From Patescibacteria group bacterium (GTDB lineage: Bacteria; Patescibacteriota; Patescibacteriia; 2-12-FULL-60-25): DNA of 41,681 nucleotides. The stretch is from NCBI GenBank assembly GCA_018830865.1, contig JAHJRN010000026.1, positions 1 through 41,681 of the forward strand, in the 5' to 3' direction. Shown here in pieces: positions 1 to 41,681 of the stretch. Numbering within the stretch: the first letter of the stretch is position 1; every line of letters begins with the position of its first letter. The position numbers and the translations under genes are program-made. The notes below the pieces were generated by a model. The model was given only the letters and a program-made list of their open reading frames with translations, did not search any database and had not been told where the DNA came from.

Positions 1-174
1 GAGTCATCTTTCTCCCTGTCATCCCGAGCGAGTCATCTTCCTCCCTGTCATCCCGAGCGAGTCATCTTTCCCCCTGTCATCCCGAGCGAGTCATCTTTCT
101 CCCTGTCATCCCGAGCGAGTCATCTTTCCCCCTGTCATCCCGAGCGAGTCATCTTTCTCCCTGTCATCCCGAGC
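1..174. repeat. 29-bp tandem repeat array (six copies)
   Basis: Six head-to-tail 29-bp units begin at 1, 30, 59, 88, 117 and 146. Each carries CTGTCATCCCGAGCGAGTC plus a short pyrimidine-rich spacer that varies slightly (tttctcc, ttcctcc, tttcccc). The array runs directly into a seventh, diverged copy that forms the left arm of the palindrome at 161-262, so it looks like local amplification of one end of that element. The array may continue upstream of the window. There are no unique spacers, so it is not a CRISPR. Confidence 0.93.
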
Positions 175-262
175 GAGTCCGACGAGCCGAGGGAACGCTT
201 CAGAATCATGCATGAAGGGTTTCCTCCGCTCCCTCGTCGGACTCGGTCGGTCGGAATGACAG
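161..262. repeat. Long imperfect palindrome (element A)
   Basis: The outer ends CTGTCATCC and GGAATGACAG pair with one mismatch or bulge. The inner arms GAGTCCGACGAG (175-186) and CTCGTCGGACTC are exactly complementary. The transcript would fold into a long hairpin. The ends resemble those of the palindrome at 26865-26934, so this is a dispersed intergenic repeat of the REP/MITE-like kind. No open reading frame of its own is seen. Confidence 0.85.
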
Positions 263-420
263 AACGGGATTAGACCTCCTCGGTCGAGGATGACAGGGGA
301 TGGTCGATCCAGCGCCTCATCCCGGACGTCAGCCCGGGGAGATGCAATCGTATGTATAGCCTTCAATGCTATGTTATACTTGTTTACACCTGAACATGGT
401 TGACGAATGCGATATTTCGT
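263..420. other. Intergenic region before the dockerin gene
   Basis: No convincing gene is present. A short echo of the palindrome ends (gaggatgacag) lies around 285-296. The rest leads into a candidate promoter at 372-380 and the start codon at 421. The open frame on the opposite strand across 106-510 is built from the repeats and has no protein-like features. Confidence 0.5.
372..380 (+). promoter_or_regulatory. Extended -10 promoter candidate for the dockerin/cohesin operon
   Basis: TGTTATACT matches an extended -10 (TGn followed by TATACT, five of six to TATAAT). No good -35 is seen. Transcription would start near 387 and give a leader of about 34 nt to the ATG at 421. The call rests on the motif alone. 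Confidence 0.4.
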
Positions 421-2757
421 ATGAGGAACGTTAAGGTTTTTGGAAGTTTTGTATTGCTTTCTGTCGTCTTGAGTTTTGTTGCGGTCGGTTCTGTATCTGC
501 CAGTTATCAACGAATCGCTCCTGGTGATGCCGTCACGTTAGGCGAATTCGTCTTCGATGACGACTTCGTCCCGACGACGACGCCATGCACGATCGGCATC
601 AACGATCCCTCGGATGCGGTCGTCATCCCTTCGACGACGGCCATGACCGCGAACAACGACGGTTGGCATTATTACGAGTACGTCACCGCGGGCAACGCGA
701 CGTCCGGCATGTGGCCTTCCGTCATGATCTGCGGGAGCGTGGTGAACGGCGACCTCGTCAAGGTGGACAAAAGCTTCATCGTCGATCCGGCGGTCTTATC
801 GACGAGTACGCTCAAGGCGGTGGTCGATGAAAGCTTGGAGACGGCGACGAGCAGTCTCGCTTCAGCGATCACGGCAGGGACGAATGCCGTGAACGCCAAT
901 ACCGATGCCCAGATCGCGAGCGTCTCCTCCTCGCTTTCCGCCACGATCCAATCCGCTTCGTCGAGCCTGTTCGCGTCGCTTCCTGCCGCGATCTGGTCAT
1001 TCAGCGGCCGCACGCTCACCTCCTTTGGGACGCTCGTGGCCGATACCGTGACGGCGGTCTGGAGCGCTAGCACGAGGACCCTCACGGGCTTCGGGACGCT
1101 CGTGGCCGATGTCTGGACAAACACGACCCGTACCCTGACCGGCGCCAATCTTGACTCCGGATCGTTGGCGACGTTGTCCGACGTGCAGACGGCGACGAGC
1201 AGTCTCGCTTCGGCGATCTCGGCAGGGACGAGCGCAGTGAACAGCAACACTGACACGCAGATCCTGAGCGCTTCCTCATCTCTTGCGACGCGGATCGACT
1301 CGGCGGTGAGCACGGGCTGGACGGTGACGCTGTCCGATTTTGGGCAGACGACGGTCAATACCGCGTATAAGGCGAAACTCCAAGTCCTCGATCATGGATC
1401 CATCCCGACGGACGCCGACGCCCTTCCGACGGTGGTCATCACCGATCCCGTCGGGACCGTCCAAGTACTGGCTGGCGTCATGACCAAGGACTCGGACGGG
1501 ACGTACAGCTACAGCTACAGCATCGGCGGAAGCGCGATCGGCGGCGTCTGGGAGACGGTCGTGTCGGCCGTCATCGGCGGCGAAACCGTCAGGCTTGTCG
1601 ATTACTGGTCCCTCTCCAGCTCACCGGCTGACGTTCAGATCATCGAAATCACGGACAAGGTCATCCCGACCATCACCGCCCATGTGAGGATCGACAACAT
1701 GGGAACGTCGGACAGCGACTTCTACTATGCGTATTGCATCGTGAGCAGCGAAGACAACGTCTGCGGAGGAGGGGATGATGTCGATTCCGGATCGGATACC
1801 GCGTATATCGTCGCCGGAAGCTTCCTGGACCTGTTCTTGACCTTGGATGACGTCCCGACGGCGGGAACGTATTGGTTCAAGGTCAAGGCACGCGCGTTGT
1901 CTGAACCCAATTGGGCGTCCTCGACGGAGCAGTTCATCGCGGAGTCCGGGACGACTCCGCCGCCGCCTCCACCGGACGGTGGCGGGGGTGGAGGTGGTGG
2001 AGGCGGCACGACCGGTTCGGATACGAAAGTCGTTTTTTCCGGCTGGGCATATCCGAACAGCAAGGTCATCCTGCTCAAGGACGCACAGATCGCGGCAAGC
2101 GTGTTTGCCGATTCCAATACCGTGTTCAGTATCACGCTCCCTGGTCTTTCGGGTGGCAGTTATGTCTTCGGTCTCTATGCTGAAGATTCATCAGGAAGAA
2201 GGTCGGCTCTCGTGACGTATCCGATCACCATCCTGACCGGCACCACGGTGTCCAGGACCGGTATCTTCATCACGCCGACCATCGCGGTCGATAAGAGCGA
2301 AATGAAGTCCGGGGAGCCGCTCACGATTTTTGGGTACGCGGCGCCCGAAGCGGATATCACGATCATGACATATTCAGCATCCGAATACGTCGGCAAAACG
2401 CAGTCCGCCGCGAGGGGCGCGTACGAATATCAGCTCGATACCGCCCAAATGCCGCATGGGCAGTACTACACCAAGGCGAAGGCAACGAAATCCGGCGTGA
2501 CGAGCCCGTTCAGTCAAGCCATTGGCTTTGTCGTGGGCACGGAAACGGTGGATATCGAACCGCCCGGCATCTGTCCGGGAAAAGCCGACCTGAACAGCGA
2601 CTGCCGCGTGAACCTGGTGGATTTCTCCATCGCCGCCTATTGGTATAAGCGTCCCTTGAGCGACGCCTTCAAGTTCTTGGAAGCGACCAAATTGAGCGGC
2701 GACGGCAAAGTGGACCTGATCGATTTCTCGATCATGGCGTATTATTGGACCGGCTAG
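421..2757 (+). CDS. Exported multidomain protein with C-terminal dockerin-like module
   Basis: This 778-residue secreted protein probably docks onto the cohesin proteins encoded just downstream. A signal peptide covers about residues 1-29 (hydrophobic core, then VSASY). Beta-rich Ig-like segments alternate with a Ser/Ala/Thr-rich region containing a duplicated block (DNA 841-950 and 1189-1298). A Pro-rich then Gly-rich linker lies near residues 513-530, followed by more Ig-like sequence. The last 60 residues resemble a type I dockerin: two Ca-loop/helix repeats, DLNSDCRVNLVD and KLSGDGKVDLID. The first loop has acidic or Asn ligands at positions 1, 3, 5, 9 and 12; the second has Lys at position 1. 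I chose ATG 421 over the in-frame TTG at 400 because it puts a short basic n-region before the signal core. No enzyme domain is recognised, so its partner or substrate is unknown. Confidence 0.85.
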   Translation: MRNVKVFGSFVLLSVVLSFVAVGSVSASYQRIAPGDAVTLGEFVFDDDFVPTTTPCTIGINDPSDAVVIPSTTAMTANNDGWHYYEYVTAGNATSGMWPSVMICGSVVNGDLVKVDKSFIVDPAVLSTSTLKAVVDESLETATSSLASAITAGTNAVNANTDAQIASVSSSLSATIQSASSSLFASLPAAIWSFSGRTLTSFGTLVADTVTAVWSASTRTLTGFGTLVADVWTNTTRTLTGANLDSGSLATLSDVQTATSSLASAISAGTSAVNSNTDTQILSASSSLATRIDSAVSTGWTVTLSDFGQTTVNTAYKAKLQVLDHGSIPTDADALPTVVITDPVGTVQVLAGVMTKDSDGTYSYSYSIGGSAIGGVWETVVSAVIGGETVRLVDYWSLSSSPADVQIIEITDKVIPTITAHVRIDNMGTSDSDFYYAYCIVSSEDNVCGGGDDVDSGSDTAYIVAGSFLDLFLTLDDVPTAGTYWFKVKARALSEPNWASSTEQFIAESGTTPPPPPPDGGGGGGGGGGTTGSDTKVVFSGWAYPNSKVILLKDAQIAASVFADSNTVFSITLPGLSGGSYVFGLYAEDSSGRRSALVTYPITILTGTTVSRTGIFITPTIAVDKSEMKSGEPLTIFGYAAPEADITIMTYSASEYVGKTQSAARGAYEYQLDTAQMPHGQYYTKAKATKSGVTSPFSQAIGFVVGTETVDIEPPGICPGKADLNSDCRVNLVDFSIAAYWYKRPLSDAFKFLEATKLSGDGKVDLIDFSIMAYYWTG
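841..1298 (+). repeat. Intragenic duplicated segment
   Basis: About 110 bp at 841-950 reappears at 1189-1298 (offset 348 bp, or 116 codons) with scattered substitutions. It encodes two copies of a TSSLASAI...NTD.QI block. Between them, GGGACGCTCGTGGCCGAT occurs twice (near 1027 and 1094). The changes keep the frame, which points to duplication within the gene. Confidence 0.8.
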
Positions 2758-2777
2758 CGGCACGCACAGAAGATCAT

Positions 2778-3671
2778 ATGAACCGACTCCGTCACCATCG
2801 TTTTTCCGCCCTCGTCCTCGCGTGTCTCTTCGTGTGTATCGCCGCTCCCGTCAGCGCGGCGGAATTCTATTTCGATGCTCCCAGTCAGCTCGGCATCGGA
2901 GACGTGTTCGAAGCGGCGATTTTCCTGAACACGGAGGATATCAACGCCGTCGGGGGGACGGTCGTCTTCCCGAGCGACGTCCTGCAGCTGACGGACATCC
3001 GGGAAGCGAATTCGATCATCAATCTCTGGGTCGAGAAGCCGACGCTCGTATCCGACGGCCAGATCGCCTTTTCGGGAATCACCCCAGGGGGATACCACGG
3101 TTCGCGCGGGTTGCTGTTGACGTTCGTCTTCACCGCAAAACAAGAAGGAGAGGGCGCCATCGAGGTCAAGGACGCGCAGGTCCTGCTGAACGACGGGAAA
3201 GGAACCGAGACCGCGCTTTCCATCTTTCCGCATCGATTCACGGTTTCCGGCACCCCTGGCGTCTTGACGGTACCTCCTGTGATCGACGGGGACCGTCCCG
3301 AATCGTTCGCGCCGGATATCTCGCATGACCCTAATCTTTTCGGGAATCAGTGGTTCGTTGTTTTTGCCACGCAAGACAAGGGAAGCGGTATCGACTATTA
3401 TGAAGTGAAGGAGGCGCGGCAGAAGATTTCGGGGATGTTCACGAAATGGACGACGGCGGAAAGCCCGTACGTCCTGCGGGATCGGGCATTGCGGAGCACC
3501 GTGTACGTGAAGGCGGTCGATAAGGCCGGCAACGTGCGCATCGAACGGATCGCTCCGCGGAACCCGCTTCACTGGTACGAAAACTACGAAATCTGGATCC
3601 TCATCGTCATGATTCTGTCCCTCATCGTCGCATCGAGCACCTTCGTATGGAGAAAACGCAACACAACGTAA
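2778..3671 (+). CDS. Membrane-anchored cohesin-domain protein
   Basis: This 297-residue protein has a signal peptide (ending near VSAAEF), a cohesin-like domain at about residues 30-160, an Ig/FN3-like segment with a conserved KAVDKAGN stretch, one C-terminal membrane helix (about residues 267-288) and a short basic tail (WRKRN). The cohesin call rests on the pattern of the family: an initial FYF strand, VGDVFEAAIFL, VVFPSDVLQLTDI, a middle INLWVEKP segment, and the final GLLLTFVFTAK and LLNDGKGT strands. I take ATG 2778, which gives a clean signal peptide; a TTG at 2745 would overlap the dockerin gene. The topology places the cohesin outside the cell and anchors it, suiting it to capture the upstream dockerin protein. 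Binding is inferred. Confidence 0.85.
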   Translation: MNRLRHHRFSALVLACLFVCIAAPVSAAEFYFDAPSQLGIGDVFEAAIFLNTEDINAVGGTVVFPSDVLQLTDIREANSIINLWVEKPTLVSDGQIAFSGITPGGYHGSRGLLLTFVFTAKQEGEGAIEVKDAQVLLNDGKGTETALSIFPHRFTVSGTPGVLTVPPVIDGDRPESFAPDISHDPNLFGNQWFVVFATQDKGSGIDYYEVKEARQKISGMFTKWTTAESPYVLRDRALRSTVYVKAVDKAGNVRIERIAPRNPLHWYENYEIWILIVMILSLIVASSTFVWRKRNTT

Positions 3672-5398
3672 GACGTGTATCGGTCGGCGGCGCGTTGCTT
3701 GGCGCGCTGTTCATCGTGTTCCCTGCGGTCGCGCAGGCGGCCACGATGTATTTCGCCCCTTCTTCCGGGACGTATGCGGTCGGCACGTCGTTCACGACGA
3801 GCATCTACGTCTCGAGCGCGGATCAGGCGATGAACGCGGCGTCCAGCATCGTGACGTTTCCTACGGACAAATTGGAAGTGGAATCGATTTCCAAAAGCGG
3901 ATCCATCTTCAGCCTGTGGGTCCTGGAACCTGGTTTTTCCAATGCTGCCGGCACGATCAATCTCGAGGGTATCGTCTTGAACCCGGGTTTCACGGGCAAG
4001 GGCGGAAAGATCCTGACGATCAGATTCAGGGCCAAGGCCGCGGGCAATGCCCCCGTTTCCTTTTCGTCCGGTCTGGTCCTGGTGAATGACGGAAAAGGAT
4101 CGAATATCCTGGCGGGGCTTGGAGGAGCCAACTTCACGATCAATCCGGTCAAACCCGGTGAGCCGGAGCCTGTCGTCACGCCGCCGAAAGAGCCGTCCGG
4201 CACGCCTGCAGGTCCTCAGATCCGTTCGTCGACGCATCCCGATCCGAACACGTGGTACGCACAGAACGTCGCGAAATTCGCGTGGGATGTGCCGAAAGAC
4301 GTGATCGGCGCGCGCATATCGATCGACAAGGATCCGTCCTCGATCCCCACGGAAACGTTGACGACACCGATCGACTCGAAAGAACTCACGGTATTGGGTG
4401 ACGGCGTCTGGTATTTCTCCGTCCGATTACGCAACGACAAGGGCTGGGGCGGCATCTCCCGTTTCAAGTTCCAGATCGACACGACTGGACCGTCTCTTCT
4501 GGAATTGAGCGAGGAACGGACGGATGCGACCGATCCGCGCGGGAGGTTCATCATCCGTGCAGAGGATGGGGCGTCCGGCATAGACCATTTCGAAGTCCGT
4601 ATCGCGAACGAAAGTCCGCAGATCTGGAAAGATGATGAAAGCCATAGGTACGAAACGCCCGTGTTGGCGCCGGGGACGTATACGCTGATCGTCAAAGCGG
4701 TGGACAGGGCAGGTAATTCATTGGAGAAATCAGCGGAATTCACGATCCAGCCGTTGGAGGCACCGGTCATCACCGATTATCCGACGGATCTTCGGAGCGG
4801 AGAGATCCTTGCCGTCAAAGGAACGACGGCATATCCGGGCGCGGAGGTCGACATCTATCTCCGATACGAATCGGACGAGCCCAAACGTACGAGCGTGAGG
4901 AGCGGTGAGGACGGCCGGTTCACGTTCGTCGCCGAAGATAGGGTCACAAGCGGTATCTATACCCTCTGGGCCGTCGTCACGGACGATCGCGGCGCAAAGA
5001 GCGGACCGAGCGAGAAAGTCACCATCGCGGTAGAGCGGCCCGTCTTCTTGCGGTTCGGTACATGGGCGATAGGATTCCTCTCGATCTTCATTCCGCTTCT
5101 CGCGCTGATCCTTCTCCTTATCTACCTTGCGTGGCATTGGTGGCATAAGTTCGCGATTCTTCGCAGAAAGGTCAAGAAGGAAATCAACGAGGCGGAACAA
5201 GCGCTCCACAAGGCTTTCGATGCGTTGAAAGAAGCTATCGGCGAGCAGATCAGGATGTTGGATCTGGTCAAATCGAAACGTGAACTCACCAAGGAGGAGG
5301 AAAGGATCATCAAACAGCTCAAGAAGGATCTGGACCACGCAGAGCGCTACGTCAGGAAGGAAATCGAGGACGTGGAAAAGGAAGTGAGGGAATCGTGA
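3647..5398 (+). CDS. Cohesin-domain protein with membrane anchor and cytoplasmic coiled coil
   Basis: This 583-residue protein overlaps the previous gene by 25 bp, so the two are probably co-translated. It has a signal peptide (through VAQAATMYF) and a cohesin-like domain at about 33-165 that is clearly paralogous to the upstream one (SLWVLEPGF and LVNDGKGSN match INLWVEKP and LLNDGKGTE). Ig-like domains follow at about 170-465, including a KAVDRAGN motif. A strong membrane helix lies near 476-498. The last 80 residues, rich in Lys and Glu with heptad spacing, should form a cytoplasmic coiled coil. That inner segment is unusual for a scaffoldin-type anchor and could couple the surface module to an inner partner. 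The ends of the gene look intact, and its stop lies inside a remnant of another gene. Confidence 0.85.
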   Translation: MEKTQHNVRRVSVGGALLGALFIVFPAVAQAATMYFAPSSGTYAVGTSFTTSIYVSSADQAMNAASSIVTFPTDKLEVESISKSGSIFSLWVLEPGFSNAAGTINLEGIVLNPGFTGKGGKILTIRFRAKAAGNAPVSFSSGLVLVNDGKGSNILAGLGGANFTINPVKPGEPEPVVTPPKEPSGTPAGPQIRSSTHPDPNTWYAQNVAKFAWDVPKDVIGARISIDKDPSSIPTETLTTPIDSKELTVLGDGVWYFSVRLRNDKGWGGISRFKFQIDTTGPSLLELSEERTDATDPRGRFIIRAEDGASGIDHFEVRIANESPQIWKDDESHRYETPVLAPGTYTLIVKAVDRAGNSLEKSAEFTIQPLEAPVITDYPTDLRSGEILAVKGTTAYPGAEVDIYLRYESDEPKRTSVRSGEDGRFTFVAEDRVTSGIYTLWAVVTDDRGAKSGPSEKVTIAVERPVFLRFGTWAIGFLSIFIPLLALILLLIYLAWHWWHKFAILRRKVKKEINEAEQALHKAFDALKEAIGEQIRMLDLVKSKRELTKEEERIIKQLKKDLDHAERYVRKEIEDVEKEVRES

Positions 5399-5594
5399 CA
5401 TCGAAGCCGACGAGGCGGTCACGTTCGATTACGCGATGTCTGAAGCGTCGGACTATACGATGACATGCGCCTGCGGGACGGAACGTTGTCGCAAGACGGT
5501 CACGGGCAACGATTGGAAAATTCCAGATCTGCAGAAGCGGTACGCGGGATACTTCTCGGACTATATTCAGAGAAAAATCGACGCAAACGCATGA
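5388..5594 (+). pseudogene. 3' remnant of a SET-domain protein
   Basis: An open frame without a plausible start continues from inside the end of the cohesin gene to a TGA at 5592-5594. It encodes the end of a SET domain (RDIEADEAVTFDYAMSE) and a post-SET cysteine cluster (CACGTERCRK) followed by TGNDWKIPDLQKRYAGYF. In bacterial SET-domain proteins this block closes the lysine-methyltransferase fold. The N-terminal part of the fold, with its SAM and substrate sites, is missing. The gene seems to have been cut by whatever placed the cohesin genes here. Its stop overlaps the next gene's ATG (ATGA), which suggests an older operon with the DUF296 gene. Confidence 0.8.
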
Positions 5595-5986
5595 AACCTC
5601 TCACGTTCCGTCTCAAACAAGGACAATTCCTGAAGGAGGAGATCGAGGCGCGCACGAAGGGCGTCGAAGCCGGCGTTCTCCTGTCAGTCGTCGCGGGGTT
5701 GGAAGTCGCCGTATTGCGGATGGCCGGAGCGACGCCGGAACATCAGGAAATAAAGAGGTTCAAGGGGCCGCTCGAGGTCGTGTCCGCAACGGGAACGATA
5801 TCGTCGGACGGCTGTCATATCCACATCTCGGTATCGGACGCGGACGGGAATGTCGTCGGCGGACATCTGAAGGACGGATGTGTCGTCGCCTTCACGGCCG
5901 AGGTCGTCATCGGTATCCTCGAAGGTACGACCTTCCGTCGGATCCCCGACGCGGAGACCGGATACGAAGAACTGACCGTTTCATGA
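5591..5986 (+). CDS. PPC/DUF296 domain protein
   Basis: A 131-residue protein made of one PPC (DUF296) domain, the fold shared by plant AT-hook proteins and small bacterial proteins. Family marks are the opening LKQGQFLKEEIE, the VVSATGTIS strand, the metal-site-like HIHISVSD segment, the GGHLKDGC turn and the closing ETGYEEL. The length fits a complete single-domain member. The ATG at 5591 overlaps the stop of the SET remnant by four bases, which fixes the start. Bacterial members form trimers and their biochemical role is not well settled, so I assign no function. Confidence 0.88.
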   Translation: MKPLTFRLKQGQFLKEEIEARTKGVEAGVLLSVVAGLEVAVLRMAGATPEHQEIKRFKGPLEVVSATGTISSDGCHIHISVSDADGNVVGGHLKDGCVVAFTAEVVIGILEGTTFRRIPDAETGYEELTVS

Positions 5987-5990
5987 ACCT

Positions 5991-6548
5991 ATGAACCAGA
6001 CACAGCCGTTGGTCGGCGTGGGCGTCATGATCCTCAAGGGGGATACGGTCCTGCTCGCGAAACGGAGAGGGTCGCACGGAGAAGGGGAGTACGCGTTTCC
6101 GGGCGGACATCTCGAGCATCTCGAGTCCTTCGAGGCGTGTGCGCGACGTGAGACGACGGAGGAATGCGGCATCGAGATCGGGAACGTCCGGTTCCAAGTC
6201 GTCGCGAACATCGTCGGATACGCGCCGAAGCACTACGTCCACATCGGGCTCGTGGCGGATTGGGTCAGCGGCGAGCCGGAGGTCCTTGAACCGGAGAAAT
6301 CGGAGTTCTGGAGATGGTATCCTCTTGACGCGCCCCCAGACCCCCTGTTCGAACCATATCGCATCGCCGTCCAGGCCTACCGCGACGGAATCTCATATTA
6401 CGATACCGAACCGACGACATCACATGAGATACGACAAGCTCGTCCTGGACCTGATTCCGGACATCATCCGATTGAAAGGGGAGACACCCGTCACGCATAT
6501 CGCGGACGAAGAGGAATACGGTCGACGGCTGAAGGAGAAACTTCGTGA
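5991..6548 (+). CDS. Nudix hydrolase with read-through C-terminal tail
   Basis: The 185-residue product has a Nudix box, GHLEHLE followed by RETTEECG, matching GX5EX7REUXEEXGU apart from Thr at the hydrophobic U position. It should hydrolyse a nucleoside diphosphate linked to another moiety; the substrate cannot be told. Similar small Nudix proteins end near residue 140, shortly after the PLDAPPDPLF segment. Here the frame runs on for about 45 residues through the 5' half of the MazG-like gene (overlap 6424-6548). That tail is Arg/Gly-rich and low in structure, so I infer that the original stop was lost. The catalytic domain itself looks intact. Confidence 0.85.
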   Translation: MNQTQPLVGVGVMILKGDTVLLAKRRGSHGEGEYAFPGGHLEHLESFEACARRETTEECGIEIGNVRFQVVANIVGYAPKHYVHIGLVADWVSGEPEVLEPEKSEFWRWYPLDAPPDPLFEPYRIAVQAYRDGISYYDTEPTTSHEIRQARPGPDSGHHPIERGDTRHAYRGRRGIRSTAEGETS

Positions 6549-6630
6549 GGAGGTCGAGGAATACATCAAGGATGACCGCTTGCGCGATTCGGCCTATTTC
6601 GCTAGACTTCGCGCCATCTCAAACCTATGA
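6424..6630 (+). pseudogene. Truncated MazG-like/phosphoribosyl-ATP pyrophosphohydrolase-like gene
   Basis: A 68-residue frame starts MRYDKLVLDLIPDIIRLKG and includes GETPVTHIADEEEY and LREEVEEYIKDD. This is the N-terminal half of a family of about 100 residues of small all-alpha nucleotide pyrophosphohydrolases. The first EExxE metal-binding helix is present. The expected second helix (EELADILEV-type) and the rest are replaced by an unrelated 15-residue end, so the protein is probably inactive. The usual RDK near the start is also changed to LDL. The 3' end of the frame carries the likely secD promoter. Confidence 0.72.
6580..6608 (+). promoter_or_regulatory. Promoter candidate for secD-secF
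   Basis: TTGCGC (6580-6585) and TAGACT (6603-6608) are separated by 17 bp. The predicted start leaves a leader of about 12 nt before the secD ATG at 6627. The boxes lie inside the degenerate MazG-like frame. Confidence 0.4.
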
Positions 6631-8714
6631 AACAACAGGTCTCCGCAGGGTCAATCATGGGACGTTCGGCCGTGAAGAAGCGCGTCGCGCTGCTCGTGGT
6701 GCTCCTCGTCGTGACGGCGTCCGTCGCCTACCCGGCGCCTGCCGACAAGGTCCTCGCGACGGTCGGCGATTGGGTCGGGCTGAAGATTCCGTCCATCGAG
6801 AAGCCGTTCGTGCTCGGTCTCGACCTCCAGGGGGGGACGCGACTCGAATATTCGGCGGACCTTTCCCGCGTCGACGAAAGCGAACAACGGAGCGCCATGG
6901 ACGGCGTCCGCGACGTCATCGAACGCCGCGTGAACACCATCGGCGTATCCGAGCCGCTCGTCCAGATCGGACAGGCGGGGAAGGACTGGCGCGTGACCGT
7001 CGAGCTCGCGGGCATCCAGGACATCAGCGACGCCATCACGCTCATCGGCGAGACACCTATCCTCGAGTTCAAAGAGCAGAACACCGAGCCACAGCGACAG
7101 CTCACGGACGAGGAACGCGGCCAGATCGTCGAGGCGAACACCGCGGCCGACGCGAAGGCCGATGAGATGCTGAAGAAGGCACTCGATGACCCGGGTTCGT
7201 TCGAACAGCTCGTCGCAGAGACGACGGAGGACACGACGACCAAGGGGTCGAACGGCGATCTCGGGTTCATCAAGACCAATCCCGACTACCTCGAGATCTA
7301 CGACGCGACGAAGCAGAAGGACGCCGGGACCGTCTATCCGAACGTCATCACGACGCCGCGCTGGAATATCATCGCGAGGGTCGAGGAAGTGAAGGATGCG
7401 GGGACGGAGATCTTCGCGCACCACATCCTCATTCGGTATGCCGGCGCCACGAATTCCACGTCGACACGGACGAAGGAAGATGCACGTGCGCTCATAGAGG
7501 ATATCAAAGCCGGCGCCACGTCCGAGAACTTCATCGATACGGCCATGACGACCTCGGAAGAGCCGGGCGCGAACGAGACCGGCGGCGCGCTGGGCTGGTT
7601 CAGCATCGGCGACATGGTCAAGGCATTCGAGGATGCGGCATTCGCCCTGCCGGTCGACGGCATCTCGGACGTCGTCGAGACGCAATTCGGCTATCACCTC
7701 ATCTACAAGAGCGGCGAGCGTTCGGTCAACGACGTCCGTGTCCGTGCCATCTTCATCAAGAAGACGATGGAGTCGGACATCGTCCCGCCGCAGGAGGATT
7801 GGAAGAACACCGAACTCACGGGCAAGAACCTGAAGCGCGCGTATCTCGACTTCGACCCGAACATGGGTGCCGCGCAGGTCGCGCTGACCTTCGATGACGA
7901 AGGCACCAAGATGTTCGCGGACATCACGCGGCGCAACGTCGGACAGCCGGTCGCCATCTTCCTCGACAACCAGCCGATTTCCGTCCCGACGGTCGAGTCC
8001 GAAATCACAGGCGGCCAGGCCGTCATCTCCGGCAACTTCACCATCGTGGAAGCCAAGCTCCTCGCCCAGCGCCTGAACGCCGGAGCCCTGCCGGTGCCCA
8101 TCAACCTCATCGCTCAGCAGTCCGTCGGGCCGACGCTCGGACGCGATTCCGTCAACGCCTCGCTTATCGCCTCACTCTGGGGATTCGCGCTCGTCGCGCT
8201 CTTCATGCTCCTCCTGTACCGTCTGCCAGGTCTCCTCGCCATCCTGAACCTCGGGCTGTACGTGGTTGTCTCCCTCGCCATCTTCAAACTCGTACCTGTC
8301 ACGTTGACGCTCGCGGGCATCGCCGGCTTCATCCTCTCCATCGGCATCGCGGTCGATGCGAATGTCCTCGTATTCGAGCGGTTCAAGGAGGAAATCAAGC
8401 TCGGCAAGTCCCTTCGCAACGCACTGGAAGAGGCCTTCAAGCGCGCGTGGACATCCATCCGCGACGGCAACATGACGACGCTCATCTCCTGCGCCGTGCT
8501 GTACTGGTTCTCGTCGTCCATCATCAAGGGGTTCGCGCTGACGCTTGCCATCGGTATCCTGCTCTCGATGTTCTCGGCCGTGGTCGCGACCCGCACGGTC
8601 CTTCGCTACGTCTCAGGGTTCGGATGGGCGCAGCGGAATCCATGGCTCTTCCCGGGCACGAGGAAGCCCATGCCGACCGGGACCGACTCATCTGACCGAC
8701 CGACAACCGTATGA
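6627..8714 (+). CDS. secD: Protein translocase subunit SecD with inserted parvulin-type domains
   Basis: SecD works with SecF in the membrane to drive late steps of Sec export using the proton motive force. This 695-residue protein has an N-terminal membrane helix, the SecD signature DLQGGTRLEY near residue 70, and at the C-terminus the six-helix block typical of SecD (GPTLGRDSV, then SIGIAVDANVLVFERFKEE). Between the first P1-type segment and the second (AQVALTFDDEGTKMF) lies about 230 residues of insert. Its second half (about 268-375) is a PpiC/parvulin-like domain with AHHILIRY, GGALGWFSIGDMV and QFGYHLIYKSGE. The first half (about 155-262) looks like a diverged second copy (GDLGFIK, WNIIARVEEV). 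The insert would sit on the outer face and could fold substrates as they emerge. It overlaps secF by four bases. An ATG at 6657 is a possible alternative start. Confidence 0.95.
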   Translation: MKQQVSAGSIMGRSAVKKRVALLVVLLVVTASVAYPAPADKVLATVGDWVGLKIPSIEKPFVLGLDLQGGTRLEYSADLSRVDESEQRSAMDGVRDVIERRVNTIGVSEPLVQIGQAGKDWRVTVELAGIQDISDAITLIGETPILEFKEQNTEPQRQLTDEERGQIVEANTAADAKADEMLKKALDDPGSFEQLVAETTEDTTTKGSNGDLGFIKTNPDYLEIYDATKQKDAGTVYPNVITTPRWNIIARVEEVKDAGTEIFAHHILIRYAGATNSTSTRTKEDARALIEDIKAGATSENFIDTAMTTSEEPGANETGGALGWFSIGDMVKAFEDAAFALPVDGISDVVETQFGYHLIYKSGERSVNDVRVRAIFIKKTMESDIVPPQEDWKNTELTGKNLKRAYLDFDPNMGAAQVALTFDDEGTKMFADITRRNVGQPVAIFLDNQPISVPTVESEITGGQAVISGNFTIVEAKLLAQRLNAGALPVPINLIAQQSVGPTLGRDSVNASLIASLWGFALVALFMLLLYRLPGLLAILNLGLYVVVSLAIFKLVPVTLTLAGIAGFILSIGIAVDANVLVFERFKEEIKLGKSLRNALEEAFKRAWTSIRDGNMTTLISCAVLYWFSSSIIKGFALTLAIGILLSMFSAVVATRTVLRYVSGFGWAQRNPWLFPGTRKPMPTGTDSSDRPTTV

Positions 8715-9619
8715 AAATCGTCGCGAACCGCATCGTCTATTACGTCTTTTCGGGCGTGCTCGTCGGAGGGTCCCTCGTGGCGCTCGCGATCTTCGGCCTG
8801 AAGCAAGGTATCGATTTTACGGGAGGCTCCATCCTGTCCGCGCGTTTCGATGCCCGTCCGACGCCCATCGAGGTAGAGCAAACGCTCGCACCACTCGATC
8901 TCGGCGGTATCGTGGTTCAGCCTGTCGGCGAGAAGGACATGAATATCCGGCTCAAGGAGCTTGACGAGCCGACACACCAGCAGGTCATGGAGACGCTTCG
9001 GTCGAGCTACGGCACGGTCACGGAGCTCCAGTTCAATTCCATCGGACCAGCCATCGGCAAGGAGCTCCGCCAGAAGTCCACGCTCGCGCTCATTATCGTG
9101 CTCCTCGCCATTCTTGCATACGTCGCGTGGTCGTTCCGCAAGGTCTCGATGCCCATCCAGTCTTGGAAATATGGGGCTATCACGCTGTTCTCGGCCTTCC
9201 ATGACGTCATCGTACCGGTCGGTCTCTTCGCGATTCTCGGGAAATACGCGGGCGTGGAGATCGGGACGTCCTTCATCGCCGCCGTCCTGACCATCATGGG
9301 GTACTCCATCAACGACACCATCGTCGTGCTCGACCGTGTCCGCGAGAACCTGCAGCGGGGCGGGGGACTGTTCGAGGATATCGTGGAGCGGTCCGTCCAG
9401 CAGACCATGCTCCGTTCCCTCAACTCGTCCTTGACGACCATCCTCGCGATGGGCGCGGTCTATTTCTTCGGCGGCGCCTCCATCAAGGACTTCGCGCTCG
9501 CGCTCATCGTGGGCGTCGCTGTCGGGACCTATTCCTCCATCTTCATCATGTCGCCACTGCTCGTGACGTGGGACCGCTGGGACAAGAAGCGGAGGCGGTC
9601 GAATCAAGGAAAGAAGTGA
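8711..9619 (+). CDS. secF: Protein translocase subunit SecF
   Basis: This 302-residue SecF completes the SecDF export motor. It has an N-terminal membrane helix, the GIDFTGGSIL motif, a short periplasmic-type domain, and the five-helix block with MGYSINDTIVVLDRVREN and SLNSSLTTILA, which carry the conserved polar residues of the RND-like proton path. Its ATG overlaps the secD stop (ATGA), indicating translational coupling. Length and ends are normal. A strong hairpin follows at 9645, so the operon is probably just secD-secF. Confidence 0.96.
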   Translation: MKIVANRIVYYVFSGVLVGGSLVALAIFGLKQGIDFTGGSILSARFDARPTPIEVEQTLAPLDLGGIVVQPVGEKDMNIRLKELDEPTHQQVMETLRSSYGTVTELQFNSIGPAIGKELRQKSTLALIIVLLAILAYVAWSFRKVSMPIQSWKYGAITLFSAFHDVIVPVGLFAILGKYAGVEIGTSFIAAVLTIMGYSINDTIVVLDRVRENLQRGGGLFEDIVERSVQQTMLRSLNSSLTTILAMGAVYFFGGASIKDFALALIVGVAVGTYSSIFIMSPLLVTWDRWDKKRRRSNQGKK

Positions 9620-9644
9620 ACGGAAAGAGTGAAGACGAACCGAA

Positions 9645-9668
9645 GGACACGGTCGACCGTGTCCTTTT
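9645..9668 (+). terminator. Intrinsic terminator after secF
   Basis: GGACACGG, loop TCGA and CCGTGTCC form a perfect 8-bp stem followed by TTTT. It lies 25 bp after the secF stop. The full 20-nt sequence is also a perfect palindrome. Confidence 0.75.
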
Positions 9669-9684
9669 GAATATCCAGAAGACT

Positions 9685-9815
9685 CGTCGTTGCGAGGAGC
9701 GAGCCCGCGAGCGACGCGGCGATCTCACCGAAATCGATCGATCGGAGAATCAAGGTACAATTGCGGAGCCTGTCCCGAACGGATGTGAGGGATCGTCGGA
9801 CTCCTCGCAACGACG
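9685..9815. repeat. Palindromic intergenic element (element B)
   Basis: CGTCGTTGCGAGGAG (9685-9699) and CTCCTCGCAACGACG (9801-9815) are a perfect 15-bp inverted repeat around about 100 bp with weaker internal symmetry. The ends resemble the widespread 'CGTCATTGCGAGGAGCGA' type of bacterial intergenic repeat. There is no coding content. With the terminator and the promoter at 9857, it accounts for the 254-bp gap between secF and the next gene. Confidence 0.85.
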
Positions 9816-9856
9816 ATTCTCCGATATCCGTACCCTACCAACGACCGACGACCCCA

Positions 9857-9865
9857 TGCTATAAT
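9857..9865 (+). promoter_or_regulatory. Extended -10 promoter, probably leaderless
   Basis: TGC followed by TATAAT (9860-9865) is a perfect extended -10. Only eight bases separate it from the ATG at 9874, so transcription should start within a base or two of the start codon. There is no Shine-Dalgarno sequence. Confidence 0.7.
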
Positions 9866-9873
9866 CGACGCGC

Positions 9874-11196
9874 ATGGACTCCGTCGGCATCTGGCTCGAA
9901 CGTCTGATTTTCCTCGCGGGCAATTCCCCGTTCGAGGCGATGTGGTTCATTTTCTTCAGCGGAGGATGGATCGTCGTCCCCATCCTGGCATGGGTCATGG
10001 TCAAGACGATTTGGCTGTACAGCAAACAGACGGCGTACGACGCGAAGAAAGACTGGATCCTGCTCGCCATCGACGTCCCGCGCCTGCACGAACAGACACC
10101 ACGAGCCGTAGAGAACATCTTCGCGCATCTCGCAGGCGCACATTCGCCGGCGTCTTGGACGGAGAAGTGGTTCGAAGGCAAGACGCAGGACACCATCAGC
10201 ATGGAAATCGTCTCCATCGACGGTCACGTGCAGTTCCTCGTGCGCACGACACGCGGGTTCCGGGACCTGATCGAGGCGTCCATCTACGCCCAATACCCGG
10301 ACGCGGAAATCGTGGAAGTCGAGGATTACACCCTTCGCGTACCCTCCTTGTATCCCGACCGCGAGTGGGAAATGTTCGGCACCGAGATGATCCCGGTCAA
10401 ATCGGACGTTTTCCCGTTGCGAACCTATCCCGAATTCGAGGATAAGGTTTCCGGCGAGTTGAAAGACCCCATGGCGGTCATGCTCGAGAACCTTTCACGA
10501 ATAGGGCCGGGCGAGCAGGTCTGGTTCCAGATCGTGATGACGCCCATCGAACAGAAGGAGTTTCAGGTCAAGGTGGAAACGTTCGTAAAGAAACTTACGG
10601 GTCAGAAGGTGGAGGTAAAGGAATCCTTGCTCGAAAAAGCCGTAAATCTTCCTATCAAGGGCATGGGACTCGTGCTCGAGACCTCCGGCATCCTCGGCAC
10701 GCCATCGGTACCGCCGAAGAAGGAGATGCAGCCATTCAGCAAAATCTTGCAGATGTCCCCCGGCGAGCGTAAAGTACTCGAAGCGATCGAGGTCAAGGCG
10801 TCGAAGATCGTCTACACCTGCAAGATCCGGTTCCTCTACGTGGCGAAGAAGGGGGTGTTCAAGAAGCAGAAGACGGTGTCGCCGTTCGTCGGCGCCATCA
10901 AGCAGCTGAACACCAACGACCTGCAGTCGTTGAAGCCCGAGACGAAGCGCGTCGGGATGAATGCGACGCTTTGGTTCTTCAAGGAAAGCCGCAACAGAGA
11001 ACGCAAGCGGCGATTCATGTCGGCGTATCGGTCCCGGTCGAACTGGGTCGGGATGCCGGGATACACCCTCAACATCGAGGAACTCGCGACGCTATGGCAC
11101 TTCCCCATCTCGATGCAGTCGCGTCCTCCTCAGCTTAAGAAAACCGAATCGAAACGATCGGAGCCCCCCATCAACCTGCCGTTCGCCCCGTCGTGA
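9874..11196 (+). CDS. Orphan membrane protein paired with VirD4/TraD-like ATPase
   Basis: The 440-residue protein has one or two N-terminal membrane segments (about residues 20-45, MWFIFFSGGWIVVPILAWVM) and a long, probably cytoplasmic, mixed alpha/beta region. I do not recognise a named domain with certainty. It is encoded 44 bp upstream of the VirD4/TraD-like ATPase, and I recall such a pair being common in CPR genomes. The protein could be a membrane platform for the ATPase, by analogy with TraD or VirD4, which carry their own membrane helices; the ATPase here has none. The C-terminal tail is Pro/Lys/Ser-rich and likely disordered. Confidence 0.78.
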   Translation: MDSVGIWLERLIFLAGNSPFEAMWFIFFSGGWIVVPILAWVMVKTIWLYSKQTAYDAKKDWILLAIDVPRLHEQTPRAVENIFAHLAGAHSPASWTEKWFEGKTQDTISMEIVSIDGHVQFLVRTTRGFRDLIEASIYAQYPDAEIVEVEDYTLRVPSLYPDREWEMFGTEMIPVKSDVFPLRTYPEFEDKVSGELKDPMAVMLENLSRIGPGEQVWFQIVMTPIEQKEFQVKVETFVKKLTGQKVEVKESLLEKAVNLPIKGMGLVLETSGILGTPSVPPKKEMQPFSKILQMSPGERKVLEAIEVKASKIVYTCKIRFLYVAKKGVFKKQKTVSPFVGAIKQLNTNDLQSLKPETKRVGMNATLWFFKESRNRERKRRFMSAYRSRSNWVGMPGYTLNIEELATLWHFPISMQSRPPQLKKTESKRSEPPINLPFAPS

Positions 11197-11240
11197 CGAT
11201 GTCATCCGCACCTTGAACGTTCCTTTCTCCCTCACGGGCT

Positions 11241-13361
11241 ATGCCCATTCCCTACAACCACGATCACGAAAACGAGATATCCCTCTTTGCGGCAGTGAAT
11301 TTCCGGAACCAGTTCCGGCGTTTCGGAATCAAGACCGACGACCGGCGTCGGCACATGTATGTCTTAGGGAAGACCGGCGTCGGCAAGACGACCCTGCTCG
11401 AAAACCTGTTCATGTCCGACGTGCTCGCGGGCCACGGATGCTGCTACATCGACCCGCACGGCGACACGGCAGAAAAGCTCCTCGACTTCATCCCGTCGAA
11501 TCGTATCAACGACGTCGTCTATTTCAACCCGGCGGACCTCGACTATCCTGTAGGGTTCAATATCCTCGAGACCGCGAGGGAGGAACAGAAGCATCTCGTG
11601 GCTTCGGGCCTCATGGGCGTCTTCAAGAAGATCTGGCCGGACGTGTGGAGCGCTCGCATGGAGTACATCCTCCTCAATTGCGTGCTGGCATTGCTCGATT
11701 ACCCGGGCGCGACGCTCCTCGGCATCAACCGTCTGCTCGTCGACAAGGAGTACCGTTCGAAGGTCGTGGCCAAGATCAGGAATCCCATCGTCAAGACCTT
11801 TTGGCTCGCGGAATTCACGTCCTGGTCCGAGAAGTACGCGACCGAGGCCATCGCACCCGTGCAGAACAAGGTCGGGCAGTTCCTCTCGGCCTCCATCATC
11901 CGAAACATCGTCGCGCAGGTGAAATCCACCGTCAATCCACGCGAGATCATGGACGAGGGCAAGATTTTCATCGTCAACCTATCGAAAGGGAAAATCGGCG
12001 AGGACAACATGAAGCTCCTCGGCGGCATGATCGTGACGAAGATCCAACTCGCGGCCATGGAACGTGTGGACATCAGGAACGAGGATGACCGTCGCGATTT
12101 CTATCTGTTCGTCGACGAATTCCAGAATTTCGCGAATCAATCCTTCGCGTCCATCCTCTCCGAAGCGCGCAAGTACCGTTTGAATCTGACGGTCACGCAC
12201 CAGTACATCAAGCAACTTGCGGAAGAAGAGGTCGCGGACGCCATCTTCGGCAACGTAGGGACCATCGCGTGCATGCGTATCGGTGGCGAGGACGCGGCGT
12301 TCCTTGAGACGGAATTCGCGCCGACATTCACCCCCGAGGACCTCGTGAACCTACCGAAGTACCAGATGTACCTCAAGCTCATGGTGGACGGCGTCTCGAC
12401 CGCGCCATTCTCGGCGACAACGCTTCCTCCTATCTCGAACCGCACGGGGAGCGAGCCCAAAGTCATCGCGGTGTGTCGAGAGCGGTATGCTGAGCCGCGG
12501 GCGATGATGGAGGAGAAGATCCTGCGGTGGAGCGGCATGGAAGCGGTGGGTGCGCCGGCGGGACTGACGTATCCGGAGATCCTGACGACGGACGAGAAGG
12601 CGATGGCAGAGGAGGTGGGAAACCTGAAGCCGACGCCATCCATTGAGGAGGTCGCGGGGGATGCCGAGAAGATGGACGAGGAAACGGAGTATCTTCGCAT
12701 CTCACCGGAGCGTCTCTCCGCTATATCAAAACCTCCACAGACGAAGAAAGAGAAACCGAAGTTCAGCCATACATGCACGCGGTGCGGGAAGACATGGGAC
12801 ATGCCCATCAAGCTCGACCCGACGAAGCCGATGTATTGCGCGGAATGTCTGCCGCTCGTGAAGGAGGAGCGAAAAGTGAAGAAGGCGGTCATGAAGGCGG
12901 TGACGAACGGGCCTATCGACGGCGACGAAGCCGTCGTCATAGAGGACACCGGACTGGCGAATGAACGTGCGCCGATGAAGCTCGGGGCCTTGGACGACCG
13001 TAAACCCAAGCCACCGACACCGTCGAATCGACCACGGATCATCGGTGAACGGAAACCGCTGCCGATTGAGACGTTCAGTGGGAGCATCAAAATCGTGACG
13101 TCGGCCGACACCGATAAGGAATTAAGCCTGATGGACGAGCTGAAACGCGTAAAAGGGAAGAATATCGAGACGGACAAGCGAAAACTTGGCGCCGCGGATC
13201 AGCCGCTCGTCGCGAAGGCGTCAGATGACGGCGACCCGATCGCCCCGAGGAGCACGACCGTCTTTCGGAAGACCGCCAGCTCCGTGAGGACCGCATCGGA
13301 TATCGGGTCGGTGAAGTCGATGAAGCCCCTCAAGCCCGGCCACGGCGTGACGTTCGATTAG
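11241..13361 (+). CDS. VirD4/TraD-family (type IV secretion coupling-like) ATPase with C-terminal zinc ribbon
   Basis: A 706-residue P-loop ATPase of the VirD4/TraD/TraG-HerA class, whose relatives pump DNA or protein across membranes. The Walker A motif GKTGVGKT is at residues 43-50, and a Walker B-like FYLFVDEFQNF near 287-297 is followed by the sensor-like LTVTHQYIKQL. The AHGD-like CYIDPHGDTAEK near residue 75 is typical of the class. After the motor, around residues 511-540, lies a zinc-ribbon-like CTRC...CAEC motif, then a low-complexity charged tail. No membrane helix is present. Other type IV secretion genes (VirB4, relaxase) are absent from the window, so the role may be unrelated to conjugation. 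A terminator follows at 13370. Confidence 0.88.
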   Translation: MPIPYNHDHENEISLFAAVNFRNQFRRFGIKTDDRRRHMYVLGKTGVGKTTLLENLFMSDVLAGHGCCYIDPHGDTAEKLLDFIPSNRINDVVYFNPADLDYPVGFNILETAREEQKHLVASGLMGVFKKIWPDVWSARMEYILLNCVLALLDYPGATLLGINRLLVDKEYRSKVVAKIRNPIVKTFWLAEFTSWSEKYATEAIAPVQNKVGQFLSASIIRNIVAQVKSTVNPREIMDEGKIFIVNLSKGKIGEDNMKLLGGMIVTKIQLAAMERVDIRNEDDRRDFYLFVDEFQNFANQSFASILSEARKYRLNLTVTHQYIKQLAEEEVADAIFGNVGTIACMRIGGEDAAFLETEFAPTFTPEDLVNLPKYQMYLKLMVDGVSTAPFSATTLPPISNRTGSEPKVIAVCRERYAEPRAMMEEKILRWSGMEAVGAPAGLTYPEILTTDEKAMAEEVGNLKPTPSIEEVAGDAEKMDEETEYLRISPERLSAISKPPQTKKEKPKFSHTCTRCGKTWDMPIKLDPTKPMYCAECLPLVKEERKVKKAVMKAVTNGPIDGDEAVVIEDTGLANERAPMKLGALDDRKPKPPTPSNRPRIIGERKPLPIETFSGSIKIVTSADTDKELSLMDELKRVKGKNIETDKRKLGAADQPLVAKASDDGDPIAPRSTTVFRKTASSVRTASDIGSVKSMKPLKPGHGVTFD

Positions 13362-13369
13362 GAAACAAG

Positions 13370-13403
13370 CCATATCCGCCGGGATGTGGTATTATTTTTT
13401 TTA
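13370..13403 (+). terminator. Intrinsic terminator overlapping the next promoter
   Basis: CCATATCC (13370-13377) pairs with GGATGTGG (13382-13389), with one G-T pair, across a GCCG loop. The T-rich tract TATTATTTTTTTT follows. It ends the ATPase transcript. The T tract contains the -10 box of the following gene. Confidence 0.7.
13387..13395 (+). promoter_or_regulatory. Extended -10 promoter for the hydrolase operon
   Basis: TGG then TATTAT (13390-13395, five of six) is an extended -10 located ten bases before the ATG at 13406. It shares bases with the upstream terminator's stem and T tract. The expected mRNA is leaderless or nearly so. Confidence 0.5.
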
Positions 13404-13405
13404 GT

Positions 13406-14080
13406 ATGGCAGAACGTATTACCTACAAGACCCTCGACGGGGTCACTATCGTCGGGGATTGGGTCGTTGCGACGACGACCATCGGGGCCGTCATCCTGCT
13501 TCATATGATGCCCACGAACCGAAAATCCTGGTCGACGTTTCAGGCCACACTGTCGTCACGAGGAATCGCGTCGCTCGCCATCGACCTGCGCGGACACGGG
13601 GACAGCACGAGCGGTCCCGAAGATTCCCGCATCGATTTCAGGAATTTCGACGATGCCGAGCACCAGACGTACCTGTATGACGTGATCGGCGCGTTCGATT
13701 GGATCAGGCACCGCGGGTTCGAAACGACGCATATCGCCCTCTGCGGAGCCTCCATCGGCGCGAACATGGCCGTGCAGATGCTTCTTGAGGAACCGACGCT
13801 CGCCGGAGCGGCGCTCCTGTCGCCAGGTTCGTCGTATCACGGGACGGATGCGACCGCGGACGCGCCAAACCTTCTGCCGCATCAATCGCTGTGGGTCGCC
13901 GCGTCGGAAGGGGATGACCAGGATTCATTCGAAGCCGCCAAGAAAATCGCTGAACGCGCGGTCTCGGAACGAAAGGAACTTGTGGTCCTGAAGAACGCCG
14001 GACACGGGACGAACATGATGACGGCGGACGCCGGCATGATGGAACGTCTCGCGGACTGGCTCCGCGACGTGTTGCGATGA
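13406..14080 (+). CDS. Alpha/beta hydrolase
   Basis: A 224-residue serine hydrolase of the alpha/beta fold, close in size to small carboxylesterase/dienelactone-hydrolase-like proteins. The nucleophile elbow is GASIG (Ser near residue 114), an oxyanion-side LLHMMPTNR segment follows the first strands, DLRGHGDS is the family's typical early loop, and GHGTNM near the end supplies the catalytic His. The acid is probably the Asp in the EGDDQDS segment. No signal peptide is present, so it acts in the cytoplasm; the substrate is unknown. It overlaps the carboxypeptidase gene by four bases. Confidence 0.88.
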   Translation: MAERITYKTLDGVTIVGDWVVATTTIGAVILLHMMPTNRKSWSTFQATLSSRGIASLAIDLRGHGDSTSGPEDSRIDFRNFDDAEHQTYLYDVIGAFDWIRHRGFETTHIALCGASIGANMAVQMLLEEPTLAGAALLSPGSSYHGTDATADAPNLLPHQSLWVAASEGDDQDSFEAAKKIAERAVSERKELVVLKNAGHGTNMMTADAGMMERLADWLRDVLR

Positions 14081-14958
14081 TGCGACGACGTTTCTCGATT
14101 GCGCTGGCGATATGCATAGGGGCGCTGCTCCCGTCCTTCTGTTTTGCGACCGTTGGCCCGACCGAGATCGGCGGTGCGTTGACGTATGGGCGATCCGACG
14201 GGGAATTCGCGGCGGCCGTCGTGATGGATGCGACTTCGCACAAGATCCTGTACGCGTATCGTCCTGACGCGCCGCGATCTGCGGCATCCTTGACCAAGCT
14301 CATGGGCGCGCTCGTGTTTTTGGACCGTCGTCCAGCTTGGAACGCGGTCGTCGCAATCACGAAAGCGGACGAGGTTGGAGGGGGTCGCCTGCGCGTGGCG
14401 TACGGCTCGACGTTGACAACCCTTGATCTCCTGTATTCGAGCATCACGGCAAGCGCCAACAACGCGGCGACGGCGATGGCACGCGTGAGCGGACTCGGCA
14501 TGAAGGGATTCATGCGCGCCATGAACACGAAAACCGCGTCGATGGGGCTCAAAGGGACCACATTCGTGGACGCGTCCGGCATGGATCCCGACAACATCAC
14601 AACGGCGCACGACATGGCCCTCATCGCCCTCAAGGCCTATAACGCGGATCCCATCCGACGGAGTGCGACGACGGTCCAATATGGCTTCCGTATCCGTAAC
14701 ACGGGCCAGTCCAAAGTCATCAAAAACACGAATGACCTCCTGGTCGCGAAAGAATACGACGATCTGTACGTCACAGGCGGAAAAACCGGTTTTCTCTACG
14801 AATCCATGTACAACCTCGCTGTCCGGCTCCGACCTACGTCCGACCGGACCGCCGAGCGGCAGCTGATGGTCGTCGTCCTCGGTGCCCCGACGCGCACCTC
14901 ATCGTTCAAGAGCGCGAACAGCCTTGCACAGTGGGCCTGGGCAGCGTACAAGTGGTGA
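14077..14958 (+). CDS. D-alanyl-D-alanine carboxypeptidase (peptidase S11)
   Basis: An exported penicillin-binding-type enzyme that trims the terminal D-Ala from peptidoglycan stem peptides. The signal peptide covers about residues 1-24. All three catalytic motifs are present: SLTK at 71-74 (nucleophile Ser71), SAN at 126-128 and KTG at 236-238. At 293 residues it has the catalytic domain only, without the usual C-terminal beta domain and amphipathic anchor of DacA-type enzymes. The start ATG overlaps the hydrolase stop (ATGA), so the two genes are coupled. Confidence 0.93.
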   Translation: MMRRRFSIALAICIGALLPSFCFATVGPTEIGGALTYGRSDGEFAAAVVMDATSHKILYAYRPDAPRSAASLTKLMGALVFLDRRPAWNAVVAITKADEVGGGRLRVAYGSTLTTLDLLYSSITASANNAATAMARVSGLGMKGFMRAMNTKTASMGLKGTTFVDASGMDPDNITTAHDMALIALKAYNADPIRRSATTVQYGFRIRNTGQSKVIKNTNDLLVAKEYDDLYVTGGKTGFLYESMYNLAVRLRPTSDRTAERQLMVVVLGAPTRTSSFKSANSLAQWAWAAYKW

Positions 14959-14987
14959 CGGACAGGAACCTGCTCCGTTATCATAAG

Positions 14988-16073
14988 ATGTTTTCCTTCA
15001 AGAGACCTTCCGTGCTCGTCGGCATGTCCGGGGGCGTGGATTCGAGCGTCGCTGCCGCGCTCCTAAAACAGCGCGGTTTTCGAGTTGTCGGGGGATTCAT
15101 CAGAAACTGGTCCGACAGCGAAGACCCGTGGACAGGGGAGTGCGCGTGGAAAAGTGAGCGTCGCGATGCGCTCCGTGTCGCTGCTTATCTCGACATCCCG
15201 CTCAAGACCTTCGATTTCGAGAAAGCGTACCGTAGTCGCGTCGTGGATGAGATGGTATCCGGATACGCCGCAGGACGTACGCCGAACCCGGACGTCCTCT
15301 GCAACGAGGTCATCAAATTCGGCCTGTTCGCGGATGCCGCACGCTCGCTCGGCTTTGGCCATGTCGCGACAGGGCATTACGCACGGATTCGTCGTGGGTG
15401 GGCTGGCCACGCACGACTCCTGCGCGGAACGGATCCTGAGAAGGACCAATCCTATTTCCTCTACCGTGTCCCGCAGGACGTCCTCCGTCGATGTCTCTTT
15501 CCCATCGGACATCTCATAAAGCAGGACGTGCGTGAACTCGCGTCGGACATGGGGTTGCCGGTCGCGTCGAAGCCGGACAGCCAAGGTATCTGCTTCATCG
15601 GCAAGCTCGACATGAGTGATTTTCTCAAGACGCGAATCGATATGGTCCCGGGTGATATCGTCGATTCCGACGGACACGTCATCGGCAGGCATGATGGGCT
15701 GGCGACCTACACCATCGGCCAGCGGCATGGGATGCGCCAGCCAGGAGGGCCCGCGTGGTATGTCGCATCAAAGGACATCGCGACGAATCGTCTCATCGTC
15801 GTCGACCGAGACGACCACCCGGCGTTGTTCTCGACCGAACTCGTCGTCGCGGATGTGCACTGGACACGGGGCCGCAAACCCACGATGCCGCTCCTCGGCA
15901 TGGAGGTCCAGGTCCGATACCGCCAGAATCCCGTCAACGCCGAGATATCGGCCGGGCCGTCCGAAGGGACCGTCCGCGTCCGATTCGACCGACCGGTCAA
16001 AGCCGCGGCCCCGGGTCAATCCGCCGTCTTCTACCGTCGGGACGAGTGTATCGGCGGAGGAACGATCGATTGA
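14988..16073 (+). CDS. mnmA: tRNA-specific 2-thiouridylase MnmA
   Basis: MnmA adds sulfur to U34 of the tRNAs for Lys, Glu and Gln, using ATP. The PP-loop SGGVDSS is near the N-terminus, the first catalytic Cys lies in NPDVLCNEVIKF and the second in SQGICFIG. The central and C-terminal beta-barrel domains follow (GQRHGMRQPGG, VRVRFDRPVKA). The product has 361 residues, about the usual length. I chose ATG 14988, which sits close to the P-loop as in relatives. An in-frame GTG at 14955 overlaps the upstream stop (GTGA) and would add 11 residues, so it is a real alternative. Confidence 0.95.
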   Translation: MFSFKRPSVLVGMSGGVDSSVAAALLKQRGFRVVGGFIRNWSDSEDPWTGECAWKSERRDALRVAAYLDIPLKTFDFEKAYRSRVVDEMVSGYAAGRTPNPDVLCNEVIKFGLFADAARSLGFGHVATGHYARIRRGWAGHARLLRGTDPEKDQSYFLYRVPQDVLRRCLFPIGHLIKQDVRELASDMGLPVASKPDSQGICFIGKLDMSDFLKTRIDMVPGDIVDSDGHVIGRHDGLATYTIGQRHGMRQPGGPAWYVASKDIATNRLIVVDRDDHPALFSTELVVADVHWTRGRKPTMPLLGMEVQVRYRQNPVNAEISAGPSEGTVRVRFDRPVKAAAPGQSAVFYRRDECIGGGTID

Positions 16074-16116
16074 CGCGTTCGGTACGGTCGGGCTCGACAG
16101 CGACGGCCAAAAAGGG

Positions 16117-16122
16117 TAAACT
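16117..16122 (+). promoter_or_regulatory. -10-like box before the membrane GAF-like gene
   Basis: TAAACT (four of six to TATAAT) ends seven bases before the ATG at 16130. This spacing recurs at other operon starts in the window. The -35 side is weak. Confidence 0.35.
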
Positions 16123-16129
16123 GTCGCAA

Positions 16130-16942
16130 ATGAAATCCAACCCCATCATCCGTCTCGAGTGGGTTTCGCTGGTCTATCTCGCGCTTTTCGTCATGGCCAT
16201 CCTGTCGCCGCGCATCGTGTCGCAGAGGATGTTCGGCATCCACGAGGAGACGTTCGAAGAAGTGTTCATCTTCCTCTTCGGCATCGCAGGTCTCCTGACG
16301 TTCTCCATCTACCAGCGCGTCATGGAACGGAAGGAACAGGAACATGAGGCGACCGAGAACGAGCGCGAACGCATCAAACGGGAGCTTGTCGAGTCCTACC
16401 AGTATATCGGCTCGATGAACCGTCAGATGAACGTGCTCAAGGAGCTGGCGAACCAGACGTCCATCGAGATCGTGGAGAAGGATTCGATGTCCAAAGACAT
16501 CATCGCGTCGCTCCTCGCGAATGCGGCTGCGAGCGTCGGTGCCCAAACCGCGTTCATCCGATATATCGATCTCGAACGGGGACGAACCGATCACGAACAA
16601 CTCCACTCCATCGAGGGGGTCACGAACATGCGGGTCGCAAACAAGGACCTCCTACATGTACACGATTCCGGTGCAGGCCACGCCTACATCCGATCCGACT
16701 CGGGACAAGAGCTGCTGGTCGTACCGTCGGATCATCAGGACATGGACGTCAAGGCCTTCCTCCTTACCTACGTGGATGCATCGAAGTCCGACCAGGTCGA
16801 CACGTCGCTCCTCAAAGTCTTCGCGAATCAGGCTGAACTCATCTATCATTCCCTCCGTAAGCAGAATGGCGAGCAGGTCGGAAAGGACATCCTCGAGGTC
16901 GTGCAGGAAGCTCAGCAGCAGTCGCTTGGGGACATCACTTGA
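16130..16942 (+). CDS. Membrane protein with coiled coil and GAF-like domain
   Basis: This 270-residue protein has two N-terminal membrane helices (about residues 12-30 and 45-62), a Glu/Lys/Arg-rich coiled coil (about 63-115), and a C-terminal alpha/beta region (about 120-250) whose pattern resembles a GAF sensor domain (strand IRYIDLERG, LLVVPSDHQD, FANQAELIYHSL). No histidine kinase, cyclase or HD-type output domain is attached, so any signalling output would need a partner. I chose ATG 16130 because the upstream extension of the frame overlaps mnmA and lacks protein-like sequence. The GAF call is tentative. Confidence 0.75.
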   Translation: MKSNPIIRLEWVSLVYLALFVMAILSPRIVSQRMFGIHEETFEEVFIFLFGIAGLLTFSIYQRVMERKEQEHEATENERERIKRELVESYQYIGSMNRQMNVLKELANQTSIEIVEKDSMSKDIIASLLANAAASVGAQTAFIRYIDLERGRTDHEQLHSIEGVTNMRVANKDLLHVHDSGAGHAYIRSDSGQELLVVPSDHQDMDVKAFLLTYVDASKSDQVDTSLLKVFANQAELIYHSLRKQNGEQVGKDILEVVQEAQQQSLGDIT

Positions 16943-16965
16943 TTGCATCCCATCATCGAATCCGA

Positions 16966-16971
16966 TAGCCT
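16966..16971 (+). promoter_or_regulatory. -10-like box before alaS
   Basis: TAGCCT ends six bases before the alaS ATG at 16978. It is a weak match (T, A and final T conserved), but the spacing agrees with the other leaderless starts. Confidence 0.28.
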
Positions 16972-16977
16972 ACACGC

Positions 16978-18819
16978 ATGACCATCACTGATATTCGCGC
17001 GGCATTCCTGGCATTTTTCGAGGAAAAGGGCCATGCAGTCATCCCGTCAGCCTCCCTCATCCCGGAGAACGATCCGACGGTCCTCTTCACGACCGCGGGT
17101 ATGCACCCGTTGGTTCCATATCTCGTCGGACAGCCACATCCCATGGGCTCACGGCTCGTGGATGCTCAAAAATGCCTGCGCACGGATGATATCGACGACG
17201 TCGGTGACAATCGTCACCTGACGTTCTTCGAGATGCTCGGCAATTGGTCCCTCGGCGACTACTTCAAGCGCGAAGCTATCGCCTGGTCGTTCGAATTCCT
17301 CATCGACCGGCTCGGCATCGATCCCCGACGTCTCTACATTACAGTGTTCGAAGGGGACAACAATGCGCCACGCGACGAGGAATCCATCGGTATCTGGCAG
17401 TCTCAGTTCGAGATGAAGGGACTTGCAGCCGAGATCGGCGTCGCGGGGACGGATATACCAGCGACAGGAGCGGATGGAGCCAGAATCTATGCGTATCCGA
17501 AAGGGCAGAACTGGTGGAATCCTGCTGGACAAACAGGCCCCTGCGGCCCCGATACGGAGATGTTCTACGACACGGAACGGCCGCACGACACGGCGTTCGG
17601 TCCTATATGCCATCCGAATTGCGACTGTGGGCGGTTCGTGGAGATTTGGAATGACGTGTTCATGGAGTATGAGAAGACGGCAGACGGCCGCTTCATCCCG
17701 CTCAGCCAAAAGAACGTGGATACGGGCATGGGACTTGAACGCATGGCCGCCGTGATGCAAGGAAAGGCGACTGTCTTCGATACCGAGGCGTTCACGGGCA
17801 TCTTCAGCGTCATCGAAGAGTCCTCCGGTAAGCGGTATGGGGCAGACGAGGCCGCGGATCGTTCGTTCCGCATCATCGCGGACCATCTGCGCGCCGCCAC
17901 GTTCATCGTAGGCGATCCACGTGGCATGGTTCCGTCCAACGTCGGTCAGGGGTATATCGTCCGGCGGCTCATCCGACGCGCGATCCGTGAAGGGCGCCGT
18001 CTCGGGATCGAGGGGCTGTTCGTGGCGTCGGTCGCGGCCGTCGTCATCGGTGAATACGGAGGCGAGTATGCGGAACTCGAAACGAACCGGACCAGGATTG
18101 TCGACGCGATGGCGGATGAAGAGACGAAATTCAGGAAGACGCTCGAGAAGGGATTGAAGCAGTTGGAGAAGATGATGCAGGATCGCGTCATCAGCGGCGC
18201 TGAGGCGTTCGACTTGTTCCAGACGTACGGATTCCCGCTCGAGCTGACGCAGGAACTCATCGGCGAACGCGGCGGGAACCTCGACGTCGAGGCGTTCCGT
18301 ACGGAGTTCGCAAAGCATCAGGACCTGTCACGTTCCGCGTCGGCCGGTACCTTCAAAGGCGGGCTCGCGGATCATGGTACAGAAACGACGCGACTGCACA
18401 CGGCGACGCATCTCCTGCACGCGGCACTGCGGAAGGTCCTTGGGGAACACGTCGCACAGAAAGGCTCCAACATCACACCGGAACGTCTGCGGTTCGATTT
18501 CGTGCACCCCACGAAACTGACACCCGAGGACCTCAAGGCCGTCGAGGACGCCGTCAACGACGTCATTCGAGCCGACGTCCCAATCGACCGCGAGGAGATG
18601 ACGGTGGATGCCGCGAAAGAGAGCGGAGCCATCGGTCTCTTCGAGCAAAAATACGGCGACAAGGTGAGCGTGTACACGGTGGGAGACTTCTCCAAGGAGA
18701 TCTGCGGAGGGCCTCACGTCACGAGAACCGGTGATCTCGGCATCTTCAAAATCATCAAAGAAGAGGCTGTCTCGGCAGGTGTCCGTCGCATCAAGGCGAC
18801 CGTGACGGGCCGCGTTTGA
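16978..18819 (+). CDS. alaS: Alanyl-tRNA synthetase, short form lacking the C-terminal domain
   Basis: AlaRS charges tRNA-Ala and clears mischarged Ser/Gly. The class II catalytic core opens with the typical IRAAFLAFFEEKGH and FTTAGMHPLVPYL motifs and includes FEMLGNWSLGDYFK and GMGLERMAAVMQGK. The editing domain is complete, with HTATHLLH near residue 474 (HxxxH) and CGGPHV near 576 (C and H of the zinc site). The protein stops right after editing, at 613 residues, against about 875 in E. coli. The C-Ala (coiled coil plus DHHA1) domain that aids tRNA binding and multimerisation is absent. The frame ends cleanly with no C-Ala remnant downstream, so this looks like a stable short form. Confidence 0.95.
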   Translation: MTITDIRAAFLAFFEEKGHAVIPSASLIPENDPTVLFTTAGMHPLVPYLVGQPHPMGSRLVDAQKCLRTDDIDDVGDNRHLTFFEMLGNWSLGDYFKREAIAWSFEFLIDRLGIDPRRLYITVFEGDNNAPRDEESIGIWQSQFEMKGLAAEIGVAGTDIPATGADGARIYAYPKGQNWWNPAGQTGPCGPDTEMFYDTERPHDTAFGPICHPNCDCGRFVEIWNDVFMEYEKTADGRFIPLSQKNVDTGMGLERMAAVMQGKATVFDTEAFTGIFSVIEESSGKRYGADEAADRSFRIIADHLRAATFIVGDPRGMVPSNVGQGYIVRRLIRRAIREGRRLGIEGLFVASVAAVVIGEYGGEYAELETNRTRIVDAMADEETKFRKTLEKGLKQLEKMMQDRVISGAEAFDLFQTYGFPLELTQELIGERGGNLDVEAFRTEFAKHQDLSRSASAGTFKGGLADHGTETTRLHTATHLLHAALRKVLGEHVAQKGSNITPERLRFDFVHPTKLTPEDLKAVEDAVNDVIRADVPIDREEMTVDAAKESGAIGLFEQKYGDKVSVYTVGDFSKEICGGPHVTRTGDLGIFKIIKEEAVSAGVRRIKATVTGRV

Positions 18820-18861
18820 CGCACCGAATTTCGCGACGTATCGTCGATAACGTCGACATCG

Positions 18862-18869
18862 AAAGGAGG
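18862..18869 (+). promoter_or_regulatory. Strong Shine-Dalgarno sequence
   Basis: AAAGGAGG lies seven bases before the GTG at 18877. It is the only near-perfect ribosome binding site I see in the window. It decides the start: the nearby ATG at 18872 meets a stop after two codons. Confidence 0.8.
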
Positions 18870-18876
18870 AGATGCC

Positions 18877-19341
18877 GTGAACCGAAGTCACACGCTTGTT
18901 TCGGGGATAATCTGTCTGGCATGTGGTTGTTCCATGTCGTTCCCGGAAAAATATGTCGCGGCACCTGCCGTGGTCGAAATAGGGGACGAGACCATACAGG
19001 TCGAGATTTCTGAGCGAAAGCCCAACCCTGGAATGGACACGCACCGTTCCGAGGTTCCGCTCGGAAGAGACCTTCATGCTGAAGCCTTCCGCATCTCACT
19101 ACGGGCGAACACCCCCTTCCGTCTCGATTGCCGGACCTGGGGCAACATGATCGGGGTTCCCGACGAACAGGTACTCCCGGCGTCCGACGTCAGTATCCCT
19201 CCTCCCGTCGCGAACAGCGACACGCTCACGTACGACCCCATCGATTCTTCCATCAGTGTCATGACTTCAGTGGAGATGCTCGTACATCTTCAGAAGACCG
19301 ACTGCCTTCCAAACGGTCCGGCTCCGTATCAGGTCAAGTGA
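18877..19341 (+). CDS. Small exported protein, possible lipoprotein
   Basis: This 154-residue product starts at GTG. It begins with a basic tip and hydrophobic stretch, then LACGCS. Either Cys could be a lipobox cysteine, but neither has the ideal residue at -3. The mature part is beta-rich with two further cysteines that could pair (FRLDCRTWG and KTDCLPNG). I recognise no domain. The strong Shine-Dalgarno sequence and GTG start set it apart from its neighbours, and it is closed by a textbook terminator, so it is an independent unit and perhaps a newcomer between alaS and infA. Confidence 0.65.
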   Translation: MNRSHTLVSGIICLACGCSMSFPEKYVAAPAVVEIGDETIQVEISERKPNPGMDTHRSEVPLGRDLHAEAFRISLRANTPFRLDCRTWGNMIGVPDEQVLPASDVSIPPPVANSDTLTYDPIDSSISVMTSVEMLVHLQKTDCLPNGPAPYQVK

Positions 19342-19355
19342 AGTCTCCCTGTCTG

Positions 19356-19386
19356 CCGCCCCGACCTCCCGGGGCGGTCTTTTATT
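19356..19386 (+). terminator. Intrinsic terminator
   Basis: CCGCCCCG (19356-19363) and CGGGGCGG (19370-19377) form a perfect 8-bp GC stem with a six-base loop, followed by TCTTTTATT. It separates the small exported protein from the ribosomal operon. Confidence 0.88.
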
Positions 19387-19413
19387 GACCATTTGAGGGC
19401 ATCTTGGTACCCT
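19385..19413 (+). promoter_or_regulatory. Promoter candidate for the infA-rpsI operon
   Basis: TTGACC (19385-19390, five of six) and TACCCT (19408-19413) are spaced 17 bp apart, directly after the terminator. The same -10 with a TTGACT -35 and 17-bp spacing occurs at 41544-41572. It predicts a leader of roughly 35-40 nt before infA. Confidence 0.5.
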
Positions 19414-19457
19414 TGCGACAATCGATATCCACTTCATGACTACACAACCCACGTCTT

Positions 19458-19691
19458 ATGGCAGGTAAACCCAACGCCGCGAACAAAGATTTTGTCGTGG
19501 TTAAGGGCACAGTCGAAGAAAACCTGCCAAATACCACGTTTCGCGTCAAATTGGACAACGGACATGTCATTTTGTGCCATTTAGCAGGAAAATTGAGGAT
19601 GTACCGTATCCGACTAACGCCCGGTGATGAGGTCCAGGTGGAAATCACCCCATACGATTTGACAAAAGGGCGCATCACCTATAGATTATAG
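19458..19691 (+). CDS. infA: Translation initiation factor IF-1
   Basis: IF-1 binds the A site of the 30S subunit during initiation. The 77-residue product is a single OB fold with the family features [38 protein letters not shown] and [18 protein letters not shown]. The length is normal, with a few extra N-terminal residues. It heads the alpha-type ribosomal operon, as in many bacteria. There is no clear Shine-Dalgarno sequence before the ATG. Confidence 0.97.
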
Positions 19692-19704
19692 CCCGCTTGA
19701 CAAC

Positions 19705-19731
19705 CCCCGCCTGTTCTTGATAGGCGGGTTC
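19705..19731 (+). other. Hairpin between infA and rpmJ
   Basis: CCCGCCT (19707-19713) pairs with AGGCGGG (19723-19729), and the flanking AA/TT extend the stem with a small bulge. The T run is weak (TTCGT), so it could be a partial terminator, an attenuator or a processing/stability hairpin. Confidence 0.5.
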
Positions 19732-19768
19732 GTCATCTCAATTCTGTCCACATTACTTCGCGATTCTT

Positions 19769-19885
19769 ATGAAGGTCCGAGCGTCCGTAAAGGTCATGTG
19801 TAGAGACTGCCAGGTCGTACGCCGAAAAGGACGCGTCGTTGTGATCTGCAAAAAGAATCCGAAGCATAAGCAACGCCAGGGCTAA
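19769..19885 (+). CDS. rpmJ: Ribosomal protein bL36
   Basis: This 38-residue protein matches bL36 along its length: MKVRASVK at the start, two CxxC-type cysteines (Cys11, Cys14), Cys27 and His33 as zinc ligands, and the closing KHKQRQG. It has the same length as the E. coli protein and keeps the zinc-binding (C+) form. It lies in the usual place between infA and rpsM. It is easily missed because of its size. Confidence 0.95.
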
Positions 19886-19931
19886 GGCCTTCGCCATACC
19901 GCCCGGCTGAATTGTCCCACCTCAACCATCT

Positions 19932-20318
19932 ATGGCACGCATCGCAGGAGTCACCCTCCCCTCAAACAAGCGACTGGACATCGCGTTGACGTATATTTAC
20001 GGCATCGGCTCGGTGTCAGCCAAAAGCATCATCAAGGAAACCGGCATTGATGGTTCCATCCGCGTGAAGGACCTTACGGAAGAGCAGGCGAACAAAGTCC
20101 GTGAAACCGTGGAGAAGAAGCACCGCGTGGAAGGAGAACTCCGACGTGAGGTTTTGAGTCACATCAAGCGCCTCAAGGAGATCGGGTCCATCCGCGGATC
20201 TCGCCATATCAAGTCGCTTCCGGTTCGTGGCCAGCGCACCAAGACGAACTCGCGGACGGTCCGCGGCAATGTCCGTCGCACGATGAGTTCCGGAAAGCGT
20301 AAGCTCGCGAAGACGTAA
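19932..20318 (+). CDS. rpsM: Ribosomal protein uS13
   Basis: uS13 sits in the 30S head and contacts the P-site tRNA and the 50S subunit. The 128-residue product begins [24 protein letters not shown] and has the helix-two-turn-helix region [10 protein letters not shown]. The basic C-terminal tail [14 protein letters not shown] is typical. Length is normal and the gene order infA-rpmJ-rpsM-rpsK is standard. Confidence 0.97.
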
Positions 20319-20326
20319 CGTAGACC

Positions 20327-20797
20327 ATGGATCATATGGCAGACGAAACGACCACGATAGCCGCCGTCGAGGAAAAGGCCTCGGAGGGCGCCACTAAGAA
20401 AAAGACGCCGTCGAAGGCACGGGCGCGTAAGAAGATAAAAGTCGCGCGTCAGGTTTCGCATGGAAAAGCCTACGTCCAAGCGACCTACAACAACACGATC
20501 GTGACGCTCACGGACCTGAACGGCAATGTCCTCGGTTGGTCCAGCGCCGGGTCGTCCGGATTCAAGGGGCCGAAGAAGGCCACGCCATTCGCCGCGTCCA
20601 TTGTCGTCAAGAACGCACTCGAAAAAATCGCAGATGTAGGACTCCGCGAGGTGAACTTGTTCGTGAGGGGCGTCGGACAGGGTCGCGAAGGTGCTATCCG
20701 CGCGTTCAACACGCATGGCGTCAATGTCATATCCATTAAGGATGTCACACCCATTCCGCATAACGGATGCCGTAAACCTCGTCCCCGACGCGTCTAA
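20327..20797 (+). CDS. rpsK: Ribosomal protein uS11 with N-terminal extension
   Basis: uS11 lies on the 30S platform near the Shine-Dalgarno helix. The conserved core runs from HGKAYVQATYNNTIVTLTD through GSSGFKGPKKATPFAA to TPIPHNGCRKPRPRRV. About 45 residues precede it, against roughly 15-20 in typical members; the extra is Ala/Glu/Lys-rich and likely disordered. Two starts are possible: ATG 20327 (MDHMAD) or ATG 20336 (MADETT). The second looks more natural, but the sequence does not settle it. Confidence 0.95.
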   Translation: MDHMADETTTIAAVEEKASEGATKKKTPSKARARKKIKVARQVSHGKAYVQATYNNTIVTLTDLNGNVLGWSSAGSSGFKGPKKATPFAASIVVKNALEKIADVGLREVNLFVRGVGQGREGAIRAFNTHGVNVISIKDVTPIPHNGCRKPRPRRV

Positions 20798-20803
20798 CCT
20801 CCT

Positions 20804-21421
20804 ATGAGAACACTCAAAGTCACCTGCAAGATGTGCCGCCGCGAGGGTGTTTCCCTGTGCGGTCGGGAGAAATGCGCCCTGAAACGTAGACCCTACGCCC
20901 CAGGCGTCCACGGTCCGACAGGCGGAAAGCGTCGTTTTCGTGTCACGGAATACGGTAATCAGCTCCGTGAGAAGCAGAAGGCAAAACGCCTATATGCCGT
21001 CAACGAGCGTCAGTTCTCGAACTACTTCAAAAAGGCCCTCCGTATGAAAGGGAACTCAGGAGAAAACCTGGTCCGTCTTCTCGAATTACGTCTCGACAAC
21101 GCGGTGTTTCGTGCCGGTTTCGCGAAGAGCCGACCCGCCGCGCGTCAAGCCGTCTCCCATGCGCATATCTCGGTCAACGGCAAGAAAGTGAACATCGCCT
21201 CCTATCAGGTGAAGCCAGGTGACTTGATTGCCATCCGCGAGACGAAACGAACGAAGGGCGTGTGGAAGTCCCTCGAAGAGGACATCAAGACACGACAGGC
21301 TCCTTCGTGGCTCGCCACGAACGCGGCGACCATGGAGACGAAAGTCACGAGTGTCCCGGACGGCGAAGAGCTGAAGCAGCCTTTCGACCCCAAGCTGATC
21401 ATCGAATTTTATTCGCGCTGA
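20804..21421 (+). CDS. rpsD: Ribosomal protein uS4 (zinc-binding type)
   Basis: uS4 nucleates assembly of the 30S body and lines the mRNA entry site. The 205-residue protein starts with a four-cysteine zinc site in TCKMC...LCGREKC, followed by KRRPYAPGVHG. The S4 RNA-binding domain is clear in VRLLELRLDNAVFRAGFAKSRPAARQAVSHAHISVNGKKV. Length and ends are normal. Confidence 0.97.
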   Translation: MRTLKVTCKMCRREGVSLCGREKCALKRRPYAPGVHGPTGGKRRFRVTEYGNQLREKQKAKRLYAVNERQFSNYFKKALRMKGNSGENLVRLLELRLDNAVFRAGFAKSRPAARQAVSHAHISVNGKKVNIASYQVKPGDLIAIRETKRTKGVWKSLEEDIKTRQAPSWLATNAATMETKVTSVPDGEELKQPFDPKLIIEFYSR

Positions 21422-21445
21422 CCTTAGCGCAACTTGCACGTTCGT

Positions 21446-22150
21446 ATGGAGTCAATCCTTCTTCCCTCCAAAATCCGGTTCGCAGATGGCGAGCGGGCCC
21501 ATGAGGGCATCCTCACAGTCGAACCCTGTACGCAGGGGTACGGCACGACAATCGGTAATGCGCTTCGCCGCGTGCTCTTGTCGTCTCTTCCCGGTGCGGC
21601 GGTAACCTCCGTGAAGATCAAGGGTATCGATCATGAATTCTCGACCATCCCACACGTGAAGGAGGATGTCCTCGAGATCATCTTGAATCTCAAGACCCTG
21701 CGGATGAAGCTCCATTCGGAGGAACCGGTCCGCCTCTCGCTCACCGCGAAAGGAGAACATAGCGTGACTGCCTCGGATTTCTCGAAGAACGCCGACGTCG
21801 AGATCGTAAACGGGGACCTGGTCATCGCGACAATGACGGACAAAGCCGCTACGCTCGAGATGGAAATCACCATCGGTCCCGGCCGTGGCTATCGTTCGAC
21901 AGAAGAGCGTATCAAGGAAAAGCTCGAGCTGGGAAACATCGCCATCGACGCACTGTATAGCCCGGTGCTGAACGTATCGTATAAAGTCGAGGCGACCCGC
22001 GTCGGCGAGAAGACCGACTACGACAAACTCATCTTGGATATCCAGACCGATGGGAGCGTCACGCCGAAGGAAGCCTGCGAGACGGCCGTCACCATCTTGC
22101 TGGATCATTTCAATCTACTGAAGGAAATCGAGTATGAGACATCGACGTAA
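21446..22150 (+). CDS. rpoA: RNA polymerase alpha subunit without the C-terminal domain
   Basis: The alpha dimer is the assembly platform of RNA polymerase. This 234-residue protein holds a full N-terminal domain: VEPCTQGYGTTIGNALRRVLLSSLPGAAV, GIDHEFSTIPHVKEDVLEIILNLK, GPGRGYRSTEERIKEK, and the dimerisation helix TVILLDHFNLLKEI. It then ends, whereas the usual subunit (about 310-330 residues) has a linker and a DNA- and activator-binding domain. The stop lies 17 bp inside rplQ, so there is no room for a frameshifted C-terminal domain. UP-element recognition and class I activation through alpha should be absent. I prefer ATG 21446 to an upstream TTG at 21434. Confidence 0.95.
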   Translation: MESILLPSKIRFADGERAHEGILTVEPCTQGYGTTIGNALRRVLLSSLPGAAVTSVKIKGIDHEFSTIPHVKEDVLEIILNLKTLRMKLHSEEPVRLSLTAKGEHSVTASDFSKNADVEIVNGDLVIATMTDKAATLEMEITIGPGRGYRSTEERIKEKLELGNIAIDALYSPVLNVSYKVEATRVGEKTDYDKLILDIQTDGSVTPKEACETAVTILLDHFNLLKEIEYETST

Positions 22151-22487
22151 GGGCAAGGTCTTCGGGCGTGAGAAGGCGCCCCGGGAAGCGATGATGCGCA
22201 ACCTCGCGCAGTCCGTCATCCTGTACGAGCATGTGAACACGACACTCGCCAAGGCGAAGGCCGTGCGTCCTCTCGTGGAGAAGCTCATCTCGACTGGCCG
22301 TACCAAGACCCTCGTGAACCGCCGTAAGCTCGCGCAGACGCTGACCATCGAGTCCGCGGTGAACAAGATCCTCGAAGAGCTTGGACCGCGCTATGCGACA
22401 CGTCCCGGAGGCTACACACGTATCATCAAGCTCGGTCGACGCCTCAATGACGGTGCCGAGGTCGCACAGATCCAACTGGTGAAATAA
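22134..22487 (+). CDS. rplQ: Ribosomal protein bL17
   Basis: bL17 surrounds the exit of the peptide tunnel on the 50S subunit. The 117-residue product begins MRHRRKGKVFGREKAPREAMMRNLAQSV and has the family's KAKAVRPLVEKLI and RPGGYTRIIKLGRRLNDGAE motifs. It overlaps rpoA by 17 bp, so the two are probably coupled. Confidence 0.97.
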   Translation: MRHRRKGKVFGREKAPREAMMRNLAQSVILYEHVNTTLAKAKAVRPLVEKLISTGRTKTLVNRRKLAQTLTIESAVNKILEELGPRYATRPGGYTRIIKLGRRLNDGAEVAQIQLVK

Positions 22488-22491
22488 TCGT

Positions 22492-22875
22492 ATGCCCTGG
22501 AACAAGAAAGCTGGAATGCCGAAGATCGTGCGCGAGACGCATGAGATAGACGCGACTGGAAAGGTCGTGGGTCGTCTTGCGACGCACATCGCAACGCTCC
22601 TTGTCGGTAAGCACCGCGCTACGCACGTGCCACACATCGATTCCGGCGCCATCGTGAAGGTTTCGAACGTGGATAAGATCGAGTTCACCGGACGGAAATG
22701 GGAACAGAAAGTCCATTACCGCAGCTCGAATCGTCCCAGTGGCATCACGGCGACAAAGATGTCGGTCCTGCGCGAGAAGAATCCAGGTGAGATCCTGCGG
22801 CACGCGGTCAAGTACATGCTGCCGAAGAACCGCACACAGGCCGACCGTCTCAAGCGCCTTATCATCGTGAAATAG
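22492..22875 (+). CDS. rplM: Ribosomal protein uL13
   Basis: uL13 is an early-assembling 50S protein. The 127-residue product has the DATGKVVGRLATHIATLLVGKH core and the GEILRHAVKYMLPKNR C-terminal helix of the family. It is somewhat shorter than the roughly 142 residues of E. coli, with the central KVYYRHSGYPGG-type loop altered to KVHYRSSNRPSG. It begins four bases after rplQ and is followed by rpsI, its usual partner. Confidence 0.95.
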   Translation: MPWNKKAGMPKIVRETHEIDATGKVVGRLATHIATLLVGKHRATHVPHIDSGAIVKVSNVDKIEFTGRKWEQKVHYRSSNRPSGITATKMSVLREKNPGEILRHAVKYMLPKNRTQADRLKRLIIVK

Positions 22876-22877
22876 CT

Positions 22878-23471
22878 ATGGCTACGACCAAAAAACAGGC
22901 CCAGAGCAAAACCGAAGTGACCACCTCGGAGACCGAGAAGAAGAAGATGCCGGCTAAAACCGAAAAGAAGCCCGTCGCAAAAAAAATCGTCAAGAAGACG
23001 GAGAAAAAGGCCGTCGAAAAAGCGGACCAGGAAGTGGTCGTCGAATCGGCGGAGATCGCCGCGGCTGAGGCCGTGAAGTCCGGATCGTTCATCCCGGCCC
23101 TCGGACGCCGCAAGACAAGCATCGCACGCGTACGCCTCATCAAGAATGGCAAAGGTCTCGTCACCGTCAACGGCAAGAAAATGGAGACGTACTTCACGAC
23201 CTATGAGCTGCGTGAGGATGTCCTGGCGCCGCTCAAGGCGGTCGGACAGGCTGACACCGTGGACGTGAGCGCCAAGGTGACGGGTGGAGGAATCCGTGGA
23301 CAGGCCCAAGCTATCCGCCTCGGCATCTCCCGCGCCCTCATTGTGCTCAATCCGACGTTCCGCACGGTCCTGAAGAAGCTCGGCTACATGACCCGCGACC
23401 CGCGCAAACGCCAACGTAAGATGTTCGGCAAGAAGAGCGCGCGACGTTCCCCGCAGTGGAGTAAACGCTAA
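22878..23471 (+). CDS. rpsI: Ribosomal protein uS9 with long basic N-terminal tail
   Basis: uS9 sits in the 30S head, and its C-terminal tail reaches the P-site tRNA. The core (last 125 residues) has ALGRRKTSIARVRL, VDVSAKVTGGGIRGQAQAIRLGISRAL and the closing KSARRSPQWSKR. About 70 residues rich in Lys, Ala, Glu and Thr precede it, absent from most bacterial uS9, and likely disordered. Final gene of the operon; a strong terminator follows. Confidence 0.96.
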   Translation: MATTKKQAQSKTEVTTSETEKKKMPAKTEKKPVAKKIVKKTEKKAVEKADQEVVVESAEIAAAEAVKSGSFIPALGRRKTSIARVRLIKNGKGLVTVNGKKMETYFTTYELREDVLAPLKAVGQADTVDVSAKVTGGGIRGQAQAIRLGISRALIVLNPTFRTVLKKLGYMTRDPRKRQRKMFGKKSARRSPQWSKR

Positions 23472-23482
23472 ACAGACAATCG

Positions 23483-23512
23483 AACTCCCTGGCGTACGCC
23501 AGGGAGTTTTGT
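23483..23512 (+). terminator. Intrinsic terminator of the ribosomal operon
   Basis: AACTCCCTGGCG (23483-23494) and CGCCAGGGAGTT (23497-23508) form a perfect stem of about 11-12 bp with a tiny loop (some closing pairs will open), followed by TTTG. It lies 11 bp after the rpsI stop. Confidence 0.88.
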
Positions 23513-23570
23513 ATGGTTCCATTTGGGACAGAGTATACGGAAGATGCTGGCGATATACACGTTTTTTCGC

Positions 23571-23576
23571 TATCCT
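23571..23576 (+). promoter_or_regulatory. -10 box before the flippase gene
   Basis: TATCCT (four of six to TATAAT) ends six bases before the ATG at 23583, predicting a leaderless start. The same hexamer with similar spacing is found on the minus strand at 41503-41508. Confidence 0.45.
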
Positions 23577-23582
23577 GTCGGC

Positions 23583-25043
23583 ATGCCATACGGCGCACGC
23601 ATCGCGAAAAATGCTCTCCTACTGACCTTGGCGACGGCAGGGCAGAAGGTCGTCGCGTTCGTGGCGTTCACGATTGTCGCGCGGCTCATCGGACGGGAGA
23701 TGACGGGGACGTACTTCTACGCCATATCCATCACGTCCATCTTCGTGACGTTCATGGATCTCGGCATGACGCCGGTCGTCATCCGTGCGTTGGCAGGGAA
23801 TCGGGACGACGGGATGCGGCTGTTTTCCGCGGCTGTTCGAGCTAAGATATTCCTCGCGCCGCTCGCCATCCTCGCCGCGCTGCTGTATGCGCTCGCGTTC
23901 GGTGCGGACCGCGTGACCATCGCGACCGTAGCGGTGGCGTGCCTCGTCATGACGGCAGACACGATCCACCTCCTCCTATACGGGACGCTGCGCGGCAAGC
24001 AGAACCTCCGGCCGGAATCCATCGGCATGTTTGTGGGTCAAATCCTGACGGCGACCGCGTCCGTCGGAGCCGCCTGGTATGGTTTCGGGCCGGTCGGTCT
24101 CGCAGTCGCGCTCCTCGTTGGAAGCGTCTGGAACGTCGTGTGGAGCGCTTATCGGTCACGAAGCTTCGGTGTACGTCTGCTCGTGCCGCATCGCAAGGAT
24201 TTCCGTCGGTTGGCGTTCGAAGCCCTGCCGTTCGGCATCGCCGGCATCGCGGTCAAGGTCTACTCGTACGTGGACAGTCTCTTTTTGCACATCTTCCACG
24301 GTGCGTCGAGTGTCGGAATCTACGCCGTTGCCTACAAGTTGACGTACGCGCTTCAATTCCTGCCCTTGACGTTCGTCGCCGCGTTATATCCGGCACTGGC
24401 GTCGGCATACGCCAAGAAAGAGAAGACCGACCTCCGCAACACGTTCCTCGGCTCGTTGCGCCTCATGGCCGCCATCGGGTTCCCGCTCTCGGCGGGACTC
24501 TCCGCGCTGTCGCCAAAGATCATCCCGTTGCTGTACGGCCAGGACTTCCTCGGGACCGTCCCGGTGTTCTCGATCTTGCCGTGGGTCCTCCTGCCCATCT
24601 TCCTCGATTTCCCGATAGGAGCCCTTCTGAACGCAACGCATCGCGCACATCTCAAGACCACGGCCATGGTGCTGACGATGGTCCTCAACGTCACGCTGAA
24701 CGCGACGCTCGTGCCGACGTACGGGCCGGTCGGCGCTGCGTGGGCGGGCGTCGTCAGCTTCTGGTGCCTCTACGGCATCGGCGCATGGTTCACGCGTGAC
24801 ATGGTCGGCGGAGTAAGGAAGTATCTTTGGCTCACGGCACGTGGTCTCATCGCCGCCGGCGTCTCCTGGTACGCCTGGGCCGTCATCGGAGCGCCCATGC
24901 ACCTCTTCGCGGCAACGGTGTTTGGAGGGTCCGTAGCCGTCGTCATGGGGTTCGCGGTCAGGTTCGTGACGGTTGACGATGTTGCCCGTTTCGTCCGAAG
25001 ATGGCGTATGAGCCCAAGTAAGGTCGAATCGCCCCATGAATGA
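23583..25043 (+). CDS. Polysaccharide flippase (MATE/MOP superfamily)
   Basis: This 486-residue membrane protein has 12 or more predicted helices and the MOP-superfamily pattern of Wzx-type flippases: an N-terminal NALLLTLATAGQKVVAFVAF helix, IVARLIGREMTGTYFYAIS, and the mid-protein VKVYSYVDSLFLHIFHGASSVGIYAVAYKL. It should move lipid-linked glycans across the membrane. I chose ATG 23583 because it begins the first helix directly and fits the -10 box; frames open further upstream (to 23523) but add unlikely sequence. Its end overlaps the next glycosyltransferase by eight bases. Confidence 0.9.
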   Translation: MPYGARIAKNALLLTLATAGQKVVAFVAFTIVARLIGREMTGTYFYAISITSIFVTFMDLGMTPVVIRALAGNRDDGMRLFSAAVRAKIFLAPLAILAALLYALAFGADRVTIATVAVACLVMTADTIHLLLYGTLRGKQNLRPESIGMFVGQILTATASVGAAWYGFGPVGLAVALLVGSVWNVVWSAYRSRSFGVRLLVPHRKDFRRLAFEALPFGIAGIAVKVYSYVDSLFLHIFHGASSVGIYAVAYKLTYALQFLPLTFVAALYPALASAYAKKEKTDLRNTFLGSLRLMAAIGFPLSAGLSALSPKIIPLLYGQDFLGTVPVFSILPWVLLPIFLDFPIGALLNATHRAHLKTTAMVLTMVLNVTLNATLVPTYGPVGAAWAGVVSFWCLYGIGAWFTRDMVGGVRKYLWLTARGLIAAGVSWYAWAVIGAPMHLFAATVFGGSVAVVMGFAVRFVTVDDVARFVRRWRMSPSKVESPHE

Positions 25044-26127
25044 AGACACCATCACGCTCATGACCCTTGATTACCCGCCGGAAATCGGCGGTGTTTCGAG
25101 GTATTTGAGCGCGTTGGTCAAGGCTTCCAAAGGAGCCATCCGTGTCATCGTGCCGGAGGGGCATCGTCTCGACGGACCCGGAACGGTCGAGACGCGGAAG
25201 CTGTTCCGGCTCATATGGCCACATTGGTGGCCCATGGTCGGCGTCTGCCGGAAGGAAAAAAAACGACGCCATATCATGCTCGTCAGCCATGTATTCCCGG
25301 TCGGGACCGCCGCGTGGATTTCGAGGATGCTAGGCGGCCCGGAGTATATCGTCATCTATCACGGACTCGACGTACGTCTCGCGCGTGGACGATGGAAGCG
25401 GTGGCTCCTGCGGCGTGTCTCACGGTGCGCATGGTCCTGCATCGCGAACAGCGAATCGACGAAGCTTGACCTAGTGGCGATCGTCCCGGGATTGCGCGTG
25501 ACCGTCCTCACGCCCGGTGTCGAAGACGTGACATATCCGACACGCGAGGCCGCTCGACGTTCGCTCGGAATCGGACATAACGAGAAGGTCGTCGTGACGG
25601 TCTCCCGCCTCATCCCACGGAAAGGCGTCGACTTCTCCATCAGCGCCATGGCAGACATCCAGCAGGAAATCGAAGTCCAATACGTCATCATCGGCGACGG
25701 ATCGTATCGGGAACATCTCCAGTCGCTCGCGGAAACGAGCCGTGCACGCATCAGGTGGATTCCGCATGCCGACGACGATCATGTGCGGATGTGGCTTGCG
25801 GCATCCGATGTTTTCCTCCTGCCGACGCGCGACGAAGGAATCGACGTCGAGGGATTCGGTATCGTCTATCTCGAAGCGGCCCTCGCGGGCATCCCGGCCA
25901 TCGCGGGAAGGAGCGGCGGCGCGGTCGAGGCCGTCAGACACGAACGCACCGGGCTTCTCGTACATCCGGAACAGCTCGATGAGATTGTCGAGGCGCTCAC
26001 GCTGCTGCTCACGGACGAATCATTGCGCCACCGCTTGGGTGAGGCCGCGAAACGACGCGCGAAATCGGACTTCCGCTGGAATGACCGCTGGTCCGTCCTG
26101 TCACGCGCGTGCGGCGTGGATACATGA
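25036..26127 (+). CDS. Glycosyltransferase family 4
   Basis: A 363-residue GT-B fold glycosyltransferase. The N-terminal half has the acceptor-side TLDYPPEIGGVSRYLSALVK motif and HVFPVGTAAW; the donor half has VSRLIPRKGVDFSI and the retaining E-x7-E motif in DVEGFGIVYLEA near residue 272. Such enzymes transfer sugars from nucleotide or lipid donors to growing surface glycans. The gene overlaps both neighbours by a few bases, placing it in one operon with the flippase and the next GT2. The sugar specificity cannot be read from sequence. Confidence 0.92.
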   Translation: MNEDTITLMTLDYPPEIGGVSRYLSALVKASKGAIRVIVPEGHRLDGPGTVETRKLFRLIWPHWWPMVGVCRKEKKRRHIMLVSHVFPVGTAAWISRMLGGPEYIVIYHGLDVRLARGRWKRWLLRRVSRCAWSCIANSESTKLDLVAIVPGLRVTVLTPGVEDVTYPTREAARRSLGIGHNEKVVVTVSRLIPRKGVDFSISAMADIQQEIEVQYVIIGDGSYREHLQSLAETSRARIRWIPHADDDHVRMWLAASDVFLLPTRDEGIDVEGFGIVYLEAALAGIPAIAGRSGGAVEAVRHERTGLLVHPEQLDEIVEALTLLLTDESLRHRLGEAAKRRAKSDFRWNDRWSVLSRACGVDT

Positions 26128-26846
26128 TCATGGAAAGCACACCGGACATCGCCGTCGTCATCCCGTGCCATGAGCATGCGACCGAACTCGTGAAGACCCT
26201 CGCGGCCCTTTCGGCGCAATCGCTCATGCCGAGGGAGGTGGTCGTGGTCGATGATGGGTCCACCGACCGTCCGGAGGACGTGGTCGCCATGTTCCGCGAC
26301 CGTCTGCCCATCACGACGATCCGATTCGACGTGAACCGCGGCGCTCCGGCGGCACGCAACGCGGGCGCGGACGCGACCGAAGCGCCTTTTCTCCTGTTCT
26401 TGGACGCGGACGCGGAGCTCGTCCCTGACGCGCTTCAGACTTTTCATGACGCGCTCGACCAGCATCCTGAAGCGTCGTTCGCGTACGCGGATTTCCTGTG
26501 GGGCGCGAAACGCTTCCGTGGACGTCCGTTCGACCGAAAAGCCTTGGAGCGACGCAACTACATCCACACGACGTCATTGCTACGGCGGGAGGCCTTTCCG
26601 GGCTTCGATGAGACCCTCCGGAAATTCCAGGACTGGGACCTGTGGCTCACCATGGCGGAACGCGGCACGGTCGGGGTCTGGATCGACAGGGACCTCTTCC
26701 GCATCGAACCGCGTACGCAGGGGATGAGCCGATGGATGCCGCGCATCGCGCACGTCATCCCATGGCAGAAGCTGGGATTCGTGCCGAAGGAAATCTCGAA
26801 CTACCGAGAAGCGGAGGATATCGTCCGGAAGAAACATGGGATATGA
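26124..26846 (+). CDS. Glycosyltransferase family 2
   Basis: A 240-residue GT-A enzyme. Features are the nucleotide-binding opening VVIPCHEHATELVKTLAAL, VVVVDDGSTD, the NRGAPAARNAGA loop, and the metal-binding FLDADAEL. The acceptor region holds the QDWDLWLTMAERG motif (catalytic-base-type Asp). There are no membrane helices. ATG 26124 overlaps the upstream stop (ATGA); a GTG at 26109 would add five residues. Part of the same polysaccharide operon. Confidence 0.92.
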   Translation: MIMESTPDIAVVIPCHEHATELVKTLAALSAQSLMPREVVVVDDGSTDRPEDVVAMFRDRLPITTIRFDVNRGAPAARNAGADATEAPFLLFLDADAELVPDALQTFHDALDQHPEASFAYADFLWGAKRFRGRPFDRKALERRNYIHTTSLLRREAFPGFDETLRKFQDWDLWLTMAERGTVGVWIDRDLFRIEPRTQGMSRWMPRIAHVIPWQKLGFVPKEISNYREAEDIVRKKHGI

Positions 26847-26864
26847 TCGCCATCTCTCAAAGGA

Positions 26865-26934
26865 ATGTCATCCTGAGTCCGACGAAGGAGCTCCAGAATA
26901 TTCGGAAGGTTCTTCGCTCCGCTCAGAATGACAT
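26865..26934. repeat. Palindromic intergenic element (element C)
   Basis: ATGTCATCCTGAG (26865-26877) and CTCAGAATGACAT (26922-26934) pair with one mismatch. The inside keeps partial symmetry around GAATATTC. The ends TGTCATCC and GAATGACA match those of element A. It fills the gap between two glycosyltransferase genes and would form a hairpin in the transcript. Confidence 0.85.
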
Positions 26935-26961
26935 GTTTCGATATGTGACGAAAACGACGGT

Positions 26962-29325
26962 ATGAACGACCTCCGCATCGTCATCGTGTCATGGAACGTC
27001 GAGAAGCTTCTCGGCCGGTGTCTCCTGTCGTTGCCGGAGGCGTGCGAAAGGCTTTCCTGGGACGTGGTCGTGGTCGACAACGCCTCGTCGGACCGAAGCG
27101 TCGAGACCGCGAAACTTGTCGGCGGAGAACTTGGTTTGCCGCTGCGCATCATTTCGAATGCGGACAACCGCGGCTTCGCGAAAGCCTGCAACCAAGGTAT
27201 CGCAGGCCACGACAGCCGATACGTCCTTCTCCTGAATCCCGATACCGTCTGTCCTCCGGATTCGTTGAGGGCACTCGTCTCCGCGGCGGACGTACGACCT
27301 GCAGCCGGCATCATCGGACCGAAACTTCTCGACAAGGACGGTCATGTCCACGCGGGCGTACGGAGGCTCCCGACGGTCTGGAACCAGCTCGGCGTCCTCC
27401 TGAAACTCCACCGCATCTTTCCGTGGCTTCCTACGTTTCGGCGCTATTTCGCTCGGGACATGGACATGAATGCCGCACAGGACGTGGATCAGGTGGAGGG
27501 GTCGTGCTTCCTGATGCGCCGAGAGTTCGTCGATGCGCTCGGTGGCCTCGATGAACGGTACTTCCTCTGGTTCGAGGAGGTCGATGCCTGCAAGACCGCG
27601 CACATGGCCGGATGGAAGGTCTCTTCTGTCCCTTCCGTCGCCATCACGCACCTCGGCGGACAATCCTTCGGCCAACGCCTGACGCTTGAACGTCAACGTG
27701 ATTTCAACGCTTCCATGCTTGCGTATTTCAAAAAATGGCATCCGGGTTGGCGCTCGACCCTTCTCCGCATCGCCCAAGGTCCCTCCCTGGCGCTCGCGTG
27801 GACCGTCGACGTCTGCCGACGTCCGCTCTGGGCCTGGTTGCCGTGGATGGCGGCGATCCTTGCCGTCGAGCTCACGTCCGTCGCGACCGTATTCTGGCCC
27901 GTCCCACGCGCCGTCGCGACCGTTATCGCCGGTCTCATCATGCTGTCCGTCGCGTTGCGACGACCGTCCATCGGGCTCGCAGTGCTTCTGCTCGAACTCG
28001 CCATCGGCTCGAAAGGAGCGCTCCTCAAGATCCCGAACGGCTGGGACGTCGACGGGGGAACGTCCCTCCGCATCATCCTCGTCGCGTCGTTCCTTGTCGG
28101 ATGGATGTTGAACGCGACGGCATACTGGTCACGCCGTCGTCAGCGCCTTTCGGCGACGCTCCGCCGGGAACTCACCGGCCGCTGGCCCTGGATCGTGCTG
28201 TGCGTCTTGACGGTGTGGGCGGCTCTCCGTGGCCTCTGGCTCCAGAACGACGCCGTCGTAGCTGACGCGAACGCGTGGGGATATCTCATCCTGCTCATCC
28301 CGATCATCGATATCGCCTCGCGCGACAGCGAACGTCTGCTCCGGCATGCGGGAAACGCTTTCGTGGCAGCGCTCCTCTGGCTCCCGGCCAAGACGCTCGC
28401 GCTCCTCTACGTCTGGTCGCACGGCATCGCGTCACTATCGAAGCCGCTGTATCTCTGGGTCCGACGGAGCGGCATCGCCGAAGTGACGCTAGTGACCGGA
28501 AATCTGTTCCGCGTGTTCATTCAGTCCCAAATCTACGCCATCGGCGGTCTCCTCGCGTCCGCCGCACACCTCGTCGACGGGACGAGAGACCGGACGCGAG
28601 CGCTCGCTTTCCTTATCGCGATCGGCTCGTCCGTCTCGCTTCTCATCGGCCTGTCTCGCAGCATGTGGATCGGCCTGTTCGCCGGATGCATCATGCTTGC
28701 GGTCTCCGCATGGTTCGGACGCGACACGCTCCGTCGGCTCGGGAAATTTCTCGTATTTGGAGTCGCAGCCATGGTCTGCGGATTCGCGTTCATCGGCGCC
28801 GTTGTCGCGTTCCCGTATCCGCATGTGGACGTCGGGTCTCTCACCACGCTCTTCTCGTCGCGTAGCGGCGTGACGGACGCGGCCGCGGAAAGCCGCTGGA
28901 ACCTGTTGCCTGTGCTCGGCGACAAGATCATGGAGGCGCCCCTGCTCGGTTCCGGGTTCGGCGCCACGGTCATGTACGCCTCGAAGGATCCGCGCATCCT
29001 CGCGAAGGATCCCGCCGGCATGTACACGACCTACGCCTTCGAATGGGGTTGGCTCGACCATTGGATCAAATTCGGCATCCTCGGCATCCCGGTGATGCTC
29101 TGGCTCCTGCTCTCTATCATCCAACGTGTGTGGAGCACGGATGGGGACAGATGGCTGCGCGCAGGCTTTATCTCCTCTCTCGTCGCGCTCGGAGTCCTGC
29201 ATGTCTTCACGCCCTACCTCAACCACCCGCTCGGGTTCGGGTTCCTCCTCGCTGCGGAGGGATGGATCACGGCGAAACGTACGTCGCCCCGCTCATCGGC
29301 TTCTTCCCCTCCGGCTGGACCGTGA
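26962..29325 (+). CDS. Fusion of GT2 glycosyltransferase and O-antigen-ligase-like membrane domain
   Basis: The 787-residue protein joins two functions usually on separate genes. Residues 1 to about 290 are a rhamnosyltransferase-like GT2 (VSWNVEKLLGRCL, VVDNASSDRS, NRGFAKACNQGI, LLLNPDTV, and the acceptor motif FLWFEEVDACKTAHMAGW). From about 300 to 770 comes a polytopic membrane region of about ten helices, with the O-antigen ligase/polymerase (Wzy_C-type) motif GLSRSMWIGLF and a large loop before the last helices (LLGSGFGATV). It could add a terminal sugar and also polymerise or ligate the glycan. There is no stop or frameshift between the parts. Its last 59 bp overlap fmt on the other strand. 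Confidence 0.87.
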   Translation: MNDLRIVIVSWNVEKLLGRCLLSLPEACERLSWDVVVVDNASSDRSVETAKLVGGELGLPLRIISNADNRGFAKACNQGIAGHDSRYVLLLNPDTVCPPDSLRALVSAADVRPAAGIIGPKLLDKDGHVHAGVRRLPTVWNQLGVLLKLHRIFPWLPTFRRYFARDMDMNAAQDVDQVEGSCFLMRREFVDALGGLDERYFLWFEEVDACKTAHMAGWKVSSVPSVAITHLGGQSFGQRLTLERQRDFNASMLAYFKKWHPGWRSTLLRIAQGPSLALAWTVDVCRRPLWAWLPWMAAILAVELTSVATVFWPVPRAVATVIAGLIMLSVALRRPSIGLAVLLLELAIGSKGALLKIPNGWDVDGGTSLRIILVASFLVGWMLNATAYWSRRRQRLSATLRRELTGRWPWIVLCVLTVWAALRGLWLQNDAVVADANAWGYLILLIPIIDIASRDSERLLRHAGNAFVAALLWLPAKTLALLYVWSHGIASLSKPLYLWVRRSGIAEVTLVTGNLFRVFIQSQIYAIGGLLASAAHLVDGTRDRTRALAFLIAIGSSVSLLIGLSRSMWIGLFAGCIMLAVSAWFGRDTLRRLGKFLVFGVAAMVCGFAFIGAVVAFPYPHVDVGSLTTLFSSRSGVTDAAAESRWNLLPVLGDKIMEAPLLGSGFGATVMYASKDPRILAKDPAGMYTTYAFEWGWLDHWIKFGILGIPVMLWLLLSIIQRVWSTDGDRWLRAGFISSLVALGVLHVFTPYLNHPLGFGFLLAAEGWITAKRTSPRSSASSPPAGP

Positions 29326-30187
29326 CGAGCTCGAGAGCCGTTCCGCTGCCGCAGGACATGAACGGTTTCCGGTCCCGGACGAACATCTCTCCGGGCTGTT
29401 TCGTCGTATCGGGCTCCGCCACGCGGGCCGCGAGGATTTTGAGGCGCTTGCCGTCGACCATGGTCCAGGTGCCGGGCCACGGGTCGTAGGCGCGGACGAG
29501 GCGTTCGATCTCCTCCGAGGTCTTCGTCCAATCGATGTTCCCGTCATCGCGCGTCAGCGTCCTGCATTCCGTCGCCTTCGCGTGGTCCTGTTCGACCGGA
29601 TGGATCGACCCGGCGAGGTAGCCGTCAAGGACATCTGGAAGCATCGCGCCACCGAGAGATGCGAGACGGTCATGGAGCGACCCGGCCGTGTCCGACGGCA
29701 GGATGGGCTCTTCCCGTGTCGCCAAGAGCGGACCGTGGTCGAGTTCCGCGTCGATGTTCATGACCGTGACGCCCGAAATCGCGTCGCCGGCCGCGATGGC
29801 CGCTTGGATGGGAGACGCGCCCCGCCAGCGAGGCAGGAGCGACCCATGGACGTTCACGATACCCTTCGTCGGGAGGTCGAGGAACCATTGCGGCAAAATC
29901 TTACCGTATGAAACGACCACGAACGCGTCAGGACGAGGGTCGAACAGCGTCTGGAATGTCGCATCGTCTTTCAGATCCTTCACCTTTTCCGGCTGGAAGA
30001 CCGGGATGTCGCGTGCGACCGCCAGCGTCTTGACCGGAGGCGGCGTGACGACGGCATGCCGACCGACCGGGCGGTCCGGCTGGGTCACGACACCGATGAC
30101 GTCAAAACGCCCATCGTCGATCAGGGCGTTCAGGGAGGGGACCGCGAACTCGGACGTGCCGAGGAACAGGATGTGCTTCATGCTCAT
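29267..30187 (-). CDS. fmt: Methionyl-tRNA formyltransferase
   Basis: Fmt formylates Met-tRNAi for initiation. The 306-residue product has the N-terminal Rossmann-type ILFLGTSEFAVPSL, the catalytic NVHGSLLPRWRGASPIQAA loop (Asn and His), the Asp in DAELDHGPLL, and a C-terminal OB-like domain. Length is normal. The start ATG overlaps the def stop (ATGA); a second ATG two codons later is equally usable. The 3' end overlaps the convergent GT2/ligase gene by 59 bp. Confidence 0.96.
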   Translation of the reverse strand: MSMKHILFLGTSEFAVPSLNALIDDGRFDVIGVVTQPDRPVGRHAVVTPPPVKTLAVARDIPVFQPEKVKDLKDDATFQTLFDPRPDAFVVVSYGKILPQWFLDLPTKGIVNVHGSLLPRWRGASPIQAAIAAGDAISGVTVMNIDAELDHGPLLATREEPILPSDTAGSLHDRLASLGGAMLPDVLDGYLAGSIHPVEQDHAKATECRTLTRDDGNIDWTKTSEEIERLVRAYDPWPGTWTMVDGKRLKILAARVAEPDTTKQPGEMFVRDRKPFMSCGSGTALELVTVQPEGKKPMSGATYVSP

Positions 30188-30681
30188 CGTCCACCGATCA
30201 TCGCTTTCAGGTTCTCTTCGCCCTTGGTGATCTCCACGGCCTTGTCGATAAAAAGGATGCCGTCGAGATGATCCACCTCATGTTGGAACACGACGGCATC
30301 CGAATCCTTCACGTCGAATGTCTCGCGCCGGCCATGACGGTTGAGGGCGGTCACCGTCACGCGCTTCGCCCGTTCGACCGTGCCCCAGACCCTCGGCACG
30401 CTCAAGCAGCCCTCCTCTCCTTCGATGGTCGCCTCGAACATTTTCTCGATGACCGGATTGACGAGGGGATAAACGCCGGATTTCAGGTTCACGATGATGA
30501 CACGCTCGTTGCGGCCGACCTGCGGCGCCGCGAGGCCCACGCCGTCCGCGGCCCACATGCTCTCGATCATCACGTCCAAAAACGCCTGGAAATCCGGCGT
30601 TCCGATGAGAGAGGGATCCACCTCGACGGAGCGCTCGCGGAGCGAAGCCGTCGGGAGGCTAATGATAGGAAGCGAAGACAT
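30184..30681 (-). CDS. def: Peptide deformylase
   Basis: Deformylase removes the formyl group from nascent proteins, the step opposite to Fmt. All three family motifs are present in the 165-residue product: GVGLAAPQ (47-54), EGCLS (90-94, metal ligand Cys92), and QHEVDHLDG with His134 and His138 of the HExxH metal site and Glu135 as catalyst. The gene is coupled to fmt by overlap and lies 15 bp after the priA-like gene. Confidence 0.96.
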   Translation of the reverse strand: MSSLPIISLPTASLRERSVEVDPSLIGTPDFQAFLDVMIESMWAADGVGLAAPQVGRNERVIIVNLKSGVYPLVNPVIEKMFEATIEGEEGCLSVPRVWGTVERAKRVTVTALNRHGRRETFDVKDSDAVVFQHEVDHLDGILFIDKAVEITKGEENLKAMIGGR

Positions 30682-30696
30682 AGCCGACAGGGAAAC

Positions 30697-32403
30697 TTAC
30701 ATGAAAAAGGCGATCGGGTCAAGGTCGATGATAGCCCGTCGGGCAACGGGTTCCAAGGCCGCGCGGACGGCCGCTTCCTCCATCTTCTTGGGTGGGATCG
30801 CATGGATGACGAAGCGGGGCGTGCGGGAACTCGGACGGAAGGGGATGGGCGAGGGGCCACGAACGGTCCACGCGTCGCCGAACGCGATCGTCAGCTCCTC
30901 GACGAGTTCCATCGCGACGTCGGACGAACCATCGACGATCAACTTCACGAGCATCCTCGCGGGCGGATAACCGAACGTCGCGCGCTCGGCCATCTCGTCG
31001 TGCCAGGTCTTCGTGACGCCGTCCGTATCGCACCACGACTGCGCGGCGAGCAGGAGATCGTCATCGCCCTGGACGATGAGATCCGCGTCCGCGTTGACGA
31101 TATCAGAAGCGCACCGACGCCACGCGATGACGAGACGTTCGCGACGACGCACGTCCTCGGTGACGCCTCCCATGAGCCCGAGATCCGTGATGACGACGAG
31201 TGCACCACTTTCCACGATCCCCGCGTTCCAGGTCGATAGGTCGACGACGCGGACGCCATCGCCGAAGCGCGAGGAGACCTGCACGGCGAGCCTGTCGCGA
31301 CCGACGCGACCCTTCGCGAGATTCGTGCTCTGACAGGAGGGGCATGTCAACGCGACGTCCTCGATGTTCCCGCATCGGTTACAGCGCCCGCGTCCTCCGA
31401 TGCGTGAGAGCGGAAAGCTGCACGCGACGCAGGACGCGGTCCAACGGCAATCCGCGCACGTGATGCGCGAACGGTCGCCGTGGATGGGATGGACGATCGT
31501 CACGGGACGATGGTCCGCGACAGCTTCGTCGATGGCCATGACCGCCTGGATGGAAAGCCCTTCGACCTCCGACGTCGCCCGTCCAGCGAAAGGCGCATAG
31601 GAAATCCTCGCGTCGATATTCGATGCGGCCCCGTCGAACCCGAGCCTGGGTGTCGTGCCGATGCGGATGACATGGAGCGACGGGCGGACAGTCCGTGCGG
31701 CGTCGACGATCCATCTCGCGTCGAGGCGCGGAGCGAGTTCATCGGACTTGAAGTCGTCGTTTTCAGGTTCCTCGACGATGACCGTGTCCACGAGGATGGA
31801 GAGCCACGCGCCGATGCGCGTCGCGACAAGTACGCCGTCCGTCGATGCAAGAAACCCATTCCATGCGCGCCATGCAGAGCCAGCCGCAAGGTCGGCGTGG
31901 AGCACGGGGCACGACAAAGACGCAGCGAGACGTTCCGCGCGCGAACGCCATGGACAGAGCACGAGAACACGCCCTCTTCCCCCGCGCGCCCGTCGGACAA
32001 CGCTGCTGATGCGGTCCGTCGTCATCTCCATATCCTCCGCGAGAAGAGGCGGTTGTGTGGACTTGTGCCCGATGATCAGGGGCTGAAGCCGCTTCGGGAC
32101 CGTCCGAAGCCACGAGTGAAGGACCGTCGGTCTCGAGACGAACGTCCGCGACGCCGATCGATCCAGCAAGGCGACGATGCCGTCGCCGAAACGACGAAAA
32201 GGGGCGACGTTCCCTACATCCACGGACTTCTCGGCAAACGGGCTCGACGCGGACGTCGCGACGACGAGTGCAGGGGTGTCACGCTTCCGGAACGGGACGT
32301 GGACGAGGTCGCCGACACGGATATCCACGCCGTCATCGACATGGTAATCGAACCCCTCGACGCCGAACGGCGTCCGGAGCGCTGGGACGACGGTGACGTA
32401 CAT
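30697..32403 (-). CDS. priA: PriA-like primosomal protein N' lacking Walker A
   Basis: PriA restarts stalled replication forks. This 568-residue protein keeps the overall PriA plan: the N-terminal 3'-DNA-binding domain (FDYHVDDGVDIRVGDLVHVPFRKR), a helicase-like region, an eight-cysteine zinc module (CADC, CVAC, CNRC, CPSC; about residues 315-365) and the C-terminal domain (ERATFGYPPARMLVKL). The normal GxTGSGKT Walker A is missing where it should be (about residues 115-145), and the DEEH box reads VEEPEND (about 210-216). It is thus likely ATPase-inactive, perhaps acting as a structural fork or SSB/DnaB adaptor. It is about 160 residues shorter than E. coli PriA. The priA ATG overlaps the upstream stop by one base (TGATG). 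Confidence 0.85.
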   Translation of the reverse strand: MYVTVVPALRTPFGVEGFDYHVDDGVDIRVGDLVHVPFRKRDTPALVVATSASSPFAEKSVDVGNVAPFRRFGDGIVALLDRSASRTFVSRPTVLHSWLRTVPKRLQPLIIGHKSTQPPLLAEDMEMTTDRISSVVRRARGGRGRVLVLCPWRSRAERLAASLSCPVLHADLAAGSAWRAWNGFLASTDGVLVATRIGAWLSILVDTVIVEEPENDDFKSDELAPRLDARWIVDAARTVRPSLHVIRIGTTPRLGFDGAASNIDARISYAPFAGRATSEVEGLSIQAVMAIDEAVADHRPVTIVHPIHGDRSRITCADCRWTASCVACSFPLSRIGGRGRCNRCGNIEDVALTCPSCQSTNLAKGRVGRDRLAVQVSSRFGDGVRVVDLSTWNAGIVESGALVVITDLGLMGGVTEDVRRRERLVIAWRRCASDIVNADADLIVQGDDDLLLAAQSWCDTDGVTKTWHDEMAERATFGYPPARMLVKLIVDGSSDVAMELVEELTIAFGDAWTVRGPSPIPFRPSSRTPRFVIHAIPPKKMEEAAVRAALEPVARRAIIDLDPIAFFM

Positions 32404-33194
32404 CAGGAGATGTCGTAACGGGCCGTGAGGTATCCGACGCCGAAGGGCGCCTCATAGCTCAAGAGTTTCGGGGTGACGCTCATGTTCTCAAGGCTCCCGA
32501 GCAGGGTCATGATGGGACGGTAGCCGCACTGGGCGCTCTCCTCCGTCACGGATGCGTCGAGGGCGAGGAGAGGCTTCGGATCGTTCTTGGCGATGGCATC
32601 CTGCACGGCGCGGTCGAAGGCCGGCCCCTGTTCGGAGGGGCCGGCTGGGGATTCAGGGCCGAGCTTATGCGACAAATCAGCGCTCGCGATGACGGCCACG
32701 CGATCTTCCTCGGCATGTAGGACGCGCTTCAGCTGTCGCCCGAAATCATAGTGCTCTTTCCCGCCGAGCATCGAGGGCGAGACCGGGATGAGTTTCCACG
32801 CCGTCAGATGCGTCGTCAGGAGCAGGAGCGGGACCGCAAAACCGTAGTCGATGTCCTCGCTCGACGTAAGCGTGAACGGCACGCCCTCCACGCGGAGCTT
32901 GCGCTGGAGCCTGTCGATGGAGAGGTAATCGCTCTTCGCCTCGACGGTCGTGGAGAAATCGCCGAACGCCTTAAGGCTGCCGACGTACTTGCTCGCGAGG
33001 TTGATGCTGAACGCGTCAGGATAGCGGACGCCGTGCGGCGAGATGATGCAGAGCACGTCCGGTTTAGCGAGATACAGCGCCTGTTCGATCTCCTGGACGG
33101 AGGCGAGGGTCTTCGCGAGCTTCTCGCGGTGTTCCTTGCCGATGGTCGGCAGGAGCAGGGGCGAATGCGGGACGATGGCGGCGAAGACGATCAT
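32403..33194 (-). CDS. Memo/LigB-like protein (AmmeMemoRadiSam system protein B type)
   Basis: This 263-residue protein belongs to the superfamily that includes class III extradiol dioxygenase LigB and human MEMO1. Features are the opening IVFAAIVPHSPLLLPTIG, the CIISPHGVRYP strand-loop with a conserved His, and the late VAVIASADLSHKLG segment. Family members typically use His residues to bind iron or copper, and many bacterial members accompany an AMMECR1 domain and a radical SAM protein. Neither partner occurs in this window. I chose ATG 33194, which overlaps the upstream gene's stop; the frame stays open further upstream without protein-like sequence. Function is undetermined. Confidence 0.82.
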   Translation of the reverse strand: MIVFAAIVPHSPLLLPTIGKEHREKLAKTLASVQEIEQALYLAKPDVLCIISPHGVRYPDAFSINLASKYVGSLKAFGDFSTTVEAKSDYLSIDRLQRKLRVEGVPFTLTSSEDIDYGFAVPLLLLTTHLTAWKLIPVSPSMLGGKEHYDFGRQLKRVLHAEEDRVAVIASADLSHKLGPESPAGPSEQGPAFDRAVQDAIAKNDPKPLLALDASVTEESAQCGYRPIMTLLGSLENMSVTPKLLSYEAPFGVGYLTARYDIS

Positions 33195-34621
33195 AGGGTT
33201 TCGGCTGCGAGTTCGGCGTGGAGGGGTTGGGGCTCGAACGACGCTCCCATCGCGTGGAGGCCGAGGACGCCGTCGCGGACCGTGACCACGTTCATCCATT
33301 TCCACCCGACGGATTCGAAAATCTCGCCGCTCGGAATCGGACGCAACGCACCTGATTCGACGACGTACACGGTCGGAGACGATGCGACCTTCACCAACTC
33401 GCCGTCATGCAGGAGGTAGGCGCTTGTGGTCGCATAGGTCGCCAATTCCGGGTTCGTCACGATCCGGATGCGACGTCCCACGAAATACAGTTTGAGGTAG
33501 ATGGCGTCGACGAGCGGGGAGCGGATGCCATCCTCGACATACCAGACGCCGGCCGCGTCAGCGGTCTTCATGAGCACACCCTGCGGAAACGTCGTGTCCA
33601 CCGTGATCTTGGGACCGTCGGGATAGGCGATGAGGTCCGCGGCCTCGACCTCCTCGACCTCCTCGGCGTTGAAACCGAACTTGCGGAACGCCTCCATGTT
33701 CGCGATATGGCGCCGGTTCGCCGTCGTGAGGAGATAGATGCGGCCGGACGGGTCACGTAGGAGCGCATAGGGGGCGAACTTGATGGTCGGTCCTTCTGGA
33801 TAGGACGTCAGCTCGCTGTCCGTCACGACGACCGCCTTCGTCACGTCCGTGCGCGAGGCCGCGACCGTCGCGGAGGCGAATGGGCGCTTTTCGCCGTATC
33901 GGATGAGATAGTAGGTCCCGCTCGGTTCGCCGCGTGCGACCGTGCCGTCCGGATAGGCGACCGTGAACCACCGCTTCCAGATGCGCCACAACGTGAGGTT
34001 CCCATGGAGATGCGGCGTATAGCTGTAGAGCATCGCCGTGGCATTGTTGACCGGCGTGACCGCGAGGCCGTCGATGATGACGGTCTTTCCGGCGCCCTGA
34101 CCGCCGATGGTGAGACCGTTCGTCAGGAGCTGCATGAGGTACTTCTCACGGTGCTGTTTAGCGGCCCATTCGATCTGATTCGCGAATCCCTTGAAATCCT
34201 GGATAGACGGATCGTCCTTGGAACAGGAATCGCAGACGCCATATCCGGCCGCCCAGTCCAGCCGCCCTTGCGAAGGCGCCGGGTCCTCGACGAGCGACTG
34301 CTCCTTCTGGATGAGGGCGATGAGGTATTTCGGGTTGACGCGGTAGGACCGTGAGACGCGCCAGATGATTTCCGCGGCGGTCTTGGGGACGCCGTCGATA
34401 TCCACGGTCCGGAGATCCGCAAGCGTTCCCTTGGACCGGAGGAAATTGACCAGCCGGTCATACGGCATGGCTTCCGCATCGAGGATATCGCCATCCGTGA
34501 GGATGAAGTTCGGGTCGAACCCCGGATCGAGGTCGAGTGCGGCGGCGGACCGCGTCGAAACGCCGAAAAACACCATGGACACGACAACGCATGCCAAGAG
34601 GAAGGTCAGGGGTTTCTGCAT
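33191..34621 (-). CDS. Exported protein with lysozyme-like domain and repeated beta modules
   Basis: The 476-residue product has an N-terminal signal or anchor segment (LTFLLACVVVSMVFFGVS). A helical region (about 60-220) follows with YLIALIQKEQSLV, where the Glu sits as in lysozyme-like transglycosylases, and DWAAGYGVCDSC with two cysteines. The rest consists of about four modules of about 60 residues, each beginning like 'YLIRYGEKRPFAS', 'YLLTTANRRHIAN', 'VWYVEDGIRSPLV' or 'VYVVESGALRPIP' and ending in a 'L.AYP.GP'-like turn. The lysozyme call is tentative, since only one likely catalytic residue is visible. It heads the tightly overlapped minus-strand set memo-priA-def-fmt. Confidence 0.75.
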   Translation of the reverse strand: MQKPLTFLLACVVVSMVFFGVSTRSAAALDLDPGFDPNFILTDGDILDAEAMPYDRLVNFLRSKGTLADLRTVDIDGVPKTAAEIIWRVSRSYRVNPKYLIALIQKEQSLVEDPAPSQGRLDWAAGYGVCDSCSKDDPSIQDFKGFANQIEWAAKQHREKYLMQLLTNGLTIGGQGAGKTVIIDGLAVTPVNNATAMLYSYTPHLHGNLTLWRIWKRWFTVAYPDGTVARGEPSGTYYLIRYGEKRPFASATVAASRTDVTKAVVVTDSELTSYPEGPTIKFAPYALLRDPSGRIYLLTTANRRHIANMEAFRKFGFNAEEVEEVEAADLIAYPDGPKITVDTTFPQGVLMKTADAAGVWYVEDGIRSPLVDAIYLKLYFVGRRIRIVTNPELATYATTSAYLLHDGELVKVASSPTVYVVESGALRPIPSGEIFESVGWKWMNVVTVRDGVLGLHAMGASFEPQPLHAELAAETL

Positions 34622-34626
34622 GGAAA

Positions 34627-34635
34627 AAGAGTATC
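34627..34635 (-). promoter_or_regulatory. -10-like box for the minus-strand operon
   Basis: On the minus strand, TGATACTCT can be read as TGn plus TACTCT ending six bases before the ATG at 34621; GATACT in a nearby register is the alternative. It lies in the 56-bp divergent gap shared with the plus-strand promoter at 34662. Confidence 0.35.
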
Positions 34636-34661
34636 ATGTTCTCATCTATCCTTCGAGACCG

Positions 34662-34670
34662 TGCTAGGAT
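34662..34670 (+). promoter_or_regulatory. Extended -10 promoter before the GT39-like gene
   Basis: TGC followed by TAGGAT (four of six) ends seven bases before the ATG at 34678, predicting a leaderless mRNA. It is arranged back to back with the minus-strand promoter in the same short gap. Confidence 0.45.
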
Positions 34671-34677
34671 AGTCCCT

Positions 34678-36222
34678 ATGGGAAGCCGCACGCGCGCGAT
34701 GCTCCTGTTTACCAGCGTCACCCTCCTGCTTGGGGCGGGGTTTTTCGCGTTATCCGTCTCTGGCGGCGGCGTGTTCCTGAGCCCGGATGAGACGGCCGTG
34801 GCGGTCGCGGCCCGTTTTCTCGGGGAGCACGGCACGTTCCGTATCGCGGAGCCGCTCGTGTCGGACCATAGCTGGCTCCACCCGCGTAGCTTCGTCTCCA
34901 CGGGCGATGCCATGGTCCCGGTCGGATTTCTCGGCATGCCGTTCCTCATGGCCGGCATCTGGAAACTCTTCGGCGACGCGGGTTTCGTCCTGTTCACGCC
35001 CCTCCTGGCGCTTTCGACCGTCATCCCTCTCTGGTTCGCGACGACACGATGGGGAAGGACCGGCCAGGCCGCGACTCTCGTCGGCTGGCTCACGTTCCCG
35101 ACGGTCATGCTGTATGCGAATCGGGGATTGTTCCCGAACCTGCCCGTACTCTGCCTTGCCATCTGGGCGTCATGGCTCATCTCGAGACGGGGGACCGCTT
35201 CCCTTGTCGTCGCCGGGTCCTTGACGGGTCTCGCCATTCTGATCCGACCGACGGAAATCGTCTGGGTCGGCGTTTGGGTCGGGATGGCGTATCTCGTGTC
35301 GCACCCGCCGAAGACATGGACGCTCCGGAGATGCGTCCGCGACTTCATTGTCGTGTCGGCGCCGTTCGTCGCGATTGCCGCCATTGGCGCATGCCTCGCG
35401 TGGATGACCTACGGGTCGCCGCTCGCCATCGGATACCAGCTTCGTGATCCGTCGACCGGACCGGCAATCGCGACCGCGGCGACGCAGGTCTCCTGGTTCG
35501 AGTCGTGGGCGTTCGGATTCCATCCCCGCAACGTCTGGTTCAACGCGACCTCCTATCTCCTGACGTATCTCTTCCCCTGGGCCGTCCTCGCGCTGGTCGC
35601 CACGGTCCTCGCCTGGAAGGATGCGGTCGAGCGGCGCTGGCTCTACGTCGCCGCGTGGACGGTCGGCGTGCTGTGCCTCATCTACGGCCAAGGCATCTAT
35701 CAGGACCATGTGAAGGCGGATGCGGTCACGCTCGGCAACTCGTTCCTCCGGTATCTCCTGCCGGTCGCCGCCATCGGCGCGCTTGCGCTGGGCCGCGTCG
35801 CCGCATGGATCGAACGGACGGTCCCGCGCGCCGGGTTCACGCTCGCCATCCTCGTCGTGACCCTCACCGCCTCGCTCGGCATCTGGACCGCGACCGTCCG
35901 CGACGACGAGGGGCTTACGCAGGACCGCATCGAGCTGCTGCGCTACGCCTCCATCCGCGACGACGCGGTCAGCGTCCTTGATCCCTCGACTATCGTCCTG
36001 TCGGACCGGAGCGACAAGATCTTTTTCCCGGCCTTCCGTGTCGCCTCACCTTTGCCTCCACGGGAGCGGATCGCCGAGCTCGTCGACACCGTCCCGGGGG
36101 TCGCCGTGTTCATCCGCACGCTGGATGAGCAGACGCACGCGTCATGGGTCGCGGACGGGTTCGAACTGGTTCCGCTCATCGACGCCGGGAACGAGACGCT
36201 CTATCGGGTCACGACGTTCTGA
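34678..36222 (+). CDS. GT39/ArnT-like membrane glycosyltransferase
   Basis: A 514-residue polytopic protein with about ten helices and the layout of GT-C enzymes that use polyprenyl-phosphate sugars. The first external loop carries the acidic SPDETAVAVAARFLGEHG motif, where GT39-type enzymes have a catalytic Asp/Glu, and a helix follows at VPVGFLGMPFLM. The membrane domain ends near residue 415, and a small extracytoplasmic domain of about 95 residues closes the protein. It likely glycosylates proteins or lipids on the outer face. It is followed four bases later by an exported protein of unknown function. Confidence 0.8.
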   Translation: MGSRTRAMLLFTSVTLLLGAGFFALSVSGGGVFLSPDETAVAVAARFLGEHGTFRIAEPLVSDHSWLHPRSFVSTGDAMVPVGFLGMPFLMAGIWKLFGDAGFVLFTPLLALSTVIPLWFATTRWGRTGQAATLVGWLTFPTVMLYANRGLFPNLPVLCLAIWASWLISRRGTASLVVAGSLTGLAILIRPTEIVWVGVWVGMAYLVSHPPKTWTLRRCVRDFIVVSAPFVAIAAIGACLAWMTYGSPLAIGYQLRDPSTGPAIATAATQVSWFESWAFGFHPRNVWFNATSYLLTYLFPWAVLALVATVLAWKDAVERRWLYVAAWTVGVLCLIYGQGIYQDHVKADAVTLGNSFLRYLLPVAAIGALALGRVAAWIERTVPRAGFTLAILVVTLTASLGIWTATVRDDEGLTQDRIELLRYASIRDDAVSVLDPSTIVLSDRSDKIFFPAFRVASPLPPRERIAELVDTVPGVAVFIRTLDEQTHASWVADGFELVPLIDAGNETLYRVTTF

Positions 36223-36225
36223 ACT

Positions 36226-37671
36226 ATGGATGTCCCACGACCCCTCACTGTCCCGTTCCTCGCGTTGCCGTGGATTGTTGCGGTCTGCATCATCGTCTGG
36301 GTCGTCGTGAACCGCGTCCCGCCGTCCGGCATCTTCACGGCATCGTCCACGATGGACGGCCAGAGCGCGTTCATCAATCCGTTCCTGCCCTCGGAACGCG
36401 TCACCGTGCCCGGACCGCAGGCGGACGGATGGACAGGTCAACGCATCACGGGCGACCCGACGTACATGACGACACGTGTGCCCGGTCCGTATGAACGCGT
36501 GGACGTGGAGGTCGAGTTCCGTCCGCTGCATCAGCCGCTCCTCGAATTCGGCATCGTCCGGGATGCCGCCGGCCTGGACCTCGACCTCGCCCCCATGTAC
36601 GCCGAGACGCTCATGTCGTCCGTCTGGAAACCGATCGAGGGCGGGTTCGCGCGTGCCGGCGCCGATGCCCGGACCATCGCCTCCGGCGACACGCGGATTC
36701 TCGCGACCTGGGACGCGACGACGAGCATGCCGCTCATGGACGACCCGGCAGGCGAACCGATCGAGACGAAGGTCTCGCTCCGCGGGAGCCACGATTTCTA
36801 TCTCGTTCCGGCGGACGGGAACATCGACATCACGTTCGGTATCCAGGACGTCAACCGCAACGAAGGAAGCACGACCGTGGCGTTCCGTGTCTTCCGCGAC
36901 GATGTGGAGCTGAAACGCGACGCCGCGCAAACGAACGCGAGCAAGGAGACGGCGATGGGAAAAGTGACGGAGCATCGCATCCGGCTCGACGGCGTGGGGC
37001 GGGGCGTCATCCGCGTCGCATTCCAGGCGACCGATGACGTGTTCATCCGTCGGATCAGCACGACGAGCCGTCGTTGGGTGGTGGGTCCGCGTCTCGTTTT
37101 CGGCGACGTAGTCGGATATGCGACGACGACGACACCCGGCATCGCCTGGACGACCTCGCGCCATCTCGTCGCCGAGACGTTCCATCGGGAAGGGGAGCAG
37201 GAGGTCACGCTGGGGGATCTCCGCGTTCATGTCGAGCAAGCACATGAAAGCTACCGTCTGGACCGTATCGATACTGTGACCGATCCCGTGCGCCTCCTCG
37301 CGCCCGCCGGAGATATCAGGTTCGTCGGCGACGGATGGTTCGCCCTGAGGGAAGATGCGTTCTTCGAACCGAAACCGAAGCGCTTCACGGACGCCACGGA
37401 TCCGGCACGCGAGGGGATCGTCGCCGTGGCGACACCGTTCGAACGTCCGACGGACCTCGGCGACGGATGGTATCGCGCGACGTTCCGGTACGATATCGAC
37501 CCCTCGATGGACCGCCTCCGGTTCGTGCTCTCGGCGCCGGGCATCGCGTCCCGCATGGGCGCCGTGGACATCCGGCACATCACCGTGGCATACCGACGTC
37601 CCGCCCTCTCGTTCGAACGGTGGTGGATGATTCTCCGCCAAGAAGTCATCAACGCTTGGCGACGCCTCTGA
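36226..37671 (+). CDS. Single-pass exported beta-rich protein of unknown function
   Basis: This 481-residue product has one N-terminal membrane helix (about residues 8-30, FLALPWIVAVCIIVWVVV), then an extracytoplasmic region with predicted beta-sandwich character, e.g. YERVDVEVEFRPLHQPLLEFGIVRD and GWYRATFRYDIDPSMDRLRFVLSAPG, which resemble carbohydrate-binding or lectin-like folds. I recognise no named domain. Its position just after the GT39-like gene and before a small membrane protein suggests a shared surface-glycan or glycoprotein task. The lectin-like reading is speculative. Confidence 0.75.
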   Translation: MDVPRPLTVPFLALPWIVAVCIIVWVVVNRVPPSGIFTASSTMDGQSAFINPFLPSERVTVPGPQADGWTGQRITGDPTYMTTRVPGPYERVDVEVEFRPLHQPLLEFGIVRDAAGLDLDLAPMYAETLMSSVWKPIEGGFARAGADARTIASGDTRILATWDATTSMPLMDDPAGEPIETKVSLRGSHDFYLVPADGNIDITFGIQDVNRNEGSTTVAFRVFRDDVELKRDAAQTNASKETAMGKVTEHRIRLDGVGRGVIRVAFQATDDVFIRRISTTSRRWVVGPRLVFGDVVGYATTTTPGIAWTTSRHLVAETFHREGEQEVTLGDLRVHVEQAHESYRLDRIDTVTDPVRLLAPAGDIRFVGDGWFALREDAFFEPKPKRFTDATDPAREGIVAVATPFERPTDLGDGWYRATFRYDIDPSMDRLRFVLSAPGIASRMGAVDIRHITVAYRRPALSFERWWMILRQEVINAWRRL

Positions 37672-37672
37672 T

Positions 37673-37879
37673 ATGCCGATATCCGCTTTCCTGCGACGAT
37701 TCCTCTTTCATGTCACGGCCGCGGCAGACGTCTTGGCGATCCTGCTCCTCCTAGCCGAATTCTTCGTCCCCGGATCCATCCTGCCCTTCATCGATGTCGT
37801 GGACCTGCTGCTCCCGCTCATCTTCCTGAACGTCGTGACGGCGTTCCTGGTGCCACGTATTCGACCTCCCGTATCCTAA
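37673..37879 (+). CDS. Small membrane protein
   Basis: A 68-residue protein with two hydrophobic helices (about 14-33 and 40-60), joined by a short turn (FVPGSILPFIDVVD), and basic ends. It starts one base after the upstream stop, which supports co-translation. No family is recognised. It may assist the neighbouring GT39-like enzyme or exported protein. Confidence 0.6.
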   Translation: MPISAFLRRFLFHVTAAADVLAILLLLAEFFVPGSILPFIDVVDLLLPLIFLNVVTAFLVPRIRPPVS

Positions 37880-37882
37880 CGC

Positions 37883-37952
37883 GTCGTCCTCGAGCGGTGC
37901 GAAGGACTTTCCAATCAAAAGGTCCTTCGGTCGTGCCTCCCTCTAGGACGAC
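37883..37952. repeat. Palindromic intergenic element (element D)
   Basis: Outer arms GTCGTCCT (37883-37890) and AGGACGAC (37945-37952) and inner arms GAAGGAC (37901-37907) and GTCCTTC (37922-37928) are complementary. It shares ends and core (AGGACGACAG, GAAGGACC) with element E at 40112. Confidence 0.85.
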
Positions 37953-37981
37953 AGGTCTTTAAGATGACAGAAGTGGGGATA

Positions 37982-37987
37982 TATGAT
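37982..37987 (+). promoter_or_regulatory. -10 candidate before rmlB
   Basis: TATGAT (five of six) lies 14 bases before the rmlB ATG at 38002. No good -35 is seen. The predicted leader is about 7 nt. Confidence 0.38.
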
Positions 37988-38001
37988 GAACTAGCCCCAA
38001 T

Positions 38002-39036
38002 ATGCGGATTCTGGTCACAGGCGGCGCCGGATTCATCGGCACGAATTTCGTCTTCCATACGCTCCGCGCCCACCCGCGCGACGAGGTGACGGTATTGGAT
38101 GCGTTGACCTACGCCGGCAACCTCGAGAACCTCAAGCCCCTCGAAGGCCATCCGCGATTCACGTTCGCAAAAGGCGACGTCTGCGACCGCGGGGTCGTCG
38201 AGACGCTCATCCGAGGCTCAGACGCGGTCGTCCACTTTGCTGCCGAGTCGCACGTGGACCGCTCCATCGCCGACGCGTCCGCGTTCGTACGCACCAACAT
38301 CCTCGGCACGCAGACGCTCCTCGACGCCTGCCGGAGGAACGCGAACGTGCGGTTCCATCACGTCTCGACCGATGAGGTCTTCGGGTCGCTCGGTCCGAAA
38401 GGCCTGTTCAACGAATCGTCGCCGTACGATCCACGGAGCCCCTACAGCGCCTCCAAGGCCGCGGCCGACCATCTCGTCCGTGCCGCGTGGCATACGCACC
38501 GCCTGCCCGTCACCATCTCCAACACATCAAACAACTACGGCCCGTTCTGCTTCCCGGAGAAACTCATCCCGCTGTTCATCACGAACCTGCTCGAGGGCAA
38601 GAAGGTCCCGCTCTACGGCGACGGCATGAACATTCGCGACTGGATCCACGTCGAGGACCACTGTCGCGGCATCGACCTCGCGCTACGCCACGGGACACTT
38701 GGAGAGACCTACTGCTTCGGCGGACGCAACGAACGGACCAATGCGGAACTCACCGAGATCATCCTGTTCGAGATGGGCTTCGGCAAAGAGATGATCCTGC
38801 CCGTGACGGACCGTCCAGGCCATGACCGCCGATACGCCATCGACAGCGCCAAGGCCGAACGGACGCTCGGCTGGCATCCGGAGGTCCCGTTCATCGTCGG
38901 CATCCGGAAGACCATCGCGTGGTACGTCGCGAACCGTCCGTGGTGGGAACGTATCAAGAGCGGCGCGTACCGCGAGTACTACGAGAAGCAGTACGGGGCA
39001 GGCGGCGTGACTCGTCCTCAAGATCCTCGAACATGA
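38002..39036 (+). CDS. rmlB: dTDP-glucose 4,6-dehydratase
   Basis: RmlB makes dTDP-4-keto-6-deoxyglucose, an intermediate for dTDP-rhamnose and other deoxysugars. The 344-residue SDR-type enzyme has the NAD-binding GGAGFIG (7-13), FAAESHVDRSI, the active-site STDE (Thr123, Asp124, Glu125), and YSASK (Tyr148, Lys152). The substrate-binding NNYGPFCFPEKLIPLFI and the C-terminal GHDRRYAID also match the family. It overlaps rmlA by four bases. RmlC and RmlD are not in the window. Confidence 0.95.
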   Translation: MRILVTGGAGFIGTNFVFHTLRAHPRDEVTVLDALTYAGNLENLKPLEGHPRFTFAKGDVCDRGVVETLIRGSDAVVHFAAESHVDRSIADASAFVRTNILGTQTLLDACRRNANVRFHHVSTDEVFGSLGPKGLFNESSPYDPRSPYSASKAAADHLVRAAWHTHRLPVTISNTSNNYGPFCFPEKLIPLFITNLLEGKKVPLYGDGMNIRDWIHVEDHCRGIDLALRHGTLGETYCFGGRNERTNAELTEIILFEMGFGKEMILPVTDRPGHDRRYAIDSAKAERTLGWHPEVPFIVGIRKTIAWYVANRPWWERIKSGAYREYYEKQYGAGGVTRPQDPRT

Positions 39037-40109
39037 AAGCCCTCGTGACAGCGGGTGGTCGCGCGACGCGGATGCGTCCCATCACCCACACCACCAACAA
39101 GCACCTCATCCCGCTCGCGAACAAGCCGATGCTTGCGCATGCCGTCGGCAAGATCGTCGACGCCGGCATCCGCGACATCGTGGTGAACGTGAATCCGGGC
39201 GAGACCGATATCCAAAAGGTCATCGGCGACGGCTCGGCGTGGGACGCGCGCATCACGTACGTGGAGCAGGTCGGCGGACCGCGGGGCCTCGCGCACATCG
39301 TCCGCAACGCGCGGCCGTACCTCGGCGAGGAACCGTTCCTCTTTTTCCTCGGGGACAACATCATCCTCGGTTCCATCCGCGAATTCGTCCACGCGTTCGA
39401 GGAACAGCACCTCGACTGCATGCTCGCGCTCGCCCGCGTGAAGGATCCCCAACGCTTCGGCGTCCCTGTCATCGAAGGTGACCGCATCGTCCGCGTCGTC
39501 GAGAAGCCGGAAACACCACCGAGCGACTTCGCGGTCACGGGCATCTACGTCTATTCGCCGCGCATCTTCGACGCGGTCACGGCCATCACCCCTTCGGCGC
39601 GCGGGGAATACGAGATTTCTGACGCACATACGTGGCTTATCGACAATGGCGCGAAGGTCGGTTGGCGAGAAATTACGGGCTGGTGGAAGGACACGGGAAA
39701 GCCGGAGGACCTGCTCGAAGGCAACGCGCTCATCCTGAACGAACTCCTGCCGGAGGACATGATCATCGAAGGAGCGGTGCATCCGGAGGCACGCATCCAG
39801 GGTCGCGTCGCCATCGGGAAGGGGACGACTATCGGTCCCGGATGCCTTATCCGTGGCCCCGTGACCATCGGCGCCGGAAGCACCGTCACGGACGCGTTCA
39901 TCGGACCGCACACCTCCATCGGCGACGGCGCGACGATCGCGCAGACCGAAATCGAGCACTCCATCGTCCTCGACCGAGCGACGGTACGTTGCGGATGCCG
40001 CATCGTGGACGCCATCATCGGCAAGGACGCGAGCGTCACGCCCGCAGACGAGACGCTCCCCAAGGGACACCGCCTCATCATCGGCGACAATTCCGTCGTG
40101 GAGCTTTAG
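39033..40109 (+). CDS. rmlA: Glucose-1-phosphate thymidylyltransferase, long form with left-handed beta-helix
   Basis: This enzyme joins glucose-1-phosphate and dTTP to give dTDP-glucose, the substrate of RmlB. The first 240 or so residues are the nucleotidyltransferase domain, opening ALVTAGGRATRMRPIT and including FLGDNIILG and GWWKDTGKPEDLLEGN. About 110 further residues hold hexapeptide repeats (IGKGTTIGPGCLI, VTIGAGSTV, IGDGATIAQTEI), as in the longer RmlA/GlmU-like class. The canonical loop G-G-x-G-T-R-L is G-G-R-A-T-R-M here, a variation seen in the long form. The start overlaps the rmlB stop (ATGA). Confidence 0.9.
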   Translation: MKALVTAGGRATRMRPITHTTNKHLIPLANKPMLAHAVGKIVDAGIRDIVVNVNPGETDIQKVIGDGSAWDARITYVEQVGGPRGLAHIVRNARPYLGEEPFLFFLGDNIILGSIREFVHAFEEQHLDCMLALARVKDPQRFGVPVIEGDRIVRVVEKPETPPSDFAVTGIYVYSPRIFDAVTAITPSARGEYEISDAHTWLIDNGAKVGWREITGWWKDTGKPEDLLEGNALILNELLPEDMIIEGAVHPEARIQGRVAIGKGTTIGPGCLIRGPVTIGAGSTVTDAFIGPHTSIGDGATIAQTEIEHSIVLDRATVRCGCRIVDAIIGKDASVTPADETLPKGHRLIIGDNSVVEL

Positions 40110-40111
40110 AA

Positions 40112-40184
40112 TGTCGTCCTAGAGGGAGAGGTACGACAGAAGGACCTTCACATCGAAGGTCCTTCGCTTCGCTCAAGGACGACA
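40112..40184. repeat. Palindromic intergenic element (element E), possible bidirectional terminator
   Basis: Outer arms TGTCGTCCT (40112-40120) and AGGACGACA (40176-40184) enclose a perfect 10-bp inverted repeat GAAGGACCTT (40139-40148) and AAGGTCCTTC (40156-40165). It lies between convergent genes (rmlA and the PEGA gene), where it could stop or stabilise both transcripts. There is no strong T tract. Confidence 0.87.
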
Positions 40185-40190
40185 GTATGA

Positions 40191-41495
40191 TTATTCGATC
40201 GTCATTCTCCACAATCCTGTCTGCCCGTCCTTCTCGCCGCACACGAGCAGGTCCGTGTCGACGAGTGTGATGTCGCTGACCGAGGTGAACGTCGCGAACA
40301 GCGTCCGGATACGGCCGTCGCGGCCGTCAAGATTCAACATGGACGTTTCCGAGCCGTTCGCGAACGCGAGGTCACGACCATCCGCGTGCCACACGGCATC
40401 GACGACCTCTCGGCTTTCCCGCATGAGCAGTTCCGCGTCTTTTCCTTCATCCCAGCGCCAGATTTCCCCGTCGGATACGAGAAGATACGACGTCGATCCT
40501 TTTTCCGTGAACGACCGCAGCGCATCGCCCGTGGCGCGCACGATATCCGGCGTGTCGTTCTCCAAGCCGACGCTCAACCATGACGACCCGTCGCGCAGGA
40601 TGAGACGGCCGTCCGTCAGCGTCACGATGGTCCAATCGCCGGAAGGCAGGATGAATCCGTGCATGGGATCCCCGTTCCGGAACAGCACGAGCGCGTTCGT
40701 GGTCGTCGCGGTTCGGAGCGTGAGATCCTCGAACGTGTCCACGACACGGAACGCGAACGGCTCGCGGACGATGCTTCCGTCGCCCGCATCGATGGACACC
40801 AGGCTCGTCCCATCGTTCCCCTCGAGGACCGACCCGTTCCATCGGTAGATCGCGGACGGCAAAGCGATCGGACCGAGGCCCGTACGCACGTTGACGAGCC
40901 ACGCGAAGCGTACTCCCTCCGATGACGTCTCGATGATGAACGCGCGTGAATCCAAGGACCACGTCACGCGCGGATGCGCGGAGAAGCCCTGATTCAGGTT
41001 GAACGTCCCGACCGCGGACAGGTCAGATGAACGGACGTCGATGCGCGTCGAGGAAGTGCCGTCCACAACGACCATCACGAGATTCCGCCCGTTCGGCGAC
41101 GGCTCAATCGCGAGGATGACGCCGTCCTCGACCTTCAGGAGATTACCGTCCTTCCAGAGCCGTACGTCGTTGGCGAAGGTCACGCGCTCGGGCAGGACAT
41201 CCAGACGTTTCTCCCACGGACGATAGCCCTCGAGTTCATATCGGATCTGATAGGTGCCGGGTGAGACGTTCTGGATGGTCCGCGGCGTCACATACCCGGA
41301 ATCCTTCCCGTTCAGGAGGATACGGGCACCGACCGGGCTCGTGTCGAAGATGACGGTGCCGTTCCGTTCGATTTTCTCCTTGAGCGGGTTCCAGCGGTAG
41401 CCGGCGGTATAGAACACCACAACCGGCGCGCATGCCACGAACATGATGATGAAAATCCACGGCAGGATGCGCCGATGGAACGGGGGTGTGTACAT
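40191..41495 (-). CDS. PEGA-domain protein with beta-propeller-like repeats
   Basis: A 434-residue protein with one N-terminal membrane helix (LPWIFIIMFVACAPVVVFYTAGY), a PEGA domain (about 45-110, with GTVIFDTSPVGARILLNGKDSGYVTP and the SPGTYQIRYELEGY core), and about 310 residues of beta repeats with pseudo-blade pattern (e.g. AIEPSPNGRNLVMVVVDG, VTWSLDSRAFIIETS, VWHADGRDLAFANG). PEGA domains are often found on surface proteins, where their role is unclear. The propeller may bind a ligand or partner outside the cell. No catalytic residues are evident. The start fits the -10 box at 41503. Confidence 0.85.
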   Translation of the reverse strand: MYTPPFHRRILPWIFIIMFVACAPVVVFYTAGYRWNPLKEKIERNGTVIFDTSPVGARILLNGKDSGYVTPRTIQNVSPGTYQIRYELEGYRPWEKRLDVLPERVTFANDVRLWKDGNLLKVEDGVILAIEPSPNGRNLVMVVVDGTSSTRIDVRSSDLSAVGTFNLNQGFSAHPRVTWSLDSRAFIIETSSEGVRFAWLVNVRTGLGPIALPSAIYRWNGSVLEGNDGTSLVSIDAGDGSIVREPFAFRVVDTFEDLTLRTATTTNALVLFRNGDPMHGFILPSGDWTIVTLTDGRLILRDGSSWLSVGLENDTPDIVRATGDALRSFTEKGSTSYLLVSDGEIWRWDEGKDAELLMRESREVVDAVWHADGRDLAFANGSETSMLNLDGRDGRIRTLFATFTSVSDITLVDTDLLVCGEKDGQTGLWRMTIE

Positions 41496-41502
41496 GCACG
41501 CA

Positions 41503-41532
41503 AGGATAACGCGGTAGGAGGTGGATTGACAA
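41503..41532 (-). promoter_or_regulatory. Promoter for the PEGA gene
   Basis: On the minus strand, TTGTCA (41527-41532, five of six) and TATCCT (41503-41508) are spaced 18 bp apart. The -10 ends seven bases from the ATG at 41495, so the mRNA should be leaderless. On the plus strand TTGACA (41526-41531) overlaps this -35 but lacks a matching -10. Confidence 0.55.
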
Positions 41533-41543
41533 TGTATTTCCCC

Positions 41544-41572
41544 TTGACTTCGGCCTTTTCCCCCGATACCCT
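41544..41572 (+). promoter_or_regulatory. Promoter for the gene at the window end
   Basis: TTGACT (41544-41549, five of six) and TACCCT (41567-41572) with a 17-bp spacer. The -10 ends nine bases before the ATG at 41582. The pair matches the infA promoter candidate at 19385-19413. Confidence 0.5.
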
Positions 41573-41581
41573 CATCCCAGT

Positions 41582-41681
41582 ATGGAGTCCTTCCAGGGTC
41601 CTGTCCGGACCACGAGGTTCTGGCTTGCCGTGACGGTTATCGTCGCCATTGTGTCGTTCGGCATCGGGAACCGCGTTGCGC
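41582..41681 (+). CDS. 5' end of a membrane or exported protein (cut by window end)
   Basis: Only the first 33 codons are visible: a short polar N-terminus, MESFQGPVRTTR, then a hydrophobic stretch (FWLAVTVIVAIVSFGIG). This fits a signal anchor. The family cannot be named from this piece. The gene is divergent from the PEGA gene, and the promoter at 41544 sits directly before it. Confidence 0.6.
   Translation, partial: MESFQGPVRTTRFWLAVTVIVAIVSFGIGNRVA

Follow-up and report, generated by a model that had tools for sequence, protein, structure and literature searches.

The window analysed here, a stretch of 41,681 nucleotides from a contig of a Patescibacteria group bacterium with a very small genome, carries at positions 421-5398 three forward-strand genes arranged head to tail in the order D, C1 and C2. 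Their predicted products combine a single dockerin with two cohesins, distributed as follows:

421..2757, + strand: gene D, ATG at 421 and stop at 2757; 778 aa, predicted to be secreted; signal peptide, MG2-like stretch, Ser/Thr/Ala-rich repeats, Gly-rich linker, two Ig-like domains and a C-terminal dockerin
1420..1563, + strand: N-terminally located MG2-like stretch of D (1.2e-5, under the curated cut-off)
2023..2544, + strand: two Ig-like beta domains of D (AlphaFold2 pLDDT mostly >90; Big_6 in 49/61 D proteins)
2584..2754, + strand: dockerin module of D, at the very end of the protein, with repeat loops at 2587-2622 and 2689-2724
2778..3671, + strand: gene C1, 297 aa; signal peptide, cohesin, Ig-like (OmpL47-type) domain and C-terminal membrane helix
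2847..3251, + strand: cohesin domain of C1 (family profile and AlphaFold2 fold)
3647..5398, + strand: gene C2, 583 aa; signal peptide, cohesin, Ig-like domains, membrane helix and helical tail
3728..4153, + strand: cohesin domain of C2 (family profile and Pfam matches in relatives)
4583..5000, + strand: Ig-like domains of C2 (Big_13, 5.8e-12)
5042..5395, + strand: membrane helix of C2 (about 5042-5145), then a coiled-coil tail predicted to be cytoplasmic

Elsewhere in the window, positions 1-260 consist of a tandem/inverted dispersed repeat, inside which the contig starts and which matches about 20 other places in the genome. Positions 6627-8714 hold SecD, within which lies a PPIC-type (parvulin) rotamase domain (9e-31), and then SecF; positions 11241-13361 encode a TraD/TrwB-type ATPase-like protein (3.8e-10).

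The C-terminal part of D reads ...GKADLNSDCRVNLVDFSIAAYWYKRP...KLSGDGKVDLIDFSIMAYYWTG and contains the duplicated 12-residue calcium loop plus helix of Dockerin type I (PF00404), with a second repeat that lacks its position-1 ligand. The first repeat, DLNSDCRVNLVD (2587-2622), bears ligand-type residues at loop positions 1, 3, 5, 9 and 12, exactly as an earlier sequence-only reading of this DNA had stated, and the second, KLSGDGKVDLID (2689-2724), has lost the Asp at loop position 1. This Asp is kept in 29 of 51 relatives, so that its loss is found in a sizeable minority to which D belongs. Taken alone, D scores 15.1 bits against Dockerin_1 (cut-off 22.9). The model is matched by 53 of the 61 D proteins and passed above its cut-off in 35 of 96 relatives' genomes, and a profile of the D core retrieves solved dockerins as its top PDB matches (1.4e-5), which establishes homology to PF00404 at the family level. 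The AlphaFold2 model of the D core (pLDDT 91.5) shows two beta domains and, after them, three helices (216-224, 232-241 and 250-261); these modelled helices are as expected for a dockerin. Among the Foldseek matches listed for this model, Ig tandems and similar structures dominate, so the dockerin fold of D rests on secondary structure together with sequence. The 61 D proteins match 15 families, namely dockerin, Ig-like, fn3, MG2 and DUF4215 besides some that occur more rarely; none of the 15 is a glycoside hydrolase family.

The two downstream proteins escape direct detection: the Pfam Cohesin model matches neither C1 nor C2, a PF00963 search of the own genome finds nothing, and phmmer of C1 against the PDB returns no match. 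Read without the family profiles, the empty PF00963 search would have led us to discard the finding wrongly; the missing Pfam match is a matter of detection threshold and not of a defining property, and relatives pass the model. C2 relatives occur in 34 of the 96 genomes searched (own genome counted), and one of them, from genome G072, lies above the Cohesin cut-off with 40% identity to residues 17-366 of C2. PF00963 is matched by 23 of the 38 cohesin domains of the family, and a profile built from all 38 ranks solved cohesins first (5g5d, 6.1e-6), placing the family as a whole among the homologs of PF00963. The AlphaFold2 model of C1 (pLDDT 94.9) adopts the cohesin beta-sandwich, and its best 15 PDB fold matches are all cohesins (2vo8, TM 0.81 on the target), including Clostridium perfringens modules and the non-cellulosomal cohesin of Archaeoglobus fulgidus; C2 is homologous to C1 (4.9e-19). 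The cohesin and dockerin identities proposed from the letters alone are thus upheld by orthologue profiles against the PDB, Pfam matches in relatives and the fold of C1.

The same reading had both cohesin proteins fixed to the membrane by a C-terminal helix. This holds for C1, whose helix is terminal, but not for C2, where the helix is followed by a conserved tail of ~80 residues predicted to form a coiled coil. Such a tail could suggest a docking sensor, in which binding of D to C1 and C2 would be reported inward through the C2 tail and signalling, more than display, would be the main output. The conservation of the tail is consistent with this, as are the nearly constant pairing of C1 with C2 and their fusion at one locus; however, no output domain of any kind (kinase, sigma, anti-sigma or other) was found in the C2 tails examined, nor was a regulatory gene seen to recur as part of the cassette, and we consider signalling an unlikely main function. 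One C2 relative (L127, 6599-8827) is lengthened to 742 aa: after the membrane helix come a linker rich in Pro and Ala and what may be a lysozyme-like domain, which would be odd if the tail were cytoplasmic; Pfam shows no lysozyme-like domain in this extension.

A scan of species genomes yielded 319 relatives, from which we kept the best 79 distinct loci; their titles name mostly Parcubacteria-type groups of Patescibacteria, with many given just as 'bacterium' and a few odd labels. The assignment of the window to the CPR (Patescibacteria) is supported. Gene order was counted at the 71 loci whose first cohesin gene is preceded by 300 bp or more: at 68 of them a dockerin gene lies at most three genes upstream of the cohesins on the same strand, immediately upstream in 58 cases (median gap there 5 bp), and in 63 of these 68 the dockerin reaches the last residue of D. 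Of 380 genomes drawn from across the phylum, 96 score above the Cohesin cut-off, and a C2-type relative is found in 49 of the 50 genomes with a strong D core vs 169 of all 380. C1 and C2 are nearly always paired in relatives. At locus L155 (6790-9387) they are fused in a single 865-aa frame. At four other loci (L160, L163, L167 and L168) an extra gene just after the cassette encodes a single chain that has both a cohesin and, at its C-terminus, a dockerin; these proteins of ~250 aa (11399-12157 in L168) have an N-terminal membrane helix.

In the genome of the window itself, D is the only dockerin and C1 and C2 are the only cohesins found, so that the idea of a self-contained system holds as regards the pairing of dockerin and cohesin. 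This description fits the relatives less well, as their operon is larger and also encodes, upstream, a WxLIP-like membrane protein and small secreted proteins rich in beta structure.

Dockerins and cohesins also vary together. F-type dockerins, with a Phe after the calcium loop, accompany Trp-type cohesins in 80 of 85 cassettes by pattern, and L/I-type dockerins (Leu or Ile) accompany cohesins lacking the conserved Trp in 10 of 10; both subtypes are present in the window's own family, where 12/12 cassettes are concordant. Five cassettes broke the rule by regular expression, several of which proved on listing to contain the Trp. Pairwise distances of dockerins and first cohesins correlate with r 0.75, and the partial r is 0.39 after removal of the adjacent Ig domains of D, compared with 0.17 the other way round. 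At the level of these sequence distances, dockerin and cohesin co-vary beyond what the adjacent Ig domains explain, and part of this co-variation is shared ancestry.

The probable contact surface is likewise conserved. In Ruminococcus flavefaciens, dockerin positions 11 and 15 together with cohesin Ala-38 and Leu-79 dominate binding, which is weakened by mutation (PMC5429695). The corresponding positions 11/15 of the D dockerin are Val/Ile and Ile/Ile and are conserved in the family, and in the HMM alignment Ala-38 falls on a conserved Ala within an Asn-Ala motif in 47 of 53 C1 proteins. An alternative is that the partners do not bind each other at all, the dockerin being a structural calcium cap and the cohesins holding glycans, an S-layer or other partners. 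Non-cellulosomal modules are known to vary and the second calcium loop of D is degenerate, both of which would fit; yet the synteny at 68/71 loci, the single copy number, the matched switching of subtypes and the conservation of known interface residues all argue against it and make it rather improbable.

Cohesins and dockerins are known outside cellulosomes. The non-cellulosomal cohesins of C. perfringens and A. fulgidus (2vo8, 2jh2, 2w1n, 2xdh), which have the same fold and are among the best PDB matches of C1, are parts of glycoside hydrolases or of an archaeal protein, whereas C1 and C2 are small proteins, predicted to be membrane-anchored, with a dockerin gene adjoining. With cellulosomal pairs such as R. 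flavefaciens CohScaB3-Doc1a (5m2o), D, C1 and C2 share the domain families, the hydrophobic dockerin positions 11/15 and the Ala of the cohesin platform, but they comprise one dockerin and two membrane cohesins, with no enzymes, scaffoldin or carbohydrate-binding module. A cellulosome-type enzyme scaffold, to which only the common domain families would point, was rejected as extremely improbable: the cassette is devoid of glycoside hydrolase, carbohydrate-binding module and multi-cohesin scaffoldin, and the absence of a glycosidase, already remarked from the sequence, is confirmed.

A parallel in genomic setting is offered by the WxL gene clusters, in which the WxLIP protein has the architecture DUF916-DUF3324-TM (PMC10599100). 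Of 51 loci, 36 have a WxLIP-like membrane gene no more than four genes upstream of D, and at 27 it is the direct upstream neighbor; the profile of its product matches the solved Enterococcus EfmWxLIP1 (2.1e-4) and, weakly, PF06030. As in the WxL clusters (PMC10599100), genes for secreted surface proteins adjoin that of a WxLIP-like membrane protein in related operons. By contrast, no WxL domain was found in the neighbors scanned, so that these are not WxL clusters despite the WxLIP-like protein; a dockerin and cohesins replace the WxL proteins, and the hosts are Patescibacteria instead of Lactobacillales/Bacillales. The window's own genome has one WxLIP-like copy, which in the assembly is on a separate contig (C30) from D, beside the genes of a beta-rich protein and of a surface protein with fn3:

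6285-11983 of locus L184 (G000:C30): beta-rich protein, WxLIP-like membrane protein and 1164-aa fn3/CarboxypepD_reg surface protein

Contig C30 ends in repeated sequence, and the window begins in a dispersed repeat. As a check on whether C30 might join the window, homologs of the large surface protein encoded at its end were looked for upstream of D in relatives; the N-terminal beta part alone was matched, at 3 of 51 loci.

These neighbors raise the alternative that D, C1 and C2 serve as assembly components of a WxL-like platform (peptidoglycan or S-layer), the working end of which would be the upstream WxLIP-like and beta proteins. The frequent location of the WxLIP-like gene upstream of D and the match to EfmWxLIP1 speak for such a platform, while the position of this gene on another contig in the window's genome and the absence of WxL domains from the neighbors scanned speak against it, leaving it, in our estimation, a doubtful explanation. 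The WxLIP-like protein, which many relatives encode next to the cassette, is probably part of one envelope assembly with D, C1 and C2.

We therefore favor, with good though not full confidence, a non-cellulosomal cohesin-dockerin docking operon that fixes the non-enzymatic protein D to C1 and/or C2 at the cell surface. D, C1 and C2 would be made together and exported, C1 and C2 being retained in the membrane with their cohesin domains presumably outside. The C-terminal dockerin of D would then engage the cohesin of either membrane protein or of both, in a manner that may depend on calcium and in which contact is probably made by the hydrophobic residues at dockerin positions 11/15 and, on the cohesin side, by the Asn-Ala platform. 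Once docked, D would display its variable, non-enzymatic N-terminal beta modules at the surface. The likeliest role of such a docking operon is in building or holding surface structures, or in adhesion. Only as a tentative possibility do we extend this to a core system of surface assembly shared by a large part of the Patescibacteria, where a dockerin protein clipped on two membrane cohesins might, jointly with a WxLIP-like platform, attach the small cells to hosts or build their surface layer.

We found no description of a D-C1-C2 operon in the open literature searched, and no paper in that literature that mentions cohesin together with Parcubacteria; as far as these open papers go, the operon looks undescribed. 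A dockerin-domain protein, SEML1_0315, has been reported as essential in the epibiont Southlakia epibionticum (PMC10633639). Like D, it belongs to the Patescibacteria and carries a dockerin domain, a likeness based on its description, but no link to cohesin genes has been reported for it (PMC10633639). The operon may give meaning to this essential protein of a cultured epibiont, although as a lead only. It touches two open questions, namely by what means Patescibacteria attach to other cells and what function cohesin-dockerin pairs have outside cellulosomes, and it offers for both a conserved single-copy dockerin, two candidate membrane receptors and natural variants with matched subtypes, making the binding, specificity and localization of D, C1 and C2 directly testable.
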